Source: Haloterrigena sp. H1 (GTDB lineage Archaea; Halobacteriota; Halobacteria; Halobacteriales; Natrialbaceae). From it: 64,000 bases of DNA. Positions 1 through 64,000 of the stretch are shown in pieces. The DNA lies in NCBI RefSeq assembly GCF_005938085.1, contig NZ_SMZK01000001.1, positions 1,674,001 through 1,738,000 of the forward strand, written 5' to 3'. The position numbers were made by a program, and so were the translations under genes. The first letter of the stretch is position 1; every line of letters begins with the position of its first letter. The notes beneath the pieces were generated by a model, which had not been told where the DNA came from, ran no database searches, and worked only from the letters and a program-made list of their open reading frames with translations.

Positions 1-277
1 GGCCGTACCGCTTCGTAAACGCCGCGCGATCCGGGACGTTCTGTTCGTCTTCCTCGAGATCGGTAAAGCGGTTGACGGTGTAGACGAACATCGTGGCCGC
101 GAAGACGATAAACAGTGGCAGGGCCTCGAGTGGCAGGTCCGCGAGGACGGCGGTGGTAACGACCACGCTGAGCGTTGCCAGCGAGATAAAGAGGTTGCTG
201 TGGACCAGAAACCGGAGCACGGTCGTTATCGACGACACCCACCCCGAGGGTCGATGAGTTGCGGTAGGGTTTGTCAC
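1..277 (-). CDS. UbiA-family prenyltransferase, N-terminal part (runs off the window)
   Basis: Only the first ~92 residues lie in the window. Read from a GTG at 277 the protein begins MTNPTATHRPSG, then enters a hydrophobic helix (LFISLATLSVVVTTAVLA) and a second one (LPLFIVFAATMFVYTV) followed by NRFTDLEEDEQNVPDR. That N-x-x-x-D-x-x-x-D stretch at the membrane edge resembles the first Asp-rich motif of UbiA prenyltransferases, which bind prenyl diphosphate through Mg2+ and make lipids, quinones or carotenoids. The substrate cannot be judged from this fragment. It is divergent from sucC. The start is inferred; a GTG closer to the first helix is also possible. Confidence 0.65.
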   Translation of the reverse strand, partial: MTNPTATHRPSGWVSSITTVLRFLVHSNLFISLATLSVVVTTAVLADLPLEALPLFIVFAATMFVYTVNRFTDLEEDEQNVPDRAAFTKRYG

Positions 278-468
278 GGGGGAGCCCCGAGTGGCCCTAG
301 GGGAAGCCGAACTTTGAATGCTGTGACAGACCGGCCCATATCGGCACCGGCTCGTTTGCGGGCCGGACTGCGTAGATGGCACGCGCAGCCGATCGTGGAT
401 GGTAAATCGTGAACGATCTACGGGAAGAGCCCCCGAATGCGTGTCAGTAGCGAGCGGAAACTGGCAGG

Positions 469-475
469 ATTTAAG
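469..475 (+). promoter_or_regulatory. Probable TATA box of sucCD
   Basis: The AT-rich atttaag stands alone in GC-rich sequence, centred about 31 nt before the sucC ATG at 503. With usual archaeal spacing this would give a leader of only about 5 nt. Inferred from spacing and composition. Confidence 0.5.
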
Positions 476-502
476 CAAGGGCGGAACGGCCCTTCGAATG
501 GT

Positions 503-1654
503 ATGAAATTACACGAGTACCAGGCGAAGCAGGTCTTCGCCGATGCCGGGGTACCGACGCCGGACTCGCAGCTCGCGTCCGACGTCGATGGCGTCGTCAC
601 CGCGGCCGAGGAGATCGGCTATCCAGTCGCGGTCAAGGCGCAGGTACAGGTTGGCGGTCGGGGGAAAGCCGGCGGGATCAAACTCGTCGAAGACGATGAC
701 GAAGCCCGCGAGGCAGCCGAGTCCATTCTCGGAATGGACCTCAAAGGCTACCACGTGGACCGCGTCCTCGTCGAGGAAGCGGTCGACTTCACCGACGAAC
801 TCTACGTCGGGATCACGATGGACCGCGGCGAGGGCAAGCCCGTCGCGATGGTCTCGACCAAAGGTGGCGTCAACATCGAGGAGGTCGCCGAGGAAGACCC
901 CGACGCGATCGCCCGCGAACACATCGATCCCGCCTTCGGGATGCATCCCTACCAGGCCCGCAAGGCCGTCTACGACGCCGGTGTCGACCAGTCGGTCGCC
1001 CGTGACGTCTCGAGCGTGCTCACCACGCTCTACCAGCTCTGGGACGACAAGGACGGCGCCGACGCCGAGATCAACCCGCTGATGGTTACCTCCGACGACG
1101 AGGTCATCGCGGCCGACGCCGTGATGAACATCGACGAGGACGCGCTGTTCCGCCAGCCCGAACTCGCCGAGATGGAAGAGGAAGCCGCCGGCGGCGACGA
1201 ACTCGAGCAGAAAGCCGACGAGTACGGCTTCGACTACGTCCGGCTCGAGGGTAACACAGGGATCATCGGCAACGGTGCCGGTCTTGTGATGACGACGCTG
1301 GACCTCGTCGACTACTACGGCGGCGAGCCCGCGAACTTCCTTGACGTCGGTGGCGGTGCGAAAGCCGACCGAATTGCGAACGCACTCGACATGGTCTTCT
1401 CCGACGACAACGTCGAGAGCGTCGTCTTCAACATCTTCGGCGGCATCACCCGCGGTGACGAGGTCGCCAAAGGGATCAACGAAGCACTCGAGCAGTTCGA
1501 CGAGATCCCCAAGCCGGTCGTCGTGCGTCTGGCCGGTACCAACTGGGAGGAAGGCATGGAAATTCTCAACGAGGACCTCGTGACGGTCGAACAGACCCTC
1601 GAGGACGCAGTCCAGCGTGCTGTCGAGTACGCTGAGGAGGTGAACGACCAATGA
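503..1654 (+). CDS. sucC: Succinyl-CoA ligase (ADP-forming) beta subunit
   Basis: 383 residues, matching the usual ~385 of the family. It begins [20 protein letters not shown], the typical start of the ATP-grasp beta subunit. The grasp domain occupies about residues 1-240, including [11 protein letters not shown] and the INPL motif near 195. The C-terminal ligase_CoA domain carries GNGAGLVM and the [14 protein letters not shown] motif near residue 315. With SucD it converts succinyl-CoA, ADP and phosphate to succinate, CoA and ATP in the TCA cycle. An in-frame start lies 66 nt upstream, but 503 fits the family N-terminus. The stop overlaps the sucD start by 4 nt (ATGA), so the two are translationally coupled. 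Confidence 0.97.
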
Positions 1655-2523
1655 GCGTACTAGTCGACGACGACACGCGCGTCGTGGTACAGGGCATCAC
1701 CGGTGGGGAAGGCAAGTTCCACACCGAACAGATGATGGAGTACGGCACCAACGTCGTTGCCGGTGCAGTCCCCGGCAAAGGCGGCCAGGAAGTTAGTGGC
1801 GTGCCGGTCTACGACACGGTTCACGAAGCGGTCGAGGAGGAAAACGCCGACACCTCGGTCATCTTCGTCCCGCCGGCCTTTGCCGGCGACGCCATCTTCG
1901 AATCGCTCGACTCCGGACTCGACCTCGCGGTCGCGATCACGGAAGGCATCCCGACTCAGGACATGGCGCGGGTCAACAAGCGCCTGACCGAGACCGACAC
2001 GCGGCTCATCGGGCCGAACTGTCCCGGCCTCATCACCCCCGGCGAGGCCAAACTGGGCATTCTTCCCGGCAACATCTTCTCCGAGGGGAACGTCGGTCTC
2101 GTCTCCCGCTCGGGCACCCTGACCTACCAGGTCGTCGACAACCTGACCAACCGTGGCATCGGGCAGACCACCGCTATCGGCATCGGCGGCGACCCGATCA
2201 TCGGCACCAACTTCGTCGACGCCCTCGAGCTGTTCGAGAACGACCCCGACACCGACGCGATCGTTATGTGCGGTGAGATCGGTGGCGAAGACGAAGAGGA
2301 AGCCGCCGCGTTCATCGACGAGAACGTCGACACGCCGGTCGCCGGCTTCATCGCCGGCCGCACCGCGCCGCCGGGCAAGCGCATGGGCCACGCCGGTGCG
2401 ATCGTCTCCGGCTCCGGTACTGGTACCGCCGAGAGCAAGATCTCGGCGCTCAACGACGCCGGCGTCCCGGTTGGCGACACCCCCGAGGAAGTCGCCGACC
2501 ACATCGAAGAGTTCCTCAACTAA
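1651..2523 (+). CDS. sucD: Succinyl-CoA ligase (ADP-forming) alpha subunit
   Basis: 290 residues, normal for SucD. An N-terminal CoA-binding Rossmann domain ([18 protein letters not shown]) is followed by the ligase domain with [27 protein letters not shown] and a GHAGAIVSG segment near residue 247 that contains the phosphohistidine (the H of GHAGA). It pairs with the beta subunit encoded just upstream. KorAB, which makes succinyl-CoA, lies about 19 kb away in the same window, so two consecutive TCA steps are represented here. Confidence 0.97.
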
Positions 2524-2675
2524 CGCAGTCGAGGGGCGTTCGAGACGGCTCTGACTGACGTCTTTCATTTCTCTCGGATCGATGGCGCCGGGATGCGTCC
2601 GTTCACCGGTGTGGCGACTGTGACCCGGCGCTCGCTCGCAGCAGGATCATAGACGGATTTCTGGTACTGACAGGT

Positions 2676-2828
2676 ATGCCTGCGTGGCTCGAGTGTGACA
2701 ACTGCGGAGACGAACATACGATCCCGGACCGGGCCGACACACCCGGCGGCGGCACGTGTTGTCCCGAGTGCGGCAAGCACCCGTATACGGTTCGAAGAGA
2801 GGGGCTCGCGTGGCACCCGGATCCGTAA
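2676..2828 (+). CDS. Small CxxC zinc-ribbon-like protein (50 aa)
   Basis: Begins MPAWLECDNCGDEH and carries two cysteine pairs, CDNC at residues 7-10 and CCPEC near 32-36, an arrangement expected to bind one zinc ion. It ends LAWHPDP. Haloarchaea encode many such mini-proteins of under 70 residues, mostly of unknown role, some affecting swarming or stress responses. Nothing here suggests a particular partner; it sits alone downstream of sucD and converges on the acidic protein gene. Evidence is the even spacing of the Cys pairs and the clean start and stop. Confidence 0.75.
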   Translation: MPAWLECDNCGDEHTIPDRADTPGGGTCCPECGKHPYTVRREGLAWHPDP

Positions 2829-2874
2829 GCGAGCAGATGGAAAGGGGAGACGCTCGACTGGGTGGGCGCAGTTC

Positions 2875-3879
2875 CTAGAGCAGTCCGCCCAACGTTTTGC
2901 GGAGTTTCGAGAGCGGGCCAGTCGCGTCGTCTGTGTGATCCGATTCGGCCGCTGTGTCGTCGTCCGTCGACGGTTCGGGCGCGGCGGCGTCATCCCCGAG
3001 TTCGGGTGCTTGGTCGACAGCGTCGTCTTCGTCGGCGTCGATGGTGTCGTCTTTGTCACCCTCGATGTCTTCGTCCTCGGCGATGTCGTCACTCGAGTCG
3101 ATATCAGCGAGTTCGTCCTCACCGGATTCGTCCTCGACAGTGTCGTCACTCGAGTCGATATCAGCGAGTTCGTCCTCACCGGATTCGTCCTCGACAGTGT
3201 CGTCGCTCGAGACTGATCGCTCCGGAGGACTGTCGTCCGCCTCGGTGTCAGGCATCGATGGCGAGGACGCAGTCTGTGGCTCGTCAGCAGGCGCGTCTGT
3301 CGTGTCGGGAGTAGAGGGTGTCGCAGCGTCGTCAGTGGGGACTGTACTGTCACCGGCGGTTTCAGTGTCGCTTTCGCTCGAGGAGGGAGAGTCGTCAGTG
3401 TCACTCGCGGCCGACTCGTCCGGCTCGCGTTCGTCGTCCGCGTCGGAGTCGCTGTCCGGCTCGTGTTCTTCCTCATCGTCCGTGTCGGGATCGATCCAGA
3501 GGAACTCACCGTCGTCGTCCGTCGAACGGCCGGTAAGCAGGAGGTCGGCGACCTCGTCGTCGGCGGCCAGCAGGTCCGCATCGACCGGCGTATCGGGCTC
3601 GGGGTCGGGTTCGTCGGCGCTCGCGATGATGTCGTCCGGGCTCTCGTCCGCGAGAATGGCATCGGTACCGTCCTCGTCGCCAACGTCGGTCCGAAGCTGG
3701 TCGAAGACGGCAGCAGCCGTTTGTTCGTCGTCGACGGTCGCGTCGTCTCCGTCGACGGTTTCGGCCTGCGTGTCGTCTCCCGACTCGACCTCCGATTCGA
3801 TCTCCCCGAACAGGTCGGCGCTCGAGCCCACGTCGAACCCGGCGTCGCCCCCCTGTGTGTCTATCGTACTATCTGTCAT
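2875..3879 (-). CDS. Very acidic repeat-containing protein, function unknown
   Basis: 334 residues. A semi-ordered N-terminal half (AAAVFDQLRTDVGDE, VADLLLTGRSTDDDGEFLWIDPD) contains several short amphipathic stretches. The middle and C-terminal parts are almost only Asp, Glu, Ser and Thr, clearly low-complexity and probably disordered. Two exact 19-residue repeats (SSDDTVEDESGEDELADID) sit around residues 227-264. The protein ends in a short basic-hydrophobic tail, GPLSKLRKTLGGLL, which could be an amphipathic docking or membrane-touching helix. No signal peptide or membrane segment is visible. It is divergent from the RuBisCO gene. I do not recognise the family. Confidence 0.8.
   Translation of the reverse strand: MTDSTIDTQGGDAGFDVGSSADLFGEIESEVESGDDTQAETVDGDDATVDDEQTAAAVFDQLRTDVGDEDGTDAILADESPDDIIASADEPDPEPDTPVDADLLAADDEVADLLLTGRSTDDDGEFLWIDPDTDDEEEHEPDSDSDADDEREPDESAASDTDDSPSSSESDTETAGDSTVPTDDAATPSTPDTTDAPADEPQTASSPSMPDTEADDSPPERSVSSDDTVEDESGEDELADIDSSDDTVEDESGEDELADIDSSDDIAEDEDIEGDKDDTIDADEDDAVDQAPELGDDAAAPEPSTDDDTAAESDHTDDATGPLSKLRKTLGGLL
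3084..3197 (-). repeat. Two tandem 57-bp direct repeats inside the acidic protein gene
   Basis: The unit at 3084-3140 is repeated exactly at 3141-3197, and a decayed partial third unit begins at 3198 before the sequence diverges. The period is 57 bp (19 codons), so the reading frame is kept. Exact identity at nucleotide level, including third positions, points to recent duplication by slippage or unequal exchange. Confidence 0.95.
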
Positions 3880-4153
3880 GCGCTCGCTCTATGGTAGTGG
3901 ATTATCACGAGACTTTAACTTTTGGAATTTTTTCAGTCCAGTCAAACTACATCGGTGACGTATTAGTCTACTGGCCGTCAGCCGGGGATGGCGGGAGCGA
4001 AGGTTGACAAACGCCCAGTCGAACGGTAACGAAGCAGTCGATCCAGCGAATCGAGTTTCACACACCGGGATTGGAGAGCGGGCCGATCGATACCGGCCAC
4101 CTGACGATCGGCACAAGTCCTATTAGTCGACGCGGTGAATGCGATCCGGTACC

Positions 4154-5404
4154 ATGACTGGGATCGAATACGACGACTTTCTGGACCTCGGGTACGAGCC
4201 AGCGACGACGGACCTGACCTGTGAGTTTACCATCGAACCGGCCGCGGACATGTCGATGGAGGCGGCGGCGAGCCGGGTCGCCTCCGAGTCCTCGAACGGT
4301 ACCTGGGCAGCACTCCACGTCGACGAAGACGAACTGACGGATCTCGGTGCGGTGGCCTGCGAGATCGACGGCAACGCAATCACCGTCGCCTATCCCGATG
4401 CATTGTTCGAGGCCGGCAGCATGCCCCAGATCCTCTCGTGTATCGCGGGGAACATCCTGGGGATGAAAGCCGTCGACTCGATCCGGCTCGAGGACTGCCA
4501 CTGGCCGGACTCGATCGTCAGTGGCTTTCCGGGCCCGCAGTTCGGCACGAGCGTCGCCCGCGAAAAACTCGATGCCGGCGAGCGACCGGTACTGGCGACG
4601 GTCCCGAAACCGAAGGTCGGCCTCTCGACTGCAGCCCATGCCGACATCGGTGAGGAGGCTTGGCGCGGCGGCATCGACCTACTGAAAGACGACGAGAACC
4701 TCACTGATCAGGAGTTCAATCCCTTCGAGGACCGCCTGGCGGAGAGCCTCGCGGCTCGCGACCGTGCACAAGAGGCGACGGGCGAACGCAAGGACTACCT
4801 CGTGAACGTGACCGCAGAAACCACTGAAATGTTAGACCGCGTCGATCTCGTGGCCGAACACGGCGGTGGTTTCGTCATGATCGACGTGATCACCTGCGGC
4901 TGGGCAGCCGTCCAGAGCGTCCGCGAGCGCTGCGAGGACCACGGTCTGGCGATTCACGCCCATCGTGCGATGCACGCCGCCTTCGACCGGCTCGAGCACC
5001 ACGGCGTCTCGATGCGGGTCATCGCCCAGATCGCCCGGCTCTGTGGCGTCGATCACATCCACACCGGCACTGCTGGACTCGGCAAACTCGCAAACGAAGA
5101 CACGCCCGGGATCAACGCCTGGCTTACGGGCGAGTGTCACGGACTGAAGCCAGTGCTGCCGGTTGCGTCCGGCGGACTTCATCCCGGTGTCGTCGACCAA
5201 CTCCTCGAGGCGCTTGGCACCGACATCATCGTCCAGGCCGGTGGCGGCGTCCACGGCCACCCCGACGGGACCCACGCAGGCGCGAAAGCCCTCCGGCAGT
5301 CCGTCGACGCGTCGATGGCGGGCGAGTCGCTCGCGGACTACGCCGACGACCACCCGGAACTGGCGACAGCCCTCGAGAAGTGGGGGGCAGAGACGCCACG
5401 GTGA
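4154..5404 (+). CDS. rbcL: Ribulose-bisphosphate carboxylase, form III (archaeal) large subunit
   Basis: 416 residues. Catalytic and metal-binding motifs are all present: PKPKVGLS with the active-site lysine at about K152; GGIDLLKDDE with the carbamylated lysine at about K178 and metal ligands D180 and E181; IHAHRAMHAAF with histidines near 268-270; HTGTAGLGK; and GGGVHGHPDGTHAGAKALRQ near the C-terminus. Archaeal form III enzymes take ribulose-1,5-bisphosphate made from AMP by AMP phosphorylase and ribose-1,5-bisphosphate isomerase, so the role is nucleotide salvage into 3-phosphoglycerate rather than a Calvin cycle; neither partner gene is in this window. The ATG at 4154 was preferred to one 15 nt upstream because MTGIEYDDFLDLGYEP is the usual start. 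Confidence 0.95.
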   Translation: MTGIEYDDFLDLGYEPATTDLTCEFTIEPAADMSMEAAASRVASESSNGTWAALHVDEDELTDLGAVACEIDGNAITVAYPDALFEAGSMPQILSCIAGNILGMKAVDSIRLEDCHWPDSIVSGFPGPQFGTSVAREKLDAGERPVLATVPKPKVGLSTAAHADIGEEAWRGGIDLLKDDENLTDQEFNPFEDRLAESLAARDRAQEATGERKDYLVNVTAETTEMLDRVDLVAEHGGGFVMIDVITCGWAAVQSVRERCEDHGLAIHAHRAMHAAFDRLEHHGVSMRVIAQIARLCGVDHIHTGTAGLGKLANEDTPGINAWLTGECHGLKPVLPVASGGLHPGVVDQLLEALGTDIIVQAGGGVHGHPDGTHAGAKALRQSVDASMAGESLADYADDHPELATALEKWGAETPR

Positions 5405-5498
5405 TGCCGTCGAGATCGGTCGCCGCGAGCAGAACGCCCTCGCTGCCGTGGCCGGTAACACTCACGTAACTAGACATTCTTCTAGAATTCAGATAAAT

Positions 5499-5508
5499 AC
5501 ATATAAAT
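5499..5508 (+). promoter_or_regulatory. Probable TATA box of the 5528 membrane protein
   Basis: The AT-rich run acatataaat is centred about 24 nt before the ATG at 5528, fitting a leaderless transcript. The whole 5485-5515 stretch is strikingly AT-rich against its surroundings. Confidence 0.55.
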
Positions 5509-5527
5509 CTAGCTGAGAGATACAGTA

Positions 5528-6025
5528 ATGGCGTATAGACAGTCACGTCGTGGTGGCAGTCCGTCGTCAACGAAAGTCCTCACCACAGTGACGACTGCCC
5601 TGATCGCCGGGGCGGCGCTCGGTGGCGTGTTACACGCGACCGGCAGTCTTCGGTCGGTGGCCGACATCTACGGACTCGAGGGGGTGGTAAACGAGTGGAC
5701 GCTGGTCTTCTGTCACAGCCTCGTCGCAGGCGGGCCGTTCGTCGCGCTCGTCACCTGGCTTTCGCGAGGCCGATACGTCCCGCGCCCGCTCGCCGAGAGC
5801 TACCGAAGTCCGTTTCTCGGTGCCTGTGTGGGCCTTGCATACGGTGTCGTCCTCTGGGTAACTGTCGTCGCCTACGGTGGCCCGTTCGCGCTCGGACTCA
5901 TCACGGGAGTTGCGTATCCGGTCCCCATGCACCACTGGGAGAGTTTCGTCGGCCTGTCGACGTTCGGGACCGTCTTCGGCGCGTGGTACCCCCTGCTCCG
6001 GGCGTTCTTCGCCGAGCGGCACTGA
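5528..6025 (+). CDS. Small integral membrane protein, unknown function
   Basis: 165 residues with four predicted membrane helices, at about residues 17-36 (VLTTVTTALIAGAALGGVLH), 59-80, 97-115 and 119-137. A short Arg/Ser-rich N-terminus (MAYRQSRRGGSPSS) precedes the first helix. Conserved-looking loop residues include HHWESF near residue 138. No enzymatic or transport motif is recognisable. It lies alone between the RuBisCO and amidase genes with its own AT-rich promoter. The start is supported by TATA spacing and by the lack of coding sense upstream. Confidence 0.75.
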   Translation: MAYRQSRRGGSPSSTKVLTTVTTALIAGAALGGVLHATGSLRSVADIYGLEGVVNEWTLVFCHSLVAGGPFVALVTWLSRGRYVPRPLAESYRSPFLGACVGLAYGVVLWVTVVAYGGPFALGLITGVAYPVPMHHWESFVGLSTFGTVFGAWYPLLRAFFAERH

Positions 6026-6138
6026 CCGCGGTCGGCGATAGAACTGGTTTCCGCCTCTCGGCGGGGGCTCCGATCGACCCTCGAGCGTCGCCGTTCCGGC
6101 GAACTTTTTTGTTCATTGTTATCGACCACCATGATCGT

Positions 6139-7665
6139 ATGTCGGAATCGCCACCAAACGTTCAGCCGCCGACGCCGGCGGAGATCCGCGAGTACGCACG
6201 ACGCCATCACATCGACCTGACCGATCAGGAGGTCTCGGACTTCGAGGCCGCCATCACCGAGACGTTGCTGGGCTACGAGCGATTGGATCGGCTTCCGGAC
6301 TATCGACCGCGCGTCGAGTACACGGACCGCGACCCCGGCTACCGGCCGGGGCCCGACGAAGACCCGCTCAACGCCTTCGTTACGAAGTGCCAAGTAAAGG
6401 GCGCGGACGACGGACCGCTCGCGGGCTACGAGGTCGGGCTCAAAGACAACGTCAATCTGGCCGGCGTCGAGCTGACGCTCGGCTCGAAGCTCTTCGAAGG
6501 ATACGTTCCGTCAACGGACGCGACGATCGTGACGCGGCTGCTCGACGCCGGCGCGACCATCACTGGCAAGTTGAATATGGAGGATATGGCGTTTTCCGGG
6601 AGCGGCGAACTCTCAGCGACCGGACCGGTATTGAATCCTGTCGATTCGGACTACATCGCGGGCGGGTCGTCGTCGGGATCGGCAGCTGCCGTCGGTAACG
6701 GCGATGTGGATATGGCTATCGGCGGCGATCAGGGCGGTTCGATTCGGATCCCCGCCGCGTGGAGCGGGGTCGTCGGCCACAAACCCACACACAGTCTGGT
6801 TCCGTACACCGGGATCGCCGGGCTCGGCCGCTCGTTCGACCACGCCGGGCCGATCTGTTCGACCGTCGAAGACTGCGCGCGAGTGCTGAACGTGATCGCC
6901 GGAGAGGACGGCCTCGACCCTCGCCAGGGAGCCGTGCCGACCGACGACTACCGCGGGGCGCTTTCGGACGATCCATCGAATGTGACTGTCGGCGTCCTCG
7001 AGGAGGGGTTCGACCGCGAGACCGGTGAGCCGGGCGTCGACGACACCGTTCGCGACGCACTCGCCGCGTTCGAGGACGCCGGCGCGACGGTGACGGAGGT
7101 CTCCGTGCCGATGCACCTCGATGGGCTTACCGTCTGGAACGCCATCGCACTTGAGGAGACGGCCGCGACGGTCGATAGTGAGGGCGTTGGCCACTACGGG
7201 AAGGGCTTTTACGATACACAACTGGCCGACGCGTTCGGGCGAGCACGGCGGTCGGACGCTGACGACTACATTACGACGTTGAAACTCACGCTTGTCCTCG
7301 GAGAGTACCTCGCGGACGAGTACCACGGCCACTACTACGCGAAAGCGCAGAATCTCAGCCGAAAACTGGCCGAGGAGTACGACGACGCGCTCGCGGACGT
7401 CGACGTCCTCGCGATGCCGACGACGCCACAGACCGCCCACGCGGTCGACGAGTCGATCTCGCGCCTCGAGGCGATCGACCGTGCGCTCAACATGCTCCAC
7501 AACACGGCTCCGTTCGACGTAACCGGCCATCCGGCGACGTCGGTGCCAGCCGGAACGGCGGACGGACTACCAGTCGGACTCATGCTGATCGGGGAACGCT
7601 TCGACGACGCAACGGTGCTCTCGAGTGCGCACGCGTTCGAGCAGGGTGTCGACACCGACCTGTGA
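6139..7665 (+). CDS. Amidase signature-family hydrolase
   Basis: 508 residues. The Ser-cisSer-Lys triad is visible: K102 in GLKDNVN, the cis-serine near S177 in GGSSSGSAAAV, and the nucleophile S201 in GGDQGGSIRIPAAW, followed by the GHKPTH segment. Members hydrolyse carboxylic amides; a close relative is GatA of the Glu-tRNA(Gln) amidotransferase. A standalone gene of this length, with an N-terminal helical extension (TPAEIREYARRHHIDLTDQE) and no GatB/C neighbour, suggests a free amidase of unknown substrate. The long open frame extends upstream to 5695, but the ATG at 6139 gives the sensible N-terminus. Confidence 0.9.
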   Translation: MSESPPNVQPPTPAEIREYARRHHIDLTDQEVSDFEAAITETLLGYERLDRLPDYRPRVEYTDRDPGYRPGPDEDPLNAFVTKCQVKGADDGPLAGYEVGLKDNVNLAGVELTLGSKLFEGYVPSTDATIVTRLLDAGATITGKLNMEDMAFSGSGELSATGPVLNPVDSDYIAGGSSSGSAAAVGNGDVDMAIGGDQGGSIRIPAAWSGVVGHKPTHSLVPYTGIAGLGRSFDHAGPICSTVEDCARVLNVIAGEDGLDPRQGAVPTDDYRGALSDDPSNVTVGVLEEGFDRETGEPGVDDTVRDALAAFEDAGATVTEVSVPMHLDGLTVWNAIALEETAATVDSEGVGHYGKGFYDTQLADAFGRARRSDADDYITTLKLTLVLGEYLADEYHGHYYAKAQNLSRKLAEEYDDALADVDVLAMPTTPQTAHAVDESISRLEAIDRALNMLHNTAPFDVTGHPATSVPAGTADGLPVGLMLIGERFDDATVLSSAHAFEQGVDTDL

Positions 7666-7703
7666 GCGGCGGACGATCACGAGATCGTGACCGTCCAAAA
7701 ACA

Positions 7704-7710
7704 TTATATA
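7704..7710 (+). promoter_or_regulatory. TATA box of the biotin operon
   Basis: The heptamer ttatata, preceded by a purine-rich BRE-like ccaaaaaca, is centred at about 7707, 26 nt before the GTG at 7733. This is the canonical distance for a transcript starting at the first base of the start codon, so bioB is probably leaderless. Confidence 0.65.
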
Positions 7711-7732
7711 CTCGTTAACCGCCATTCTGAGT

Positions 7733-8839
7733 GTGGTTTACGAGACTGGAAACGAGACGGTCGACGACGCACTCGAGCGGGTCGTGGCCAGCGAGCGACT
7801 CGACCGGACCGACGGGTTAGCGCTGATGGCCCAGCCGGTCGACGTCCTCGCCGAAGCCGGTGCGGCCGTGCGCGATCACTTCGGTGATGGCACGGTCGAT
7901 GCCTGCTCGATCGTCAACGCGAAAGCGGGCAACTGCGCCGAGGACTGTGGGTTCTGTGCGCAGTCGGTCCACTTCGACACCGGCATCGACACCTACGGCT
8001 TCCTCGGCCCGAAGAAGGTCCTCGAGGCCGCGAAACGCGCCGAACGTGACGGTGCCCAGCGCTTCGGGATCGTCGTCGCGGAGAAAGGCGTCTCGAAGGA
8101 ACACCGGCCCGAGGAGTGGGCGGAGGTCATCGAGTCGATCCGCCTCGTGCGCGACGAGTGTGATCTCGAGGTCGACGCCTCCCTTGGCATTCTCACCGAG
8201 GAGGAGGCTGCGATCCTCGCCGAGGAGGGGATCAACCACTACAATCACAACATCGAAACCTCGCCGAACTACTTCCCCGAGATCGTCGACACCCACAGCT
8301 TCGAAGATCGGGTGAAGACCCTCGAGGTCGCCAAGGAGGCCGGCATGGACCTCTGTGCGGGCGTCATCCTCGGGATGGGCGAGACCCCGACCGATCGCGT
8401 CGAGGCCGCTATCGCGCTGCAGGACATCGGCATCTCCTCGCTGCCGGTCAACGTCCTCAACCCGGTCGAGGGAACGCCACTGTACGAGCAGGGTGTCGGC
8501 ATCTCGACCGAAGAGATCGTGAAGACGGTCGCGGTGTACAAACTCCTGCATCCCGAGTCGCGGGTCCGCCTGACCGGCGGCCGCGAGGTCAACCTCGCCC
8601 CCGACGAGCAGCACCTGCCGCTGGAAGCCGGCGCGGACGGCCTGCTCACCGGCGACTACCTCACGACAGAGGGCCAGTCACCCGGCGAGGATATCGAGAT
8701 CATCGAGCGCGCGGGGCTCGAGCCCAACCGGGAGACCAACGAGTTCGACCCCGAGGAAGTGAAGGCCCGCCACAGCGACGCCGCGGAGTCGTCGACCGAG
8801 ACAGCAGCACGAACAGGCGCAGAACCGAGCGACGACTGA
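7733..8839 (+). CDS. bioB: Biotin synthase
   Basis: 368 residues. The radical-SAM cluster motif is CAEDCGFC (C68, C72, C75), followed by the BioB-specific AQSVHF. Further BioB motifs are NAKAGNC, YNHNIETSPNYFP, CAGVILGMGE and VNVLNPVEGTPL. It inserts sulfur into dethiobiotin in the last step of biotin synthesis, using a [4Fe-4S]/SAM cluster and a sacrificial [2Fe-2S] cluster. The ~45-residue C-terminal tail (from about residue 325) is acidic and Ala/Ser-rich and is probably a halophilic extension. It is first in a four-gene operon, 27 nt before the next gene. The GTG start is supported by the leaderless TATA spacing. Confidence 0.95.
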   Translation: MVYETGNETVDDALERVVASERLDRTDGLALMAQPVDVLAEAGAAVRDHFGDGTVDACSIVNAKAGNCAEDCGFCAQSVHFDTGIDTYGFLGPKKVLEAAKRAERDGAQRFGIVVAEKGVSKEHRPEEWAEVIESIRLVRDECDLEVDASLGILTEEEAAILAEEGINHYNHNIETSPNYFPEIVDTHSFEDRVKTLEVAKEAGMDLCAGVILGMGETPTDRVEAAIALQDIGISSLPVNVLNPVEGTPLYEQGVGISTEEIVKTVAVYKLLHPESRVRLTGGREVNLAPDEQHLPLEAGADGLLTGDYLTTEGQSPGEDIEIIERAGLEPNRETNEFDPEEVKARHSDAAESSTETAARTGAEPSDD

Positions 8840-8866
8840 TTCAAGACACGATTTATCACGATAACC

Positions 8867-9925
8867 ATGGACGACGTTACGTTTGCGGTACTCGGAACCG
8901 GCGGTATCGGCCGACGAGCACTCGAAGTGAGCCAGTACAAAGACGCCCTGACACCCGTTGCGGCGTGTGACCGCCACGGGACCGCGATCGATTTCGACGG
9001 CCTCGACGTCGACGAACTACTCGAGGCAACCGAGGGCAACATCGATAACGAGGTTGCAACTGACGGCGGAGCGGACGCGGCGGCCGTCGAAGGCGGCGTC
9101 AAACAACACGGCGAAGACCTCGGCGTCGTCGCCTCCGAACAGGCCCGCCCGAGCGAGGATCCGATCCAGGACGTAATCGACCACGGCGACGAGATCGACG
9201 CCGTCCTCCTCGCACTGCCCAACTACGAACACGACTTCATCCCGCGGACCGCCGAGCGGTTCATCGAGGGTGACTACTCCGGCGTCATGATCGACGTGCT
9301 CAAACGCTCGCGCGTGATCGATATGCTCGACGACCGCCGCGAGGCGTTCGAGGACGCCGGCATCACCTTCATCTGTGGCGCGGGCGCGACGCCCGGCCTG
9401 CTGACCGGCGCGGCGGCGCTCGCTGCCCAGTCGTTCGTTGAGGTCACGGACGTCGACATTCACTGGGGCGTCGGCCTCAAATCCGGCTACGAGGACAACC
9501 GCGGCACCGTCCGCGAGGACATCGCCCACCTCCCCGACTACGACATCGAGACCGCTCGAGAACTCTCCGAAGAAGAGATCGAAGAAATCATCGACGACCA
9601 CGACGGCGTCATCGAGTTCGAGGACATGGAACACGCAGACGACGTGCTCCTCGAGCGTGCGGGCGTCTGCGACGCCGAAGACGTCACGGTCGGTGGCATC
9701 CTCGACGTGTACAACGACGAGAAGCCGACGACGACCACGGTGCGTGTCACCGGCCGAACCTTCGACGGCGAGACCGCGACGAACACCTTCCACCTCGGCG
9801 ACGAGACGAGTATGGAAGCGAACGTCAACGGGCCCGCGCTGGGCTATCTGAAGGCCGGCGTGCGACGGAACCGCGCCGGTGAATACGGCGTCTTCGGCCC
9901 TGCCGAACTGATGCCCGGCTTCTGA
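8867..9925 (+). CDS. bioU: BioU-like Rossmann protein, probable single-turnover KAPA-to-DAPA enzyme
   Basis: 352 residues. The N-terminus FAVLGTGGIGRRALEV is a dinucleotide-binding Rossmann fold like saccharopine or homoserine dehydrogenases. A later segment, GVMIDVLKRSRVIDML, holds K146, followed by FICGAGATPGLLTGAAALAAQSF. Sitting exactly where bioA would be expected, between bioB and bioF-bioD with no aminotransferase gene in the operon, it matches BioU. In cyanobacteria BioU converts 8-amino-7-oxononanoate to 7,8-diaminononanoate by giving up the side-chain nitrogen of its own lysine, so each molecule works once; haloarchaeal relatives are known. I infer that K146 is the sacrificed lysine from its context, not from an alignment. 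The alternative is an ordinary saccharopine-dehydrogenase-like oxidoreductase. Confidence 0.8.
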   Translation: MDDVTFAVLGTGGIGRRALEVSQYKDALTPVAACDRHGTAIDFDGLDVDELLEATEGNIDNEVATDGGADAAAVEGGVKQHGEDLGVVASEQARPSEDPIQDVIDHGDEIDAVLLALPNYEHDFIPRTAERFIEGDYSGVMIDVLKRSRVIDMLDDRREAFEDAGITFICGAGATPGLLTGAAALAAQSFVEVTDVDIHWGVGLKSGYEDNRGTVREDIAHLPDYDIETARELSEEEIEEIIDDHDGVIEFEDMEHADDVLLERAGVCDAEDVTVGGILDVYNDEKPTTTTVRVTGRTFDGETATNTFHLGDETSMEANVNGPALGYLKAGVRRNRAGEYGVFGPAELMPGF

Positions 9926-10083
9926 CGACACCGCGACGAGCTTCTTCGCCCTTTCTGTGAGATGGATACACACACTGACCAAGAACAGTCTCATACCGAC
10001 AAGGAGCCGACCGAATCGAGCAGAATCCGACGATCGATCCGAACCGTGAGAGTCAAACCGTGGCGCTGAGTCCGTTTAGCCGA

Positions 10084-11307
10084 ATGGCCGACCGTGGGTT
10101 CGACCTCGAGGACCGACTCGAGACCCTCGAGGAACACGACTTGAAACGCTCGCTCTCGCCCGTCGATCGGGTCGCCGAGCGCGGCTACTTCGCCGAGCCC
10201 TCGGGCGGCGACCTGCCCGTGCTCGATTCGGCGGAGGCGCTGGTCTTTGCTTCGAACAACTATCTGGGGCTGACGGACGACCAGCGGGTCCAAGACGCCG
10301 CACGGCAGGCTGCCGCGACCGTGGGCACGGGAGCCGGCGCGAGTCGGCTCGTCACGGGCGACACGATGGTCCATCGGGACCTAGAGCGGCTGCTCGCCGA
10401 GACGAAAGGAACCGAGCGCGCGCTGGCCTTTTCGTCGGGCTACGCCGCGAACGTCGGGACGATCACGGCGCTCGAGCCGGATATCGTCTTCTCCGACGAA
10501 TTAAATCACGCGAGCATCATCGATGGCTGTCGGCTGTCGGATGCCGAGACCGTCGTTTACGATCACTGCGATGCGGCGAGCCTGCGATCGAAGCTCGCGG
10601 AGCGAGCCGATCAGGCGAGACAGGACGGCCGAAACCCGGCCGACGAATCCTGGCTGATCGTCACCGACTCGGTGTTCAGCATGGACGGCACCGTCGCCCC
10701 GCTCGCGGCGATCTGTGACGCTGCCGAGGAGTACGGCGCGTGGGTGATGGTCGACGAGGCCCATGCGACCGGCCTCTACGCGAACGGCGGCGGCGTCGTC
10801 CAGGCCGAAGGGCTCGAGGACCGCATCCAGATCCAGCTGGGGACGCTCTCGAAGGCGCTGGCCAGTCAGGGCGGCTACGTCGCCGGCAGTACCGAACTGA
10901 TCGAGTGTTTGATCAACGAGGCACGCTCGTTCGTCTTCTCGACGGGGCTTGCGCCGCCGGCCGCTGCCGCCGCGAGCGAGGCGTTGCATATCGCTCGCCA
11001 CAGCGACGTTCGTGAACGCCTCTGGGAGAACGTCGCACATCTCCGCGACGGCCTCGAGACGATGGGCTTCGAGGTGTTGGGCAACTCCCAGATCCTGCCC
11101 GTGGTCATCGGTGACCGACAGGACGCACTCGCGCTCGCGGATGGCATCCGCGAACGAGACGTCGTCGCACCAGCGATTCGACCGCCGACGGTTCCCGAGG
11201 GGACGAGCCGAATTCGCGTCGTCCCGATGGCGACACACGATCAGGACGACGTCATCACCTGTCTCGAGGCGTTCCGCGCCGCGGGCGAGGAGGTCGGGGT
11301 GCTGTGA
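10084..11307 (+). CDS. bioF: 8-amino-7-oxononanoate synthase
   Basis: 407 residues, an alpha-oxoamine synthase (PLP, fold type I). Motifs in order are FASNNYLGLT, GTGAGASRLVTGD, FSSGYAANVGT, SVFSMDGTVAPL, VDEAHATGLY and TLSKALASQGG, the last with the PLP-binding lysine near residue 261. It condenses pimeloyl thioester with alanine to give KAPA. No pimelate-forming genes are visible nearby, so the source of the pimeloyl group is unknown from this window. The ATG at 10084 (MADRGFDLEDRL) was preferred to a GTG 24 nt upstream. A 158-nt gap separates it from bioU, and it overlaps bioD by 4 nt. Confidence 0.93.
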   Translation: MADRGFDLEDRLETLEEHDLKRSLSPVDRVAERGYFAEPSGGDLPVLDSAEALVFASNNYLGLTDDQRVQDAARQAAATVGTGAGASRLVTGDTMVHRDLERLLAETKGTERALAFSSGYAANVGTITALEPDIVFSDELNHASIIDGCRLSDAETVVYDHCDAASLRSKLAERADQARQDGRNPADESWLIVTDSVFSMDGTVAPLAAICDAAEEYGAWVMVDEAHATGLYANGGGVVQAEGLEDRIQIQLGTLSKALASQGGYVAGSTELIECLINEARSFVFSTGLAPPAAAAASEALHIARHSDVRERLWENVAHLRDGLETMGFEVLGNSQILPVVIGDRQDALALADGIRERDVVAPAIRPPTVPEGTSRIRVVPMATHDQDDVITCLEAFRAAGEEVGVL

Positions 11308-12002
11308 CCGCGACCCAGCCGATCGCCGTCGTCGGCACCGGGACCGGCGTCGGGAAGACGGTTATCACGGCTGGCCTCACACGCTTGCTTCGCGAGGCCG
11401 GCCACGACGCGCGGGCGATCAAGCCGGCCCAGACGGGTCATCCGCCCGACGACGACGCGGCGTTCGTCGCCGCGGCCTGTGCCGATCCCGAGGCTGCAAG
11501 CTGTCCGCGATATCTCGAGCCAGCACTGGCCCCGCGCGTAGCGGCCGAGGTCGCCGACGAATCCCTCTCTTACGAGACGATCCGTGCCGCATGTGAACGC
11601 GAGATCGACGCGACTGCAGTCCCGATCGTCGAGGGCATCGGCGGGCTACGAGTGCCGTTGGCCGGCGACCACGAGGTGATCGATCTCGTTTCCGACCTCG
11701 AGGCCGCGGCGGTCGTCGTCACACGGTCGGGCCTGGGGACACTCAATCATACCGCACTCTCGATCGACGCACTCGAGGCCCGCGGGATCGACGTCGTCGG
11801 TATCGTCTGCAACGAGTATGCCGGCGAGACGGTCGCCGAACGGACCAACCCAGCCGAACTCGAGCGGATGACCGGCTACCCGGTCGAGACGGTGCCGCCG
11901 CTGGCTGACGATGCGACTGCGGATCCGCGTCAGATGGCTATCGGTGTCGGGGATGAACTGTCGCCAGCGTTCCGGGAGTTACTGCCGAGAGAAAGCAGCT
12001 GA
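11304..12002 (+). CDS. bioD: Dethiobiotin synthetase
   Basis: 232 residues starting at a GTG overlapping the bioF stop (GTGA). The P-loop VVGTGTGVGKTVITAGL is at residues 9-25, followed by AIKPAQTG and the VEGIGGLRVPL segment near residue 111 that contacts substrate and Mg2+. It closes the ureido ring of dethiobiotin from DAPA, CO2 and ATP. As last gene of the operon it completes bioB-bioU-bioF-bioD. Members need DAPA as substrate, which supports the assignment of the second gene as the DAPA-forming step. Confidence 0.93.
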   Translation: MTATQPIAVVGTGTGVGKTVITAGLTRLLREAGHDARAIKPAQTGHPPDDDAAFVAAACADPEAASCPRYLEPALAPRVAAEVADESLSYETIRAACEREIDATAVPIVEGIGGLRVPLAGDHEVIDLVSDLEAAAVVVTRSGLGTLNHTALSIDALEARGIDVVGIVCNEYAGETVAERTNPAELERMTGYPVETVPPLADDATADPRQMAIGVGDELSPAFRELLPRESS

Positions 12003-12010
12003 TCACACCC

Positions 12011-12208
12011 TCAGGCCGACGGCGCTGGCCGCTCTTCGTCCACTGTCGACTGCTCGCTCTCCGATGGTAGTGGCCTGTCCTCGGTGTGGCCGTCGACGAG
12101 GTGTGACACTACTTCGGACTTCCGATGTTCGACCTCGAGGTGGACCCGAAGGTCGGTTCGGTCGGTGTACGTTTCCGTACAAAGCGGGCAGCGACGTGAT
12201 TCTGTCAT
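12011..12208 (-). CDS. Small C2H2 zinc-finger protein (65 aa)
   Basis: Begins MTESRRCPLCTETY and forms a classical C2H2 finger: Cys-x2-Cys at residues 7 and 10, then His-x4-His in LRVHLEVEH near 23-28. The remaining ~35 residues are acidic and Ser/Glu/Pro-rich, probably disordered. Haloarchaea carry several such single-finger proteins of unknown role, some acting as regulators. It converges on bioD with an 8-nt gap. Short, but the intact finger and start make it credible. Confidence 0.75.
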   Translation of the reverse strand: MTESRRCPLCTETYTDRTDLRVHLEVEHRKSEVVSHLVDGHTEDRPLPSESEQSTVDEERPAPSA

Positions 12209-12348
12209 TCAGAGGGTCACCAACAGCCACTCTCACCGTTCATCGACGTAAGAGTGTCGATCAATAAAAATTCCTATATTTGTATGTCGATAGAATCTGG
12301 GCCATCGGCCGCTGACCGACTGTCGAAGGTCTCGATGAAACCGCCAGC

Positions 12349-13836
12349 TTACATGAAATCGCTCAGTCCGGATTGATCGGCGTCCGGTTCGTCGGTCGCC
12401 GAATCGGCGGCTGCGGTGTCATCCGCTGCTGTGTCGTCTGCCGAACCCGTAAGCGTCTGCTGGCTGCGTTCGTCACTATCGTCGTCACCATCGGTCGGCT
12501 CGTCGGTCTCTGTACTCGAGCGCTCGGCCTCCAAGAAGGCGTTGCCCGAGTGCTCGACCGTCTGCTCAGCTTTCAGCTCGTCGGCGTCCGCGACGATCGA
12601 CTGGACCTTGTTGGTATCTTTTCCGCTTCCGGTAATAAAGGAGATGTCCGACTCGTCGAGGTCGTAGGCCGCGGCCATGCGAACCGTCAGCTCCCGGTTC
12701 TTGCAGTGGTGGGTCATCGCCGAGAGGAACGGAAGAATCTCCCGGCGGACAGTGGCGACGCTCGCGCCCTCGCGCTCGGCGATGCGCTCGGCGATCGAAT
12801 CGCGGGTGTTCCGGGTTCCCTTGGTGCGACCGAGTTTCGACCAGTAACTCGGCGGGCCGTAGCGCGTCCAGCCGCCCTTGTCACCGCGTCTCGAGGCGGC
12901 GACGCCGGCGGTCATGTTGTCCGTCGCGTACCGCCAGTAGGAGTAGTCCTGTGTGGCTCGCACCCGGCCAAGCCAGCGGTCGGCATTCGAGAGGAACTCG
13001 TAGGCGTCGGCCAGTTCGGCGCCCTCGTAGTCCTTCGGGACGTTGTCCTCGATCCAGTTCAACAGGTCGTCGGGCGTCTCGTCGACGTCGTAGGAGGCCC
13101 GCAGCGCGCCCTCGGCGTCTTTCTCCTTGATGAGGTCGTCGAGGAAGTCGAAGATCCCCTCGGTGGTGTCGCGCTCGCTCGTGACCACGTCCTCGACGGT
13201 TAGCCGCTCGGTTTCCTCGGCGACTGCCTGCAGGTCGTTGACCGCCGAGCGCAGGTCGCCGCTGGTCGACTCGGCGATCTTCTCGAGAGCTTCCTCCTCG
13301 AACTCGATGCCTTCGCGCCGGCAGATGTCCCGCAGGACGGGGACGATCGAACGCTTCGAGACGTCGCGGAACTCGATCGTCTCGCAGGCGTTGCGCAGCG
13401 ACTGGCTCATGTCGTAGAACTCGTTTGCCACGAGGACGATCGGCTGGTTGGCGTTCTTGACGACGCGAGTCACCTCCCGCGAGCCGCCGTAGTCGGCGTT
13501 CCCGTGGAAGTTGTCCGCCTCGTCCAAGATGACCAGTCGGCGGCCCGCCTCGCCGCCCGTCAGCGTCCCGCTCTTTGCGGCCTCCCCGGCGATCTTCTCG
13601 ATGACGTCCGCTCCTCGGCTGTCGCTGGCGTTGAGTTCCATCACGGGCCAGCCCATATCGTTCGCCAGCGCGTGAGCGGCGGATGTCTTCCCGACGCCGG
13701 GGCTGCCGTGGACGATCACCGCCTGTCGGTGGTCGTCCCAGGTTTCGGCCCACTCTTTCAGCTGGTCGCGGGCCTTGTTGTTGCCGCGTACCTCCGACAG
13801 CGTCGTCGGGCGGTACGTTTCGGTCCAGTCGGTCAT
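12349..13836 (-). CDS. rfcL: Replication factor C large subunit
   Basis: 495 residues. Starts MTDWTETYRPTTLSEVRGN, the RFC-box start of the archaeal large subunit. Walker A HGSPGVGKTSAAH lies at residues 43-55 and Walker B VILDEADNFHG near 103-113. The SDSRG and SGDLRSAVNDLQ sensor regions follow, then a lid and collar domain. With RFC small subunits it loads the PCNA clamp onto primed DNA. An acidic linker leads to a C-terminal QSGLSDFM, which fits a PCNA-interacting PIP box (Q-x-x-L-x-x-F). It is divergent from the GCS2-like gene, with a TATA-like box about 28 nt upstream. Confidence 0.97.
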   Translation of the reverse strand: MTDWTETYRPTTLSEVRGNNKARDQLKEWAETWDDHRQAVIVHGSPGVGKTSAAHALANDMGWPVMELNASDSRGADVIEKIAGEAAKSGTLTGGEAGRRLVILDEADNFHGNADYGGSREVTRVVKNANQPIVLVANEFYDMSQSLRNACETIEFRDVSKRSIVPVLRDICRREGIEFEEEALEKIAESTSGDLRSAVNDLQAVAEETERLTVEDVVTSERDTTEGIFDFLDDLIKEKDAEGALRASYDVDETPDDLLNWIEDNVPKDYEGAELADAYEFLSNADRWLGRVRATQDYSYWRYATDNMTAGVAASRRGDKGGWTRYGPPSYWSKLGRTKGTRNTRDSIAERIAEREGASVATVRREILPFLSAMTHHCKNRELTVRMAAAYDLDESDISFITGSGKDTNKVQSIVADADELKAEQTVEHSGNAFLEAERSSTETDEPTDGDDDSDERSQQTLTGSADDTAADDTAAADSATDEPDADQSGLSDFM

Positions 13837-13860
13837 TGCGCTGTAGTTGGTGTGTTCGGC

Positions 13861-13867
13861 GTTTAGG
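13861..13867 (-). promoter_or_regulatory. Probable TATA box of rfcL
   Basis: On the minus strand cctaaac is centred about 28 nt upstream of the rfcL ATG, fitting a leaderless or near-leaderless transcript. Weak in sequence; supported by spacing only. Confidence 0.35.
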
Positions 13868-14027
13868 GATTGCGGAGCGTCACTCCTCGCTAACCGTTTT
13901 CACGTCGAAACGCGGTATGACGTCCTCGCCGCTGGCTATATAATAGCTACTACAACCGTGACAACGGCACCGCAAGCGGCGCGGTCGCACCATACTTCTA
14001 AGCGACTGGGATAGCTTTATCCAGGTG

Positions 14028-15542
14028 ATGGCGGATCACACCGACCTCGTCAGGCGCTCGCTTCGAGACGCGACGCGAAGCGAGTTCGACCGACGCGTCG
14101 ACGAGCAAGCCGTCCGTCTCACCGACGCCCTTCGTGCAGGTCGTCTCGACAACCCCAGCTTCGGCCTCGGGATCGAACTCGAGGCGTACGCCGTCGACGA
14201 CGACGGGCGGCTGGCTCGCGTGCCCGATCCCGTCCTCGAGGGGCCCTGCGAGAAGGAACTCGGGCGGCACAACGTCGAGTTCAACACCAGTCCGAGCCCG
14301 TTCGACGGTGAGGGGGTCCTCGCCCAGGCGACACAGCTCCAGCGCCGCTACCGGCGCGTCCAGCAAGCAGCGGATCGAGCGGGCACGGAGATCGTTCTAG
14401 ATGCCATGTGGACGATCCCGCCCCAAGGCGGAACGCAGGCGTACCTCGGGGCCGTCCGCGAGCGCGAGGAGGTCACGATCGCCGAGAACATGACCGCCTC
14501 GCCTCGGTACTACGCGATCGACAACGACGTGTTGAAGCGAACCGCAGGATCCGTCAGCCTGACCGTTCCGGGAGCCGAGTGTCAGTTCCCGTCGATCCTC
14601 TTCGAGTCGCTGACGAGTTCGATCCAGCCCCATATCCAGATCCCTCGCGCCGAATCGTTCTCCGACTATCACAACATCGCCGTTCGGACGCTCGGTCCCG
14701 TACTCGCGTTAGCGACGAACTCGCCGCTCCTGCCGCCGGATCTGTACGATGTCGCGGAGCCGTCTCGCCTACTCGAGGAAACCTATCACGAACTCCGGAT
14801 TCCGGTGTTCGAGCAGTCGATCAATCACGCGTGGGAGAAGGTCCGCTTCCCCGAGGAGATCGGGAGCGCAGCCGACACGATCGACGAGCTCGTCGCCGAC
14901 CCGACGTGTGCCCCGTTTCTCCGCGAGTGGCTCGAGGCGGGCGATCGCGAGACGTTTCCCGACCGGTTCTGGGAACTCGGCCACAAGCGGGGGACCTACT
15001 GGCGGTGGCTCCGCGCCGTCGTCGGTGGACAGCCGGTCGGCCAGGGCGACCACTGGTCGATCCGCATCGAATATCGGCCCCTCCCCACGCAGCCGACGAT
15101 CGTCGAAAACGTCGGGTTCCAGTGGCTCGTCGCCGGCCTCGTTCGAGGCTTGTGTGCGGCCGACCATCCGCTCGCGAGCCTCGAGCGCGACGCGGCCGAA
15201 CGGAGTTTCTACAATGCGGTCGAAGACGGGCTCGACGCCGACCTCGCCTGGATCACTGTCGACGGCGACCGGACCACCGATCGAACCGTGATCTATGAGG
15301 AGGTCTTCGAGTTCGCTCGTCGGGGACTCCACGAGCAGGGCGTTCCCGGTGAAGCCATCGAAGAGTATCTCGCCCCGATCGAGACGCGCTGGACCGATCG
15401 ACTGACCCCAAGTCGGTGGAAGCTGGCCCGCGTCGCCGACCACCTCGACGCTGGCATGCGGTTTACCGACGCCGTCCACGAGATGCAAACCGAGTACATC
15501 CGTCGGTCAGGGGCCGGTGACCCGATCGTCGAGTGGCCCTGA
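14028..15542 (+). CDS. Glutamate-cysteine ligase (GCS2)-type carboxylate-amine ligase
   Basis: 504 residues. The N-terminal part contains FGLGIELEAYAVDDDGRL and HNVEFNTSPSPFDGEG, matching the substrate-binding Glu strands of GCS2 ligases, then AMWTIPPQGG, FPSILFESLTSSIQPHIQIP and WSIRIEYRPLPTQPT. The family joins glutamate to an amine through an acyl-phosphate. Haloarchaea make gamma-glutamylcysteine as their main thiol, but the enzyme shown to do so is a shorter GshA type, so this longer protein may act on another amine. The GTG immediately before the ATG is an alternative start. The gene stands alone, divergent from rfcL. Confidence 0.75.
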   Translation: MADHTDLVRRSLRDATRSEFDRRVDEQAVRLTDALRAGRLDNPSFGLGIELEAYAVDDDGRLARVPDPVLEGPCEKELGRHNVEFNTSPSPFDGEGVLAQATQLQRRYRRVQQAADRAGTEIVLDAMWTIPPQGGTQAYLGAVREREEVTIAENMTASPRYYAIDNDVLKRTAGSVSLTVPGAECQFPSILFESLTSSIQPHIQIPRAESFSDYHNIAVRTLGPVLALATNSPLLPPDLYDVAEPSRLLEETYHELRIPVFEQSINHAWEKVRFPEEIGSAADTIDELVADPTCAPFLREWLEAGDRETFPDRFWELGHKRGTYWRWLRAVVGGQPVGQGDHWSIRIEYRPLPTQPTIVENVGFQWLVAGLVRGLCAADHPLASLERDAAERSFYNAVEDGLDADLAWITVDGDRTTDRTVIYEEVFEFARRGLHEQGVPGEAIEEYLAPIETRWTDRLTPSRWKLARVADHLDAGMRFTDAVHEMQTEYIRRSGAGDPIVEWP

Positions 15543-15604
15543 GCGCAGTAGTCGCCCGTTCTTTCCTCGCTTCCGCGAGCCACGCCGACCCTAGTTTCCC
15601 CGCG

Positions 15605-16276
15605 TTACCCACCCTCGAGCGTCGCGTCGGCGCTGTCGGCCTCGAGGTCGCTGAGACAGTTCCCGGCGTGTGGGTTTTCGTGTGTCGGCGTGACTCGCTC
15701 GTAGTCTGCCCGTCGAGTCGTCAGCGACGAGATGACGGTGCCGTCGCTGCCGTAGTCCGGAATCCCGATAACGATCTCACCATCGCGTGGCCGCTCCCGG
15801 ACGTTCGAGTCGTCGGCGATCTCGAAGACGACCGTTCCCGAAAACGGGGCGTCGACGTCGTCCCCGAAGACGACCCCGTCCTCGAGGAGGGTATTGCCGT
15901 AGAGGCCATCATCGTAGAATCCCGTACTCGCCAAGGCGACGTCGCCGTCCTCGAACGAGCCGGTTACCGTGGCTCGAGTACAGGAGTCGAACGCCACGTC
16001 CCGTTTCGACTTAGTGGCCTTATCACCGGGATCGTCCGACTCCTCGGGTTCCGCGTCGGCCTCGCTCGAGTCATCGGGACTCCCAGCAGTGTCGTTCGAC
16101 GACTCGGTGGGCCCTGTATGGCCCTCGTCGGAACCGGTCGCTACATCGTCCGAACCGCGCGATTCGGGACCGTTGTCCGTCCCGTTCCCGCCGGCCGAGT
16201 CGGTGCGATTCGTGTCGAGACAGCCTGTCACTCCGACTCCGATACCTGTCGCGCCGATGAACGTCCGGCGATCCAT
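15605..16276 (-). CDS. Secreted lipoprotein (Tat-type signal), unknown function
   Basis: 223 residues. MDRRTFIGATGIGVGVTGC combines an RR-type Tat signal with a lipobox ending at Cys19, so the mature protein should be lipid-anchored on the outer face of the membrane. A ~70-residue Gly/Asp/Ser/Glu-rich linker (residues 23-95) follows. A compact C-terminal domain then runs from VAFDSCTRATVTGSFEDGDVALASTGFYDDGLYGNTLLEDG to the end, with cysteines at the start and near the end (AGNCLSDLEA) that could form a disulfide. I recognise no enzyme motif. An upstream in-frame start at 16339 would bury the signal, so 16276 is preferred. Confidence 0.8.
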   Translation of the reverse strand: MDRRTFIGATGIGVGVTGCLDTNRTDSAGGNGTDNGPESRGSDDVATGSDEGHTGPTESSNDTAGSPDDSSEADAEPEESDDPGDKATKSKRDVAFDSCTRATVTGSFEDGDVALASTGFYDDGLYGNTLLEDGVVFGDDVDAPFSGTVVFEIADDSNVRERPRDGEIVIGIPDYGSDGTVISSLTTRRADYERVTPTHENPHAGNCLSDLEADSADATLEGG

Positions 16277-16401
16277 ATCCGGTCCAGTCCGCCTTGCACC
16301 ATAAAATGTCTGGAATATGTTACTTTTGGATACAGTCATCGGATCGGACGTGACTATCCAGAGTATCAACTGGACGATTCGAGCCGCCGACCACGGCCGA
16401 C

Positions 16402-17745
16402 TCAGTCCGACGACTCCTCGACCTCGGCCGTCGCCTCGTCGACGGTCACGCTCGCGATGCGGGTTCCCTCGACGGCGTCGACGGTCAACTCGTAGCCGTC
16501 TGCCTCGATCACGTCGCCGATCTCGGGGGCGCGGCCGAGGCGACTCAACACCAGTCCGCCAATGGTGTCGAACGCCTCGCTCTCGAAGCTCGTCGCGAAC
16601 GCCTCGTTGACGTCGGCCAGCGAGACGCCGCCGTCGACGGCGTAACGGCCGTCCTCGAGTTCGTCGATCGAGGGTTCCATCTCGGCGACGTCGAACTCGT
16701 CTTGGATCTCGCCGATGACGACCTCGACGACGTCTTCGCTCGTCAGGATCCCTTCGAAGGCACCCCACTCGTCGATGACGACGGCCAATTGGACGTTCCG
16801 CCGGCGAAACTCCGTCAGGACCTCGTCGATCCGGCGGGTTTCCGGGACGAAGATGACGTCTCGAGCGAGGTCCCGCGCGGTCGGCTCGGCCTCGGTGTCG
16901 GCTGCCGTTTCGATCGCGTGGAGCACGTCCTTCGCGTGGACGAAGCCGATCACCGGGTCGTCGGCGTCTTTGTCGACGATGGGAAACCGGGTGTAGCTCC
17001 CACTTGCGGCGACGGCACGCAGTTCCGAGAGGGGCATATCGGCGTCGACGGTGACGACGTCGGGCCGGGGAACCATCACCTCGCGGGCGGGCGTCTCGCC
17101 CAGGTCGAAGACCGACTCGATCATCTCGACTTCGTCCGTATCGACGGCTCCCTGCTCGCCCGATCGCGAGACGATGCGCAGGATCTCCTCAGGGCTGTGG
17201 CTCTCCTCACGCTCGGAGGCCGGCGCGACGCCGATCAGTCGCGTAAAGAAGTTCGCCGTGCCGTTGAAGACGACGATCCCCGGGATGAAAATGTAGTAGA
17301 AGAACTTCATCGGCGCAGCGACCAGCAACGCGATCCGCTCGGCCTCTGCGATAGCGAGCGTCTTCGGCGCGAGTTCTCCGAAGACGACGTGGAGGAAGGT
17401 GATGACACTGAACCCGATCGCGATCGAGACCAGATGGAGCGTGCCCGCCGGGAGGAGCGAGCCGAGCACGGGCTCGAGCAGCGAAGCGATAGCCGGTTCG
17501 CCGACCCAGCCAAGCCCCAGCGAGGCGATCGTGATCCCGAGCTGGGTGGTCGCGAGGTAGTCATCTAAGTTCTCCTCGGCTTCCTGGACGAGCTTCGCCG
17601 ACGACCGCCCCTCCTCGACGAGCGTTTCGATCTGTGTCGATCGGATGCGGACGTACGCGAACTCCGCGGCGACGAAAAAGCCGTTCAGGAAGACCAGAAA
17701 GAGGGCAAAGAGGAGCCGCCCGAACGAGAACGCGAGGTCTACCAT
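16402..17745 (-). CDS. CNNM/CBS-domain transporter-like protein (HlyC/CorC family)
   Basis: 447 residues. An N-terminal DUF21/CNNM region with about four membrane helices (LLFALFLVFLNGFFVAAEFAYVRIR at the start, then LVSIAIGFSVITFLHVVFGELAPKTLAI) is followed by the EREESHSPEEILRIV segment, a CBS pair (AREVMVPRPDVVTVDADMPL; YTRFPIVDKDADDPVIGFVHAKDVL) and a C-terminal CorC_HlyC domain (RYAVDGGVSLADVNEAF). Relatives bind adenine nucleotides in the CBS pair and are linked to Mg2+ or Na+ export. The longer upstream frame lacks membrane sense; the ATG at 17745 gives a typical start. It converges on nothing and precedes the lipoprotein gene by 125 nt. Confidence 0.9.
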   Translation of the reverse strand: MVDLAFSFGRLLFALFLVFLNGFFVAAEFAYVRIRSTQIETLVEEGRSSAKLVQEAEENLDDYLATTQLGITIASLGLGWVGEPAIASLLEPVLGSLLPAGTLHLVSIAIGFSVITFLHVVFGELAPKTLAIAEAERIALLVAAPMKFFYYIFIPGIVVFNGTANFFTRLIGVAPASEREESHSPEEILRIVSRSGEQGAVDTDEVEMIESVFDLGETPAREVMVPRPDVVTVDADMPLSELRAVAASGSYTRFPIVDKDADDPVIGFVHAKDVLHAIETAADTEAEPTARDLARDVIFVPETRRIDEVLTEFRRRNVQLAVVIDEWGAFEGILTSEDVVEVVIGEIQDEFDVAEMEPSIDELEDGRYAVDGGVSLADVNEAFATSFESEAFDTIGGLVLSRLGRAPEIGDVIEADGYELTVDAVEGTRIASVTVDEATAEVEESSD

Positions 17746-17968
17746 CGTCCCTTCTCCGACGGTCGTGAACGTCCCGATACCGTCGCTAGCTCGGTGACGA
17801 GCCGTGATCGCCACTCGGGCCGCTGGCTTCGACTGTCCGATTCGACAGCGCGAGAGACGACGCTCGGCGGCAGGACTAGCGCGGTCGCCAACTCGCCGGC
17901 ACACGCGATCATACGCTCACTTGGCACACCACTTACAAAACCGTGGCGCTGGCAGGCGGCGCTCCGTC

Positions 17969-18613
17969 TCACTCCGCTCGCCGTTTTTCGACGACCCGCA
18001 CGAGAACCGCCGCGAAGCCGGCGACGGTGAGGACGAACCGTTCGCCGGTTGCCGCGATGGGGAAGATCCGTTCGACGCCGGTCGCGGGCTCCTCGCGGGT
18101 TGGATCGAACCCGGTCCGGTAGTGGGTGTTCTCGGTCGTCCCGCGGGCGGTCGTCTCGGCGACGTCGCCGGCGTCGAGTTCGACGAACGTCTGGACGAGC
18201 CCGCGCTGGTCGGTCACGAGCAACGTTCCGGAGAGGTCGTAAAAGCGGTCGTGAAGCGGCCAAAAGAGGTTAACGCCGTTGAAAAAGGCGTCGAACAGGA
18301 CGTGTGCGAACAGCAGCGCCGCCAGTGTGACCCACGCGACGCGCGGGGCGGCGTCGCCCCACCGCTTTCGGACGAGCGACTCCTCGCGGATCGCACCGTC
18401 CCACAACAGAACGGCCGCGGGAACGAGGACGATCCAGACGTTGTGCAACGCCGCCCGATGCGTTCCGGGGACGACGATTCCGATCAGCGTATCGAGATCG
18501 AAAAGCGCGTTCGAACCCATCACGACCAGAATCGCGCGGGTATCGAACGCGTCGGCAAGCAACGCAGTCCCGAGCAGGCCGGCGAACGCGACGTGGACGA
18601 CGGTCGATGGCAC
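17969..18613 (-). CDS. DUF457/YdjM-like membrane protein (metal-dependent hydrolase family)
   Basis: 214 residues from a GTG. MPSTVVHVAFAGLLGTALLADAF is the typical His-containing first helix; SNALFDLDTLIGIVVPGTHRAALHNVWIV carries the Asp and His residues that define this group. At least four membrane helices and a last one near the C-terminus (FVLTVAGFAAVLVRVV) are seen. A soluble loop of about 70 residues precedes the last helix. Family members are annotated as inner-membrane metal-dependent hydrolases, but a reaction has rarely been shown. The gene lies directly after the UbiB-like gene on the same strand, with a 70-nt gap. Confidence 0.75.
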   Translation of the reverse strand: MPSTVVHVAFAGLLGTALLADAFDTRAILVVMGSNALFDLDTLIGIVVPGTHRAALHNVWIVLVPAAVLLWDGAIREESLVRKRWGDAAPRVAWVTLAALLFAHVLFDAFFNGVNLFWPLHDRFYDLSGTLLVTDQRGLVQTFVELDAGDVAETTARGTTENTHYRTGFDPTREEPATGVERIFPIAATGERFVLTVAGFAAVLVRVVEKRRAE

Positions 18614-18683
18614 AGTCCCCCGACTCGAACCGTGAGGGCTTGACTGTTGGGGACACTGGACCCGAAAGCGTGTCGGCCCGCCC

Positions 18684-20252
18684 TCACCGATGACGTCGCG
18701 TGCGCACGTACTGCCCGAGAAACAGGAGCCCAACGAGCCCAGCCACGATCCCGAGCGAGCCGTCCTGAAGGGTCAACACGGACGCGGCGACGAACAGCGC
18801 CCCGGCGACGATGGCGTAGCCGACAGACGGATCACCGCCGCTGGTCGGCTCGAGCGGGTCAGTCCTGACGACGAGGTCGCCGCGCTCGAGCTGGCCAAAG
18901 ACGGTGTCGAATCGGGCCGGGGCCCGTGCGAGGACGGGCAGTGACTCGCGGAGATCACCGCGCACGTCCGCGACCAGCGTCTCGAGTTCGCTCTCGATGA
19001 ACCCGTGGTCGACGAGAAACGAGCGCGTGACGCCGATGAAGTCGAACTCGGGATCGAGGGTGCGACAGACACCCTCGCCGACCGTGCCGACACGCATGAG
19101 CAGCATCACGTTCGGCGGGATGCGAAACGGGAACTCGTGGAGCCGCGCGAACAGTTCGGTGATGATCTCCCGCCAGGTAATCGCCGAACGGCCCTCAAGG
19201 CTCTCGATGACCAGCTCGAGCACCCGCCGGACCTGGACCCGATCGACCGACGGATCGAGCACCTCGAGCGCGATGAGCGTGTTCAGGAGGCCGTCGACGT
19301 CGCGGCGGACGAGGGCCCGGTAGAGCGCCGTGATGTCGGCTTGCTCTTTGTCCGTGAGCCGCTGACTCATGCCGTAATCGTAGATGACGAGCCGGCCGTC
19401 GTCGGTCACCGAGAGGTTGCCGGGATGGGGGTCCGCGTGGAAGACGCCGTCGACGAGCCCCATCTTCAGGTAGGTGCGGGCGATCAACGTCGCCAGCTCG
19501 GTCGGTTCGATGCCGACCTCGGCCAGCGCGTGCTCGTCAGTGATCTTCCTTCCCTCGATATACTCCATCGCGACGACACGCTCCGAACACAGGTCGGGGT
19601 AGGTCTCCGGGACGACGATCCGATCGTTGTCTGCGAAGTTGTCGTCGATCTCCGCCATGATCGACGCTTCGCGGGCGAAGTCGAGTTCCTCGAGGATGAT
19701 ATCCTCGAAGTCGCCGGCGAGGTTCTCGATCGAATACCGTTGGCGCTCGTCGGCGACCAACAGGAGCAACGGGACGAACCCCCTGATGACCCGCAGGTCG
19801 CGCTCGATCAGCGAGACGATCCCCGGCCGCCGGACCTTCAGGGCGATCCGTTCGCCCTCGTAGTCGGCGGTGTAGACGAACGCCAGCGAGCCGCCGGCGA
19901 CCGGCTCGAGCGTCTCGAGATCGATAACGTCCTCGAGTTCGGACTCGACGACGGTCATCGGGTCGCCGCCCGCGTCTTCGGGCACTTCGTCCTGCAGCGT
20001 CGCGAACTCCTCGACGTACGTCGGCGGAACGATGTCCGGCCGCGTCGACAGCACCTGGCCGACCTTGATGAAGGCCGGTCCCAACTCGAGCATCGTCTCC
20101 GTGAGTCGCTGGGCGCGATCGCGGTGGACCTCGGTCGAGACCTGCCGAGACGGGCCGAACAGCAGGAACCGCCGTCGGTCCCTGAGAAATGCAATCGCGA
20201 GGGGAAAGAACTGCAGGAGAACCTGCACGTAGCGGAGATAGTAGCCCTTCAT
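18684..20252 (-). CDS. ABC1/ADCK/UbiB-family atypical kinase
   Basis: 522 residues. Family motifs are in order: LGPAFIKVGQVLSTRPDIVPPTYVEEFATLQDEVP (the KxGQ motif), AGGSLAFVYTA, IALKVRRPGI with the ATP-contacting lysine, EEDELDFAREA-like EELDFAREASIM, VAMEYIEGRKITDEHAL, and the catalytic VFHADPHPGNLSV with YDYGMSQRL. Two membrane helices close the C-terminus. UbiB relatives support isoprenoid lipid or quinone synthesis, probably as ATPases. The ATG at 20252 (MKGYYLRYVQVLLQFF) was preferred to a GTG 21 nt upstream. It is divergent from the XRE regulator. Confidence 0.92.
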   Translation of the reverse strand: MKGYYLRYVQVLLQFFPLAIAFLRDRRRFLLFGPSRQVSTEVHRDRAQRLTETMLELGPAFIKVGQVLSTRPDIVPPTYVEEFATLQDEVPEDAGGDPMTVVESELEDVIDLETLEPVAGGSLAFVYTADYEGERIALKVRRPGIVSLIERDLRVIRGFVPLLLLVADERQRYSIENLAGDFEDIILEELDFAREASIMAEIDDNFADNDRIVVPETYPDLCSERVVAMEYIEGRKITDEHALAEVGIEPTELATLIARTYLKMGLVDGVFHADPHPGNLSVTDDGRLVIYDYGMSQRLTDKEQADITALYRALVRRDVDGLLNTLIALEVLDPSVDRVQVRRVLELVIESLEGRSAITWREIITELFARLHEFPFRIPPNVMLLMRVGTVGEGVCRTLDPEFDFIGVTRSFLVDHGFIESELETLVADVRGDLRESLPVLARAPARFDTVFGQLERGDLVVRTDPLEPTSGGDPSVGYAIVAGALFVAASVLTLQDGSLGIVAGLVGLLFLGQYVRTRRHR

Positions 20253-20438
20253 CGGTCGTCGGGGACCGAACACTCAATCGGGAGACAGTTCATACGTCGT
20301 CTTCGAACACCGGGCACAAATACGTCAGTGCTCCGGCGGGAGATACCGCCGCGACGATCGCCGGCTACGTCGTCGGACACCGGCCGGTCTCCGACCGGTC
20401 TCCGGTAGCTACTTGAGTCGACCGGATGACCGACGGGT

Positions 20439-21149
20439 ATGAGCGGACGCGGCCCGAAACGGGAGCTCGCGGAGAAGATTGCCGGGGAGATCACGCTGAG
20501 CGACGACCCTGGCGCGACGCTGCGCAAGTGGCGCACCGACTTCGACATCTCACAGACCGATCTCGCGGCAGAACTCGAGGTCTCCTCGTCGGTCATCTCC
20601 GACTACGAGAGCGGCCGCCGAGAGAGCCCCGGCATCGGCGTCGTCGGCCGACTCGTCTCTGGACTGCTCGCGATCGACGAGCGACGCGGTGGTGAGCGTA
20701 TCCGACAGTACGGTCGGGTCCTCTCGGCGGGCTTCGAGAGCGATGTGGTCTACGACCTCCGTGAGTATGCCACCTCGATTCCACTCGCACAACTGTACGA
20801 CGACCTCGAGGCGACCGAAGTGGCCTCGAGCGGCACCGACCGCGTCAGCGGCCACACCGTCATCGACAGCATCGAGGCGATCACGCGCCTCTCGAGTGAG
20901 GAGTTCTTCCGGCTCTACGGACAGAGCACGAATCGCGTCCTCGTCTTTACCGGCGTGACCCGCGGAGAGTCGCCGCTCGTGGCGTTACGCGTCGTCAATC
21001 CGACGCCCAACGCCGTCATCCTTCACGGTATCGAGGAAGCCGATCTCTGGGATCACGCGGCCGACCTCGCGCGGATCGACGGTTACTCGCTCGCCGTGAC
21101 GAACGCACCGCTGGACGACATGCTCGAGTATCTCGTCAGTCTCGAGTAG
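20439..21149 (+). CDS. XRE-family transcriptional regulator with C-terminal sensor-like domain
   Basis: 236 residues. A helix-turn-helix of the Cro/C1 type occupies about residues 27-70 (LRKWRTDFDISQTDLAAELEVSSSVISDYESGRRESPGI). The C-terminal ~130 residues include VLVFTGVTRGESPLVALRVVNPTPNAVILHG and form a conserved archaeal domain of unknown ligand. DNA binding is near certain, the target unknown. The gene is divergent from the UbiB gene (187 nt apart), which makes that gene or autoregulation the simplest candidate target. The start codon immediately precedes SGRGPKRELAEKIAGE, typical of the group. Confidence 0.88.
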   Translation: MSGRGPKRELAEKIAGEITLSDDPGATLRKWRTDFDISQTDLAAELEVSSSVISDYESGRRESPGIGVVGRLVSGLLAIDERRGGERIRQYGRVLSAGFESDVVYDLREYATSIPLAQLYDDLEATEVASSGTDRVSGHTVIDSIEAITRLSSEEFFRLYGQSTNRVLVFTGVTRGESPLVALRVVNPTPNAVILHGIEEADLWDHAADLARIDGYSLAVTNAPLDDMLEYLVSLE

Positions 21150-21336
21150 TCACGGGACACCGCGAGACATTGGTTTTGAAGCCTGGATCGGTGGGGACCG
21201 AGTGTGCAGTGACAGTGACCGGCAGTAGCGACACGCTGTCGTTCGACCACTGGACGAGCGACTGGCTGTCGTCGGCTCGAGTACGTCGCGAAAAAACGGC
21301 TTAACGAATCAGTCCCGATGGACGCGATCAGCGATC

Positions 21337-22200
21337 TCAGTAGAACTCGCGGACGAGGTCCATCGCGTCGTCGGGCGCGCCGTCGGGAATCTCGGACATG
21401 TCCTCGGTGACGCCGTGTTTCTCGTGGTACGGCACGGAGTTTTCGTCCTGGTACATGACGCCCTGGTACTCCTTGTCGCTGTCGAGGATGACTTCCTTGG
21501 CGGCCTCGTAGTCGGTCGGGTCGTGGTCCTCTTCCTGAAGATCGACGAGGTTGTCGCGGAAGTAGTCGTAGGTGTCGACGTCGTTGAACGTGACACACGG
21601 GCTGAAGACGTTGACGAAGCCGAAGCCGTCGTGTTCGATCGCCTTCTGGACGATTTCAGCGTGGCGCATCGCGTCGGAGCTAAAGGACTGCGCGATGAAA
21701 GAGGCGCCGGAGGCAAGCGCCAGTGCAAGCGGGTTGACCGGCGACTGTTTGGTACCTTCGGGGGTCGTTGAGGTCTCGAAGTCCGACCGCGAAGTCGGCG
21801 AGGCCTGTCCCTTCGTCAGCCCGTAGATGCGGTTGTCCATGACACAGTAGGTCATGTCGACGTTCCGGCGAACGGCGTGGACGAAGTGACCGGCACCGAT
21901 CGAGTAACCGTCACCGTCGCCGCCGGCGACCATCACTTCGATGTCGGGACGGGCCATCTTGACGCCGGTACCGACCGGGAGCGCACGGCCGTGAACCCCG
22001 TGGAGGGCGTAGCTGTGCATGTAGGTCCCGATCTTGCCGGAACAGCCGATCCCGGCCACCACGAAGGTGTTGTCGGGGTCGTTGCCGGTGTTCGCGAGGG
22101 CTTTCATCATGCCGTTCATCGTCCCGAAGTCGCCGCATCCAGGACACCAGGTCGGCTGCTTGTCGGATTTGAAGTCGGTGAATCGTACGTCGGAGCTCAT
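21337..22200 (-). CDS. korB: 2-oxoacid:ferredoxin oxidoreductase beta subunit, probably 2-oxoglutarate-type
   Basis: 287 residues. WCPGCGDFGTMNGMM near residue 18 and VAGIGCSGKIGTY near 49 provide cluster-binding cysteines, and VMVAGGDGDGYSIGAGHF near residue 90 is the thiamine-diphosphate motif. The length and pairing with a fused alpha-gamma subunit match haloarchaeal KorB. With KorA it oxidises 2-oxoglutarate to succinyl-CoA and CO2 and reduces ferredoxin, replacing the NAD-linked dehydrogenase in the TCA cycle. It is translated from an ATG overlapping the korA stop (ATGA), so the two are coupled. A pyruvate-specific role cannot be excluded on sequence alone. Confidence 0.92.
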   Translation of the reverse strand: MSSDVRFTDFKSDKQPTWCPGCGDFGTMNGMMKALANTGNDPDNTFVVAGIGCSGKIGTYMHSYALHGVHGRALPVGTGVKMARPDIEVMVAGGDGDGYSIGAGHFVHAVRRNVDMTYCVMDNRIYGLTKGQASPTSRSDFETSTTPEGTKQSPVNPLALALASGASFIAQSFSSDAMRHAEIVQKAIEHDGFGFVNVFSPCVTFNDVDTYDYFRDNLVDLQEEDHDPTDYEAAKEVILDSDKEYQGVMYQDENSVPYHEKHGVTEDMSEIPDGAPDDAMDLVREFY

Positions 22201-23954
22201 TGTGCTGGCACCTCTTCGGAGAGTTTCGCGGTAATCTCGTCTGCGAGTTCGTCCGCCTTGAAGCGGACGCCGGTGTACTTGTTAATGCGTTTCACGCGGG
22301 TAAGCACGTCGTGTTCGATCAGGTCGGCGAACTGTCCGTTCGCGTTACACTCGACGACGATCGTCTCGTCGGCGGCCTCGATCTCATCGGAGAGGTCCGG
22401 CCGTGGGAAGATGTAGGGCACCGAGATGACGCGGACGTCGATGCCGTCCTCCTCGAGATACTCGAGCGCTTCGGCGAGTGCGCCCTCGTTGGAACCCCAG
22501 GATATGACGAGGTTGTCGGCGTCTTCGTCGCCGAACTCGCGGTAGTCCCAGTCCTCTCGTTCGCGGGCCGTCTCGACCTTGCGGTTGCGCTTGTCGACCT
22601 GGTGGACGCGTTCGTCTTCGTCTTCGGTTCGGCGGCCGAGTTCGTCGTGCTCGAGGCCCGTGCTCATGTGTGCACCGTCGGTCATGCCGGGGATGGCACG
22701 CGGGCTGATGCCGTCGTCGGTGACGGCGTGGGCGCGGAAGTGACCCTGTGCGTCGAGCCACTCGTCGACATCGTCCTCGTCGACGAGTTTGCCGCGGTCG
22801 ATCTCGACTGCGTCCATGTCGAAGGCCTCCGGCGGGAACGTCTGTTCGGTGACGGACATCGCCAGGTCGGAAACCAGGAACACGGGGGTCTGGTACTTTT
22901 CAGCAAGGTTGAACGCCTCGACGGTCTTCCAGAAACACTCGTCGATCGACGTCGGCGCGACGACAAAGCGTGGGACTTCGCCGTGGCCACCGTACAGGGC
23001 CATGTTGAGGTCGCCCTGTTCCTGTTTCGTCGGCATCCCCGTCGAGGGGCCCGAGCGCTGAACGTCGGCGATGACCAGCGGCGTCTCGCTGGTCGCGACC
23101 AGTCCGAACGTCTCGGTCATGAGGTCGATCCCCGCGCCGGATGTCGCGGTCATCGATCGGGCACCGGCGCGTGCGCCACCGAGTGCCATGTTGATCGCCG
23201 AGAGTTCGTCTTCGGCCTGCACGACGTGACCGCCGTACTCTTCGATCCGCCCTGTCAGGTACTCCATGATGGAGGTCGCGGGTGTGATCGGATAGCCGGC
23301 GTAGAACCGACAGCCGGCGGCGAGTGCACCCATACCGACCGCCTCGTTGCCGTTGAGGAGGACGTAGTCGTTGTCGGTCGTCTCGAGGTTGTAGCCGAGG
23401 TGATCGAGGTCGTAGTTCTCCTGGACGTACTCCTGACCTGCCCGGGCAGCCTCTTTGTTGTTCTCGACGATCTTCGAGCCCTTGCCACCGAAGCGCTTCT
23501 CTAGGGCTTCGTCGAGGTACTCGACGTCGAAGCCGGTGATCTCACACGCCGCACCGAGCGCGACGATGTTGCGCATGATCGCGCCGCCGGCTTCCTCGGC
23601 CAGCGACTTCAGTGGGACGTCGACCGCCGTCATCTCCTCGGGAATCTCGGCCTCCCACGAGCGCTCGCCGTCGTAGATGATGGCGCTGCCTTCGTGGAGT
23701 TCGTCGAGGTTCTCGTCGATGGTACGCTGTGTCAGCGCGACGAGGATGTCGAGACGGTCGACGACGCTTTGCACCTGGTCGACCGACGTGCGAATCTTGT
23801 AGGCGGTGTAGCCACCTCGGATTCGCGATGCGAAGTCTTTCGACGTGAATACGTGCCGTCCGGCTCGGGCAAGTGCCTGAGCGAAGATTTTCCCGGTGGA
23901 GTCGATACCGTCTCCGGCTTCGCCACCGACCGCCCAGTTGAGATCCTCAGCCAT
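22197..23954 (-). CDS. korA: 2-oxoacid:ferredoxin oxidoreductase alpha (gamma-alpha fusion) subunit, probably 2-oxoglutarate-type
   Basis: 585 residues. Residues 1-190 are the gamma domain (WAVGGEAGDGIDSTGKIFAQALARAGRHVF). The alpha domain then begins near VLLNGNEAVGMGALAAGCRFYAGYPITPATSIMEYL, with TATSGAGIDLMTE and QRSGPSTGMPTKQEQGDL. This fused arrangement is usual for haloarchaeal KorA. Its product succinyl-CoA is the substrate of SucCD in this window. The open frame extends 96 nt upstream, but the ATG at 23954 (MAEDLNWAVGGEAGDG) is the family start and has a TATA-like box at the leaderless distance. Confidence 0.93.
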   Translation of the reverse strand: MAEDLNWAVGGEAGDGIDSTGKIFAQALARAGRHVFTSKDFASRIRGGYTAYKIRTSVDQVQSVVDRLDILVALTQRTIDENLDELHEGSAIIYDGERSWEAEIPEEMTAVDVPLKSLAEEAGGAIMRNIVALGAACEITGFDVEYLDEALEKRFGGKGSKIVENNKEAARAGQEYVQENYDLDHLGYNLETTDNDYVLLNGNEAVGMGALAAGCRFYAGYPITPATSIMEYLTGRIEEYGGHVVQAEDELSAINMALGGARAGARSMTATSGAGIDLMTETFGLVATSETPLVIADVQRSGPSTGMPTKQEQGDLNMALYGGHGEVPRFVVAPTSIDECFWKTVEAFNLAEKYQTPVFLVSDLAMSVTEQTFPPEAFDMDAVEIDRGKLVDEDDVDEWLDAQGHFRAHAVTDDGISPRAIPGMTDGAHMSTGLEHDELGRRTEDEDERVHQVDKRNRKVETAREREDWDYREFGDEDADNLVISWGSNEGALAEALEYLEEDGIDVRVISVPYIFPRPDLSDEIEAADETIVVECNANGQFADLIEHDVLTRVKRINKYTGVRFKADELADEITAKLSEEVPAQ

Positions 23955-23975
23955 GTTGTCCTGAGCCTTACCCCC

Positions 23976-23986
23976 CATAAATGAAA
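23976..23986 (-). promoter_or_regulatory. Probable TATA box of korAB
   Basis: On the minus strand the run ttttcatttatg is centred about 26 nt before the korA ATG at 23954, consistent with a leaderless message. Confidence 0.45.
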
Positions 23987-24197
23987 AGGCTTCTGAAACC
24001 CCAACAGAACCACCGCAACAGCGCTCGAGCCGTTTGGTGTCCAATGACACTAAATTAATTGTTTCATACTATTGCCGAAACAACTAGCGGGAGAAAGAAA
24101 TAGCCGACGAAAAGGGAGGGATTTGGTTTCGCAGCGCGCATTCCAATACATCTAGACGAACGCAACTGTTGATAGCGTTGTGGGCGAAACGGAACGT

Positions 24198-24206
24198 CTT
24201 TTCAAT
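24198..24206 (+). promoter_or_regulatory. Probable TATA box of the 24227 flavoprotein
   Basis: The sequence cttttcaat is centred about 25 nt before the ATG at 24227, consistent with leaderless transcription. Confidence 0.4.
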
Positions 24207-24226
24207 CGGCCACTCAACCGGTTCAT

Positions 24227-24865
24227 ATGGAGGGGACGCCAGTCACCGTCGCATCAGTCAGCGAAGTCGGTCCCGGTACCGTCGCACTCGAGCTCGAAAC
24301 ACCCGCAGACTTCGACGCCCAGCCGGGCCAGTTCGTCTTGCTCCGGGCCGAGCCCGACGACGAGGTGCTCTCACGCCACTACACGCTCTCGTCGTCGTCC
24401 GTCGAGGAGACGTTCGAACTCACCGTCGGCATCGATCCTGACGGGGACCTCTCGCCGTGGCTGGCCGACCTCGAGGGTGGCGAAACGGTTGCCATCGACG
24501 GGCCGTTCGGCCGGACCACCTACGACGGTGACGACGACGTGGTCGCCGTCGCCGGCGGTCCCGGCGTCGGCGCGGCGGTCGCGATCGCCGAAGCGGCACA
24601 GGACGCTGGCCACGACGCCGTCGTGATCTATCAGGACGACGACCCTGCACACGAAGCCCGACTCGAGGCACTCGAAAACGCGGGCGCGACGGTCACGATC
24701 GTCGACGAAGATGCGGACGCTGAACTGGCAGACGCCGTTGTGACCCACCGCGAGGACGGCCAGCTGTATGCGTTCGGTTTCGACGATTTCGTCACGACTG
24801 TCGCCGACACGATCGAACGCGACGGCGGTGATCCCGACGACGCGCTGATCGAGAACTTCGGATAG
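24227..24865 (+). CDS. Small FNR-like FAD-dependent oxidoreductase
   Basis: 212 residues. The N-terminal FAD-binding barrel contains DFDAQPGQFVLL and SRHYTLSSS (the R-x-Y-[ST] flavin motif) near residue 50, then GPFGRTTY. The NAD(P)-binding half begins with VVAVAGGPGVGAAVAIAEAA near residue 105. It is shorter than typical ferredoxin reductases (~250 residues) and ends without an iron-sulfur motif. It probably moves electrons between NAD(P)H and a small carrier. Its position divergent from korAB, which reduces ferredoxin, makes a ferredoxin partner plausible but unproven. Confidence 0.85.
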   Translation: MEGTPVTVASVSEVGPGTVALELETPADFDAQPGQFVLLRAEPDDEVLSRHYTLSSSSVEETFELTVGIDPDGDLSPWLADLEGGETVAIDGPFGRTTYDGDDDVVAVAGGPGVGAAVAIAEAAQDAGHDAVVIYQDDDPAHEARLEALENAGATVTIVDEDADAELADAVVTHREDGQLYAFGFDDFVTTVADTIERDGGDPDDALIENFG

Positions 24866-25115
24866 CACTGTCCGAGCTCGCAGCGTCCCCACTTTCGATT
24901 GTCGGTGGACGTTGCTAATGATAGACATTCCGACAAGACACCAGAGCCACAGCTCACGGTCAGTAGACTCTCCACGTGTATCTCGTCGCAGACGCGGTAG
25001 CCGCGTTTGGCATCACTGAGCCGGACCCCTGTCCGGCAGTGCTGGTGGTCCCGTGATCACCCTGCGGTCGGGCCGGGACAGCGTGACAGCAGCCCGTCTC
25101 AACCACCGACGGCTG

Positions 25116-25502
25116 TCAGTGTTCGACGAATTCCACGAGAATGCCGCCGGTGTCTTTCGGATGGAGGAACGCAACCGAGTGGCTCCACGCGCCCGGGCGT
25201 GGCTCCTCGTCGATGAGCGTCACGTCGTGGTCGCGTGCCGTCTCGAGGGCGGCCTCGATGTCGTCGGTCGCGAGCGCGAGGTGGTGGATGCCCGCGCCGC
25301 CGTCCTCGAGATAGCGCGCGATCGTGCTGTCGTCCTCGAGCGGCTCGAGCAGCTCGAAGTAGCCATTGCCACAGTCGAGAAAGACGACGCGCATGCCGTC
25401 GAACTCCTCTTCGTGGGCGACCTCGAGACCGAAGAGATCACCGTACAGTTCCGCGAGTGCCTGTGCGTCGTCGGTCGCGATGCCGGCGTGATCGAAGTGC
25501 AT
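25116..25502 (-). CDS. mce: Methylmalonyl-CoA epimerase
   Basis: 128 residues, a vicinal-oxygen-chelate protein of usual length. MHFDHAGIATDDAQAL supplies the first metal-binding His, IHHLALATDDI the second metal region near residue 73, and ILVEFVEH the terminal Glu ligand. VFLDCGNGYFELLEPL is the central strand. It interconverts (2S)- and (2R)-methylmalonyl-CoA. The mutase large subunit lies 0.8 kb upstream on the same strand, so together they serve propionyl-CoA assimilation to succinyl-CoA. The two are separated by a decayed gene and a palindromic element, suggesting a once tighter pairing. Confidence 0.92.
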   Translation of the reverse strand: MHFDHAGIATDDAQALAELYGDLFGLEVAHEEEFDGMRVVFLDCGNGYFELLEPLEDDSTIARYLEDGGAGIHHLALATDDIEAALETARDHDVTLIDEEPRPGAWSHSVAFLHPKDTGGILVEFVEH

Positions 25503-25686
25503 CAGGCTGTGTTCCTCGTGGCGACTGCGTTATTGTTGTGATTCGCCGTCGAATCGAACCGGCGTCGATCAGAGAAGAACGCAGATCCATAAGTTAACGC
25601 ACGCGGGAGTGACGAGCAGGTGGACCGTCCGTGTCCAAATGGTAGCTTCGACGCCTCGCTTGGTGTCTTCATCCGGTTCATCGCTG

Positions 25687-25768
25687 ATACGGTCTGCTGT
25701 CCCGATGTTCCGGCGTACCCGCTACCCGTCCTGCGGGTGCGCCGGAACCCACCGACAGGAGTCCGTAT
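25687..25768. repeat. Palindromic element copy A (82 bp)
   Basis: Outer arms atacggtctgctgtc and gacaggagtccgtat are near-perfect inverted complements at the two ends. Inside, ttccggcg pairs with cgccggaa and acccg with cgggt, so almost the whole 82 bp can fold into one hairpin. The gactcc-type arm ends 3 nt from the stop of the decayed STAS-like gene on the minus strand. One of five full copies found in this window. Confidence 0.85.
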
Positions 25769-25771
25769 GAC

Positions 25772-26084
25772 TCATTGATAGTCCGGATCGATGCCATCGA
25801 CCAGCCAGTCGACGAAACTGCAGTGTCAGAATCGCCGAATCGAGAATGACGCTCGAGCGGACCATGCCTGCGTCCTGATAGTGTTGTTGTCCCTCCCGCA
25901 TGACGCGCTGCTCGTCGTCGCTGAGTAGTTTCAGATCCCGCATGTCGACGAGGACGCCGAACTCGTCGGGCGAACTCCGAAGCGCCGCTCGAGAGTCGGC
26001 GGCCCACTCACGGAGTTCTTCCTCGTCCATCTTCCCGGCAAAAGTAATCTGAAAGCCGAAATCCGTCTGTTCAATGGTATACAT
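25772..26084 (-). pseudogene. STAS/SpoIIAA-like protein gene with an internal frame-breaking deletion
   Basis: The first ~95 codons read MYTIEQTDFGFQITFAGKMDEEELREW through GVLVDMRDLKLLSDDEQRVM to VILDSAILTLQF, a typical haloarchaeal STAS-like protein. The frame then leaves the family and runs into the adjacent palindromic element. In another frame, straight after, the sequence reads FVDWLVDGIDPDYQ followed by TGA at 25772, which is the usual C-terminus of this family. I infer that the segment between (I estimate 25-30 residues, usually containing a conserved WERYID-like stretch) was deleted and the frame lost. The nominal open frame would end at 25722 inside the element. Confidence 0.75.
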
Positions 26085-26302
26085 TAGTGAACTATGTTGG
26101 CGTGACGAAATTTGACAGTATTACCGTTGCGGTATCCGTCGTTACATGTTCGCTGTCCTATAAAACGGCCGATCGGAAGAGACAGTACCAACGAATAACG
26201 GTTGGCAGGACTCGACACCAGCCCCGTCCGATAGCCCACAGTTGGGTGTACAGACGACCAGTCGCGGTGACTCGGTCGTGGACTGCGCTCGCAGTCGTCC
26301 CG

Positions 26303-27988
26303 TTAGACCGCGCTGCCGGGCTGGTACTCGCCGAACTCGTCGCGCAGGACGTTACAGATCTCGCCGACCGTCGCGTAGGTTTTGACGGCGTCGATGATGT
26401 ACGGCATCAGGTTCTGGTCGCTCTGGGCGGCGTCCCGCAGGGCCTCAAGTGCCGCGTCGACTGCCTCGTCGTCGCGATCCGCGCGCGTCTCCTCGAGACT
26501 GTCGATCTGGCGTTGCTGGTCTTCCTCGGTGACCTCTTCGACGTCCATCTCGGGTTCTTCATCCTCGATTTCGAACTCGTTGACGCCGACGATGATCCGG
26601 TCTTTCTCCTCGATTTCGCGCTGGCGGTCGAAGGCCGTATCCTGGATCTGACGCTGGACCCACTGTTGTTCGACGGCGTCGAGCATGCCGCCGCGTTCTT
26701 CGACTTCGTCCAGAATCTCGTAGGCTTCTTCTTCGACCTCGTCGGTCAGGGATTCGACGTAATAGCTGCCCGCAAGCGGGTCGATGGTGTCGGCTGCGCC
26801 GGACTCGTGGCCGAGGATCTGCTGGGTGCGCAGCGCCGTGCGGACGGATTCTTCGGTCGGCAGCGCGAGTGCCTCGTCCTTGCCGTTGGTGTGGAGACTC
26901 TGGGTGCCGCCGAGGACGGCCGCGAGCGCCTGATAGGCGACGCGGACGACGTTGTTCTCGATCTGCTGGGCGGTCAGCATCGAGCCAGCGGTCTGGGTGT
27001 GGAACTTGAGCTGTTTGGACTTGGGATCGTCCGGGTCGAAGCGCTCGTCGATGATGTCGTGCCACATCCGACGGGCCGCGCGGAACTTCGCGACCTCCTC
27101 GAAGATGTTGTTGTGGCCGTTGAAGAAGAACGAGAGCTGGGGCGCAAAGTCGTCGACGTCGAGGCCGGCCTCGATCGCCGTCTCGACGTACTCGATGCCG
27201 TTACCCAGCGTGAAGGCGAGTTCCTGGGCCGCGGTCGAGCCGGCCTCGCGGATGTGGTAGCCCGAGATCGAGATCGTGTTGAACTTCGGCGTCTCCTCGG
27301 CACAGAACTCGAAGATGTCCGTGATGATCCGCATCGACGATTCCGGCGGGTAGATGTAGGTGTTGCGTGCGATGTATTCTTTCAGAATGTCGTTCTGGAT
27401 CGTCCCTCGGAGTTCCTCGCGGTCGACGCCCTGCTGGTCGCCGACAGCGATGTACATCGCCAGCAGCACCGACGCCGGCGCGTTGATCGTCATCGAGGTC
27501 GAGACCTCATCGAGCGGAATGCCGTCGAAGACCGTCTCCATGTCCTCGAGCGAGTCGATCGCGACGCCGGCCTTGCCGACTTCGCCGGCGGCCATGTCGG
27601 CGTCGGAGTCGTAGCCCATCTGGGTCGGCAGGTCGAAGGCCATCGAGAGGCCGGTCTGACCCTGATCGAGCAGGTAGTGATAGCGCTCGTTGGTGTCTTC
27701 GGGGGTCGAGAAGCCGGCGTACTGGCGCATCGTCCAGAGGCGACCGCGGTAGCCCGTCGAGTAGACACCGCGCGTGTACGGCGGCTCGCCGGGGTTGCCG
27801 AGATCCTCCTCGTAGTCGAGATCGTCGACGTCCGCCGGGGTGTAGAGCCGATCGACTTCCTGGCCACCCGTATCGGTCGTAAACGTTTCCTTGCGTTCGC
27901 CGAAGCGGTCGAGGACGGGTTCTACCTCTTCCTCGTGCCACTCCTCCTTGCTGGCACGGATCTCCTCGAGTTCGTCGGGATCGAACAT
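26303..27988 (-). CDS. mcmA1: Methylmalonyl-CoA mutase, large (catalytic) subunit
   Basis: 561 residues. It contains [61 protein letters not shown], and [37 protein letters not shown], the TIM-barrel motifs of acyl-CoA mutases. The length stops short of the C-terminal B12-binding domain, so cobalamin must be bound by a separate small subunit, not present in this window. It rearranges (R)-methylmalonyl-CoA to succinyl-CoA. The epimerase lies just downstream. The ATG at 27988 was chosen over one 21 nt upstream because [18 protein letters not shown] matches the family. Confidence 0.94.
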
Positions 27989-28072
27989 TATCGAAAGCGT
28001 GGACGGCACGGGGCTTGAACTTTGATGAACACGGCCAGGGACGTGTCGTGTCGCTGAATAGAACAGAGCGGG

Positions 28073-28402
28073 TTAGACGGTATCGTCCGGCTCGTGTCGG
28101 GCGGCCATCCGCGACGCTTCCTCGGCGTAGCGAGCTTGCGTGTCGGGGTCGTCGACGGACCCGAGTGCCTCGGGCGGGACGCACAACCCGGCCTTGGTCT
28201 CGCGAACTGGGCCCGAAAAGCTCGTCAGTGCCCGCTCACGGCGATGATAGCGCCGGCCGTCTTCGGTCGCGTACACGAGGATGATAATGTTGAGTTCGTC
28301 GTCCCCGTAGGTTCGCTCGACGAGCCAGACGCGAACATCGTCCGCTTCGTCGCTGTCGGCGTGTTCGGTTCCGGTCGCACCCTCTGAGCCGTTCGCGGTC
28401 AT
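28073..28402 (-). CDS. Conserved small hypothetical protein (109 aa)
   Basis: An acidic 20-residue N-terminus precedes a compact core: VRVWLVERTYGDDELNIIILVYATEDGRRYHRRERALTSF, with alternating strand-like hydrophobics, then VRETKAGLCVPPEALGSVDDPDTQARYAEEASRMAARHEPDDTV, which looks helical. No known motif is recognisable. It sits 84 nt upstream of the mutase gene and downstream of the acetyltransferase on the same strand. The good codon usage and structured core support a real gene of unknown function. Confidence 0.7.
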   Translation of the reverse strand: MTANGSEGATGTEHADSDEADDVRVWLVERTYGDDELNIIILVYATEDGRRYHRRERALTSFSGPVRETKAGLCVPPEALGSVDDPDTQARYAEEASRMAARHEPDDTV

Positions 28403-28488
28403 GACTGTTGTTTCTCCTCCCCCATCCGGTTATGTGTTGTGGCGTCGACGACCTAGCCGGCGCAGCGCCGTTGGAGGCGGTCCCATCG

Positions 28489-29073
28489 TTACCGGCCCGT
28501 ATCGTACTTGTACGTCGCCGAATCGGGATCGATGCCGAAGTCCTCCGGTGATTCCTCGTTGCTGACGTCCTCGCGTCCGTCCGGCGCGTGCTTGAACGCC
28601 TCCCGGAGCCGCTCGGGCATCCGGAACTCATCGACGTCGATCGATAGCGGTACCGCGTCCGGATCGGAACCCTCGCGTTTGGCCTCGAGTCGGTCCTGCA
28701 ACACGGCCGGCAGATCCGACTCCCCGACCCGCTGGAAGCCGAACTGGGCGAGATAGGCACCCTCTCCGGTCAGGGCGTAGACGGTGTCGAACCCCTCGTC
28801 ACCGGCGTACTCCACGAGTCGTTCGACGACGTGGGCCCCGACGCCCTGCCCGCGCCAGTTCTCGAGGACGCCGATGCTGGTCAACTCACAGACGTTATCC
28901 GAGTCGTCGGGCTTGTGGACGCGGATGCGGCCGAAGCCGGCCTTCTCGCCGGATGCCTCGTCGACGGCGACGACGTAGTCGCGAGAGCGAAACGACGTCT
29001 CGTCGAGTCCCATCGCCTCGATGTGATCCAGCAACCAGACCTCCTCTCTGTTTTTCGCGTCCCGAACGTACAT
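28489..29073 (-). CDS. GNAT-family N-acetyltransferase
   Basis: 194 residues. The acetyl-CoA pyrophosphate loop is visible as ENWRGQGVGAHVVERLVEYA near residue 80, preceded by the strand CELTSIGVL and followed by VYALTGEGAYLAQFGFQRV, typical of GNAT motif B. A C-terminal ~55-residue acidic tail (PDAVPLSIDVDEFRMPERLREAFKHAPDG) extends beyond the core. Substrate unknown. The ATG at 29073 (MYVRDAKNREEVWLLDHIE) gives the shortest sensible N-terminus and is preferred over 29100. Confidence 0.88.
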   Translation of the reverse strand: MYVRDAKNREEVWLLDHIEAMGLDETSFRSRDYVVAVDEASGEKAGFGRIRVHKPDDSDNVCELTSIGVLENWRGQGVGAHVVERLVEYAGDEGFDTVYALTGEGAYLAQFGFQRVGESDLPAVLQDRLEAKREGSDPDAVPLSIDVDEFRMPERLREAFKHAPDGREDVSNEESPEDFGIDPDSATYKYDTGR

Positions 29074-29381
29074 GATTTGACATAGGCGACGTGCAGCCAA
29101 AAGGGTTTGTGGGTTGCCATACTGTCGATCGACAGCCCGCGTCCCTCACGTCGTCTGTCGGGCCGATTGGGCGGCACCTCGACGACGCTGATCGGACAAC
29201 TCTGTCCGGACTCGAACTCCATCTTCGCTAAATCGCTTTTGACATATATTGTGTTATGCCCTCTTCCAGGCCATGAATCACGACTAATTTACCGGAGAAG
29301 AGGGCGATACGTCCGAACGATACGACGAGAGACGATATATGGCAAAGACTTATGACCCACAATGACAACAAATAGCACACT

Positions 29382-29648
29382 ATGGTAGAATGCGACCGTT
29401 GTGGCGATGAGGTCACCCGGCTTTTTACGCATCGACACCGATCCGACACCATGACTCACCGCCGTACTCGAGAAGTCTGTGCGGCCTGTCATCCGTCCGT
29501 TTCGAAGGCAGTCCGATCCGAGCGTCCCTCCGAGAGACCGATCGCCGACGGCGGAACGCACGCCGCCTGCCCGGTCTGTTCGGGAGCCACGATCGCCGTC
29601 GATGACTCGTACACGTGCGTCGACTGTGGGTGGACCGGCAGACGATAG
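29382..29648 (+). CDS. Small zinc-ribbon protein (88 aa) with two metal sites
   Basis: The first knuckle CDRCGDEV (residues 4-7) pairs with CAACHPS (residues 33-36), and the second, CPVCSGA, with CVDCGWTG near the C-terminus. Between them lies a His/Arg-rich patch (THRHRSDTMTHRRTRE). This suggests two zinc sites, possibly nucleic-acid binding. The gene has an AT-rich upstream region and no same-strand partner. Function unknown. Confidence 0.75.
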   Translation: MVECDRCGDEVTRLFTHRHRSDTMTHRRTREVCAACHPSVSKAVRSERPSERPIADGGTHAACPVCSGATIAVDDSYTCVDCGWTGRR

Positions 29649-29821
29649 CTGTGCGTTGGTCCGCACCGGAACCGGTTCGACGGATCGGCCATCACTGAAC
29701 TGGTATTCGCGTCCACTCGTCGCGTTCCCGTGCCCGCTCGAGCAGTCGCTCGATCCGATCGTCCCGCGACCGGCTGACTGAAACGGGTGTCGGCAGGACC
29801 GACTCGGTGCTGGTCGAAGAG

Positions 29822-30748
29822 CTACCCCGCCGACAGCGCTTCCTCGAGTCGATCCTCGATGTCGTCCAGTTCCTCGCGTAGGGCAGCGCCCTCAGCGTCC
29901 TCGAGGTCGTCGATCCGGTCGGCGAGTCCCTGCAGCCGCGAGTATTTCTCGTCCTCGTCGACGCTCGTTTTCTGGACGTAGACGTCCTCGTCGACGTCGT
30001 AGACCTCGTCTTCCTCCAGTTCGGTCACCGCGAGGACGATGTCTAGTTTATCCCGGTCGATGCCGGTGACCCACTCGCGGGGAATACCGCGCTCGTCGAG
30101 TGCGGCGAACACGGTTTCGGCGTCCTTCGGCCGCCGACGCTCCCGCGTCGTCCGCCGGACGGTTCCGTACCGACCGTGGAGTTGCTGGTCCGGTCCCAGA
30201 CGCTCGAGCAACGGCGCTCGCGTCGAGCGGCGCAGCCGGTCGGCGCCGTGCTGGACGTCGGACGCGAGGACGTACAGGTCCGTCAGAGAGTCGGTATCGA
30301 GCGCCGCGGGGTCGTCGGCGTCGAGGCGCTCGAGCAGCGCCGCCAACAGCACCGCGTCGTCGTGGACGTGCTCGGGTGGGGCGCGCGAATCCGCCGCCGG
30401 GACGAGAAACGGACTCTGCCCGCCGACTGCGTCGGGGTCGTAACTGATCGTCCCGTCGTCGACCCCGTACTCGTCGCTGAGGGTCACGATACTTGCGTAC
30501 GGCTCGACCCCCGGCTGAAGGTGTTCGATGGCGACCGTCCCCTCGTCGAGGCGCTCGAGAAAGACGACGAACTGCTCGCGCCAGAGCGATCGACGCTCGC
30601 CGCTGTCTTCGAACCGGACGACGATCCGGTCGGCCGCGGTTCGTTCGATGCCGAACGGCCGCTCGGAGACCGGGGTAATCAGTTCTGCACCCGGCTCGAG
30701 AGCCTCACACTGGGTCCGGATGCTCGTCCAGGTATCGTCGGGTTCCAT
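29822..30748 (-). CDS. Conserved haloarchaeal protein of unknown function (308 aa)
   Basis: Begins MEPDDTWTSIRTQCEALEPG. An N-terminal beta-rich part (ITPVSERPFGIERTAADRIVVRFEDSGERRSLWREQFVVFLERL) is followed by an acidic middle part, an Arg-rich TVRRTTRERRRPKDAETVFAALDERGIPREWV region near residue 200, and a C-terminal coiled-coil-like helix (KYSRLQGLADRIDDLEDAEGAALREELDDIEDRLEEAL). The mixture hints at a nucleic-acid or protein scaffold, but no family is recognised. Translation from the ATG at 30748 looks uniform throughout. Confidence 0.7.
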   Translation of the reverse strand: MEPDDTWTSIRTQCEALEPGAELITPVSERPFGIERTAADRIVVRFEDSGERRSLWREQFVVFLERLDEGTVAIEHLQPGVEPYASIVTLSDEYGVDDGTISYDPDAVGGQSPFLVPAADSRAPPEHVHDDAVLLAALLERLDADDPAALDTDSLTDLYVLASDVQHGADRLRRSTRAPLLERLGPDQQLHGRYGTVRRTTRERRRPKDAETVFAALDERGIPREWVTGIDRDKLDIVLAVTELEEDEVYDVDEDVYVQKTSVDEDEKYSRLQGLADRIDDLEDAEGAALREELDDIEDRLEEALSAG

Positions 30749-30859
30749 ACGTCACGTATGGCATGCACGCGCAAAAACCGCAGCCAGGAATCTGCGTCGA
30801 TCCCGTCTCGTCGCGGCTCGAGCGACGAGTGTCGGACCGTGTGTCGGAGAGCGTCCCTT

Positions 30860-31513
30860 CTACCGGAGCACAGTCGGGAGCTGCGACAGTGACGAGAACT
30901 GATAGGTGGGCGTGACGTCCAGGTCGGTCCCATCGTCGTCGGCCCGCGAGACGAGCGCCGAATCGATACCGGCGTTGTCGGCCGCGCGGACGTCGACGGC
31001 CCGGTCGCCGACGTACAGCGCGGCCTCGGCCTCGAGGTCGTCGATCGCGGCCTCGATGTTCGTCGGGTTGGGTTTGCGTCTGGCCAACCCGTCGGCGGTC
31101 AACGGACAGCCGTAGACGGTCTCGAACAGTGATCGGAGCCCGAACCGATCGAGCAGCGTCGAGACGACGGTCGGATGGTTGTCGCTGACGATCCCGAGCG
31201 GTGCCTCGATCGACCGCATTGCAGCGACATCGTCGTAGGCCGAGCGGAGCCCGCGTTCGACCTCTTCGCGCTGGGTTCGGACCATCTCTCGAGCGGCCTG
31301 CGCACAGAACGAGTCCGTCTTGATCCCGAGACTGCGACACCGTGTGGTGATCGACTCGAAGTCACCGCGCATGAGTTCCTGAAACGTCTCGGGCGCCGGT
31401 CCGGAGCGACCGAATTTTTCGTAGGTCCGGCCGAGCGCGTCGTAGAGCCGCTGGGACGAGGGGGTCTCGACCACGACCCCGTCGAAGTCGAACAGGACCG
31501 CGTCGTATTGCAT
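30860..31513 (-). CDS. HAD-superfamily hydrolase (phosphoglycolate phosphatase-like)
   Basis: 217 residues. HAD motif I is AVLFDFDGVVVE at residues 5-16 with the nucleophile D9 and D11; motif II is GIVSDNHPTV near residue 108; the lysine is in RRKPNPTNIEAA near 147; motif IV is ALYVGDRAVDVRAADNAG near 162. An alpha-helical cap sits between motifs I and II. Substrate unknown; phosphoglycolate or other small phosphate esters are usual. It lies 112 nt upstream of the gene ending at 29822, on the same strand. Confidence 0.9.
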   Translation of the reverse strand: MQYDAVLFDFDGVVVETPSSQRLYDALGRTYEKFGRSGPAPETFQELMRGDFESITTRCRSLGIKTDSFCAQAAREMVRTQREEVERGLRSAYDDVAAMRSIEAPLGIVSDNHPTVVSTLLDRFGLRSLFETVYGCPLTADGLARRKPNPTNIEAAIDDLEAEAALYVGDRAVDVRAADNAGIDSALVSRADDDGTDLDVTPTYQFSSLSQLPTVLR

Positions 31514-31751
31514 TGCTACCGGATCATATCTACTCCGAGGCTATAACCCTATCTGATGGGCCCGCCTGGTTGGAAATCGTCGGCCGCCTCCTAGTGGCCC
31601 AGATTCGTGGCCCTTTGTATGCCACACGCGGACGCGCCACCGCTCACCGTCGACATCACCCTCCGAGGTCCCCGATCTCGAGCGGGTACTCGTGCGACGG
31701 CCCGGCGGCCGACCACAATCCTGTTGCGACTCGTCTCCCGAGAAGCAGGCA

Positions 31752-32957
31752 GTGGCATCCTCGAGACAGCAGCTTCGGCGGACGCTCTGGGTACTGGTGG
31801 CAGCGGCGACGCTGACGGTCATGGCGGGGGCGATCCTCGGCCCGGTCGTGCCGCGGATCCAGCGCGAACTCGGCGTCTCCGGGCTCGCAGCCGGACTCGT
31901 TATCACCACCCATGGCGGCGTCATCGTCCTTGCGAGCCCGCTTATGGGAACGCTCGTCGATCGGATCGGGGCCCGCCGGCCGTTCGTGGGCGGCCTCGTC
32001 GTCTACGGTATCGGCGGCGGTGCAGGCCTGTTCGTTGACTCGTTTTACCCACTGCTTGCCTCCCGGGTCGTCCTCGGACTCGGCACCGCCGCGGTCTACA
32101 CGTCGGTGACCGTGCTCATCTACGACTGCTACGAGGGACAGGCGATGGAGCGGGCGCTGGGCTATCGCAGCAGCGCGAACAGCGCCGGCGCGGCAGTCTG
32201 GCCGCTGGTCGGCGGCGCGGCCGGGGCAATCGCGTGGAACCTGCCGTTTGGCATCTATCTCGTCGCGCTACCGCTCGGCGTCGTCGCGGCATTGACGATC
32301 CCCGAAACCGACCCGGGTGACGACACTCGCGCGGCCACGGACGGGAGCGGGAACCAAGACGAGACCGGCGACGTCGCGTCGGTGCTCGCCGTGTTCCGCG
32401 ACCGACCGGCGCTTCCGCTCGTGTACCTGCTGTACTTCGGCGCGAACGCGTTGCTGTACGTGATCGTCGTATTCTATCCACAGTTCCTGGCCGGCATCGA
32501 CGTGACCGACTCCCTGCAGATCAGCCTCTATCTCGCGGCGAACGGCGCTGCCGGCGGCGTCTCTGCCGTCGCGTACGACCGTCTGCTGCGATACGTCGAC
32601 CGGTCGACGCTCGTGCTGACGGCGCTCGTTCTCTGGGCCGCCGGATTCGGGATCGCGACCGCCGTTGGAACCCCCGTCGGCGCGGCGATTCCGGTCGTCC
32701 TGTTCGGCCTCGGCGTCGGGTTAGTCTTCCCCTCGACGTTCGCGTGGGTCGAGGCGTTCGCACCACAGGCGCGACAGGGCCAGTTCAGTTCGTACATCGC
32801 CTCCTTCGGCTACACCGGACAGTTCCTCTCGCCGGTTCTGTTCGGGGCGCTCCTCCCGCTCGCAGGCGTCAGGGGCGTCTTCGTCGCCGCTGGGGCGGTT
32901 GCCGGTCTTGCCGCCGTCGGACTCGGCACGAGCCGACTCCACAGGACGGCCAGCTGA
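31752..32957 (+). CDS. Major facilitator superfamily transporter
   Basis: About 401 residues with roughly 12 membrane helices. The first helix follows RRTLWVLVAAATLTVMAGAILGPVVPRI. The MFS loop motif reads GTLVDRIGARRPFVGGLVVYG near residue 68, and a second G-rich region, FGANALLYVIVVFYPQFLAG, opens the second half. A hydrophilic acidic loop (PGDDTRAATDGSGNQDETGD) separates the halves. Substrate unknown; drug or metabolite export is common for this group. The GTG at 31752 was chosen because the sequence upstream (MRRPGGRPQSCCDSSP) does not look coding. Confidence 0.88.
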   Translation: MASSRQQLRRTLWVLVAAATLTVMAGAILGPVVPRIQRELGVSGLAAGLVITTHGGVIVLASPLMGTLVDRIGARRPFVGGLVVYGIGGGAGLFVDSFYPLLASRVVLGLGTAAVYTSVTVLIYDCYEGQAMERALGYRSSANSAGAAVWPLVGGAAGAIAWNLPFGIYLVALPLGVVAALTIPETDPGDDTRAATDGSGNQDETGDVASVLAVFRDRPALPLVYLLYFGANALLYVIVVFYPQFLAGIDVTDSLQISLYLAANGAAGGVSAVAYDRLLRYVDRSTLVLTALVLWAAGFGIATAVGTPVGAAIPVVLFGLGVGLVFPSTFAWVEAFAPQARQGQFSSYIASFGYTGQFLSPVLFGALLPLAGVRGVFVAAGAVAGLAAVGLGTSRLHRTAS

Positions 32958-33079
32958 GCACGACGATTCCGGCGCTGTTCGTGTGCTCGGCGATCCGGTC
33001 ACAGCGGCACATCGTCCCTTGGACTGGCCACCCTTCGTTCCTTGTGGCTCGACGTGGGCAACCCAACCCACTGATCTGC

Positions 33080-34628
33080 ATGTCGGACCAGTCCCCACCG
33101 GCGTCCCCGCGCGAGGAATCGCTGTGGCTCACAACGACGACGACGACCGAGTACGCCCCCCTCGAGGACGACCTCGATGTCGACGTAGCGGTCGTCGGCG
33201 GCGGCATCACCGGTCTGACCGCAGCGATCGAACTGCGGGAAGCCGGAAAGACCGTCGCGGTGCTCGAGGCCGACCGGATCGTCGAGAGCACCACCGGCCA
33301 CACGACGGCCAAGCTCACCTCCCAGCACGGGCTGAAATACGACAGACTCGTCTCGCAGTTCGGCGAAGAAACGGCGCGACAGTACGCCGACGCGAACGAG
33401 GCAGCGATCGACGCCGTCGAGCGACGCGTCGAGGCCGAGGATATCGACTGTGACTTTCAGCGGACGGCGGCGTACACCTACGCTAGCTCCGCCTCAGATA
33501 TCGATCAGCTCCGCGACGAAGTGGCCGCCGCCCAGCGGGTCGGCCTCCCAGCCTCGTACGTCGAGGAGACACCCCTGCCGTTCGACGTCGCCGGCGCGGT
33601 CCGGTTCGACGAGCAGGCCGAGTTCCACCCGCGGAAGTACCTGCCTCGCGATCGCCGAATCGATCCACGGGAACGGTAGCTACGTCTTTGAAGAGACGCA
33701 CGTAGAAGATATCGACCCTGGCTCGCCGTGTCGCGTCGAGACGGACCGTGGCGAGGTCGTCGCCGACGACGTGGTCGTCGCGACGCACCTCCCCGTCTTC
33801 GACCGCGCGGGGTACTTCGCGCGGATGCACCCACACCGCGCGTACCTGCTGGGCGTCCGGGTCGCGGAGACGCCCCTCGAAGGGATGTACTACAGCACCG
33901 ACTCGCCGCCGGCGACGATCCGAACGCATCCGGCCGACGACGGAGACGACGAACTCCTCCTCGTCGGCGGTCAGAGCCACAAACCCAGCGTCGATGGCGT
34001 TCCGACCTCCGAGCGGTACCGGCGCTGCGAGGCGTTCGCCCGCGAGCACTTCACCGTCGAATCGGTCGAATATCGCTGGTCGACGATGGACTACTCGCCG
34101 GTCGATGGAATTCCCTTCATTGGGCGGATCAATCCGTTCGCCGAGCACATTTACGTCGGAACCGGATTCGGCGGCTGGGGGATGACCGGCGGCACCGCCG
34201 CGGGGATGATCCTCGCCGATCTCATCGCGGAGGACTCGAGTCCCTGGGCCGACGTGTTCGACCCACAGCGGCTCACGCCCGGGGCCTCAGCGAAGTCCTT
34301 CCTCGAGGAGAACGCTAAAGTCGGCGGCAGCTTCGTCGCCGATCGAATCAGGGCGCTGCTCGCCGGTCTCGAGAAGGGCGGTGCGGCTGCCATCCCACCC
34401 GGCGACGCCCGCGTCGTCCGGCGGACGAGCCAACCGGTCGGTCTCTATCGCAATGCGGACGGAACGACCCACGCCGTCTCGGCGACCTGTCCACATATGG
34501 GCTGTCTCGTCCGATGGAACGACGCTGAGCGGACCTGGGACTGCCCCTGTCACGGCTCGCGGTTCACCTACGACGGTGACGTACTCTCGGGACCTGCCGT
34601 CGAAGGGCCGTTGTACCGACAACTCTGA
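33080..34628 (+). pseudogene. FAD-dependent oxidoreductase with C-terminal Rieske domain, interrupted by a +1 frameshift
   Basis: From the ATG at 33080 the protein carries a GxGxxG FAD motif (DVAVVGGGITGLTAAIELREAGKTV), TTGHTTAKLTSQHG and FDEQAEFHPRKYL. At about 33644 the frame breaks; with one base skipped it continues LAIAESIHGNGSYVFEETH and runs cleanly to 34628, with GFGGWGMTGGTAAGMILADL and a Rieske iron-sulfur domain (CPHMGC; CPCHGSRF). Together the halves equal the usual ~510-residue DadA-Rieske oxidoreductase. The rest of the sequence shows no other damage, so this is either a very recent inactivation or a sequencing error. Listed as a pseudogene for that reason only. Confidence 0.8.
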
Positions 34629-34647
34629 TCACGGCGGCGAGGGCGGC

Positions 34648-35385
34648 CTATGGGAGCGACACCGACTCGAGGTCGATCCGCGTCGGTTCCGGAACCGGGT
34701 CGCTCGAGACGGCGTACGTCCCCCGTTCGGTCGGCTCCTCGTCACCAGTGGGCAACACGATCACCCCCCTGGCCAGCAGCGACGCGATCACGCCGGCCGT
34801 GACGGTCCGTGGGTCCGACAGCGGTGCGCGGATGACCACGCGGTCGCCGGCCTCGAGGCCGACATCGTCGACGACCCCGCGGGCGGCCGCGAGCACCTGC
34901 TCGTGGCTCACCGTCCGCTCGCCGTCAGTCAGGATCGCCGTGTCGGGATCGATCGACAGCGGCGGGAACGACGGGTTCTCGGTCCAGACGCCGGCGTCGA
35001 AGTGGTGGACGTCCGGTGCGTCGGGTTTGTCGCCGTAGCCGACTCGCTGTGCGCCCCGTGGCAGGTCGTAGTCGTCGAGTTCGGCGACGGGTGCAACGAG
35101 CGCCCGGAACTCTTCGTCGGCGGCGAGGTCAGTCGGTGGCTCGAAGCGGGTCCGGCTCTCGAGTAGCGTCGTCCCCAGAAAGGCAAGCAGGGCCAGCGGG
35201 CCATCGCCGACGACGCCGACGGTGACGCCCTCGCGGACGCCCGCGTGGCGCAGGAAGTTGCCGGACTTCCAGGCGGTGGTACACAGCCAGTGGTAGTCGT
35301 ACTCCCGGCCCGTCACGTCGACGAGCCCGGTTCGATCATCGCGGAGTTCCCGGGTAAGTAGGTCGTCGACCGTCGCGGCGTTCAT
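34648..35385 (-). CDS. Short AMP-ligase-like protein (truncated acyl-CoA synthetase fold)
   Basis: 245 residues, against 500-600 for a full AMP-dependent synthetase. MNAATVDDLLTRELRDDRTGLVDVTGREYDYHWLCTTAWKSGNFLRHAGVREGVTVGVVGDG resembles the N-terminal adenylating subdomain. Later FPPLSIDPDTAILTDGERTVSHEQVLAAARGVVDDVGLEAGDRVVIRAPLSDPRTVTAGVIASLLARGVIVLPTG resembles the substrate-side subdomain. The P-loop-like STG/GxxK motif and the C-terminal lysine domain are absent, so it probably does not form acyl-CoA. It reads smoothly, so it looks like an evolved short form rather than a fresh break. Function unknown. Confidence 0.7.
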   Translation of the reverse strand: MNAATVDDLLTRELRDDRTGLVDVTGREYDYHWLCTTAWKSGNFLRHAGVREGVTVGVVGDGPLALLAFLGTTLLESRTRFEPPTDLAADEEFRALVAPVAELDDYDLPRGAQRVGYGDKPDAPDVHHFDAGVWTENPSFPPLSIDPDTAILTDGERTVSHEQVLAAARGVVDDVGLEAGDRVVIRAPLSDPRTVTAGVIASLLARGVIVLPTGDEEPTERGTYAVSSDPVPEPTRIDLESVSLP

Positions 35386-35476
35386 ATGTGAAATTGGGAA
35401 GCGCGGCAAAAAAGCGCGCCGACTCGGCTCCCCGCCGACGTCATCGAATGCCGTCATACGACGGGATCGAGGGCTG

Positions 35477-36310
35477 TCACCCTAAGCTGACGTCGAGATA
35501 GAGCATCACGATCACGCCGGCCATCACGCCGAGCGTGGCGATCCGCTCGTAGCCGCGGGTGTGGGTCTCGGGGATGATCTCGTCGGAGATCACGAACAGC
35601 ATCGCCCCCGCAGCGAAGCCCATCGCGTAGGGCAGCAACGGTTCGACGACGCTGACTGCCAGCGCGCCGAGCACCGCTAGCGGAATCTCGACGACGCCCG
35701 ACCGGATGCCGGCGAAGGCCGCATAGAAGCGCCGATCCAGTCCGGCATTGATCGCCGCCACCGAAACGGCGAGCCCCTCGGGAATGTTTTGAATCCCGAT
35801 CGCGAGCATGAGCGCGATTCCGTTTTCGACGTTACCGGAGCCGAAGGCGACGCCCACGGCCAGCCCCTCGGGCATGTTATGAAGCGTAATCGCTAAGATA
35901 AACAGGACGACGGGGACCAGTCGCTCGTTGTCCAGCGGCAGCGACGTACTCGGATTGGCTTCGTCCGCCCGCGTGCGGCCGGTCAGGAGAAAGTGTGCGT
36001 GCGGCACGAGTCCGTCGGCCCGGTCGAGAAAGAGCGCGCCGAGCGCGACGCCCACGAGCGTCGGGATCGGATTTCCGTCGGCATATTGCTCGATCCCGGG
36101 GATGATGAGACTCGTAAACGCCGCAGCGAGCATGACGCCGGCCGCGAACCCGAGCGCGCCGTCGAGCGCCCGCTTCGAGGGGTCTCGCCAGACGAGCACC
36201 AACAATGCGCCGAACAGATTCAGCGTCGCGATGACGATTCCGCCGACGAGCCCCTGTATCACCGGGTCGCTGCCGGCCACCTGCACGAACAGATCGGCGA
36301 TCGACGTCAT
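35477..36310 (-). CDS. ZIP-family metal transporter
   Basis: 277 residues with about eight membrane helices. The second half has the ZIP metal-site helices: TLHNMPEGLAVGVAFGSG (H-N-x-P-E-G) and IGIQNIPEGLAVSVAA near residues 150-185. An N-terminal GGIVIATLNLFGALLVLVW helix and the loop HFLLTGRTRADEANPS fit the ZupT/GufA subgroup, which imports Zn2+, Fe2+ or Mn2+. No metal-responsive regulator is adjacent. Confidence 0.92.
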   Translation of the reverse strand: MTSIADLFVQVAGSDPVIQGLVGGIVIATLNLFGALLVLVWRDPSKRALDGALGFAAGVMLAAAFTSLIIPGIEQYADGNPIPTLVGVALGALFLDRADGLVPHAHFLLTGRTRADEANPSTSLPLDNERLVPVVLFILAITLHNMPEGLAVGVAFGSGNVENGIALMLAIGIQNIPEGLAVSVAAINAGLDRRFYAAFAGIRSGVVEIPLAVLGALAVSVVEPLLPYAMGFAAGAMLFVISDEIIPETHTRGYERIATLGVMAGVIVMLYLDVSLG

Positions 36311-36408
36311 GTCGTCCCTCGAGTCACAGCACCACCCCGTCGCTCACTGACGCCATTCGTTCGTGTGTACCGAGGTCGCACATATAAAATCACCAGCAGC
36401 TGATTCGA

Positions 36409-36424
36409 CTGACAGCAGACCGTA
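36409..36424. repeat. Half copy C of the palindromic element family
   Basis: The 16 bases tgacagcagaccgtat are the exact reverse complement of the atacggtctgctgtca arm. No matching second arm is visible within ~90 nt on the other side, so this is a solo arm. It lies 49 nt downstream of the dnaJ stop on the minus strand. Confidence 0.6.
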
Positions 36425-36472
36425 TGAGAAGCGACGACGGGACAAAACGCGGGTACGAGTCCCAACGCCGAT

Positions 36473-37645
36473 CTAGAACGCCCGTTTGATCTTCTCGAAG
36501 AAGCCCTCCTTGACCTCAATCTCGTCGCCACCGGCCTCGGCGAATTCCTCGAGCGCCTCGCGCTGGTCCTCGTTCAGACTGTCGGGAGTGACGACCTGCA
36601 CCTGCACGTAGAGGTCACCCTGGCCGCGCCCGCGCAGTCGGGGCATGCCTTTCCCCTCGAGGCGGAAGGTCTCGCCGCTCTGGGTGGCCTCGGGGATTTC
36701 GAACTCGACAGCCCCGTCGAGCGTCGGCACGGAGACAGTATCGCCAAAGGTGGCCTGCGGGAACGAGATCGGCAGCCGGTAGCGCAGGTCGTCGCCTTCG
36801 CGTTCGAACTGTTCGTGCTCGCGGATGGAAACGTCGATCAGCAAGTCACCGTGGCGGCCTCCTTCGGGGCTCGGCGCGCCCTCGCCTTCCATCCGGAGCG
36901 TCTGCCCGTCCTGAATGCCCGGCGGCACCTCGACGGTCAACGTCGCCTCGCTGCGGACGTAGCCCTCGCCGCGACACTCATCGCAGGTCTCGGAGTAGAG
37001 CGTCCCCTCGCCTTCACACCGGGGGCAGGTCGTCGTCTGCTGGACCCGACCCAGCGGCGTCTGCTGAACTTGGGTCACTTGCCCGCGTCCTTGACACTCC
37101 TGACAGGTTTCGGCGTCGGCCTCCGGCGGATGGCCTGCCCCATCACAGACCGCACACTCCTCGGGCCGTTCGACCGTGAACTGCTTTTCGGCACCCTCGT
37201 ATGCCTCCTCTAAGTCGATCTCGAGTTCGGTCCGCAGGTCCCGACCCTTGCGGGGACGGCGGCGACCGCGGCCACCGCCACCGCCGAAGACCTGTTCGAA
37301 GAGGTCGCCGAGACCGCCACCACCCATCCCACCGCCGCCCATGCCGCCCATCCCGCCGAACGGGCCGCCGCCCATGCCGCCGGCACCGCCCGCGTCGCTG
37401 GCGTCGAAGCCGTGTTTCTCGGCCTGTTCGTAGCGGTCGTGGCCCATCTGATCGTAGGCCTGGCGCTTTTTCTCGTCGGTCAGGACTTGCTTTGCCTTCT
37501 GGATCTTCTTGAATTTCTCCTCAGCGTCAGGGTCGTCGCTGACGTCGGGATGGTACTCGGTGGCTTTCTCCCGATACGCCTGTTTGATCTCCTCTGGGGA
37601 CGCGTCGGGGCTCACGCCGAGAACGTCGTAGAAGTCCTCGCTCAT
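36473..37645 (-). CDS. dnaJ: Chaperone DnaJ (Hsp40)
   Basis: 390 residues. The J domain MSEDFYDVLGVSPDASPEEIKQAYREKATEYHPDVS has the HPD motif at about residues 34-36. A Gly/Phe-rich and unusually Gly/Met-rich linker ([18 protein letters not shown]) follows. Four CxxCxGxG zinc repeats (CAVCDGAG, CQECQGRG, CPRCEGEG, CDECRGEG) lie at about 146-215, then two beta-barrel substrate domains. It stimulates DnaK ATPase and delivers clients. In many haloarchaea it follows dnaK directly; here two unrelated genes and two palindromic elements intervene. The ATG at 37645 was chosen over one 12 nt upstream. Confidence 0.96.
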   Translation of the reverse strand: MSEDFYDVLGVSPDASPEEIKQAYREKATEYHPDVSDDPDAEEKFKKIQKAKQVLTDEKKRQAYDQMGHDRYEQAEKHGFDASDAGGAGGMGGGPFGGMGGMGGGGMGGGGLGDLFEQVFGGGGGRGRRRPRKGRDLRTELEIDLEEAYEGAEKQFTVERPEECAVCDGAGHPPEADAETCQECQGRGQVTQVQQTPLGRVQQTTTCPRCEGEGTLYSETCDECRGEGYVRSEATLTVEVPPGIQDGQTLRMEGEGAPSPEGGRHGDLLIDVSIREHEQFEREGDDLRYRLPISFPQATFGDTVSVPTLDGAVEFEIPEATQSGETFRLEGKGMPRLRGRGQGDLYVQVQVVTPDSLNEDQREALEEFAEAGGDEIEVKEGFFEKIKRAF

Positions 37646-37752
37646 TCGTTGTTCCACCGATAGTCGGTTGAGACACTTGAAACGAACGTTCCCCGGAGCA
37701 CTCGTTTCTCGTCTGGACTGGCGTCAGTATGTGTGATGGTGTCACATCTGTC

Positions 37753-37828
37753 ATCCGGTCTGCTGTCATTGGGTACTGGCACACCACATGACGGAAGTGG
37801 ATGCGCCTGCACTGACAGTCGTCCGTAT
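37753..37828. repeat. Palindromic element copy D (76 bp)
   Basis: Left arm atccggtctgctgtca and right arm tgacagtcgtccgtat are imperfect inverted complements. The inner part is less regular than in other copies but contains ccac/gtgg complements. The right arm's last base overlaps the stop codon (TGA on the minus strand, 37828-37830) of the HTH-10 regulator. Confidence 0.7.
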
Positions 37829-38514
37829 CAGTCCGGAAGTGGTGGCCACGTTGTGGCTACTGTTTCCTCGATGAGCTGTGTGTGAGCGCGACGAAGCCGC
37901 TCCGATACTGAGGATGCCGAGATGTCTAGCTCTGCCGCAATCGCTTCTAGAGATGTTCGCCGTGGAACCTCGAAATACCCCATTTCGTAGGCCGTTCTGA
38001 GCGCCTCGAGTTGCCGGTCGGAGAGGCCATTACCGGCCGGTTCGGGATCGCCATCGTGAACGAGACGGTGTAACCGAAACCCGGCAACGTCCTGCCAGAA
38101 GGACGAAAACTCAGTGAACGCGTCTTTGTTGGCAAACCACCCTGATTGTCGCCACCCGTCCGTGGTCACTTCGATCCGTTCGATAGTGGCTTCGGCGGTG
38201 GCAAGCGCTTTGAGTCCGTCAAGGTCGTCGATGTGGTCGCCGAGCTGTTCCGCTAAACTGAGCGCCGGGACTGCCTGATATCGTCGCGTGTCGCCGGCCT
38301 CCCCGATCAACAGCCACTCGTCAACGTCGTCGGCATCGGTCAAGGCGGCTTCAACCGCCGTCCGTGAACCGTTCGTCACGGTGGCGATAAAGAGCGGCTG
38401 GTCACCGTGGTTGAACTGCAGCCTGAGAACGATCGTCGCCTCGGATACTGCTCTCGCAACCCCAACGAGCGGGAGCGCATCGCAGCGAATAGCAAACTCT
38501 GCAACGAGTCCCAT
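37828..38514 (-). CDS. HTH-10 (bacterio-opsin-activator-like) transcriptional regulator
   Basis: 228 residues. An N-terminal sensor-like domain (MGLVAEFAIRCDALPLVGVARAV through GEAGDTRRYQAVPALSLAEQLG) precedes the HTH-10 DNA-binding domain near residues 165-222: GLSDRQLEALRTAYEMGYFEVPRRTSLEAIAAELDISASSVSERLRRA. This is the Bat-type output domain common in haloarchaea. The gene is divergent from the alpha/beta hydrolase (204 nt apart), so that gene is the natural target candidate. The open frame extends 225 nt upstream but without family sense. Confidence 0.88.
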   Translation of the reverse strand: MGLVAEFAIRCDALPLVGVARAVSEATIVLRLQFNHGDQPLFIATVTNGSRTAVEAALTDADDVDEWLLIGEAGDTRRYQAVPALSLAEQLGDHIDDLDGLKALATAEATIERIEVTTDGWRQSGWFANKDAFTEFSSFWQDVAGFRLHRLVHDGDPEPAGNGLSDRQLEALRTAYEMGYFEVPRRTSLEAIAAELDISASSVSERLRRAHTQLIEETVATTWPPLPD

Positions 38515-38717
38515 ATGCCTCCGTTCCGATCTGTCCTCATGGAGGTGTCGAAACCTGCGATGAGCCACGAACACGCCGTGTGAGAATCGGCGGTCACACT
38601 CGGTTGTCTCCAGTCTCGGCGAGAGGGGGTATTCACGATCGCACACCCACCACCGACTTAAAGGCCCCCACCACTGAGAGAGTCGCTTAGCCCGATCCGC
38701 CGCGAACGCAAAGTTGC

Positions 38718-39539
38718 ATGCAGACCACACGGTCGACAACTGGTCTCGAGGTAACGTACGAACGCCACGGCGAGGGCCACCCGCTCGTGTTCCTCCATGG
38801 GGGAATGGCGCCCCGTGAATACTGGAACCCAGTCATCCCACACCTGGACGGGTACGCCGCGATCGTCCCACAGCGACCAGGGTTCGGGACGTGTCTCGAC
38901 GATCGAACCGAGACGAGTGCCGGAGACGTGCTGAATCGCGAGGTCGAATACGTACGAGCGCTCGTTGACGCTGTCGACGGCGAACCCGTGCTGTTCGGCC
39001 ACTCTTACGGTGCACTTACTGCGATCGAAGCAGCGACGGACGCAGCAGTTGGGGCCGTCGTCGCGTACGAACCGGCGATCCTTCTCGAGGACTATCGAGG
39101 TGATGCCGACCTTGCAGATCGAATGCAGACACTCATCGAGGCAGGGAACCGGCGTGAGGCGGTAAAGCGCTATATCGAACAGGTCCTCCATCCCAACGGG
39201 ATCGACGATCTTGACGCGTGGTTGGCAGAGTGGCCAGTCTGGCCGGCGTGTGTCGATCTCGCTGAGGAGGTCGTCCGAATGAACCGCGCTGTTGAACAGT
39301 ATCAGCTCCCGACCAGTCTCGACGTTGCCGCTCCTGTGCTCGTGTTGACCGGGACCGACGGTCCCGAGTTTCTCCGAGAGAGCGCCCGCGCTACCCACGA
39401 CGCGCTCCCGAACAGCCGCCTCGTCGAGTTCGACGGGGTGAGCCACAGCGGTCCTGGCGAAGCACCGAGCGTGATTTCGACAGCAGTCGAGTCCTTCCTT
39501 CGTGCGAACGGGATACCGATCCCGGAAACAACCCAGTGA
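38718..39539 (+). CDS. Alpha/beta hydrolase
   Basis: 273 residues. The oxyanion-hole HGG (LVFLHGGMAPREYW) lies near residue 27, the nucleophile elbow GHSYGALTAIE near residue 95, the acid region VLVLTGTDGPEF near residue 212, and the base histidine in GVSHSGPGEAP near residue 243. The substrate is unknown. It forms a divergent pair with the HTH-10 regulator, and the pair sits between dnaK and dnaJ, flanked by palindromic elements B and D. Confidence 0.9.
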   Translation: MQTTRSTTGLEVTYERHGEGHPLVFLHGGMAPREYWNPVIPHLDGYAAIVPQRPGFGTCLDDRTETSAGDVLNREVEYVRALVDAVDGEPVLFGHSYGALTAIEAATDAAVGAVVAYEPAILLEDYRGDADLADRMQTLIEAGNRREAVKRYIEQVLHPNGIDDLDAWLAEWPVWPACVDLAEEVVRMNRAVEQYQLPTSLDVAAPVLVLTGTDGPEFLRESARATHDALPNSRLVEFDGVSHSGPGEAPSVISTAVESFLRANGIPIPETTQ

Positions 39540-39626
39540 GAGCGATCGAGTCGGAAGTACCCGTCAATGGCACCTGTCAAGTCAGAAATGGCGATTCACG
39601 GAGTCGGCGGCGAGCCGTTGGGTAGT

Positions 39627-39708
39627 ATACGGTCTGCTGTCATGAGTTCGCGGCGCGACTGCAAGCTGGTTCGCGGTCGCGCCGGAGCGAACTGACAGGA
39701 GTCCGTAT
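39627..39708. repeat. Palindromic element copy B (82 bp)
   Basis: Arms atacggtctgctgtca and tgacaggagtccgtat frame an inner stem in which gttcg pairs with cgaac and gcggcgcgac largely pairs with gtcgcgccgg. Inner sequence differs from copy A, yet length (82 bp) and foldability are kept. The right arm overlaps the first base of the dnaK stop codon on the minus strand. Confidence 0.85.
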
Positions 39709-41648
39709 TATTCGTCGGCTTCGTCTTCGTCGAAGTCGACGTCCTCGAAGTCGGCGTCGACGAACTCCTCGTCTTCGTCACCGGCAGCGCCCGCGCCGGC
39801 GTCGGGGCCGGGGTTCGGGCCGCCGCCCATGCCACCCATGCCTGCACCGCCAGCGCCTGCGCCTGCTGCGCCGCCGGCAGCGCCGCCAGCACCCGCGGCA
39901 CCGGCTTCTTGATAGATCTGCTTGCCGATCTCCTGAAGCTGCGTGCTCAGCTCTTCGGTCGCCGACTCGATGGCCTCGGCGTCGGCATCGTCGTCGTCGA
40001 TCGTCTCCTCTAAGTCCTCGATCGCGGCCTCGATGTCGGCACGGAGGTCGTCGTCGACCTGCTCGTCGTTTTCCTCGAGGAGCGTCTCGGCGCGCTGGAT
40101 CGTGGCCTCAGCGGTGTTGCGGGCCTCGATGCGCTGGCGCTTCTGCTGGTCCTCTTCGGCGTGTTTCTCGGCCTCCTCTTGCATCTGCTCGATCTGTTCG
40201 TCGGAGAGGCCGGCGCCGCCCTCGATGGTGATCTCCTCGGTCGTGCCGCTGCCTTTGTCTTCGGCGGAGACGTTGACGATGCCGTTCTCGTCGATCGAGA
40301 AGGAAACTTCGATCTGTGGGGTTCCCGCGGGGGCCGGCGGGATGCCGGTCAGGTGGAACTCGCCGAGCAGTTCGTTTTCGGCGGCCAGTTCGCGCTCACC
40401 CTGGAAGACACGGACCTGCACCGTGGTCTGGTTGTCCGCCGCGGTGGTGAAGATCTTCGACTCCTCGGTTGGGATCGTCGTGTTCTTCTCGATGAGCCGT
40501 TCGAAGAGGCCACCTTTGACCTCGATTCCCAGCGACAGCGGCGTGACGTCGAGCAGGACGATGTCGTCGACCTCGCCGCCGAGGACGCCACCCTGAATCG
40601 CCGCACCCAGTGCGACGGCCTCGTCGGGGTTGACGTTCTTCTGGGGCTCCTCGCCGATGAGTTCCTCGACCTTCTCGGAGACCTGGGGCATCCGGGTCGA
40701 GCCACCGACCAGCAGGACTTCGTCGATGTCGTCCTTGTCGTAGTCAGCGTCCGCTAAGGCCTGCTCGGTCGGCTCGACGGTGCGGTCGATAAGGTCCTGG
40801 GTCAGCGACTCGAACTTGGCCCGCGTCATCGACTCTTCCAAGTGGATCGGGCCGTCGTCGGTCGCCGTAATAAAGGGCAGGTTGATCTCGGTCTCTTTGC
40901 GCGAGGAGAGTTCGATCTTGGCTTCCTCGGCGGCGTCTTTGAGCCGCTGGAGGGCCTGGCGGTCCTCGCGGAGGTCGATGCCGTGTTCTTCCCCGAAGTT
41001 GTCGGCGAGCCAGTTGATGATGGCCTCGTCCCAGTCGTCGCCACCGAGGTCGTTGTCACCGTTGGTCGCGACGACCTCGTAGACGCCGCCGCCGAGATCG
41101 AGAATGGAGACGTCGAACGTGCCACCACCGAGGTCGTAAACGAGCACGGTCTGGTCGGAGTCGTCGTCGAGGCCGTAGGCCATCGACGCGGCCGTCGGCT
41201 CGTTGATGATGCGTTCGACCTCGAAGCCGGCGATCTCGCCGGCGTCTTTGGTCGCCTGACGCTGTCGGTCCGAGAAATATGCGGGGACCGTGATGACGGC
41301 TTTCTCGACCTCGTCACCCAGATAGTCTTCGGCGTCACGTTTGATCTTCTGGAGGATCTTCGCCGAAATCTCTTCGGGCGTGTACTCTTCGCCCTCGATC
41401 TCGACCGTATAGTCGTCCTCGCCGATGTGGCGCTTGATCGAGGCGATCGTCTTTTCGGGGTTCTGGATCGCCTGATTCTTCGCCGGTTTGCCGACGAGCC
41501 GTTCGTCGTCGTCGGTAAATGCGACGACCGAGGGCGTCGTCCGTTCACCCTCCGCGTTGACGATGATCTCCGGATCGCCACCTTCCATTACCGCGAACGC
41601 GCTGTTCGTCGTCCCAAGGTCGATTCCGAGAATCTTGTTGCTCGCCAT
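39708..41648 (-). CDS. dnaK: Chaperone DnaK (Hsp70)
   Basis: 646 residues, full length. The nucleotide-binding domain opens with [34 protein letters not shown] near residue 168 and [13 protein letters not shown] near 310 are the other phosphate motifs. The linker [13 protein letters not shown] leads to the substrate-binding domain, then a lid and a Gly/Ala-rich tail ending in DEDEADE. It folds client proteins in an ATP cycle with DnaJ and GrpE. grpE lies directly upstream on the same strand. Loss of the usual dnaK-dnaJ adjacency is the odd feature of this locus. Confidence 0.97.
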
Positions 41649-41674
41649 TCTGGACGGCTATTGTGCGCACTTTG

Positions 41675-41683
41675 TTTTAAAGG
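41675..41683 (-). promoter_or_regulatory. Probable TATA box of dnaK
   Basis: On the minus strand cctttaaaa is centred about 31 nt upstream of the dnaK ATG, implying a leader of ~5 nt. This suggests dnaK has its own promoter in addition to any read-through from grpE. Confidence 0.5.
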
Positions 41684-41826
41684 TTACTAGGGACGAGCGG
41701 GCTGCGAATAAAACGTCGCTGTAGCCACTCACACGTCGGATTCCAGTAGTTTGGTTCCAGTAAAAACGGCCACCACGACCGAACAGGGACTCGAGCGATC
41801 GGCTCCGGAGATGGTGGGCAGGTAGA

Positions 41827-42786
41827 TTAGGAGTCGTCAGAGTCGGCGACGTCGTCGCCGGTCGGCGTGTCAGCGCCATCGTCACTATCGTCGTTGCTCT
41901 GGCCGTCTCCCTCGAGCTCGCCGTTCGAGACGGTCACTTGGGCGTTCTGGATGACCTTCTCGCCCATCTCGTAGCCAGGGTTGTAGACATCAGCGATGGT
42001 TCCTTCGGGATGGGCGCTGTCGGTCTTCATCATGACCTCGTGGCGCTGTGGGTCGGTCTCGGTGCCGGGATCGGGATCGATCTCGGAAACGTTCTCGTCT
42101 TCGAGGATGCGGTCGAACTCCCGCAGCGTCATCTCGACGCCCTGCTGGAGGCTCTCGGCGTCGCCGCTGTCCTCCTCGAGTGCGCGTTTGAGGTTGTCGC
42201 GGACGCCGATGAGTCGCTCGACGAGGTCCTCGGTGGCGCGGTCTTTGATCTGCTGTTGGCGCTTTTTGGCCCGTTTCTTGTAGTTCTGGAAGTCCGCCTG
42301 CTTGCGCTTAAGCCGACTTTTCAGATCGTCGATCTCGGCTTCGTACTCCTCGATCGTCGCTTCGGCCTCCTCGAGTTCGTCCTGGAGGTCGCCGATCGTC
42401 TCGGCCTGGGACTCGATGCGTTCCGTGAGGTCCTCGAGTTCCTCGCGCTGGTGGGTCACGGTCCCGTTTAGTTCGCGGGCCTCTTCAATGATCGAGTTGA
42501 CCTTGTGGGCGAGTTCGTCGTCGAACTCGGTGATGCGATCGAGTACACGCTGGATGTCCTCGCTCGTTTCTGGAGCGCCACCGGTTTCGTTGTCGGAGGT
42601 TTCGGCTCCCGCGTTCGAGTCAGTATCAACAGCCGCGTCCGATTCCGAGTCGACCGATTCGGCTGCCGATTCCGAATCCCCGGTCGTCGCCGTCTCGGGA
42701 TCGACGTCGGCCGCCTCGCCGTCGTCGGATTGCTCCTCGGACGGGACACCTTGGGCTGACGCGTTCGTGCCCTCGTCTTCGCTCAT
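41827..42786 (-). CDS. grpE: Nucleotide exchange factor GrpE
   Basis: 319 residues, much longer than bacterial GrpE because of a ~100-residue acidic Ser/Asp/Glu N-terminal extension. A long coiled coil (INSIIEARELN-like NSIIEARELNGTVTHQREELEDLTERIESQAETIGDLQDELEEAEATIEEYEAEIDDLKSRLKRKQADFQNYKKRAKKRQ) leads into the head domain (LVERLIGVRDNLKRALE; GVEMTLREFDRILEDENV; RHEVMMKTDSAHPEGTIADVYNPGYEMGEKVIQNAQVTVSNG). It releases ADP from DnaK. The gene heads the chaperone cluster with a leaderless-type promoter. Confidence 0.95.
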   Translation of the reverse strand: MSEDEGTNASAQGVPSEEQSDDGEAADVDPETATTGDSESAAESVDSESDAAVDTDSNAGAETSDNETGGAPETSEDIQRVLDRITEFDDELAHKVNSIIEEARELNGTVTHQREELEDLTERIESQAETIGDLQDELEEAEATIEEYEAEIDDLKSRLKRKQADFQNYKKRAKKRQQQIKDRATEDLVERLIGVRDNLKRALEEDSGDAESLQQGVEMTLREFDRILEDENVSEIDPDPGTETDPQRHEVMMKTDSAHPEGTIADVYNPGYEMGEKVIQNAQVTVSNGELEGDGQSNDDSDDGADTPTGDDVADSDDS

Positions 42787-42805
42787 ATGGCAGTCAACGA
42801 ACAGC

Positions 42806-42818
42806 GGTAATAAAAGGG
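42806..42818 (-). promoter_or_regulatory. TATA box of grpE
   Basis: On the minus strand cccttttattacc is centred about 25 nt before the grpE ATG at 42786, the ideal position for leaderless initiation. Confidence 0.6.
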
Positions 42819-42897
42819 TTGAGGTACCCGATTACCGTGTTCCGTCCAGGCCCAGTACTCCGTCACGCGTCGACGTGCGGGTCGAACCAGATAACCA

Positions 42898-43095
42898 CTA
42901 GACGTCGTGTTTCTCCCGGCACTCGTCACAGATCAACGCGCTGAACCACTTCCGCCTCCCACAGCCATGACAAAGTTGGTACCACTCGAATTCCAGATCG
43001 ATCGTGTGCGGTGGCTGTGTCGTCGACCTACCAGCCGATGGTAATCCATCTAAGTCGATCCCGGACCGCGCGTTTTTCGCTTCCCCCCGCGTCAT
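42898..43095 (-). CDS. Small zinc-ribbon protein (about 65 aa, start uncertain)
   Basis: The credible part is the C-terminal ~35 residues, LEFEWYQLCHGCGRRKWFSALICDECREKHDV, with two CxxC pairs that would hold one zinc. The N-terminal half (MTRGEAKNARSGIDLDG...) is less convincing, and an ATG at 43110 or a later unusual start is possible. It is divergent from the XPB helicase gene. Function unknown. Confidence 0.55.
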   Translation of the reverse strand: MTRGEAKNARSGIDLDGLPSAGRSTTQPPHTIDLEFEWYQLCHGCGRRKWFSALICDECREKHDV

Positions 43096-43352
43096 AGACC
43101 ATGCCAACAACTATCTGACTGGTAAGTACGAACTGTCTACTCACGGTAAATACAATATTATGGACCTATATTCGAACGCTATATAAATTAATATTCTATC
43201 GACTGGTGGTCGGTACAATGTCACTTGCAAACGAGCTCTGACCGACAGCGTCGGTTTCCAGCTCTCGATGCGACGAAAGCATCCCGTTTGTCACCCAAAC
43301 GGCAGTCACGCTGACACCGAACATCCGACCGTATATGTGTGTCCTGCCCCGA

Positions 43353-44852
43353 ATGTGTCCCGTGACGCGGGCTTCAGCGGACGACGCCACAGCGATCGAG
43401 CTCCGCTATGAGGACGGAACGGTCCGAATCGATGGACTCGAGCAGTCGTCGCTCTCGCCAGCATCGCTCCGAACGGCCGTTCCCGATCTCGAGATGGATC
43501 CACGCACTGACGGCTGGCGGATCCCCGCCAGCCAGTATGCCGCCCTGCGGGCTGTGCTGGACGGAACGGCCATCGCGATCGACGATCGCGTCCTCGAGCT
43601 CGAGTCGGTGGCACCGCTCGCGTCGGCGTACGAACTCCGCGACTATCAGCAGACGGCGCTCGAGACGTGGCTCGAGACCGACCGTTGGGCCAGCGGGCCG
43701 CCCCTCGAATCCATCGGGCGAGCCCCCGCCGGCGTCCTCGAACTGCCGACCGGCAGCGGCAAGACCGTCATCGCGTTGAAGGCGATCGAACGGCTCGCGG
43801 TCCCGACCTTGATCGTCGTTCCCACGATCGACCTCCTCGAGCAGTGGCAGCGCGAACTCGAGCGCGAATTTGGAGGAGAGATCGGTCGGTTCGGCGGCGG
43901 CGAACAGCGTCTCGAGCCGATCACCGTTTCGACGTACGACTCGGCGTATCTCAAGGCCGGTTCCGTGGGCGATCGCTTCGGCTGCGTGGTCTTCGACGAG
44001 GTCCATCACCTCGGCGGCGAAGGCTACCGCGAGATCGCACGCCTGCTGGCCGCACCGGCACGGCTGGGGCTGACCGCAACGTTCGAGCGACCCGATGGCG
44101 CACACGAGGTGATCGAGGACCTCGTCGGCCCGCTGGTCCACCGCGTCGACGTGGATTCGCTTGCCGGCGACCACCTCGCCGACTACGACATCAAGCGACT
44201 CGAGGTGGCACTGACTCCTGACGAGCGCGAGGAATACGAGCGCAAGCAGGACGTGTTCACGAGCTACCTCGCGAAGTCGGGCATCGACATGCGCAGCGGG
44301 TCGGACTATCAAGAACTCGTCAAACGATCCGGGAACGATCCCGAAGCCCGCGAAGCGCTGCTCGCGCGCCAGCGTGCGCGTGAGATCATGCTTGGAAGCG
44401 ACGCCAAACTCGAGGCGCTCGCCGACGTTCTCGACGACCACCGCGACGAGCGGATCATCGTCTTCACGGCCCACAACGACCTCGCGTACGACGTCAGCGA
44501 GCGGTTCCTGATCCCGACGGTCACCCACCAGACCGGGGCGGCAGAACGCCGAGAGATCTTGGAGCGCTTCCGCGAGGGGACATATACCCGGATCGCGACC
44601 TCGAACGTGTTAGACGAGGGCGTCGACGTGCCCGACGCGAACGTCGCGGTCGTCCTCTCGGGCAGCGGTAGCGAACGGGAATTCACCCAGCGACTCGGGC
44701 GGATCCTGCGACCGACGGGTGTCGAGGGAGCCACCGAAAATAATTCGGATGACAGCCAGCCGACTAGCCCGTCTCGAGTCGGGCGGGCAATCCTTTACGA
44801 GATCGTCAGCGTCGAGACAGGAGAAGAGACCATCGCCGATCGACGCCGGTAG
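43353..44852 (+). CDS. XPB/Rad25-type DNA helicase
   Basis: 499 residues. An N-terminal damage-recognition-like domain (ELRYEDGTVRIDGLEQSSLSPASLRTAVPDLEMDPRTDGWRIPASQY) precedes helicase domain 1, with LRDYQQTALETWL, Walker A LPTGSGKTVIALKAIE near residue 130, DEVHHLGGEGYREIARLL near 214 and GLTATFERPDG. Domain 2 carries VFTAHNDLAYDVSERFLI, SNVLDEGVDVPDANVAVVLSGSGS and QRLGRILRP. XPB is a 3'-5' translocase that in archaea works with the nuclease Bax1, encoded 1.1 kb downstream on the same strand. Together they are proposed to act in nucleotide excision repair. An upstream ATG at 43335 is an alternative start. Confidence 0.94.
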   Translation: MCPVTRASADDATAIELRYEDGTVRIDGLEQSSLSPASLRTAVPDLEMDPRTDGWRIPASQYAALRAVLDGTAIAIDDRVLELESVAPLASAYELRDYQQTALETWLETDRWASGPPLESIGRAPAGVLELPTGSGKTVIALKAIERLAVPTLIVVPTIDLLEQWQRELEREFGGEIGRFGGGEQRLEPITVSTYDSAYLKAGSVGDRFGCVVFDEVHHLGGEGYREIARLLAAPARLGLTATFERPDGAHEVIEDLVGPLVHRVDVDSLAGDHLADYDIKRLEVALTPDEREEYERKQDVFTSYLAKSGIDMRSGSDYQELVKRSGNDPEAREALLARQRAREIMLGSDAKLEALADVLDDHRDERIIVFTAHNDLAYDVSERFLIPTVTHQTGAAERREILERFREGTYTRIATSNVLDEGVDVPDANVAVVLSGSGSEREFTQRLGRILRPTGVEGATENNSDDSQPTSPSRVGRAILYEIVSVETGEETIADRRR

Positions 44853-44953
44853 CGCTCCGGTCCGGTGAGGGAGAAATGGCGACCGTCACGCGACCCAGTA
44901 TTCTGGTACTATCGGTCAATAATTAAGCAACTGGTTCGAAGGCCGACAGTAAC

Positions 44954-45873
44954 ATGGAACTGAATGTCATTTCGGGGCTCACGGTTTTGCTTCTCATGCT
45001 CGTTCTCGGTGGACTCTTCGCCGTGATCGCAACGCGGAGTGGCGTCACGACAAATTTCGAAATCTCGCTGGAACAACAGGGACTGGGGTGGGCATCCGTC
45101 GTGGGCATCTGTCTCGTCGGTCTCAGCGGGCTTACCGCCGGGGCCGTGGTCGGTGCCCGCTGCTCGGTGACGATGCGACGGTGGCATCGATCGCTGGAGG
45201 CACACTCTTTCTCGCGGGAATCGCCATCGCCGGGCGGGCGATCGGCCGGTATCCGCAGTATCGTCGGCTCACATCCGCCGATTCGACCACTGTTCGGGGC
45301 TGTGATGTCGGTGACACGGTCGCGCTCACCGGCACCATCGATTCCGACGGCGAACTCGTCGCTCCGTGTACGGAGACGTCATGTGTCGCCTACGACGCCC
45401 GGATCGAAACACAGGCCCGAAACCTGCAACGCTCGATCACGTTTTGGATCGTGGACGATCGCCGAACGGAGAGTCACCCGTTCGTCCTCGACGACGAGAC
45501 CGGAACGGTCACTGTCGAGTCGAGCGACGCACGCGTTCGGATGCCCCTTTCCCCGGTCTCGAGTGCGGAGACCACGACGCTGCTGCTCCGTCGCGTCCTC
45601 GAGGGGGCAAGCGTTGATCCCGACGGACCGAGCAGTCGGTACACCGAAGGAACGCTGAAGGCAGGTGATCCGGTCAGCGTCGTCGGCCGAGTCGCCGACG
45701 GGCGATCGCTCGAGGAAACCCGCTCGCAACGCGTGGTCGAGGCCGAGTCGGTGTCGGTCGGCCTGACTGGCGAGCGAGTGCTTCGGTCGACGGTGCGCAG
45801 AGATGGACCGCTCGGGCTCGGACTGGTCCTCGGTGGCGTTGCCCTCATGCTCGCCGCGGCCGGCTTCCTCTAA
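44954..45873 (+). pseudogene. GIDE-like membrane protein, apparently split by a frameshift near 45150
   Basis: From the ATG at 44954, MELNVISGLTVLLLMLVLGGLFAVIATRSG and ASVVGICLVGLSGLTAGAVVGA give two membrane helices, then the frame turns into non-coding Arg/Ser sequence. In another frame from about 45150 the text reads LLGDDATVASIAGGTLFLAGIAIAGRAIGRY and continues as a soluble domain (VGDTVALTGTIDSDGELVAPCTETSCVAYDARIETQ) and a final helix (LGLGLVLGGVALMLAAAGFL) to 45873. The soluble domain resembles the GIDE fold. The simplest reading is one gene with a one-base loss. The alternative is two genes, the second starting at a GTG near 45181. It sits between XPB and Bax1. Confidence 0.55.
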
Positions 45874-45948
45874 CGATGCTGGCGACAGCTCGTCTCGAGT
45901 CACCACCGTCCGGGTGACTTTTGCCGTCGCCGTCCCGACTCGAGACTG

Positions 45949-47472
45949 ATGCTGACGAAGGACCTGCTGCGCGTCTCGCGGGCCGGCGGGGGGTATCACC
46001 CACAGTTCGCCAGCCGCGAGCATCGGCCGCTTGCCGCCCGTGTCATCGGCACGTATCAGGGTCACGTCGGCGAACCGCGGGCGACTCTCGAGGACGCAGT
46101 GACTGCTCTCGAGCGTGAGGCCGACGATTTCAAACTCGCTCGCGGCCTTGCCGCACTGGTCGATCGGGAGGCGACGTTCGAGACGGACACCGAACTCGAG
46201 CCCGAACGCGCCCGTCGGACCGCCTTCGAGGCCGCCGAAGCGGTCGATGTCGTCACTGAAGACGAGCGCGCGATGGCGCTCATTCGTGCGAGCGAATCGC
46301 TCGACGTGTCGGCCGACGACCTCGAGACGGCGCTGTACGCCGATCTCGAGGAACGCCAGGTCCTGACCGCGGTCGACCCGCGCTGGGACCCCGACGGGCT
46401 GCTCGCCCAGTACAACCTCTCACTGGCGCAGACGGCGCTGTTCGACGCGACCGAGGTGCGGGTGCGCTCGAGCGATCCCAAGGCGCTGATTTCGGCGATC
46501 AAGCGCCTGCGACTGATGTACGAGATCCACCGGCTCGAGGACGATCGGACGGACCGGCTCTCCGAACGCGAGGTCGTCGTCACCGGGCCGACCCACCTCT
46601 TTCGAGCGACCCGCCGATACGGCACCCGCTTTGCACGGCTTCTGCGAACCGTCGCGAAAGCCGACGCGTGGCGGCTCGAGGCAACCATCGACGACCGAGG
46701 CACGGAACGGACGCTCGAACTCTCCGACGTGGACCCGATTCGGGTACCCGACGCCGAGCCAGTCGCCGAGGTCAGCTTCGACAGCGGCGTCGAAGCCGAC
46801 TTCGCCGCCCGCTTTTCCACTCTCGATTTCGACTGGGAACTCGTTCGCGAACCCGAGCCGCTCGCGACGGGCACACGGGTGATGATCCCCGATTTCGCCT
46901 TCGAGTACGCACACGGCGACTTCCGCGTGTACTTCGAGATCATGGGTTTCTGGACGCCCGAGTACGTTCGAAAGAAGCTCGGCCAGCTCGCCGATCTCGA
47001 GGACGTCGCCATGCTGGTCGCTGTCGACGAGTCGCTGGGCGTCGGCGAGGAGATCGCCGCCCGCGACCACCGGGCGGTCCCCTACTCGGGGACAGTGCGG
47101 ATCAAAGACGTCGCCGATGTCCTCCGGGAGTACGAACGACAGCTGGTTGCCGAGGATGCAACACAGCTTCCCGACACGTTGCAGCCGGACGACGATGTCG
47201 TCACGCTCGAGACGCTCGCCGAGCGCCACGGCGTGAGCGCGGCTGCCCTCGCGGACAAAGCCACGCCCGACCACGAACGGGTCGGCCGGGCACTGGTTCG
47301 GCCTGCCGTTCTCAATCGACTCGAGGACGATCTCGAGGCCGGGATGGCGCTCGAAGACGCTGAGGCGGTGCTCGAGGCAAACGGCCTCTCCGATGCGAGC
47401 ACGATCCTCTCGCGACTCGGCTACCGCGTCGAGTGGGACGGGTTGGCCGGTGGGACGATCGTCGAGCGGTAG
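45949..47472 (+). CDS. bax1: Bax1 nuclease (DUF790), XPB partner
   Basis: 507 residues. The N-terminal MLTKDLLRVSRAGGGYHPQFA opening is characteristic of the DUF790 family. Mid-protein LLAQYNLSLAQTALFDATEVRVR and ISAIKRLRLMYEI follow. The nuclease core at about residues 310-345 reads MIPDFAFEYAHGDFRVYFEIMGFWTPEYVRKKLGQL, matching a PD-(D/E)xK-type active site. Bax1 binds XPB and cuts DNA near the bubble edge; the XPB gene upstream supports this pairing. The C-terminal ~90 residues include two helical repeats (VVTLETLAERHGVSAAALADKA). It is normally closer to XPB than here, where a membrane gene intervenes. Confidence 0.93.
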   Translation: MLTKDLLRVSRAGGGYHPQFASREHRPLAARVIGTYQGHVGEPRATLEDAVTALEREADDFKLARGLAALVDREATFETDTELEPERARRTAFEAAEAVDVVTEDERAMALIRASESLDVSADDLETALYADLEERQVLTAVDPRWDPDGLLAQYNLSLAQTALFDATEVRVRSSDPKALISAIKRLRLMYEIHRLEDDRTDRLSEREVVVTGPTHLFRATRRYGTRFARLLRTVAKADAWRLEATIDDRGTERTLELSDVDPIRVPDAEPVAEVSFDSGVEADFAARFSTLDFDWELVREPEPLATGTRVMIPDFAFEYAHGDFRVYFEIMGFWTPEYVRKKLGQLADLEDVAMLVAVDESLGVGEEIAARDHRAVPYSGTVRIKDVADVLREYERQLVAEDATQLPDTLQPDDDVVTLETLAERHGVSAAALADKATPDHERVGRALVRPAVLNRLEDDLEAGMALEDAEAVLEANGLSDASTILSRLGYRVEWDGLAGGTIVER

Positions 47473-47582
47473 CAGACGACTGCAGTGATAGTCGTCGATC
47501 ACTGAAGCGAACGACGTGAACCCAACACACTTTGTACGTAGCCTTAATTCGCCAGCCACCCACCATCCGAGCGAACCGACCC

Positions 47583-48035
47583 GTGTCTCAGAAGTCCGAC
47601 TCCGAGTCAGTGTCCATCTTACTCGTCGAGGACAATCCCGGCGACGTCCGTCTGATACAGGAAGCGTTTGGAACGGCGGGGTTCGAGCCGACGTTTCACA
47701 CGGTCGTCGACGGCGACGCAGCCCTCGAGTTCCTGCAAGAGCACGTCTGCGATACGTCCAGCCCCAGCATCGATCTGATGCTACTCGATCTAAATCTTCC
47801 CAGAACGGACGGCTTCGAGGTCCTCGAGGCCATCAAAGACGAACAGGACCTGACGTCCGTTCCGGTCATCGTCCTAACGAGTTCGGAAGCGGCCGAAGAC
47901 ATCCGCAAAAGCTACGAGCTGTGTGCGAACGCGTATCTCACGAAACCGAGCGATCCGGTCGAGTTCGCTGCACTCGGACGGGCCGTCGAGGAGTTCTGGA
48001 TCGACGAGGCGACGCTGCCGTCCGTCTTCTCGTGA
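47583..48035 (+). CDS. Single-domain response regulator (Rcp1-like)
   Basis: 150 residues, a receiver domain only. VSILLVEDNPGDVRLIQEAF supplies the acidic pocket near residues 15-17, LMLLDLNLPRTDGFEVLEAI the phosphoacceptor Asp near residue 66, VIVLTSSEAAEDI the Thr/Ser switch and AYLTKPSDPVEF the conserved Lys near 121. The NPGDVRL segment is typical of the cyanobacterial Rcp1 group, common in haloarchaea. No DNA-binding output domain is present, so it presumably relays a phosphoryl group or acts on another protein. The kinase is not in the window. A GTG start at 47583 was chosen. Confidence 0.9.
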   Translation: MSQKSDSESVSILLVEDNPGDVRLIQEAFGTAGFEPTFHTVVDGDAALEFLQEHVCDTSSPSIDLMLLDLNLPRTDGFEVLEAIKDEQDLTSVPVIVLTSSEAAEDIRKSYELCANAYLTKPSDPVEFAALGRAVEEFWIDEATLPSVFS

Positions 48036-48068
48036 GTCGCCGACGAGGAGTCGCTGTCTCGCGGCCGA

Positions 48069-48296
48069 TCAGTTTCGGTCGGTCTCGCTCCACTCGCAGT
48101 CTTGACACTTCCAGCCAGTGACGAGTTCGGTCACGGATGGCATGTACGTCACCGTCAAGACGGAGCCGCCACACGCCGGACACTCTCGGTCGGCCTCTTC
48201 GATCGAATCGACCTCCATCACGGAGTCGCCTTCGACGATCTCAGCGAGTTTTCTGGCCGTCACCATTCGCCCTTCGACGACGCGATTTTCGCTCAC
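48069..48296 (-). CDS. Conserved zinc-ribbon protein (75 aa)
   Basis: MSENRVVEGRMVTARKLAEIVEGDSVMEVDSIEEADRE leads into a ribbon with CPACGG near residue 40 and CQDCEW near residue 65, spaced to bind one zinc, with VLTVTYMPSVTELVTGWK between. The family is widespread and well conserved in haloarchaea (I believe DUF5795) and of unknown function. The GTG at 48296 gives the conserved start MSENRVV. Confidence 0.8.
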   Translation of the reverse strand: MSENRVVEGRMVTARKLAEIVEGDSVMEVDSIEEADRECPACGGSVLTVTYMPSVTELVTGWKCQDCEWSETDRN

Positions 48297-48338
48297 ACCC
48301 GCAGTGTTGGACTGGACGCTCAAAGCGTTTCCTGACAC

Positions 48339-48691
48339 CGTAGAGAAAGACCGATCCGGGGCGGGCCGGAACCGGCGTCGATGTCTCGTCCGCCGGACCG
48401 ACGCGGCCCGCCGAGCGGACGAGTCACCCTCCGGAGACCACGACCGGGTGTACGCTGTGCGGCTGTTGACCCACCTCCTGTCTCATCAGTGTATCGACAC
48501 GATAGTCGGCCACGAACTCGAGCACCCGATCGCCTCTCCCCTTCGATCGACCAGCCATGGACTCTCCGGACGAACCCACTTACCGCCTGGCCGCGCTGGT
48601 CAGCGGTGGCGCTCCACGCTTGAACCCCGGGTACGACCGGCATGTGTCTGCGGGCACAATCGTATAGATGCACGTATCCGACTAGTGCTGT
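48339..48691. other. 353-nt interval without a confident gene
   Basis: Holds one short minus-strand reading frame listed separately (48424-48558) and no clear promoter, repeat or RNA. Flanked by the zinc-ribbon gene (start) and the 109-aa protein gene (start). Composition is GC-rich and gene-like, so a decayed coding sequence is possible. Confidence 0.6.
48424..48558 (-). CDS. Candidate small protein (44 aa), weak
   Basis: Reads MAGRSKGRGDRVLEFVADYR then VDTLMRQEVGQQPHSVHPVVVSGG and stops. The first half looks like genuine haloarchaeal coding sequence (a basic N-terminus, then an amphipathic helix). The rest is less convincing. It lies alone in an otherwise empty interval. It could be a real mini-protein or the remnant of a longer gene. 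Confidence 0.25.
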   Translation of the reverse strand: MAGRSKGRGDRVLEFVADYRVDTLMRQEVGQQPHSVHPVVVSGG

Positions 48692-49021
48692 ATGGAGACG
48701 CGATGGGCAACCGTCGACGGCGTCACTCTCGAACTACCGGCCGACTGTACCGCCGGCGAACTCCGTGCGGCCCTGTACAAGCCGGACGACGCCGCCCTGA
48801 TCGCGGTGACGGGAGACCTCGTTTCGATCGTCCACGACGAAGAGCGGCCGCTCTCGGGGATGATCGCCGGTTGTGCATCCACCTACTACTTTCGACGGCC
48901 GGACGAGCCGGCGCGGAACGAACTACTGGCCACGCTGGACCTCGAGACGGCTCTGGAGGAATCAGCTGACGAACGATCGGGAGCCGAGACGACGTTCGAG
49001 CATCCCTTGATCGACCACTGA
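48692..49021 (+). CDS. Conserved hypothetical protein (109 aa)
   Basis: METRWATVDGVTLELPADCTAGELRAALYKPDDAALIAVTGDLVSIVHDEERPLSGMIAGC reads as alternating strands and a helix, somewhat like a small beta-grasp or multi-ubiquitin-type fold. The C-terminal half (YYFRRPDEPARNELLATLDLETALEESADERSG) is acidic and helical. No motif is certain. Its stop codon overlaps the left end of palindromic element copy E. It converges on the MOSC gene. Confidence 0.6.
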   Translation: METRWATVDGVTLELPADCTAGELRAALYKPDDAALIAVTGDLVSIVHDEERPLSGMIAGCASTYYFRRPDEPARNELLATLDLETALEESADERSGAETTFEHPLIDH

Positions 49022-49100
49022 TACGGTTTCCCGTCACTGGGTACCGCCCACCCGCAAGGCGGGCGTGGGTGTACTGACCCCGTCTGACAGCAGACCGTCT
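49021..49100. repeat. Palindromic element copy E (80 bp)
   Basis: Left arm atacggtttcccgtcac and right arm tgacagcagaccgtct. Inner cccacccgc pairs with gcgggcgtggg. The orientation is reversed relative to A, B and D: the arm lacking the tctgctg core overlaps the stop codon (TGA, 49019-49021) of the plus-strand gene. It separates two convergent genes. Confidence 0.75.
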
Positions 49101-49126
49101 AGGTCGATGGCCGATCGCTACAGGAC

Positions 49127-49900
49127 TCAATCCGTAACGACCGTGACCGGATCGCCGACGCGAAGGCACTCACCACGGTCGCGGTCGGGAACGCGCGTAA
49201 GAATTGTCAGCGAATAGTAGTGCTCAAACGCGTCGGCGTCTGCCCAGTCGGGAAACGTCGCTTCGCGACGGCGAACGAATCGTTCTCGAAAGCCCGCTGT
49301 CACCTCACCGGTGTCGGGATCGCGCTGGGGGACGATACATCGAGCACACGGTTTGACACCCTCGAACCGGACGCCGTCGATCTCGAATGCCGGCGCATCC
49401 GCGCCGACGAATTGGTCCTCCCAGAACGGCTCGACGCCGCCGATCTCGACGTTCGTCCGGAGTCGCCGGCGCACGTCATCGACCGTCGTCTCGTCGAACC
49501 AGTCGGCCACGGTACGAAGTGTCGCCGTGCTGATCACCGACGGCCCCATCTCGCGTCGGTCGACGAATCCAAGCGACCGATCCCGCTCGAGCGAGAGCGT
49601 TCCGTCGAACCACTCGCTGAACCAAGCCGCAGCCGCCTTCGGCTCGCTCTCGAGGTCAAACCATTGGCACTCTCCGTCAGGCGTTGCGACCGTGAGCACG
49701 GCCGTCTCCGGATCGAACACCGTATCGAGGTCGTGGACGCGGGCGGTTCGTTTCCCGTTTATCACCCCGTCGTCGGCGTCGAACAACGCGAACTCTCGGT
49801 CGTGTTCGATAGTCCCGCCTTCGAGGATGGCCGCCTGCTCGAGGTCGATGCCGTCGAGTGCCTTCACCGGATAGGCCCTGAGCCGCTCGAGTCGTGCCAT
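49127..49900 (-). CDS. MOSC domain protein (MOSC N-terminal beta-barrel plus MOSC)
   Basis: 257 residues. MARLERLRAYPVKALDGIDLEQAAILEGGTIEHDREFALFDADDGVINGKRTARVHDL is the MOSC_N barrel. The MOSC domain follows with RRRLRTNVEIGGVEPFWEDQFVG, FEGVKPCARCIVPQRDPDTGE, whose Cys residues near 189 and 192 include the conserved one that handles sulfur or molybdenum cofactor, and a C-terminal LRVGDPVTVV. Relatives reduce N-hydroxylated compounds or carry Moco. No molybdenum genes are adjacent, so the substrate is open. Confidence 0.9.
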   Translation of the reverse strand: MARLERLRAYPVKALDGIDLEQAAILEGGTIEHDREFALFDADDGVINGKRTARVHDLDTVFDPETAVLTVATPDGECQWFDLESEPKAAAAWFSEWFDGTLSLERDRSLGFVDRREMGPSVISTATLRTVADWFDETTVDDVRRRLRTNVEIGGVEPFWEDQFVGADAPAFEIDGVRFEGVKPCARCIVPQRDPDTGEVTAGFRERFVRRREATFPDWADADAFEHYYSLTILTRVPDRDRGECLRVGDPVTVVTD

Positions 49901-50047
49901 TGATGGCTCGTATCGGGCGCTGTCGCATTACAGTAGCGACTCCACCCTGGCCCGTCACCGCAGTATCTTGCGAGCGAGTGGCTCACGACCTGACTTCGGA
50001 GGAAAAACGGAGAGCAGCAAGCAGGGTAGGCAGGTGCCGCCTCCCAC

Positions 50048-50302
50048 TCAATCGATCGTCACGACAGTGTTCCCGGTTTCGTCAAACGAGACCTGAATCT
50101 GGTGATCCGCATACGTGAATTCGACGGTGCCAGAGCGGCATATACCGGTTGCAGTCGTTGCGAAGACCGACGCGAGTGCATCTGGATCGATCGCGTCGAA
50201 CAGGGGCGGCAACTCTACCGGATCGGTTCCCTCGAGTGTTGCGACGCCAGTGACGACTCGTTCGGACACCTCGTCAGTGTCGACGGCAAGCGTTTGCACC
50301 AT
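50048..50302 (-). CDS. HalOD1 (haloarchaeal output domain 1) protein
   Basis: 84 residues covering one complete HalOD1 domain: VSERVVTGVATLEGTDPVELPPLFDAIDPDALASVF, then GTVEFTYADHQIQVSFDETGNTVVTI. Such domains occur alone or at the end of sensor proteins; the function is not established, though a signalling output role is assumed. An AT-rich stretch at 50337-50350 upstream could serve as its promoter. The single-domain form is common in haloarchaea. Confidence 0.88.
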   Translation of the reverse strand: MVQTLAVDTDEVSERVVTGVATLEGTDPVELPPLFDAIDPDALASVFATTATGICRSGTVEFTYADHQIQVSFDETGNTVVTID

Positions 50303-50565
50303 TGCCAGCTACCGCCACATCTCTCCATTAGTACCTTTCGGAATATTTATTATCAACAACCATTATGGATTGGTGCAAACACCCGAATACGGACCGTAGC
50401 AGGGTCGAAATCGGTTATTAGCGTTCAATAAAACCGGATTAGGGCATCGGAATTCGAACAAGATCGACTTATTCGAGGAACGATCGATTCGGTTTATTGT
50501 GCGATACCAACACATCTCGGGTGCAGGGCGAGAGACGCGATCCAGAACGGCAGTTAACGGTTATC

Positions 50566-52596
50566 ATGACACGAAACGACGATTCCACACCGGCGGTTTC
50601 GAGGCGGATGATTCTTCGCTCATCCGCGGCGCTTTCCGCGGCGGGGTTTGCACTTCCTGTAGTGGGCCAGCAAGACGCCATCACCGATGAAATCAGATTG
50701 GGCGGTCAGATAAGCGGGTGGGTCGGACAAGCACCGGAGACGATTGCGGACGAACGAAACCCGACGCTCCGACTCGTGGAGGGCCGCGACTATACGCTCG
50801 TTTGGGAGAACTTGGACGGCGCGGGGCACAACTTCGTCATCGAAAACGAGGCGGGCGATGAGGAGTTCATTTCGACGGACATCTTCGTGACGGAAGGCGA
50901 GACCCAGACCATCGAGTTCACCGCACAGGAGGGAATGGGAGAGTACTACTGCCGACCTCACTCCAGCAGGATGCGCGGCGATATCGAACTCGTCGAGGAG
51001 GAGGGCGACGGCGATATGGCCGCGACACCAGACCAGGTGATCGGTCAGGGACCGACCGTCGGCATCGAGACGGTCGCGGAGGGGCTGACTGCCCCGACGA
51101 GCCTCACGGTCGCCGACGAGGACGCCGACCGGCGGTTCATCACCGATCAGACGGGACAGATCTACGTCCACGGACCCGACGGACTCGAGGACGAGCCGTT
51201 CCTCGACATCTCGGACCAACTCGTCGAGTTCATGGAGTTCGACGAGCGCGGGCTGCTCGGCCTCGCGTTCCACCCTGAGTTCGCCGACAACGGTCAGTTC
51301 TACGTCCGGTATAGCTCGCCACCACGGGACGGAACGCCCGAGGAGTACGACCACACGTTCGTCCTCTCGGAGTTCCAGACGGCAAGCGACGACAACGCGA
51401 CGGCAGATCCGGACTCCGAGCGGGTGATCCTCGAGATTCCGGAGCCGCAATTCAATCACAACTCGGGGAACGTCTGCTTCGGTCCCGACGGCTACCTCTA
51501 CGTGGGAACCGGCGACGGCGGCGGCGCAAACGACATCGGAACCGGCCACGTCGACGACTGGTACGACGAGAACGACGGCGGCAACGGTCAGGACACCCAG
51601 GAGAACCTGCTCGGCGCAATCCTCCGGATTGATGTCGATCAAGAGGGCGACGAGACGCCGTACGCGATTCCGGACGACAATCCGCTGGTCGATCAGGAGG
51701 GCGAGCTCGGCGAACACTACGCCTGGGGCTTCCGAAACCCGTGGGGGATGTCCTTTACCGACAGTGGCGAACTCCTCGCCGCGGACGTCGGACAAAATCT
51801 CTTCGAGAGCGTCAACCACGTCCAGCGGGGCGGCAACTACAGCTGGAACGTCAAGGAAGGAACCCACTGCTTTAGCACAGAGACGCCCAGTGAGCCACCG
51901 CAGAACTGTCCCCAGCGCACGCCGGAGGACGTTCGCGGTGGCGAACCCCTCCTCGATCCAGTGATCGAGTATCCCCACGAAATCAGCGTCCGCGAGCCAG
52001 AACCCGGTGCCGGAGACGATGGCGGCAACGAGACCGACGCCGGGAACGAAACCACGAGCGGCAACGAGACTGCGGCCGGCAACGAAACCGCCGGCGGAAC
52101 CGGCAGCGGTGCGGGAGTCAGTAGCGGTCAGATCGGCGTCTCCGTCACCGGTGGCACCCTCTACGAGGGCGACGAAATCAGCGACCTCGAAGGAACGTAC
52201 GTCTTCGGCGACTGGAGCCTCGACGGCGAGAGTCCGGGGACCGTCTTCCTCGCACGGCCGCCCGAGGGCTGGCAGGACATCGAGGGAGACGCCACACAGG
52301 ACTCCGGTCAGGACGGACTGTGGCCCATCGAACAGCTTCAACTCGAGGGCGAGGCGGCCGAAAACGGTCGGCCGACCGGCTTCGTCTACGCCTTCGGGGA
52401 GGGTGCCGACGGCGAGATCTACGTCCTCACGACCAGCACGTCGACGGTCGAAGGAGACGGGGCGGTCCACCGACTCGTCCCAGCCGATGGCGACGGTAGT
52501 GAGGAACCGGCAGACGAAGACGGTGTCGACAGCGACGCTGAACCGACAGCGGATAACGAGACGGCGGCTGTCGGTAACGAGACGAACGGAGCATAG
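50566..52596 (+). CDS. Secreted cupredoxin-PQQ sugar dehydrogenase fusion
   Basis: 676 residues. A Tat signal, SRRMILRSSAALSAAGFALPVVGQ, begins near residue 13. Residues ~40-140 form a cupredoxin-like domain: WENLDGAGHNFVIEN supplies the first His and EYYCRPHSSRMRGDIELV the Cys-x-x-His-x3-Met cluster of a type 1 copper site. Residues ~155-600 are a PQQ-dependent soluble glucose dehydrogenase beta-propeller (ERGLLGLAFHPEFADNGQFYVRYSS; GNVCFGPDGYLYVGTGDGGG; ENLLGAILRIDVD; YAWGFRNPWGMSF; GNYSWNVKEG). A Gly/Asn/Thr-rich NETxxGNET linker interrupts the propeller near residue 490, and a similar acidic tail ends the protein. The copper site could accept electrons from PQQ outside the cell. Confidence 0.9.
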   Translation: MTRNDDSTPAVSRRMILRSSAALSAAGFALPVVGQQDAITDEIRLGGQISGWVGQAPETIADERNPTLRLVEGRDYTLVWENLDGAGHNFVIENEAGDEEFISTDIFVTEGETQTIEFTAQEGMGEYYCRPHSSRMRGDIELVEEEGDGDMAATPDQVIGQGPTVGIETVAEGLTAPTSLTVADEDADRRFITDQTGQIYVHGPDGLEDEPFLDISDQLVEFMEFDERGLLGLAFHPEFADNGQFYVRYSSPPRDGTPEEYDHTFVLSEFQTASDDNATADPDSERVILEIPEPQFNHNSGNVCFGPDGYLYVGTGDGGGANDIGTGHVDDWYDENDGGNGQDTQENLLGAILRIDVDQEGDETPYAIPDDNPLVDQEGELGEHYAWGFRNPWGMSFTDSGELLAADVGQNLFESVNHVQRGGNYSWNVKEGTHCFSTETPSEPPQNCPQRTPEDVRGGEPLLDPVIEYPHEISVREPEPGAGDDGGNETDAGNETTSGNETAAGNETAGGTGSGAGVSSGQIGVSVTGGTLYEGDEISDLEGTYVFGDWSLDGESPGTVFLARPPEGWQDIEGDATQDSGQDGLWPIEQLQLEGEAAENGRPTGFVYAFGEGADGEIYVLTTSTSTVEGDGAVHRLVPADGDGSEEPADEDGVDSDAEPTADNETAAVGNETNGA

Positions 52597-52670
52597 CTGG
52601 CATTCTCCCCACTCTCGAGCGTACATCGAACGCACGACGGTATCGCTTCGGCCCGGAACAACAGGGGCTG

Positions 52671-52750
52671 AGACGGTCTACGGTAGCGAGTGACCGGTGG
52701 GATCGCAGAGCGATCGCGGCCGGCCGGCACCTACTGACAGGAGTCCGTAT
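52671..52750. repeat. Palindromic element copy F (80 bp)
   Basis: Left arm agacggtctacggtag is degenerate; right arm tgacaggagtccgtat is perfect. Inner gatcgc pairs with gcgatc, and flanking accgg with ccggc. It lies between the convergent sugar dehydrogenase and lrp genes, with its gactcc-type arm facing the lrp stop 28 nt away. Confidence 0.65.
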
Positions 52751-52777
52751 GAGACGGCAGCGGGCGACGATAACTGA

Positions 52778-53233
52778 TTACTCGGTCTCGAGTTCGAACT
52801 GTTCGTTCTCGGAGACGGTGTTGAGCACGATGCTCGTATTCGACTGCTTGATATCGGGATCGGTGATCAACGATTTGATCTCTTCGTTCATGTCGTCCGT
52901 ATCTTTGAACTTCCCGATCGCGATGACGTCGTAGTCCCCTGTGACTTCGTAGACGGAGATCATCTGCCGGTGGTCTTTGAGTGTCCGTGTGATTTCTGGC
53001 AGTGCGCTCCCTTCGGCTTTCAGTTGCATGACCGCCGTGACGTCGTAGCCGACGGCGTCGTAATCGACCTTCGGCGTGTAGCCTTCGATCACGCCTTTCT
53101 CCTCGAGATCGGAGAGGTGATTCGAGACCGTCGTGACGGAGACGTCGAGTTTTTCGGCGAGACTGCGGAGACTTGCCCGACCGTCGCCGAGAAGTTCGTT
53201 TACCAGGTCCGCGTCCAGATTCTCGTAGGTCAT
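52778..53233 (-). CDS. lrp: Lrp/AsnC-family transcriptional regulator
   Basis: 151 residues. The N-terminal winged helix ([53 protein letters not shown]) is followed by the RAM effector domain ([59 protein letters not shown]). Lrp-type regulators in haloarchaea respond to amino acids or nitrogen status and form dimers or octamers. No adjacent amino-acid operon indicates the target. A TATA-like cgtaaac lies about 35 nt upstream. Confidence 0.94.
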
Positions 53234-53540
53234 TAGCTGGCTCCACGTACGCCACGTACTAGAGGTTTACGAACATCCAGTTCTACTCGAGGTCAGTGAG
53301 TCGATGTTGCGAGTCGAGCGGCAGTCTCTTGCATAGGTGTGAATTGGTGAGACCAACGCCAGCGTTCATGGCAGCGAGGGATCAGTTCGTGTTCACTTCT
53401 CTCGGATGCCGATCGTCATTGGTGACGGCTGTCTCCAGCCGTGCTCGAGTCGACTGCTGACTCGTCGATGACCGCCGATCCGGACACCGTCACCGACTGC
53501 CGGAACTGACGGCTATCGAATCGTGAAAGTTCGGTAGAAG
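53234..53540. other. 307-nt non-coding interval upstream of lrp
   Basis: Contains the presumed lrp promoter (AT-rich aggtttacg near 53265 on the plus strand) and no convincing reading frame. It ends at the truncated tRNA-Glu 3' copy. No repeat of the palindromic family is present here. Confidence 0.6.
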
Positions 53541-53561
53541 TGCTCCGTCTGGGATTTGAAC
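53541..53561 (-). repeat. Direct repeat of the tRNA-Glu 3' end (attachment-site-like)
   Basis: The 21 bases here are identical to 53647-53667, which are the last 21 bases of the tRNA on the minus strand: half the T-loop, the 3' strand of the T-stem, the acceptor 3' strand and the discriminator A. The copies are 106 nt apart in direct orientation, as attL/attR of a tRNA-integrating element would be. Downstream of the copy the sequence does not continue as tRNA. Confidence 0.75.
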
Positions 53562-53646
53562 TACGCGAAACGATCGCTACCGCTCGCATTTCTCTACTTC
53601 AAATCCAGGGTCGCACGTACGACTCGTGAGTTTGCTCGCCGTAAAA

Positions 53647-53721
53647 TGCTCCGTCTGGGATTTGAACCCAGGTCATCGGCTCGAAAGGCCGAAATGATTG
53701 GCCGGACTACACCAACGGAGC
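53647..53721 (-). tRNA. tRNA-Glu (anticodon TTC)
   Basis: On the minus strand the gene begins GCTCCGT at 53721 and ends ACGGAGC plus discriminator A at 53647, forming a perfect 7-bp acceptor stem. The anticodon arm is TCGGC-CTTTCGA-GCCGA with anticodon TTC. The T arm is CTGGG-TTCAAAT-CCCAG. No CCA is encoded, as usual in haloarchaea, and no intron is seen. A TATA-like run lies about 50 nt upstream, leaving a 5' leader for RNase P. Confidence 0.93.
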
Positions 53722-53766
53722 GATCCGTCACACACCTTGTGTGCAACTCATCGTTGCCGGGGGCTA

Positions 53767-53774
53767 GTAAAAAG
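53767..53774 (-). promoter_or_regulatory. Probable TATA box of tRNA-Glu
   Basis: On the minus strand ctttttac, AT-rich in a GC-rich setting, is centred 50 nt upstream of the mature 5' end, allowing a leader of about 24 nt. Confidence 0.4.
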
Positions 53775-54001
53775 CGTTCCGTTCCGAGGCGACGATGGCA
53801 CGCTCTCACGCACCCATCAAGGCAGCAGTCACTGTTGAGAGCGTGACATTCCGCCGAGTCCCATCCCGAGATCACGTTCGGGTTCTAACAGATTGGATCG
53901 AACCAGCCGATCGCGGGGACGTGAGCGCGAGACGTATTGCTGTCACCGCACACTGGCCGCCTCCTCAACGCTTTTGATCCCCGGTACCCATTCCACCGAC
54001 C

Positions 54002-54739
54002 ATGAAATACGTCCGCTTTCGTGATCCAGCCGGTGCAGTCCGCCGTGGTGAGTACGACAACGGGACCGTCCACTTCGCAACCGAGAGCTACGCCCTCGAG
54101 AGCGACGAAATCGACGTCCTGCCGCCGTCGGAGCCCTCGAAGGTCGTCTGTATCGGGAAGAACTACGCCAAACACGCCGCCGAACTCGATTCGGAGGTTC
54201 CCGATCGGCCGATGCTCTTTCTCAAACCGCCGAACGCGCTCGCGGCCCACGGTGACACCGTCACCCTGCCGGCAGGAAAAGACCGGATCGACCACGAGGC
54301 CGAACTCGGCGTCGTCATCGGCGAGCAGTGTCGCCACGTCTCCGAAGCCGATGCGATGGACGTCGTCGCGGGCTTTACTTGCGTCAACGACCTCTCGAAC
54401 CGCGACGACCAGCGCCAGGAACAGAACTGGATCCGCGGCAAGGCCTTCGACGGTGCCGCACCGATGGGGCCGGTTCTCGCGACCCCTGACGAAGTCCCCG
54501 AGGATGCCGCTGTCCGAACCCGCGTCAACGGCGAACTCAAACAGGACGGCTCCCGCGAGAACCTCATCTTCTCCATTCCGGAGCTGATCGCCGAGATCAC
54601 GACCTATCTCACCTTAGAGCCCGGTGACGTGATCGCGACCGGCACGCCCGAGGGCGTGGGTCCGCTCGCCGACGGCGACGAAATCGAGATCGAAGTCGAG
54701 GGCGTCGGGACACTCGAGCACTCGGTTCGGATTCCCTGA
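54002..54739 (+). CDS. Fumarylacetoacetate hydrolase (FAH)-family protein
   Basis: 245 residues. VCIGKNYAKHAAEL starts the FAH core near residue 50. RIDHEAELGVVIGEQ supplies the E-x-E metal ligands near residue 100, and CVNDLSNRDDQR the Asp ligand near 130. IRGKAFDGAAPMGPVL and PGDVIATGTPEGVGPLADGDEIEIEVEGVGTL finish the domain. Members hydrolyse or decarboxylate beta-diketo acids using Mg2+ or Mn2+; oxaloacetate decarboxylase and acylpyruvase activities are common. The substrate is unknown here. It is 10 nt upstream of the metallo-hydrolase gene, so they form an operon. Confidence 0.92.
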   Translation: MKYVRFRDPAGAVRRGEYDNGTVHFATESYALESDEIDVLPPSEPSKVVCIGKNYAKHAAELDSEVPDRPMLFLKPPNALAAHGDTVTLPAGKDRIDHEAELGVVIGEQCRHVSEADAMDVVAGFTCVNDLSNRDDQRQEQNWIRGKAFDGAAPMGPVLATPDEVPEDAAVRTRVNGELKQDGSRENLIFSIPELIAEITTYLTLEPGDVIATGTPEGVGPLADGDEIEIEVEGVGTLEHSVRIP

Positions 54740-54749
54740 GAGAACTTCC

Positions 54750-55454
54750 ATGACCGTCCGATTCGACGCCGTGACCGTCGACTGGTTCGGCCTTGCGACC
54801 ATCCGGATCGAAGGTCAGACCGGTGCCGTCGTCTACATCGATCCCGGTCCCGAGGAATACGGCGTGTTAGACGGACTCGAGCCTCGAGACGGTGATCTGA
54901 TCCTCGTCAGCCACGATCACCACTACGATCCCGACTCGATCCGACGGGTCGCCCGCGAGGACGCGCTGGTCGTCGTTCACGAGTCGATCGACGCGAGCGA
55001 GATCGACCGTGTCGAGGAAGGTCCCGACGACCTCCCGTTCGACGTGGAACGTGTCGGGATGGACGAATCGTTCGTCCTCGGGCCGCTCGACCTGTTCACG
55101 ACGCCCGCGTACAACGATCCGGACGGACCACACACTGACGACGACGGTCGTCCCTACCATCCCGAGGGACAGGGCTGTGGCTTCGGCCTCACCATCGACG
55201 GCGTCACGGCGTTCTGGCCCGGCGATACCGACGTGCTGCCTGTCCACGAGGACGTTCCGGTCGATTGCTTCCTCCCACCGATCGGCGGCACGTTCACGAT
55301 GGATCGCCACGAGGCGGCAGCGTTGGTTGCCCGGCTCGAGCCAGATCTCGTGCTCCCGGTGCACTACGATACGTTCGCGGCGATCGAAACCGACGCCGAC
55401 GCGTTCGTCGTCGATGTCGCACACCGGGGCGTCCCGGTCGTTCTCGACGAGTAA
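54750..55454 (+). CDS. Metallo-beta-lactamase-fold hydrolase (UlaG-like)
   Basis: 234 residues. WFGLATIRIEGQTGAVVYIDPGP opens a metallo-hydrolase fold; the metal motif is VSHDHHYDPDS near residue 54. FWPGDTDVLP near 153 and VLPVHYDTFAAIE near 205 hold the other ligands. The set resembles UlaG-type L-ascorbate-6-phosphate lactonases or lipid-related hydrolases, which use Mn2+ or Zn2+. The actual substrate cannot be told. It follows the FAH gene and may share its transcript. Confidence 0.9.
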   Translation: MTVRFDAVTVDWFGLATIRIEGQTGAVVYIDPGPEEYGVLDGLEPRDGDLILVSHDHHYDPDSIRRVAREDALVVVHESIDASEIDRVEEGPDDLPFDVERVGMDESFVLGPLDLFTTPAYNDPDGPHTDDDGRPYHPEGQGCGFGLTIDGVTAFWPGDTDVLPVHEDVPVDCFLPPIGGTFTMDRHEAAALVARLEPDLVLPVHYDTFAAIETDADAFVVDVAHRGVPVVLDE

Positions 55455-55474
55455 CAGCTACCCAACGCCAGCGC

Positions 55475-55783
55475 TCAGACGCCGACACGAGACCAGGCAA
55501 ACGCCCCGAGAACGACGAGCGCGAGGACGCCGACCACGAGCCACTGACCCAGTGCGCTGTCGATGAACAATCCGAAGATGTCGATCGCGGAGTCAGTCGC
55601 TTGCAGGAGCACCAGTGCCAGCACGAGGACGAGTGCAATCGAGATCAGGCCGATCGAGACACCCTCTTTCATCATCCATGCGGTCTCGTCGGCCTCCTGC
55701 GCGCCGGAAGTCGTCGGCTCGTCGATCGCCTCCTTGTCCGGGTCGCTGTGCATCGGCCGTTGGCTGTCGTTTTCGTCTGCCAT
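55475..55783 (-). CDS. Small two-helix membrane protein (102 aa)
   Basis: A hydrophilic acidic N-terminus of ~40 residues (MADENDSQRPMHSDPDKEAIDEP) precedes two membrane helices, GVSIGLISIALVLVLALVLLQ and LGQWLVVGVLALVVLGAFAWSR. The short linker IDIFGLFIDSA lies between. The family is common in haloarchaea and of unknown function. It converges on the metallo-hydrolase gene with a 20-nt gap. Confidence 0.75.
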   Translation of the reverse strand: MADENDSQRPMHSDPDKEAIDEPTTSGAQEADETAWMMKEGVSIGLISIALVLVLALVLLQATDSAIDIFGLFIDSALGQWLVVGVLALVVLGAFAWSRVGV

Positions 55784-55925
55784 ATCACTATTCTAGACGG
55801 TGACTGGCGATGTAGCCGGGAACCCGTTACACCTGCAGACACAGGCCATGGCCGAACACACGACAGAGCGACTGTCGAAACCCAGCAGTAGAACCGCGCC
55901 TCGAGAGAGGATTCGATACGACGCT

Positions 55926-57017
55926 CTAGAAGACGTCCATCTCGGTGAGCCGTTCGGGGAGATACGTCTCCGTCACGAAATCCAATCCGTGCGACGCCAG
56001 CGCCTGCTGTTCGGACTTTTTCCCGAGATCGAGTTGCAGTTCGATCTGTTCTTCCCAGTAGTCGGTCTGGAAGCGCGGGTCCTCGAGTTCGCTCTCCAAG
56101 GCGTTGATGTCCGAATCCGAGAGAGGGTCGGTCGGCAGGTCGTACTCGACGATGTCGGCGGGCTGGATGCCGATGAACTGTGCTGCGGGGGTCGCGAGGT
56201 ACTCCGAGAGGTGGGCGGACTTGATCGAGCCGTAGGCCACCGAGCCGTAGATGCGGTACGACCACGGGTCACCGTCCGTAAAGACGGTGACGGGGAGGTC
56301 GAGTTCGTCGTGGAGCCGTTTCGTGATCCGGCGAGTCGCCCGCGCGGGCTGCCCCTTGAGGTGGACAATCAGGGCGTTGTACTCGTCGTCGAAGCCGTTC
56401 TCGACGAGTCGGTCACGCATCCCACCAGTCTCCACTGCGAGAATGAAGTCGGCGTCACAATCGAGGAAGTCGATCGTGTCGGGGTTGTTCGGAATCTGGT
56501 AGCCGCCCTCGCCGACGTCTTTCTGACAGTGGATTTCGCGTTCGCCGCGGCGGGTCTGCTCGCGGAGGTGCAGCGGTCCCATGAGCGTCGCGCCCGACTC
56601 CTCGGGGCGCATGTGGAAGTCCTCGCGGGTGACCCCCGAGACGATCTCTAAGTCTTCGATGAGCCCGTTCGATTCGTCCTGATCCGAGAACTGAGCTTCC
56701 TCGTTGTCCCAGCTCTCCGAGAGGTAGTAGAGTTCACGCAGGGTCGAGGAGCGATCCTCCTCGAGTTGGTCGGCGAGGAACTCGATGGTGTAGACTGCCT
56801 TCAGGAGCTTCCGCGCGCCGCGGACGGAGTTGGCCGACCGGGTCGACTCGCGGTCGCCGTAGACCCAGACGGCTTTGTCCTCGTCGTACTCGATGTTGTT
56901 CTTCGTCCGTGTCGGAACGGACATGTGGGGGATCTCGCCGAGTTCGAACTGGTCGTAGAACTGCGCTGCGAGATCGATCAACTGCTCTCGTGCCTGCTGG
57001 TCGTTGTCTGCACTCAT
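55926..57017 (-). CDS. top6A: DNA topoisomerase VI subunit A (Spo11-like)
   Basis: 363 residues. The catalytic tyrosine lies in [10 protein letters not shown] at Y97 or Y98, within the winged-helix domain. The Toprim domain follows: FILAVETGG with E196, and [20 protein letters not shown] with D248 and D250. The enzyme cuts both DNA strands with the B subunit's ATP-driven gating to relax and decatenate DNA. It is the second gene of a two-gene operon; its start overlaps the top6B stop by 4 nt (ATGA). Confidence 0.96.
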
Positions 57018-59473
57018 TGTTTCACGGTAAGTTTCTCGCTCTCGACGCCTTTCACGTCCAGATCGAACGTCGCGTCGTCCGGGACCTCGTACTCGAGCGT
57101 GGCCTCGTCGTCACTTCCAACCTCGGGTTCCCACTTGACGAACCACTCGCCGTCCATCTCGACGACGGTCGCGCCGTCGGAGAGGGACGTGGGTTCGGCC
57201 GAGACGATGTCGATGATCTCGAGGGATTCATTCGTACTCGAGTTGTTCTCGACGGTGACCGAGACGGCTTGTCCGTCGCCGTTCGCTTTGGTCTGGCGTT
57301 CGACGAGCACGTTGTTCATGATGCGGGCGATCGCGTCGTCGATGTCGGGTTCCTCACGGCCGGTGACTTCGGCGACCTTCGTGGCCATCTCGGGGAGGAT
57401 CGTCCCGAGGACGTTCTGTTTCTTCCGGCGCTTTTGCATCGACCGGCGCTTGTTGAGATAGCTCTTGAGATCGCGTGCCGCCTCCCGAATTGCGAGTTCG
57501 ATCTCGTCTTCGATTTCGGGGACGTTAGCGATGGCGTCTTTCGACTCGCTGGTGAAGGGGACGTTCGTCGAGGCGACGTGGACCATGATCACGACCGGCC
57601 CGTTCGGCAGGCCGGAGCCACCGGGCTGGTCGAGGCCGTAGTTGCGCCAGCCGATCGATTTGACCACGTCCGTCGTCGCACAGGCACCGCGCTGGTAGAC
57701 CAGTGGGACCCGGTTCGCAAAGCGCATGACTTCGCCGGTGCCCTCGGCGGGAAGGTCGCCACCGTAGGCGATGCCGGCCTCGACGATGAACGGATCGCCA
57801 CCGGAGACGCCGGCGTCACGCGTCGCGGAGGCGTAGAAATCGGCGTCGAACTCCTTCTCTAAGCCGGCGGTGATGAGGTCCTCGGAGATCGGTGAGAGAC
57901 ACCGCGTCGGCGGTGCCATGATGTCTGTCTCGCGCATCGCGTCGACGAGGTCGCTGGTGGCGTCGCGGTCGCCGTTCAGTTCGCGGACGAGCGGCGGGTC
58001 GTCGGGAACCGTCGCCATTACGTTCCAGACGGCCTCGACGACGTTTTCGCGGGCCGTTTCGCCGAAGGAGACCTCGTCGTACTCCTCGGTCAAGTCTGCG
58101 GCTCGGTCGACGAACTCTCGAAGCGTCGCGCGTGTGAGTCGGTGTCGTCGATCCTCGAGATCATCGAATTTCCCCGCGAGCCGATCTGCGAAGGCGTGGA
58201 TCGTCTCGTCGTCTTTCCGCGTGCTCGTCGCGTCGTCTGCGAGTTCGTAGAGGTCAGCAACCAGCCGCGAGTCGCCGTCCGCTCCGGTGGCTGCATCAGC
58301 GTCGTCTGTGTCCCCCTCAGTAGCGTCGATAAGCTCGAGCCAGACCGCCTCGACGGCGTTTTCGCGAACGGTGTCGCCGAACGTCGTTCCGTGATCGACT
58401 GCGACCTCCTCGGCGGCCGCGTCGACGACCGCGAGCAGTTCGTGGTAAGCGATGCGGTCCTCGTCTGCGACCGCGTCAGCGATGGCGTCGGCAAAGGCCG
58501 TCGTCGCCTCGGGGCCCTTGTTCGCCGTCGCGTCCTCGACTGCGGCGGCGAGATCGGCATCGTCGTGTGCCGTGGGCGGCCGCCAGCGCATCTCGCGGCC
58601 GTAGTGACGGTCGCGGAACGCGTCGATGATCGAGTCGGCGGTCTTCTTCCCAACACGAGTAAACTCCTCCTGGACGAAGCCAGAGACCGTCTGGGAGTCC
58701 GTCGCCGCCAGCATCTTCATCACGGTCCCGAGTTCGACGCCGTGGGGGTGTGGACGGATCTCCTCGGTCTCTTCGGGGAGCTGGTCGGTCGCGCGCTCGA
58801 ATTTGAAGTGTTCCTGGGGTTCGCGCAGCTCGAGGCGAGCGTGAGGGTTGACGACCGCCGTGTGCTTGATATAGTCGTGGAGTTGCCCGCGGGCGCGCAT
58901 GTTGGCCTCCATCTCGAGTTCGATGCGGGTGCCGTGGGGCCGATCCCACGTGGTCGTCTCCTCGACGCTGATCTCGGGTTCGTTTGCGTCGGTGTCGACG
59001 ATGAGTTCGAAGTACTGTGCTTCGCTCGAGCCCTGGGTTCGGCTGGTGATCTTGGCGGGCTTCCCGCTGGTCAGTTGCGAGTAAAGCACCGCAGCGGAGA
59101 TTCCGATCCCCTGTTGGCCACGGGACTGTTCGCGTGCGTGAAAGCGAGACCCATAGAGTAGCTTCCCGAAGACCTTTGGGAGCGAGTCTTTGGTTAGGCC
59201 AGGCCCATTGTCCTCGACGATCAGGCGGTAGTAGTCGCCGGCTTCTTGAATCTCGACATAGATATCCGGGAGAATACCGGCCTCCTCGGCGGCGTCTAAG
59301 GCGTTGTCGACGGCTTCCTTGACGGCCGTGACGAGGCCTCGAGCGCCGCTGTCGAAGCCGAGCATGTGCTTGTTCTTCTCGAAGAACTCGGCGATGGAGA
59401 TCGACTGCTGGCTTTCGGCCAGCTCCTCGGCGATCCCCGGCTCGTCACCGAGTGTCGACTGGAACGACGTCAT
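57014..59473 (-). CDS. top6B: DNA topoisomerase VI subunit B
   Basis: 819 residues, longer than the ~530-660 of many archaeal homologues because of an acidic helical insertion at roughly residues 320-500 ([29 protein letters not shown] and similar), common in halophiles. GHKL ATPase motifs: [47 protein letters not shown] and [17 protein letters not shown]. The transducer domain and a C-terminal beta-rich domain follow. It works with subunit A as a type IIB topoisomerase. Gyrase genes, often adjacent in haloarchaea, are not in the window. Confidence 0.96.
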
Positions 59474-59495
59474 CGTCTTCCTGTACTAACGGCGG

Positions 59496-59505
59496 GGCTA
59501 AAAGC
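59496..59505 (-). promoter_or_regulatory. Probable TATA box of top6BA
   Basis: On the minus strand gcttttagcc is centred about 28 nt upstream of the top6B ATG, fitting a leaderless or near-leaderless transcript. Confidence 0.45.
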
Positions 59506-59592
59506 TGTGTGCTACCGGAGTGAAAGTGGATCACAAGGGACATCGTGCTGGTTCGATGGGCAGTGGGACCCGAAATTGAGACCGTTGCTTAC

Positions 59593-59949
59593 TCAGAACG
59601 TGATAATCTCATATTTGTCGTCGACCAGCGACCGAATACTTGGATGGCCGTCGTTCTCGTCAGCGGTGATGATATCGGCCTGATCGGCGACGTCGTCGAC
59701 GCCGAAGGCGTTGGCACAGTAATCACAGACGACCACTTCGTCTTGGATCGACCGATAGAGGTCATGATAGTCGTGCCCTTCGTCTTCGAGTTCCGAAATC
59801 CACTGCGTTCCGGCGCCGTCGAAGATCAGCTCTACCTCGTCGTCGGGAGTATCAGCGAATTCCGCGGCCGTCTCGAGACCGTTGACGAGCCGGCCGAGGT
59901 CGGCGTGCGATTCCGTCCCTGCCAAGATAACGATCGCTGCGTTTGCCAT
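59593..59949 (-). CDS. DsrE-like sulfur-relay family protein
   Basis: 118 residues. MANAAIVILAGTESHADLGRLVNGLETAAEFAD begins a DsrE/F-like alpha-beta fold; VELIFDGAGTQWISELE and the cysteine motif EVVVCDYCANAFGVDDVADQADI, with C75 and C78, lie in the usual active loop. Members pass persulfide sulfur or bind small thiols. No sulfur operon is nearby. It lies between top6B and the dihydrolipoyl-dehydrogenase-like gene on the same strand, each with its own spacing. Confidence 0.85.
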   Translation of the reverse strand: MANAAIVILAGTESHADLGRLVNGLETAAEFADTPDDEVELIFDGAGTQWISELEDEGHDYHDLYRSIQDEVVVCDYCANAFGVDDVADQADIITADENDGHPSIRSLVDDKYEIITF

Positions 59950-60027
59950 TGCAGCCGAGACTGCGGTCCGGGAATAGAAAAGCCGATGTCGGTCGTGTAC
60001 CGCGTTTGCAGATCCGGCGACGATCTA

Positions 60028-61464
60028 CTAGCTGTGATCGTGTCCGTGTTCGTGGCCACCACGAGTGAACTGCCCCGCGAACGCGCGCTGAACGACCTCC
60101 GAGAGCGCGGGGTGGACGTGGACCGACTCCCGGATATCGTAGATCGTCCCGGAACCGGCCGTCATCGCCACGACGACTTCCTCGATCAGGTTCGAGGCGT
60201 CGGGGCCGATGATGTGACAGCCGAGGATCTCTCCCTCGAGGGAGATGAGCGGCTTGACGAACCCCTCGGCGTTCATCGCGCTCCCGCGGGCAGTCTCCTC
60301 GTATCGATACGTTCGTTTCGCGTACTCGCGGTCCGCGGCGCGCAGTTCCTGTTCGGTCAGCCCGACGCCGGCGACCTCTGGCGAGGCGAAGACGGCGAAC
60401 GGCATCGCCGTGTAGTCGACCGGCTCGAGGTCGTCGCCGAACAGATTGCGCATGACGGCCCGGGCTTCGTGGTTCGCGTTGTGTTTCAGCAGGTACTCGC
60501 CGACGATGTCGCCGAGCGCCCAGACGCCGTCTGCGGTCGTCCGCAGGTACTCGTCGGTCTGTACGAACCCGTCGCGATCGGTTTCGATACCGGCGGCCTC
60601 GACGTTCATCGTGTCGGTATTGGGAACGCGACCGGCCGCGACGAGCAGTTCGTCGCCGGTGACGGAAATCATGTCTCCCGGGCGTGCCCCGCCACCATCA
60701 TCGTAGGTATACGGGCGCGCCTCGACGGTGATCGGGTCCTCGCTCTGTAGGACCGCAGTGGCCTCGTAGCCGGGATAGACGTCGAATCGGTCCGCGTAGC
60801 GCTCGGTGAATTCGACGGCAACTTCCTCGTCGGCGTCTGGAAGCAGGTTCGGCCGCCGACTGATAATGGATACGTCACTGCCGAACGTCCCGAAGAACTG
60901 GCCCAGTTCGGCCGCGATGTAGCCGCCGCCGACGATCACGAGGTGATCCGGCAGGGTCTCCAACTGCAGTGCCTCGGTGCTGGTGAGGTAGTCGACGGTT
61001 TCGATGCCGTCGATCGGTGGAATCGCCGGGCGTGTTCCCGCTGCGACGAGGACGGTGTCGGCGGCGAGGCGCTCACCGTCATGGCTCCCGCCGTCGAGTT
61101 CGATCGTCCGTTCGTCGACGAACCGGCCCTCCGCTTCGTACAGGTCAATCCGATCCGACGAGTGCAGACCGCGCCGGATCGAGTCCGAACTGCCGTGAAC
61201 GTCCTCGGTGACGTCGCGGACGATGTCCGCGAACTGAACGTCGTTCACCGTGGCGTCGATATGGAACTCGTCGGCGCGCTCGATCGTCTCCATCACTTCG
61301 GCGCGATACAACAGCTTCTTCGACGGGATACAGCCACGATTGAGGCAGGTACCGCCGAGTCGTCCCTTCTCGACGACCGCGACCGACTGCTCCTGATTTG
61401 CCGCCACGTTCGCCACGTCGAGCCCCGACCCGGAGCCGATGACGAGGAAATCGTACGCCTCCAT
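60028..61464 (-). CDS. Pyridine nucleotide-disulfide oxidoreductase (dihydrolipoyl dehydrogenase-like)
   Basis: 478 residues. FAD motif FLVIGSGSGLDVANVAANQ; redox disulfide GGTCLNRGCIPSKKLLY with Cys near 39 and 44; NAD motif LVIVGGGYIAAELGQFFGTFG; GVWALGDIVGEYLLKHNANHEA; and the dimer-domain HVHPALSEVVQRAF with the catalytic His-x4-Glu. The C-terminus is unusual: GGHEHGHDHS, a short His-rich tail that could bind metal. No pyruvate-dehydrogenase subunits are adjacent. The protein could therefore be a free-standing mercuric-reductase, mycothione-like or bis-gamma-glutamylcystine reductase relative rather than an E3 subunit. The ATG at 61464 was preferred. Confidence 0.88.
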   Translation of the reverse strand: MEAYDFLVIGSGSGLDVANVAANQEQSVAVVEKGRLGGTCLNRGCIPSKKLLYRAEVMETIERADEFHIDATVNDVQFADIVRDVTEDVHGSSDSIRRGLHSSDRIDLYEAEGRFVDERTIELDGGSHDGERLAADTVLVAAGTRPAIPPIDGIETVDYLTSTEALQLETLPDHLVIVGGGYIAAELGQFFGTFGSDVSIISRRPNLLPDADEEVAVEFTERYADRFDVYPGYEATAVLQSEDPITVEARPYTYDDGGGARPGDMISVTGDELLVAAGRVPNTDTMNVEAAGIETDRDGFVQTDEYLRTTADGVWALGDIVGEYLLKHNANHEARAVMRNLFGDDLEPVDYTAMPFAVFASPEVAGVGLTEQELRAADREYAKRTYRYEETARGSAMNAEGFVKPLISLEGEILGCHIIGPDASNLIEEVVVAMTAGSGTIYDIRESVHVHPALSEVVQRAFAGQFTRGGHEHGHDHS

Positions 61465-61571
61465 ACCGCCGGACACGACCCGAAGCGCAATGAAGACCGG
61501 TCCGGGATATTCCGGGACGCGGGCGCCCCCCGTCGACAGCCAGTCGAGCGTCCTGAGCAGGCTGGCTCACG

Positions 61572-62576
61572 TCACTCCTCGAGCGGCGGCCACTCCCACG
61601 CGTCGGCTTCGACGACGCCGAGCAATCGCCGACGGCGGTCGGTCTGGTCCGCAAGGGCGTCGGCGAACTCCGGATCCGAAACGGTCGGAATGTCGTCCGC
61701 ACGGAGCCGCTCGAGGTTCGGCGATCGGGGGACCGCCGGCTCGGGGTCGATAAAGGACTCATCGAGTGTCTCGAGGTAGCTCTGGGCGCTCGAGCGGGCG
61801 CTCTCGACGATGGCAGGATCGGGACTGGCGTCGTCCTGAACGGCATATCGAAAGAGCATGAGCGACTCGTCGAAGATAGGGACGGCCACGGCCGAGGCGC
61901 GTTCGCCCTTCTCGCTGTGGTAGTAGTGCAAGATCGGATACGACTTGTGTTGCTCGGCGAGGGTGCTCAACTCGGAGCCAAGCGTCTCGATGCTTCGCTC
62001 GAGGCCGTCGAAATTCTGGCCGTTCCAGCCCGCACGGACGAACGCCTCGCTCCGGCCGCCCAGTCCCGTGACGGTGCTGGCGAAGGCTCGCTTGTCGGAG
62101 ACGGCCCCGAGCACGGTGAGGACGTAGGAGACGCCGAGCGTGACGAAGGCCATGCCCGTGGCCGTCGTGAACGCGCTGGCGACTTCCCAGACGTCGCCGC
62201 CGTACAGCGGGGTGTAGTCGCCGTTCCCCTCGGTGAACATCGTGTAGGCGACGTAGTAGAACCGTCCCCACCAGTCGGCGGTCCCGCCAGTGCGCGTGTC
62301 GACCAGCGCGGTCGGGTAGCTGGCGAAAATAAACGTCCAGCCGATCCAGATGAGGCCGATCCACAGCACGAGCGTCAGGGTGAGAATGAGCGGGCCGGCG
62401 AGGCTGAGCGCCCGGTCGTGGTCCCGCGTCACGAGACGGAGCCCCTTCCAGACACCGGTCGTGAATCGGCCGGAGATCGGCCCCGAACCACCGTCAACCC
62501 AGAGGGTCGTCCAGAGGATGTCGACGATCCCGCCACCGAGCAACGCGACGCCGATGGCGAGATAGATCGTGTTCAT
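61572..62576 (-). CDS. Two-helix potassium-channel-like membrane protein
   Basis: 334 residues. Two N-terminal helices (YLAIGVALLGGGIVDILWTTLW; LAGPLILTLTLVLWIGLIWIGWTFIFA) precede a pore region and a following helix: WWGRFYYVAYTMFTEGNGDYTPL then VASAFTTATGMAFVTLGVSYVLTVLGAV. The TEGNGDYTP segment aligns with the K+ channel filter T-x-G-Y-G-D with Asn replacing Tyr, so selectivity may be altered. A ~190-residue cytoplasmic domain follows, helical and without a recognisable RCK motif. Its start overlaps the stop of the downstream-coordinate SGNH gene by 4 nt, so the two are translated together. Confidence 0.85.
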   Translation of the reverse strand: MNTIYLAIGVALLGGGIVDILWTTLWVDGGSGPISGRFTTGVWKGLRLVTRDHDRALSLAGPLILTLTLVLWIGLIWIGWTFIFASYPTALVDTRTGGTADWWGRFYYVAYTMFTEGNGDYTPLYGGDVWEVASAFTTATGMAFVTLGVSYVLTVLGAVSDKRAFASTVTGLGGRSEAFVRAGWNGQNFDGLERSIETLGSELSTLAEQHKSYPILHYYHSEKGERASAVAVPIFDESLMLFRYAVQDDASPDPAIVESARSSAQSYLETLDESFIDPEPAVPRSPNLERLRADDIPTVSDPEFADALADQTDRRRRLLGVVEADAWEWPPLEE

Positions 62577-63832
62577 TCGACGACCGCTCGCTGCTCGACG
62601 ACGTCGGCCAGCACGTCCGCGATTTCCGCGTTCGTTTCGGGGCTGTAGTGGCCACCCTCTCCACGCTCGACGTACAGCGACTCGACGTCGCCGTCGTCGG
62701 GTGAGAGGTGCGTCGCCATGTCGATTGTCGTCAGCTCGTCGTAGCGCTCGTCGAGACGTTCCATGAGATCGCCGTAGATCGGCCCATGTTCGGCCTCGTA
62801 TTTCGCGTAGCGAAGCTGCTGGACCATCACGAAGACCGGTTCGAACTCCTGGTCGTCCGCGTAGTCGACGAACTCCTCGATGAGCGCGTCGAAGAGGGGT
62901 TCGTGGGTCTCGAATAGCCGATCGTGGTACCGCACCCGGGGCCGTTCCAGCCGCAGCGCCGACCGCGTCTGTGCCTGATCGAAGTCGATTCCAGGGACCA
63001 ACCGGCCGAATCGGCGCTCGAGTTCCTTCCCGGCCGTGTAGCCGGCGTACCGGAGGTGTTCTCCCTTCTCGAGGAAATCAATCGTGTACGGCCACGTCGC
63101 GAAGTGGGGCTCGAACCAGTGATCGTAGTGGAAGTCGTACGCACGGAGGAAGTCGGCCTTCGACTCGAGGTCGAGCAGGTCTTCCTTCTCGTCGATGGGA
63201 CTCTCGACGCGCTTGAGGCCGTTCTCTCCCAGCACGTACCGGGGTTTGACCGCCAGAATATTGCCGAACTCCTGGTAGTGTTTCCAGACGCTCAAAATGC
63301 GCGCGATCGAGGAGGCGGTGACGACCATGAAGACGTAGTCGGTCGGGTCCTCGGGGTATTTTCGTTTGAGTCGCATGAGCGCCTGATCGAGCCCGTAGTT
63401 GCCACCGCCGTAGTTGGCGACGTGGGTATCGAGTTCCGCCGCGAGGTAGTGCTGGAACGTTTCGTCGTTGTCGACCTCTCGGCAGAAACAGTAGGAATCA
63501 CCGTAGGTCGAGACCGTGAGATCGGCGTTCTCGTCGCGGTCTCTGGCGGGACAGACCCGACTGGCGTACTCGTCGGTCGAGTAGGTCACCACGCTGCGGA
63601 CCTCCTCGCCGGGGAGGTGGTCGCCCGTGTCTTTCTGTTTCTCACGGTTCGGCTGGGGAACCCACCCGAGTTCCGGGTCGAAGCTGCTGAACTTCCCAAG
63701 CAACTCCCGGTCGATCTCGGGGAATTCCTCGGTGGCGACCGAGGGGAGCCGCTCGAGCGCTCGATACGACGTGACCTCGAGTATCACGACGCCACCGACG
63801 AGAGCGATCGCCATCGCGACGAACGGAAGCAT
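62573..63832 (-). CDS. SGNH-hydrolase-like secreted or anchored protein
   Basis: 419 residues. An N-terminal membrane anchor (MLPFVAMAIALVGGVVILEV) leads outside. The block-I motif is VSTYGDSYCFCREV (G-D-S) near residue 111; block III looks like VANYGGGNYGLDQ near 139; and a late GGHYSPETNAEIADVL near residue 395 would supply the catalytic His. The length and layout resemble acyltransferase or esterase SGNH proteins acting on surface polysaccharide (AlgX or DHHW style). It is first in a pair with the channel-like gene, an odd combination. The upstream promoter region lies in the last 168 nt of the window. Confidence 0.75.
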   Translation of the reverse strand: MLPFVAMAIALVGGVVILEVTSYRALERLPSVATEEFPEIDRELLGKFSSFDPELGWVPQPNREKQKDTGDHLPGEEVRSVVTYSTDEYASRVCPARDRDENADLTVSTYGDSYCFCREVDNDETFQHYLAAELDTHVANYGGGNYGLDQALMRLKRKYPEDPTDYVFMVVTASSIARILSVWKHYQEFGNILAVKPRYVLGENGLKRVESPIDEKEDLLDLESKADFLRAYDFHYDHWFEPHFATWPYTIDFLEKGEHLRYAGYTAGKELERRFGRLVPGIDFDQAQTRSALRLERPRVRYHDRLFETHEPLFDALIEEFVDYADDQEFEPVFVMVQQLRYAKYEAEHGPIYGDLMERLDERYDELTTIDMATHLSPDDGDVESLYVERGEGGHYSPETNAEIADVLADVVEQRAVVE

Positions 63833-64000
63833 CGGCTCATCGTACTGGAACGGCGGGGAAGGGGATTATGCCGGAATGTGCCATCTCCGTATCATCGACG
63901 CGACTGGGCGCATCCGCTACCCGTCATCGCAAGGTCCCGGATCGCGATCGACACGCCGCTTCGAGGCCGTCAGCGGACCGTCGTGACCGGGACCGGCGAG
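63833..64000. other. Upstream region at the window end
   Basis: 168 nt with no convincing reading frame on either strand within the visible part. It would hold the promoter of the SGNH gene. Sequence outside the window could reveal another gene. Confidence 0.4.

Follow-up and report, generated by a model that had tools for sequence, protein, structure and literature searches.

The biotin operon in the window, the 64,000-nucleotide stretch of Haloterrigena sp. H1 DNA analyzed here, contains no aminotransferase gene, raising the question of which protein takes the step from KAPA to DAPA that BioA/BioK (TIGR00508) performs elsewhere. BioA/BioK aminotransferases are PLP-dependent, multi-turnover enzymes with a fold unrelated to that of BioU. 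The earlier note had assigned this step to the second gene of an aminotransferase-free operon, bioB-bioU-bioF-bioD, and both the gene order and the profile matches agree with that arrangement, in which bioU begins 27 bases past bioB:

7733–8839, + strand: bioB, biotin synthase, with a probable leaderless GTG start (TIGR00433, 335 bits; cut-off 225)
8867–9925, + strand: bioU, (S)-8-amino-7-oxononanoate synthase BioU homologue (NF047886, E = 4.6e-102; PDB 6ir4, 6k36, 6itd, 6k37, and 6k38, E ~1e-85; fold Z 22.8)
10060–11307, + strand: bioF, 8-amino-7-oxononanoate synthase (TIGR00858, 404.6 bits, just below the cut-off of 426)
11304–12002, + strand: bioD, dethiobiotin synthase, with a 4-base overlap with bioF (TIGR00347, 105 bits; cut-off 83)

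We consider it highly probable that 8867–9925 encodes a haloarchaeal BioU standing in for the aminotransferase BioA, with chemistry of the Synechocystis type and an operon that is probably on only at low biotin. The bioB-bioU-bioF-bioD order is maintained in most haloarchaeal loci compared, and at distant loci bioB, bioF, and bioD alone accompany bioU, among the window genes compared. A separate promoter for bioU was considered and rejected, as no TATA element could be clearly made out at a suitable distance when the 27-base gap was inspected by eye. As for the pimelate source, searches of the window genome return no match for BioW and none at cut-off for BioC; cyanobacteria present the same gap (PMC12903740).

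Identity and fold of the window BioU

The bioU reading frame starts with ATG and encodes 352 amino acids. NF047886 (BioU) is the sole NCBIfam family matching the protein, at 341 bits, below the equivalog cut-off of 600 bits. This cut-off is a curatorial threshold for automatic annotation and describes no biological property of the enzyme; it is reached by 0 of the 391 haloarchaea sampled. A Pfam search yields no match. Searched against all PDB sequences, the protein has strong matches only to the five entries listed above, all chains of Slr0355, the BioU of Synechocystis sp. PCC 6803, with ~46% identity over 313 aligned residues, a level that does not imply the same turnover number. The similarity is specific and nearly full-length, no other characterized enzyme family is matched, and the earlier identification of the second gene as bioU is thereby borne out. 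Comparison of bioU with one or more relatives of ~75–77% identity reveals differences of 42, 47, and 138 at the three codon positions, mostly at the third, indicating that the reading frame is under protein-level selection.

The AlphaFold2 model, of moderate confidence (mean pLDDT 69, pTM 0.66), predicts a BioU fold with an NAD(P)-binding Rossmann domain and aligns with all five BioU structures at Z 22.3–22.8. Homoserine and amine dehydrogenases follow (Z ~14.5–12, with homoserine dehydrogenase at 14.5), and then saccharopine dehydrogenases (Z ~10). The kinship to saccharopine dehydrogenase proposed earlier therefore holds only loosely, the specific relative being BioU itself (Z 22–23). Three features of the coding sequence are referred to below:

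9026–9124, + strand: linker insertion, residues 54–86, 33 residues here and of a length that varies between species
9302–9304, + strand: codon of Lys146, the putative sacrificial residue and counterpart of Synechocystis Lys124 (aligned with the K124A chains 6itd and 6k37)
9632–9634, + strand: codon of His256, the counterpart of Synechocystis His233 (aligned with the H233A chain 6k38)

The linker measures ~10 residues in Slr0355 and 8–67 residues in complete haloarchaeal copies; residues 58–83 of the window protein, within the insertion, are modeled with pLDDT <50.

Catalytic residues and proposed reaction

PDB entry titles describe 6itd and 6k37 as BioU K124A and 6k38 as BioU H233A. In residue-level alignments, window Lys146 occupies the position altered in K124A (LKR becomes LAR), and window His256 the position altered in H233A (EDMEH becomes EDMEA). 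The motif DVLKRSRV begins at residue 143, which makes its lysine Lys146; the earlier note, which had named this residue as the candidate sacrificial lysine, numbered it correctly, and the alignment with cyanobacterial BioU that it proposed finds a lysine at the position of Lys124. Of the 87 aligned sequences, 86 have lysine at this position, and the remaining one (L087) is truncated before it. His256 does not vary among the haloarchaeal copies long enough to include it, nor does the glycine motif G10, G12, G13, and G15 across the aligned sequences. By sequence, predicted fold, and residues, the window protein belongs with cyanobacterial BioU.

In Synechocystis BioU, as described in PMC12915131 and PMC7133116, Lys124 and 8-amino-7-oxononanoate condense in a step that uses NAD(P)H, CO2 is taken up as a carbamate, and oxidation by NAD(P)+ frees DAPA-carbamate from an enzyme that is then spent. 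The same lysine and histidine are present in haloarchaeal BioU, which makes the same chemistry its best reading. A condensation between the Lys146 amine and the product of BioF, 8-amino-7-oxononanoate, would come first, followed by reduction of the adduct with NAD(P)H. The Lys146 conjugate would then capture CO2 as a carbamate, and NAD(P)+ oxidation would release diaminopelargonate-carbamate to BioD, converting Lys146 to allysine, such that each BioU molecule would act once. We infer single turnover of the archaeal enzyme by analogy with Slr0355.

One or many turnovers cannot be told apart from sequence, and the related folds include amine dehydrogenases; BioU might perform BioA's step with the same lysine and have that lysine regenerated, for instance through reductive amination of allysine with an amine donor. 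This multi-turnover scheme is improbable, as the catalytic Lys/His pair matches that of the single-turnover Synechocystis enzyme and no recycling gene stands out among the window genes compared, where bioB, bioF, and bioD are the only companions of bioU.

The single-use reading is preferred, and the enzyme resembles Slr0355 in fold (Z ~22.5), in the equivalents of Lys124 and His233, and in standing in for BioA alongside BioF, BioD, and BioB. It differs in its longer, variable linker, its tight bio operon, and its archaeal setting. A literature search returned no description of a haloarchaeal BioU, nor biochemical or genetic data for an archaeal form of the enzyme; the original BioU paper may mention haloarchaeal BioU. 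Haloarchaeal BioU is a known kind of enzyme in a new, broad setting, and a one-use enzyme characterized in cyanobacteria would hereby be extended to archaea.

Absence of BioA and distribution of BioU

A bioA elsewhere in the genome, raised earlier as a finding that would count against BioU, was not detected at cut-off in the window genome. The BioA model (TIGR00508) matches five class-III aminotransferases there, all at ≤230 bits where 405 are required; these five fit acetylornithine/GABA-type, LysJ/ArgD-type, and HemL-type models better. In the profile search, the cut-off is reached in 0 of 391 Halobacteria; among the controls, the archaeon M. jannaschii exceeds it, as do E. coli and B. subtilis. 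The ten top-scoring class-III aminotransferases from other haloarchaea (L091–L100) have no bioB, bioF, or bioD within the ~4 kb read around them. A BioA hidden among the class-III aminotransferases was rejected on these grounds: the scores, the better-fitting models, and the lack of bio neighbors.

Strong BioU matches, defined as E < 1e-30, occur in 150 of 391 Halobacteria and bioB in 177. Both are found in 149 genomes, BioU without bioB in one, and bioB without BioU in 28 (Fisher p ~1e-77, relatedness ignored); in the single BioU genome lacking a bioB match, bioB is split into two pieces (L120). Weaker NF047886 matches (E ~1e-4 to 1e-8), present in most genomes, were counted as dehydrogenase relatives, not as BioU. 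In a phylum-wide draw of 197 genomes, BioU is found in eight, all within the window's own order, and the viral contigs searched contain no BioU relative.

The 28 bioB-positive, BioU-negative genomes are spread over several families. Among 50 genomes checked, bioD reaches its cut-off in all 22 with BioU and in none of these 28, a joint loss of bioU and bioD that is expected if BioU supplies BioD's substrate. Of 16 bioB-only loci read (L101–L116), most retain bioB alone and three also bioF; one of the three, L102, carries a C-terminal bioU remnant (8396–8553) between bioB and bioF, with no bioD beside bioF and none at cut-off in its genome. The bioB left over after loss of bioU and bioD likely serves dethiobiotin salvage.

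These losses, together with the profile scores, also bear on the assignment of BioA's step to a class-III aminotransferase encoded at another locus, with bioU doing another job. The five weak matches to the BioA model are what speaks for such an assignment, which we judge very unlikely: their scores and better-fitting models point elsewhere, comparable weak matches occur in Halobacteria irrespective of BioU or bioB, and bioU and bioD are lost jointly. That BioU performs the step is instead indicated by sequence, fold, the aligned lysine and histidine, gene neighborhood, the absence of BioA, and the joint loss with bioD. In the sampled haloarchaea, BioU seems to provide the sole route to DAPA, and would account for the apparent absence of bioA in haloarchaea with a biotin operon. 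On balance, we lean toward a wider proposal in which Halobacteria as a class lack BioA and make all their biotin through suicide BioU, with BirA curbing the expense of spending one protein on each biotin, and in which BioU moved between cyanobacteria and haloarchaea in a rare interdomain transfer event.

Several loci depart from the standard arrangement. Pairs of bioB and bioU with bioF and bioD undetected nearby are seen at L117 (5301–7482), L073, L056, and L057, and apparently frameshifted or truncated bioU copies at L118 (5639–6806), L082, and L087. Halorientalis salina carries two BioU loci (L067 and L073), and another genome, G230, has two strong BioU matches. Complete bioB-bioU-bioF-bioD operons are present on haloarchaeal plasmids at L133, L134, and L135, where BioU is labeled either "transcriptional regulator" or hypothetical.

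Promoter, putative operator, and public names

Two elements immediately precede and overlap the start of bioB:

7695–7710, + strand: probable archaeal BRE/TATA promoter element CCAAAAACATTATATA, presumed to function as such, with its TATA center ~26 bp before the bioB GTG
7711–7744, + strand: putative BirA-type operator, inverted repeat CTCGTTAACC-N14-GGTTTACGAG, its right half within the first bioB codons

Most of the 17 haloarchaeal upstream regions aligned retain the BRE/TATA element. The operator half cores and the 14-base spacer are common to 17 haloarchaeal loci, including Haloferax and Natronococcus plasmid copies. Because the right half shares bases with the opening codons of bioB, themselves conserved, its conservation alone is weak evidence; the left half, being non-coding, is the stronger sign. 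The repeat is expected by chance 0.01 times in the window, and in the window genome the motif occurs solely at the biotin promoter and its duplicate. As quoted in PMC545781, the BirA consensus operator is TTGTAAACC-[N14/15]-GGTTTACAA; the inner halves and the spacing of the haloarchaeal site agree with it, with the outer T/A bases changed to C/G. One biotin ligase is encoded in the window genome, away from the operon, a BirA with an N-terminal HTH domain (HTH_11).

The arrangement resembles bacterial BirA-regulated biotin operons in its operator consensus and in a BirA with an N-terminal HTH, and differs from them in that the haloarchaeal site overlaps a probable leaderless start, its right half encoding the first BioB residues. 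The operator motif at the promoter and the HTH domain of BirA make it likely that BirA represses the operon when biotin is plentiful, acting through the putative operator. With this operator overlapping its start, the operon would be on only at low biotin, and such repression, if true, would hold down the expense of an enzyme that works only once. Haloarchaea with an intact operon offer systems for studying both the cost and the control of a suicide enzyme.

In public plasmid records, six of seven BioU relatives are named "transcriptional regulator" and one is hypothetical. Beyond this product name, nothing commends BioU as a regulator of the biotin operon, a role hardly credible for a protein that has no DNA-binding domain (no Pfam match) and matches a crystallized enzyme over nearly its full length, with a separate BirA carrying HTH_11 suited to that task. 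The public name is misleading and is supported by no domain.

The duplicate of the operator lies in a ~21-kb repeat that includes the whole biotin operon (window 7503–28683) and recurs on contig C4 of the window genome (G000) at 136722–157873 with 99.7–100% identity. The repeat has a sharp left break within an amidase gene and runs to the contig end; it is either a true duplication, giving two bioU copies, or assembly redundancy, the listed contamination being 6.14%. A RuBisCO large-chain gene (4139–5404) lies a few kb upstream of the operon, and such a gene is also found near bioB in many related loci, some of them without bioU.

Follow-up and report, generated by a model that had tools for sequence, protein, structure and literature searches.

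In canonical potassium channels the tyrosine of the TxGYG filter is described as a defining feature, and the NaK channel, whose TVGDGN filter is non-selective, is reported to be K+-selective in a TVGYGD version (PMC9822992). A filter with asparagine at its core has been described in NaKTs of Tsukamurella paurometabola: the PMGNGP filter is non-selective, the side chain of Asn66 is directed into the pore and coordinates Ca2+, and the authors report no similar filter in other channels in the databases that they searched (PMC5052707). Overlapping gene pairs provide a second point of comparison, because tightly coupled translation has been reported for them (PMC6728339, PMC10666635) and coupled pairs often encode the subunits of a complex (PMC10666635).

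Here we analyse a 64,000-nt stretch of DNA from Haloterrigena sp. H1 (the window), in which the start of a channel gene overlaps the end of a gene for an SGNH-fold protein (Table 1). The window genome is Natrinema-like, and the closest named relatives of the SGNH protein are in two N. hispanicum strains (95% and 93% identity), in a search from which the window's own genome records may be absent. We regard the non-tyrosine-filter channel family, more than the pairing, as the part worth following.

Table 1 Features of the channel–SGNH locus in the window
Feature	Position	Strand	Basis or remark
Channel gene	61572..62576	(-)	334 aa ORF
Selectivity filter TEGNGDY, channel residues 115-121	62214..62234	(-)	Sequence
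Stop/start overlap ATGA, 4 nt	62573..62576	(-)	ORF coordinates and sequence
SGNH-fold protein gene, upstream of the channel	62573..63832	(-)	419 aa ORF; N-terminal hydrophobic helix
Block V-like E392-G-G-H395	62648..62659	(-)	H395 in 48/48 rows, E392 in 46/48
Block III-like GGGN, residues 142-145	63398..63409	(-)	N145 in 47/48 rows
Block I VSTYGDSYCFC, candidate nucleophile Ser113	63482..63514	(-)	S113 in 47/48 rows
Predicted N-terminal helix, probably membrane, residues 2-28	63749..63829	(-)	Model and hydrophobic sequence
Usp gene, 3' end only, rest beyond window edge	63970..64000	(-)	
Pyridine nucleotide-disulphide oxidoreductase, downstream neighbour	60028..61476	(-)	Relative annotated dihydrolipoyl dehydrogenase
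DNA topoisomerase VI subunit B (Top6B)	57014..59473	(-)	

The channel and its filter

The predicted layout of the channel comprises helices at residues 3-25 and 33-50, a transmembrane segment (60-85), a pore helix (102-112), the filter and a second transmembrane segment (128-170), followed by a helical C-terminal region that contains LHYYHS; the order of transmembrane segment, pore helix, filter and transmembrane segment is accompanied by a T-x-G-x-G-D motif. Ion_trans_2 (PF07885) matched 43 of the 48 aligned family members at E ≤ 0.01, whereas the window channel alone gave E 0.06, below the cut-off. When the family profile was searched against the PDB, Kv channels came out best (E about 1e-4), and the alignment placed GNGD opposite GYGD. 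The AlphaFold model (pLDDT 87) resembled KirBac-type pores in VIA-align (Z 9-10 over about 100 residues), among them a Magnetospirillum pore (Z 9.8, rmsd 3.2, 100 residues), and also NaK, including its D66N mutant (PDB 2q69; Z 8.4, rmsd 5.6, 99 residues), all within the range of Z (7-10) at which, as the tool warns, a match can reflect no more than a shared helical arrangement; Foldseek returned no match at E ≤ 0.001 for this model or for that of the SGNH protein. We therefore regard the channel assignment as carried by the sequence evidence rather than by the structure match. Taken together, the domain, profile and pore-model matches agree with the original prediction that the protein is channel-like, and they support its reading as a pore-loop cation channel with an Ion_trans_2-type pore and one P-loop, presumably assembled as a tetramer. 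The window channel, like its paralogue from the same genome, showed a single Ion_trans_2 stretch and a single filter motif, and this one pore loop rules out a two-pore-domain K+ channel.

The filter departs from GYGD at the key tyrosine, as had been pointed out. The search for this variant in relatives that had been suggested at the same time covered 81 distinct homologues whose filter could be read: 77 have GNGD, 3 GIGD and 1 GTGD (Asn, Ile and Thr, respectively, at the tyrosine position); one more homologue, a 91-aa fragment that had no filter, lies outside this tally. A one-off change of GYGD is ruled out by these counts. The family consensus is T-(D/N/M/L/E)-G-N-G-D-(Y/F): Gly-x-Gly-Asp and the filter Thr were kept across the tallied homologues, and 55 of the 81 have an Asp, Asn or Glu just before the first filter Gly. 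Six bacterial plasmid relatives were more varied, with GNGD in Planococcus and Pontibacter, GLGD in Indioceanicola, GTGD in Gloeocapsa and Deinococcus, and GGGT in Sulfitobacter. Tyrosine was absent from the K+-channel filter position in all 87 sequences (the 81 homologues and the 6 plasmid relatives), and the GNGD filter, as far as these alignments can tell, is a hallmark of the whole channel family. Our search of an open-access library found nothing on GNGD as a selectivity filter and no selectivity data for the family; a query for haloarchaeal potassium channels and selectivity filters returned channelrhodopsin work and an essay-type review.

By analogy with NaKTs and NaK D66N, the side chain of the filter Asn can face the conduction path, so that the channel would be expected to conduct monovalent ions either non-selectively or with little preference for K+. 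Divalent or soft metal ions may also act on the channel, and its helical C-terminal region may be a regulator. It is possible that the protein is instead an ordinary K+-selective channel that tolerates Asn in a filter lined by backbone carbonyls, given the retained Gly-x-Gly-Asp and Thr, the leading place of Kv channels in the profile search and the annotation of relatives as potassium channels. We consider this unlikely, because Asn or Asp occupies the Tyr position in the non-selective NaKTs (PMC5052707) and NaK (PMC9822992) and because most homologues carry Asp, Asn or Glu before the first filter Gly. On these analogies GNGD channels would probably discriminate poorly in favour of K+, and selectivity for this ion is not to be taken for granted.

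The SGNH-fold neighbour

The classical block V motif of SGNH enzymes is Asp-x-x-His. The upstream protein carries the motif strings STYGDSY, GGGN and GEGGHYSPETN, and has the block I GDS serine and the block III Asn (GxN), together with an SGNH fold in the model; the acidic position of block V is Glu, replaced by Arg in 2 of the 48 alignment rows, and the His is invariant. Of these rows, 44 are distinct and two are pieces of a single frame-split gene, one of which accounts for the exceptions at both S113 and N145. Three cysteines are also conserved (C94 in 46 of 48 rows, C115 and C117 in 47 of 48). The split gene belongs to Natronolimnohabitans sp. A-GB9 (locus L138), outside Natrinema, and the channel adjoins it; a divergent homologue (L170, genome G142) has an altered C-terminal motif, RDRGGHPSP.

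Neither Pfam (no model at E ≤ 1) nor NCBIfam (no meaningful match) placed the window protein, distant members were likewise without a meaningful match in either, and a sequence comparison with the PDB gave chance-level matches only. The structure model is weak (pLDDT 63, with the catalytic loops at 113-115, 117-121 and 384-394 under 50). Among the 50 matches listed by VIA-align, it aligned with Z 12.8-14.8 over 161-228 residues; most of these were titled esterase, lipase, thioesterase or acyltransferase and they include CgnD, TesA, acetyl esterases and PatB, with a designed scaffold also among them. Fold and Ser, Asn and His motifs together sustain the predicted SGNH-type enzyme, even from a weak model. 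The upstream gene probably encodes a membrane-anchored SGNH-fold hydrolase or acyltransferase that would use Ser113, Asn145 and His395, with Glu392 in place of Asp. The polysaccharide acyl-modifying role suggested for it is a guess that the modelled fold would allow, but the genes identified around it are for Usp, TauE and Nramp.

Which side of the membrane the enzyme faces bears on that role. In the Natrialbaceae rows that we viewed, the N-terminal helix is not preceded by Lys or Arg and is soon followed by Arg or Lys, the three cysteines are conserved, and TesA is among the fold matches, all of which would suit a cytoplasm-facing lipase- or thioesterase-like enzyme rather than a surface polysaccharide enzyme. 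Arg or Lys precedes the helix in several distant homologues, however, and the model aligns about as well to PatB and acetyl-xylan esterases, so that we regard the cytoplasmic placement as somewhat less likely than not. A search of the open-access library on SGNH proteins in haloarchaea yielded a carboxylesterase paper.

Conservation of the gene pair

The 4-nt overlap described originally was confirmed, with both genes on the same strand. Pairwise comparison of 14 Natrinema genomes (91 pairs) gave median amino-acid identities of 78% for the channel and 88% for the SGNH protein, with median dN/dS of 0.20 and 0.13, respectively; because they are conserved under these ratios, both ORFs behave as real genes, and a frame artefact is ruled out. 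Neither protein had a PHROG match at E ≤ 1 that would point to a phage origin. The neighbours identified for the SGNH gene are Usp, TauE, Nramp, the channel, the oxidoreductase and Top6; TauE and Nramp lie beyond the Usp gene, outside the window (locus L108). Some relatives without an SGNH gene still have Top6B next to the channel: in three genomes (G032, G035 and G052) the channel sits beside Top6B and no SGNH gene was found, and in other relatives the channel lies elsewhere.

Within Natrinema, the ATGA junction was present at all 28 channel starts examined. Of these genomes, 22 have a full-length SGNH gene, 1 (G025) has it truncated at a contig end, and 5 have it damaged or lack it; the channel is intact in all 5. 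The gene is frame-shifted in G016 and reduced to remnants in G018 and G024; in G005 the frame is open, with the block III glycines missing and the sequence beside Ser113 changed; in G017 there was no SGNH match, with what by eye appear to be the last SGNH codons before the channel. A 29th genome (G006), with only the 3' end of the channel at the locus and a distant copy elsewhere, was kept outside the 28. The surroundings of the pair also differ within the genus. Nramp at five Natrinema loci (L122, L123, L125, L139 and L148) is 47-49% identical to that of the window, no TauE was found there, and the Nramp/TauE block looks replaced or reshuffled; at L119-L121 Nramp is 84-98% identical. The Nramp, TauE, Usp and SGNH genes are absent or remnants at L110-L113, and the interval from the proteasome alpha gene to Top6B looks variable.

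To place the pair in a wider setting, we used a class sample of 292 genomes. The SGNH protein matched in 43, of which one small fragment was dropped to leave 42, and the channel matched in 100, of which 8 were set aside (their sole match being a fragment or another channel) to leave 92. The channel was encoded anywhere in 36 of the 42 SGNH genomes and within 10 kb in 26, so that 6 had the SGNH gene alone; 56 of the 92 channel genomes had no SGNH gene. TauE or Nramp, placed from searches at E ≤ 1e-30 and only where noticed near the SGNH gene, lay within 10 kb of it in 30 of the 42, slightly more often than the channel did. Seven SGNH genomes had TauE or Nramp nearby without the channel, three had the channel without TauE or Nramp (one of them, G025, owing to a contig break) and nine had neither. 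All 29 Natrialbaceae SGNH genomes encoded the channel, within 10 kb in 25; in the other four (G049, G050, G051 and G151) the channel is elsewhere and TauE or Nramp is still beside the SGNH gene. Where the two genes are near each other elsewhere in the family, anything from less than 100 bp to several kb separates them, and other genes intervene. Outside Natrialbaceae the SGNH gene had the channel nearby in 1 of 13 genomes and TauE or Nramp nearby in 3, and neither link is therefore general. The sole near case there (G243, of another family) has the channel about 0.9 kb from the SGNH gene and divergent from it; an AAA/RFC-like gene lies on the other side of that channel (L166, G243:C1:1310662-1313831).

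At eight distant named SGNH loci, no channel was found in the stretch examined. TauE and Nramp are divergent from the SGNH gene in Haloarcula and two metagenome-assembled genomes (MAGs), whose 10-kb flanks contain no channel, and the remaining five (L140, L143, L145, L146 and L149) have neither these genes nor the channel. In two loci, from Halalkalicoccus and a MAG (L140 and L149), the SGNH gene adjoins a gene resembling that for the replication factor C large subunit, not TauE or Nramp. Halopiger and Halobiforma loci (L130, L131 and L136) keep TauE-Usp, and the channel is absent at the locus.

The original prediction had seen in the two genes an unusual, translationally coupled pairing of channel and surface enzyme, to be refuted if the pair were not conserved in other genomes. 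Conservation held in the genus, at every junction examined, and proximity held in most of Natrialbaceae; outside the family it failed except in the one genome with divergent genes. A functional pairing was not supported: channels commonly occur without the enzyme, four Natrialbaceae genomes have the channel elsewhere, and five Natrinema genomes retain the channel despite damage to, or loss of, the enzyme gene. The same four genomes and the persistence of the channel beside a damaged enzyme gene weaken a dedicated channel–enzyme system. We think it probable, with some reserve, that these are two separately evolving genes, for a GNGD cation channel and an SGNH-fold enzyme, whose blocks are adjacent in Natrialbaceae. 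An SGNH-Nramp/TauE/Usp block would there adjoin a channel-Top6BA block, with ATGA as the junction in Natrinema.

That junction may couple translation, and channel–SGNH coupling is plausible by analogy with other overlapping genes; by itself it would not make both proteins one system. Many prokaryotic gene pairs overlap by ATGA, and tight coupling is reported for them; coupling alone is therefore weak evidence of joint function. A functional pair, with the SGNH protein as a modifier or gate of the channel or with the two in a shared envelope or ion-homeostasis pathway, and with ATGA fixing their ratio, would accord with the constant Natrinema junction, the presence of the channel in every Natrialbaceae SGNH genome and its usual proximity, the divergent neighbours in G243 and the frequent encoding of complex subunits by coupled pairs (PMC10666635). 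We judge it improbable in view of the many genomes with one gene and not the other, the five Natrinema genomes that kept the channel alone and the wide, gene-filled gaps in the rest of the family. Local gene order seems to have made neighbours of the two genes, which do not look like parts of a dedicated two-part system: as read from the sequences, a real, ordinary-looking overlap between two separately conserved blocks.

Copper-gene neighbourhoods and known channels

Relatives of the channel on other branches were frequently found near copper-handling genes. In a set of 50 genomes, chosen for a channel outside the window branch and with G006 added, a Cu-ATPase or a DUF326/Csp-like gene lay within 10 kb of at least 26 of 62 other-branch channel loci, against 0.94 expected for random positions with shared ancestry disregarded; window-branch loci in the same genomes showed the link in at least 2 of 13. 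Scores decided which of the two sets a locus joined, and at least one such locus (G037) is missing from the counts. ATPase genes (at least 18 of 62) were counted only at about 640 bits or more from the best matches listed, and DUF326/Csp-like genes (at least 18 of 62) from a list that left out most matches under about 75 bits. The ATPase was identified as a copper-translocating ATPase (TIGR01511, 615 bits) and the second gene as DUF326 by Pfam, with a Csp1 family match below its cut-off. A tree of 86 channel sequences, whose deeper nodes are poorly supported and which leaves loci beyond the 86 unplaced, put five loci (G264, G316:C15, G188:C4, G102:C1:3043020 and G051:C1) in a wider window clade (support 0.998); moving them gave at least 25 of 57 other loci and at least 3 of 18 in the window clade. 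L085, L089, L090 and L097 are examples of copper-linked loci, as are the bacterial loci L187-L189. An annotated four-helix-bundle copper-binding protein neighbours the channel in three of the six bacterial plasmid relatives (Indioceanicola, Pontibacter and Gloeocapsa); the other three had no such neighbour in the stretch examined.

These neighbourhoods suggest a physiological role for the channel family: given relatives near copper-handling genes, it may take part in the response to metal or redox stress. A narrow search of the open literature for a copper role listed a review and, among the papers listed, nothing on the family. More speculatively, the GNGD family could be a distinct archaeal and bacterial class of cation channels with a pore ring of four Asn side chains, conducting or sensing ions other than K+ (for example, monovalent soft metal ions or Na+) in copper or redox stress, with the window branch re-tuned by an extra acidic or amide ring (TD/TE/TN-GNGD); we regard this full picture as rather unlikely. 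The copper-gene neighbourhoods, a side result, may be more consequential than the gene pair. A family annotated as potassium channels carries a filter core that is non-K+-selective where studied, the GNGD, GIGD, GTGD and GLGD filters form a natural series that bears on the role of the filter tyrosine, and channel activity of one member would show whether the potassium-channel annotations mislead.

With respect to known proteins, the SGNH protein shares its fold and its Ser, Asn and His motifs with SGNH/GDSL hydrolases such as TesA, acetyl-xylan esterase, PatB and CgnD, but differs from them in having no Pfam match, an N-terminal hydrophobic helix, Glu-x-x-His and a long insert between GGGN and GGH (183-194 and 219-247 under pLDDT 50). 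The channel belongs by sequence to the family annotated as 'potassium channel family' or 'two pore domain potassium channel family protein', although the latter name is misleading for a protein with one pore loop and no GYGD. In NaK D66N (PDB 2q69), as in the window channel, Asn replaces the K+-channel Tyr; the filter of wild-type NaK is TVGDGN, whereas that of the window family ends in Asp, often has Asp, Asn or Glu at the Val position and is accompanied by a long C-terminal region. NaKTs, too, is a pore-loop channel whose filter centres on Gly-Asn-Gly, as in the window channel, but prolines flank its filter (PMGNGP), and it is a Ca2+-activated channel with two transmembrane segments (PMC5052707).
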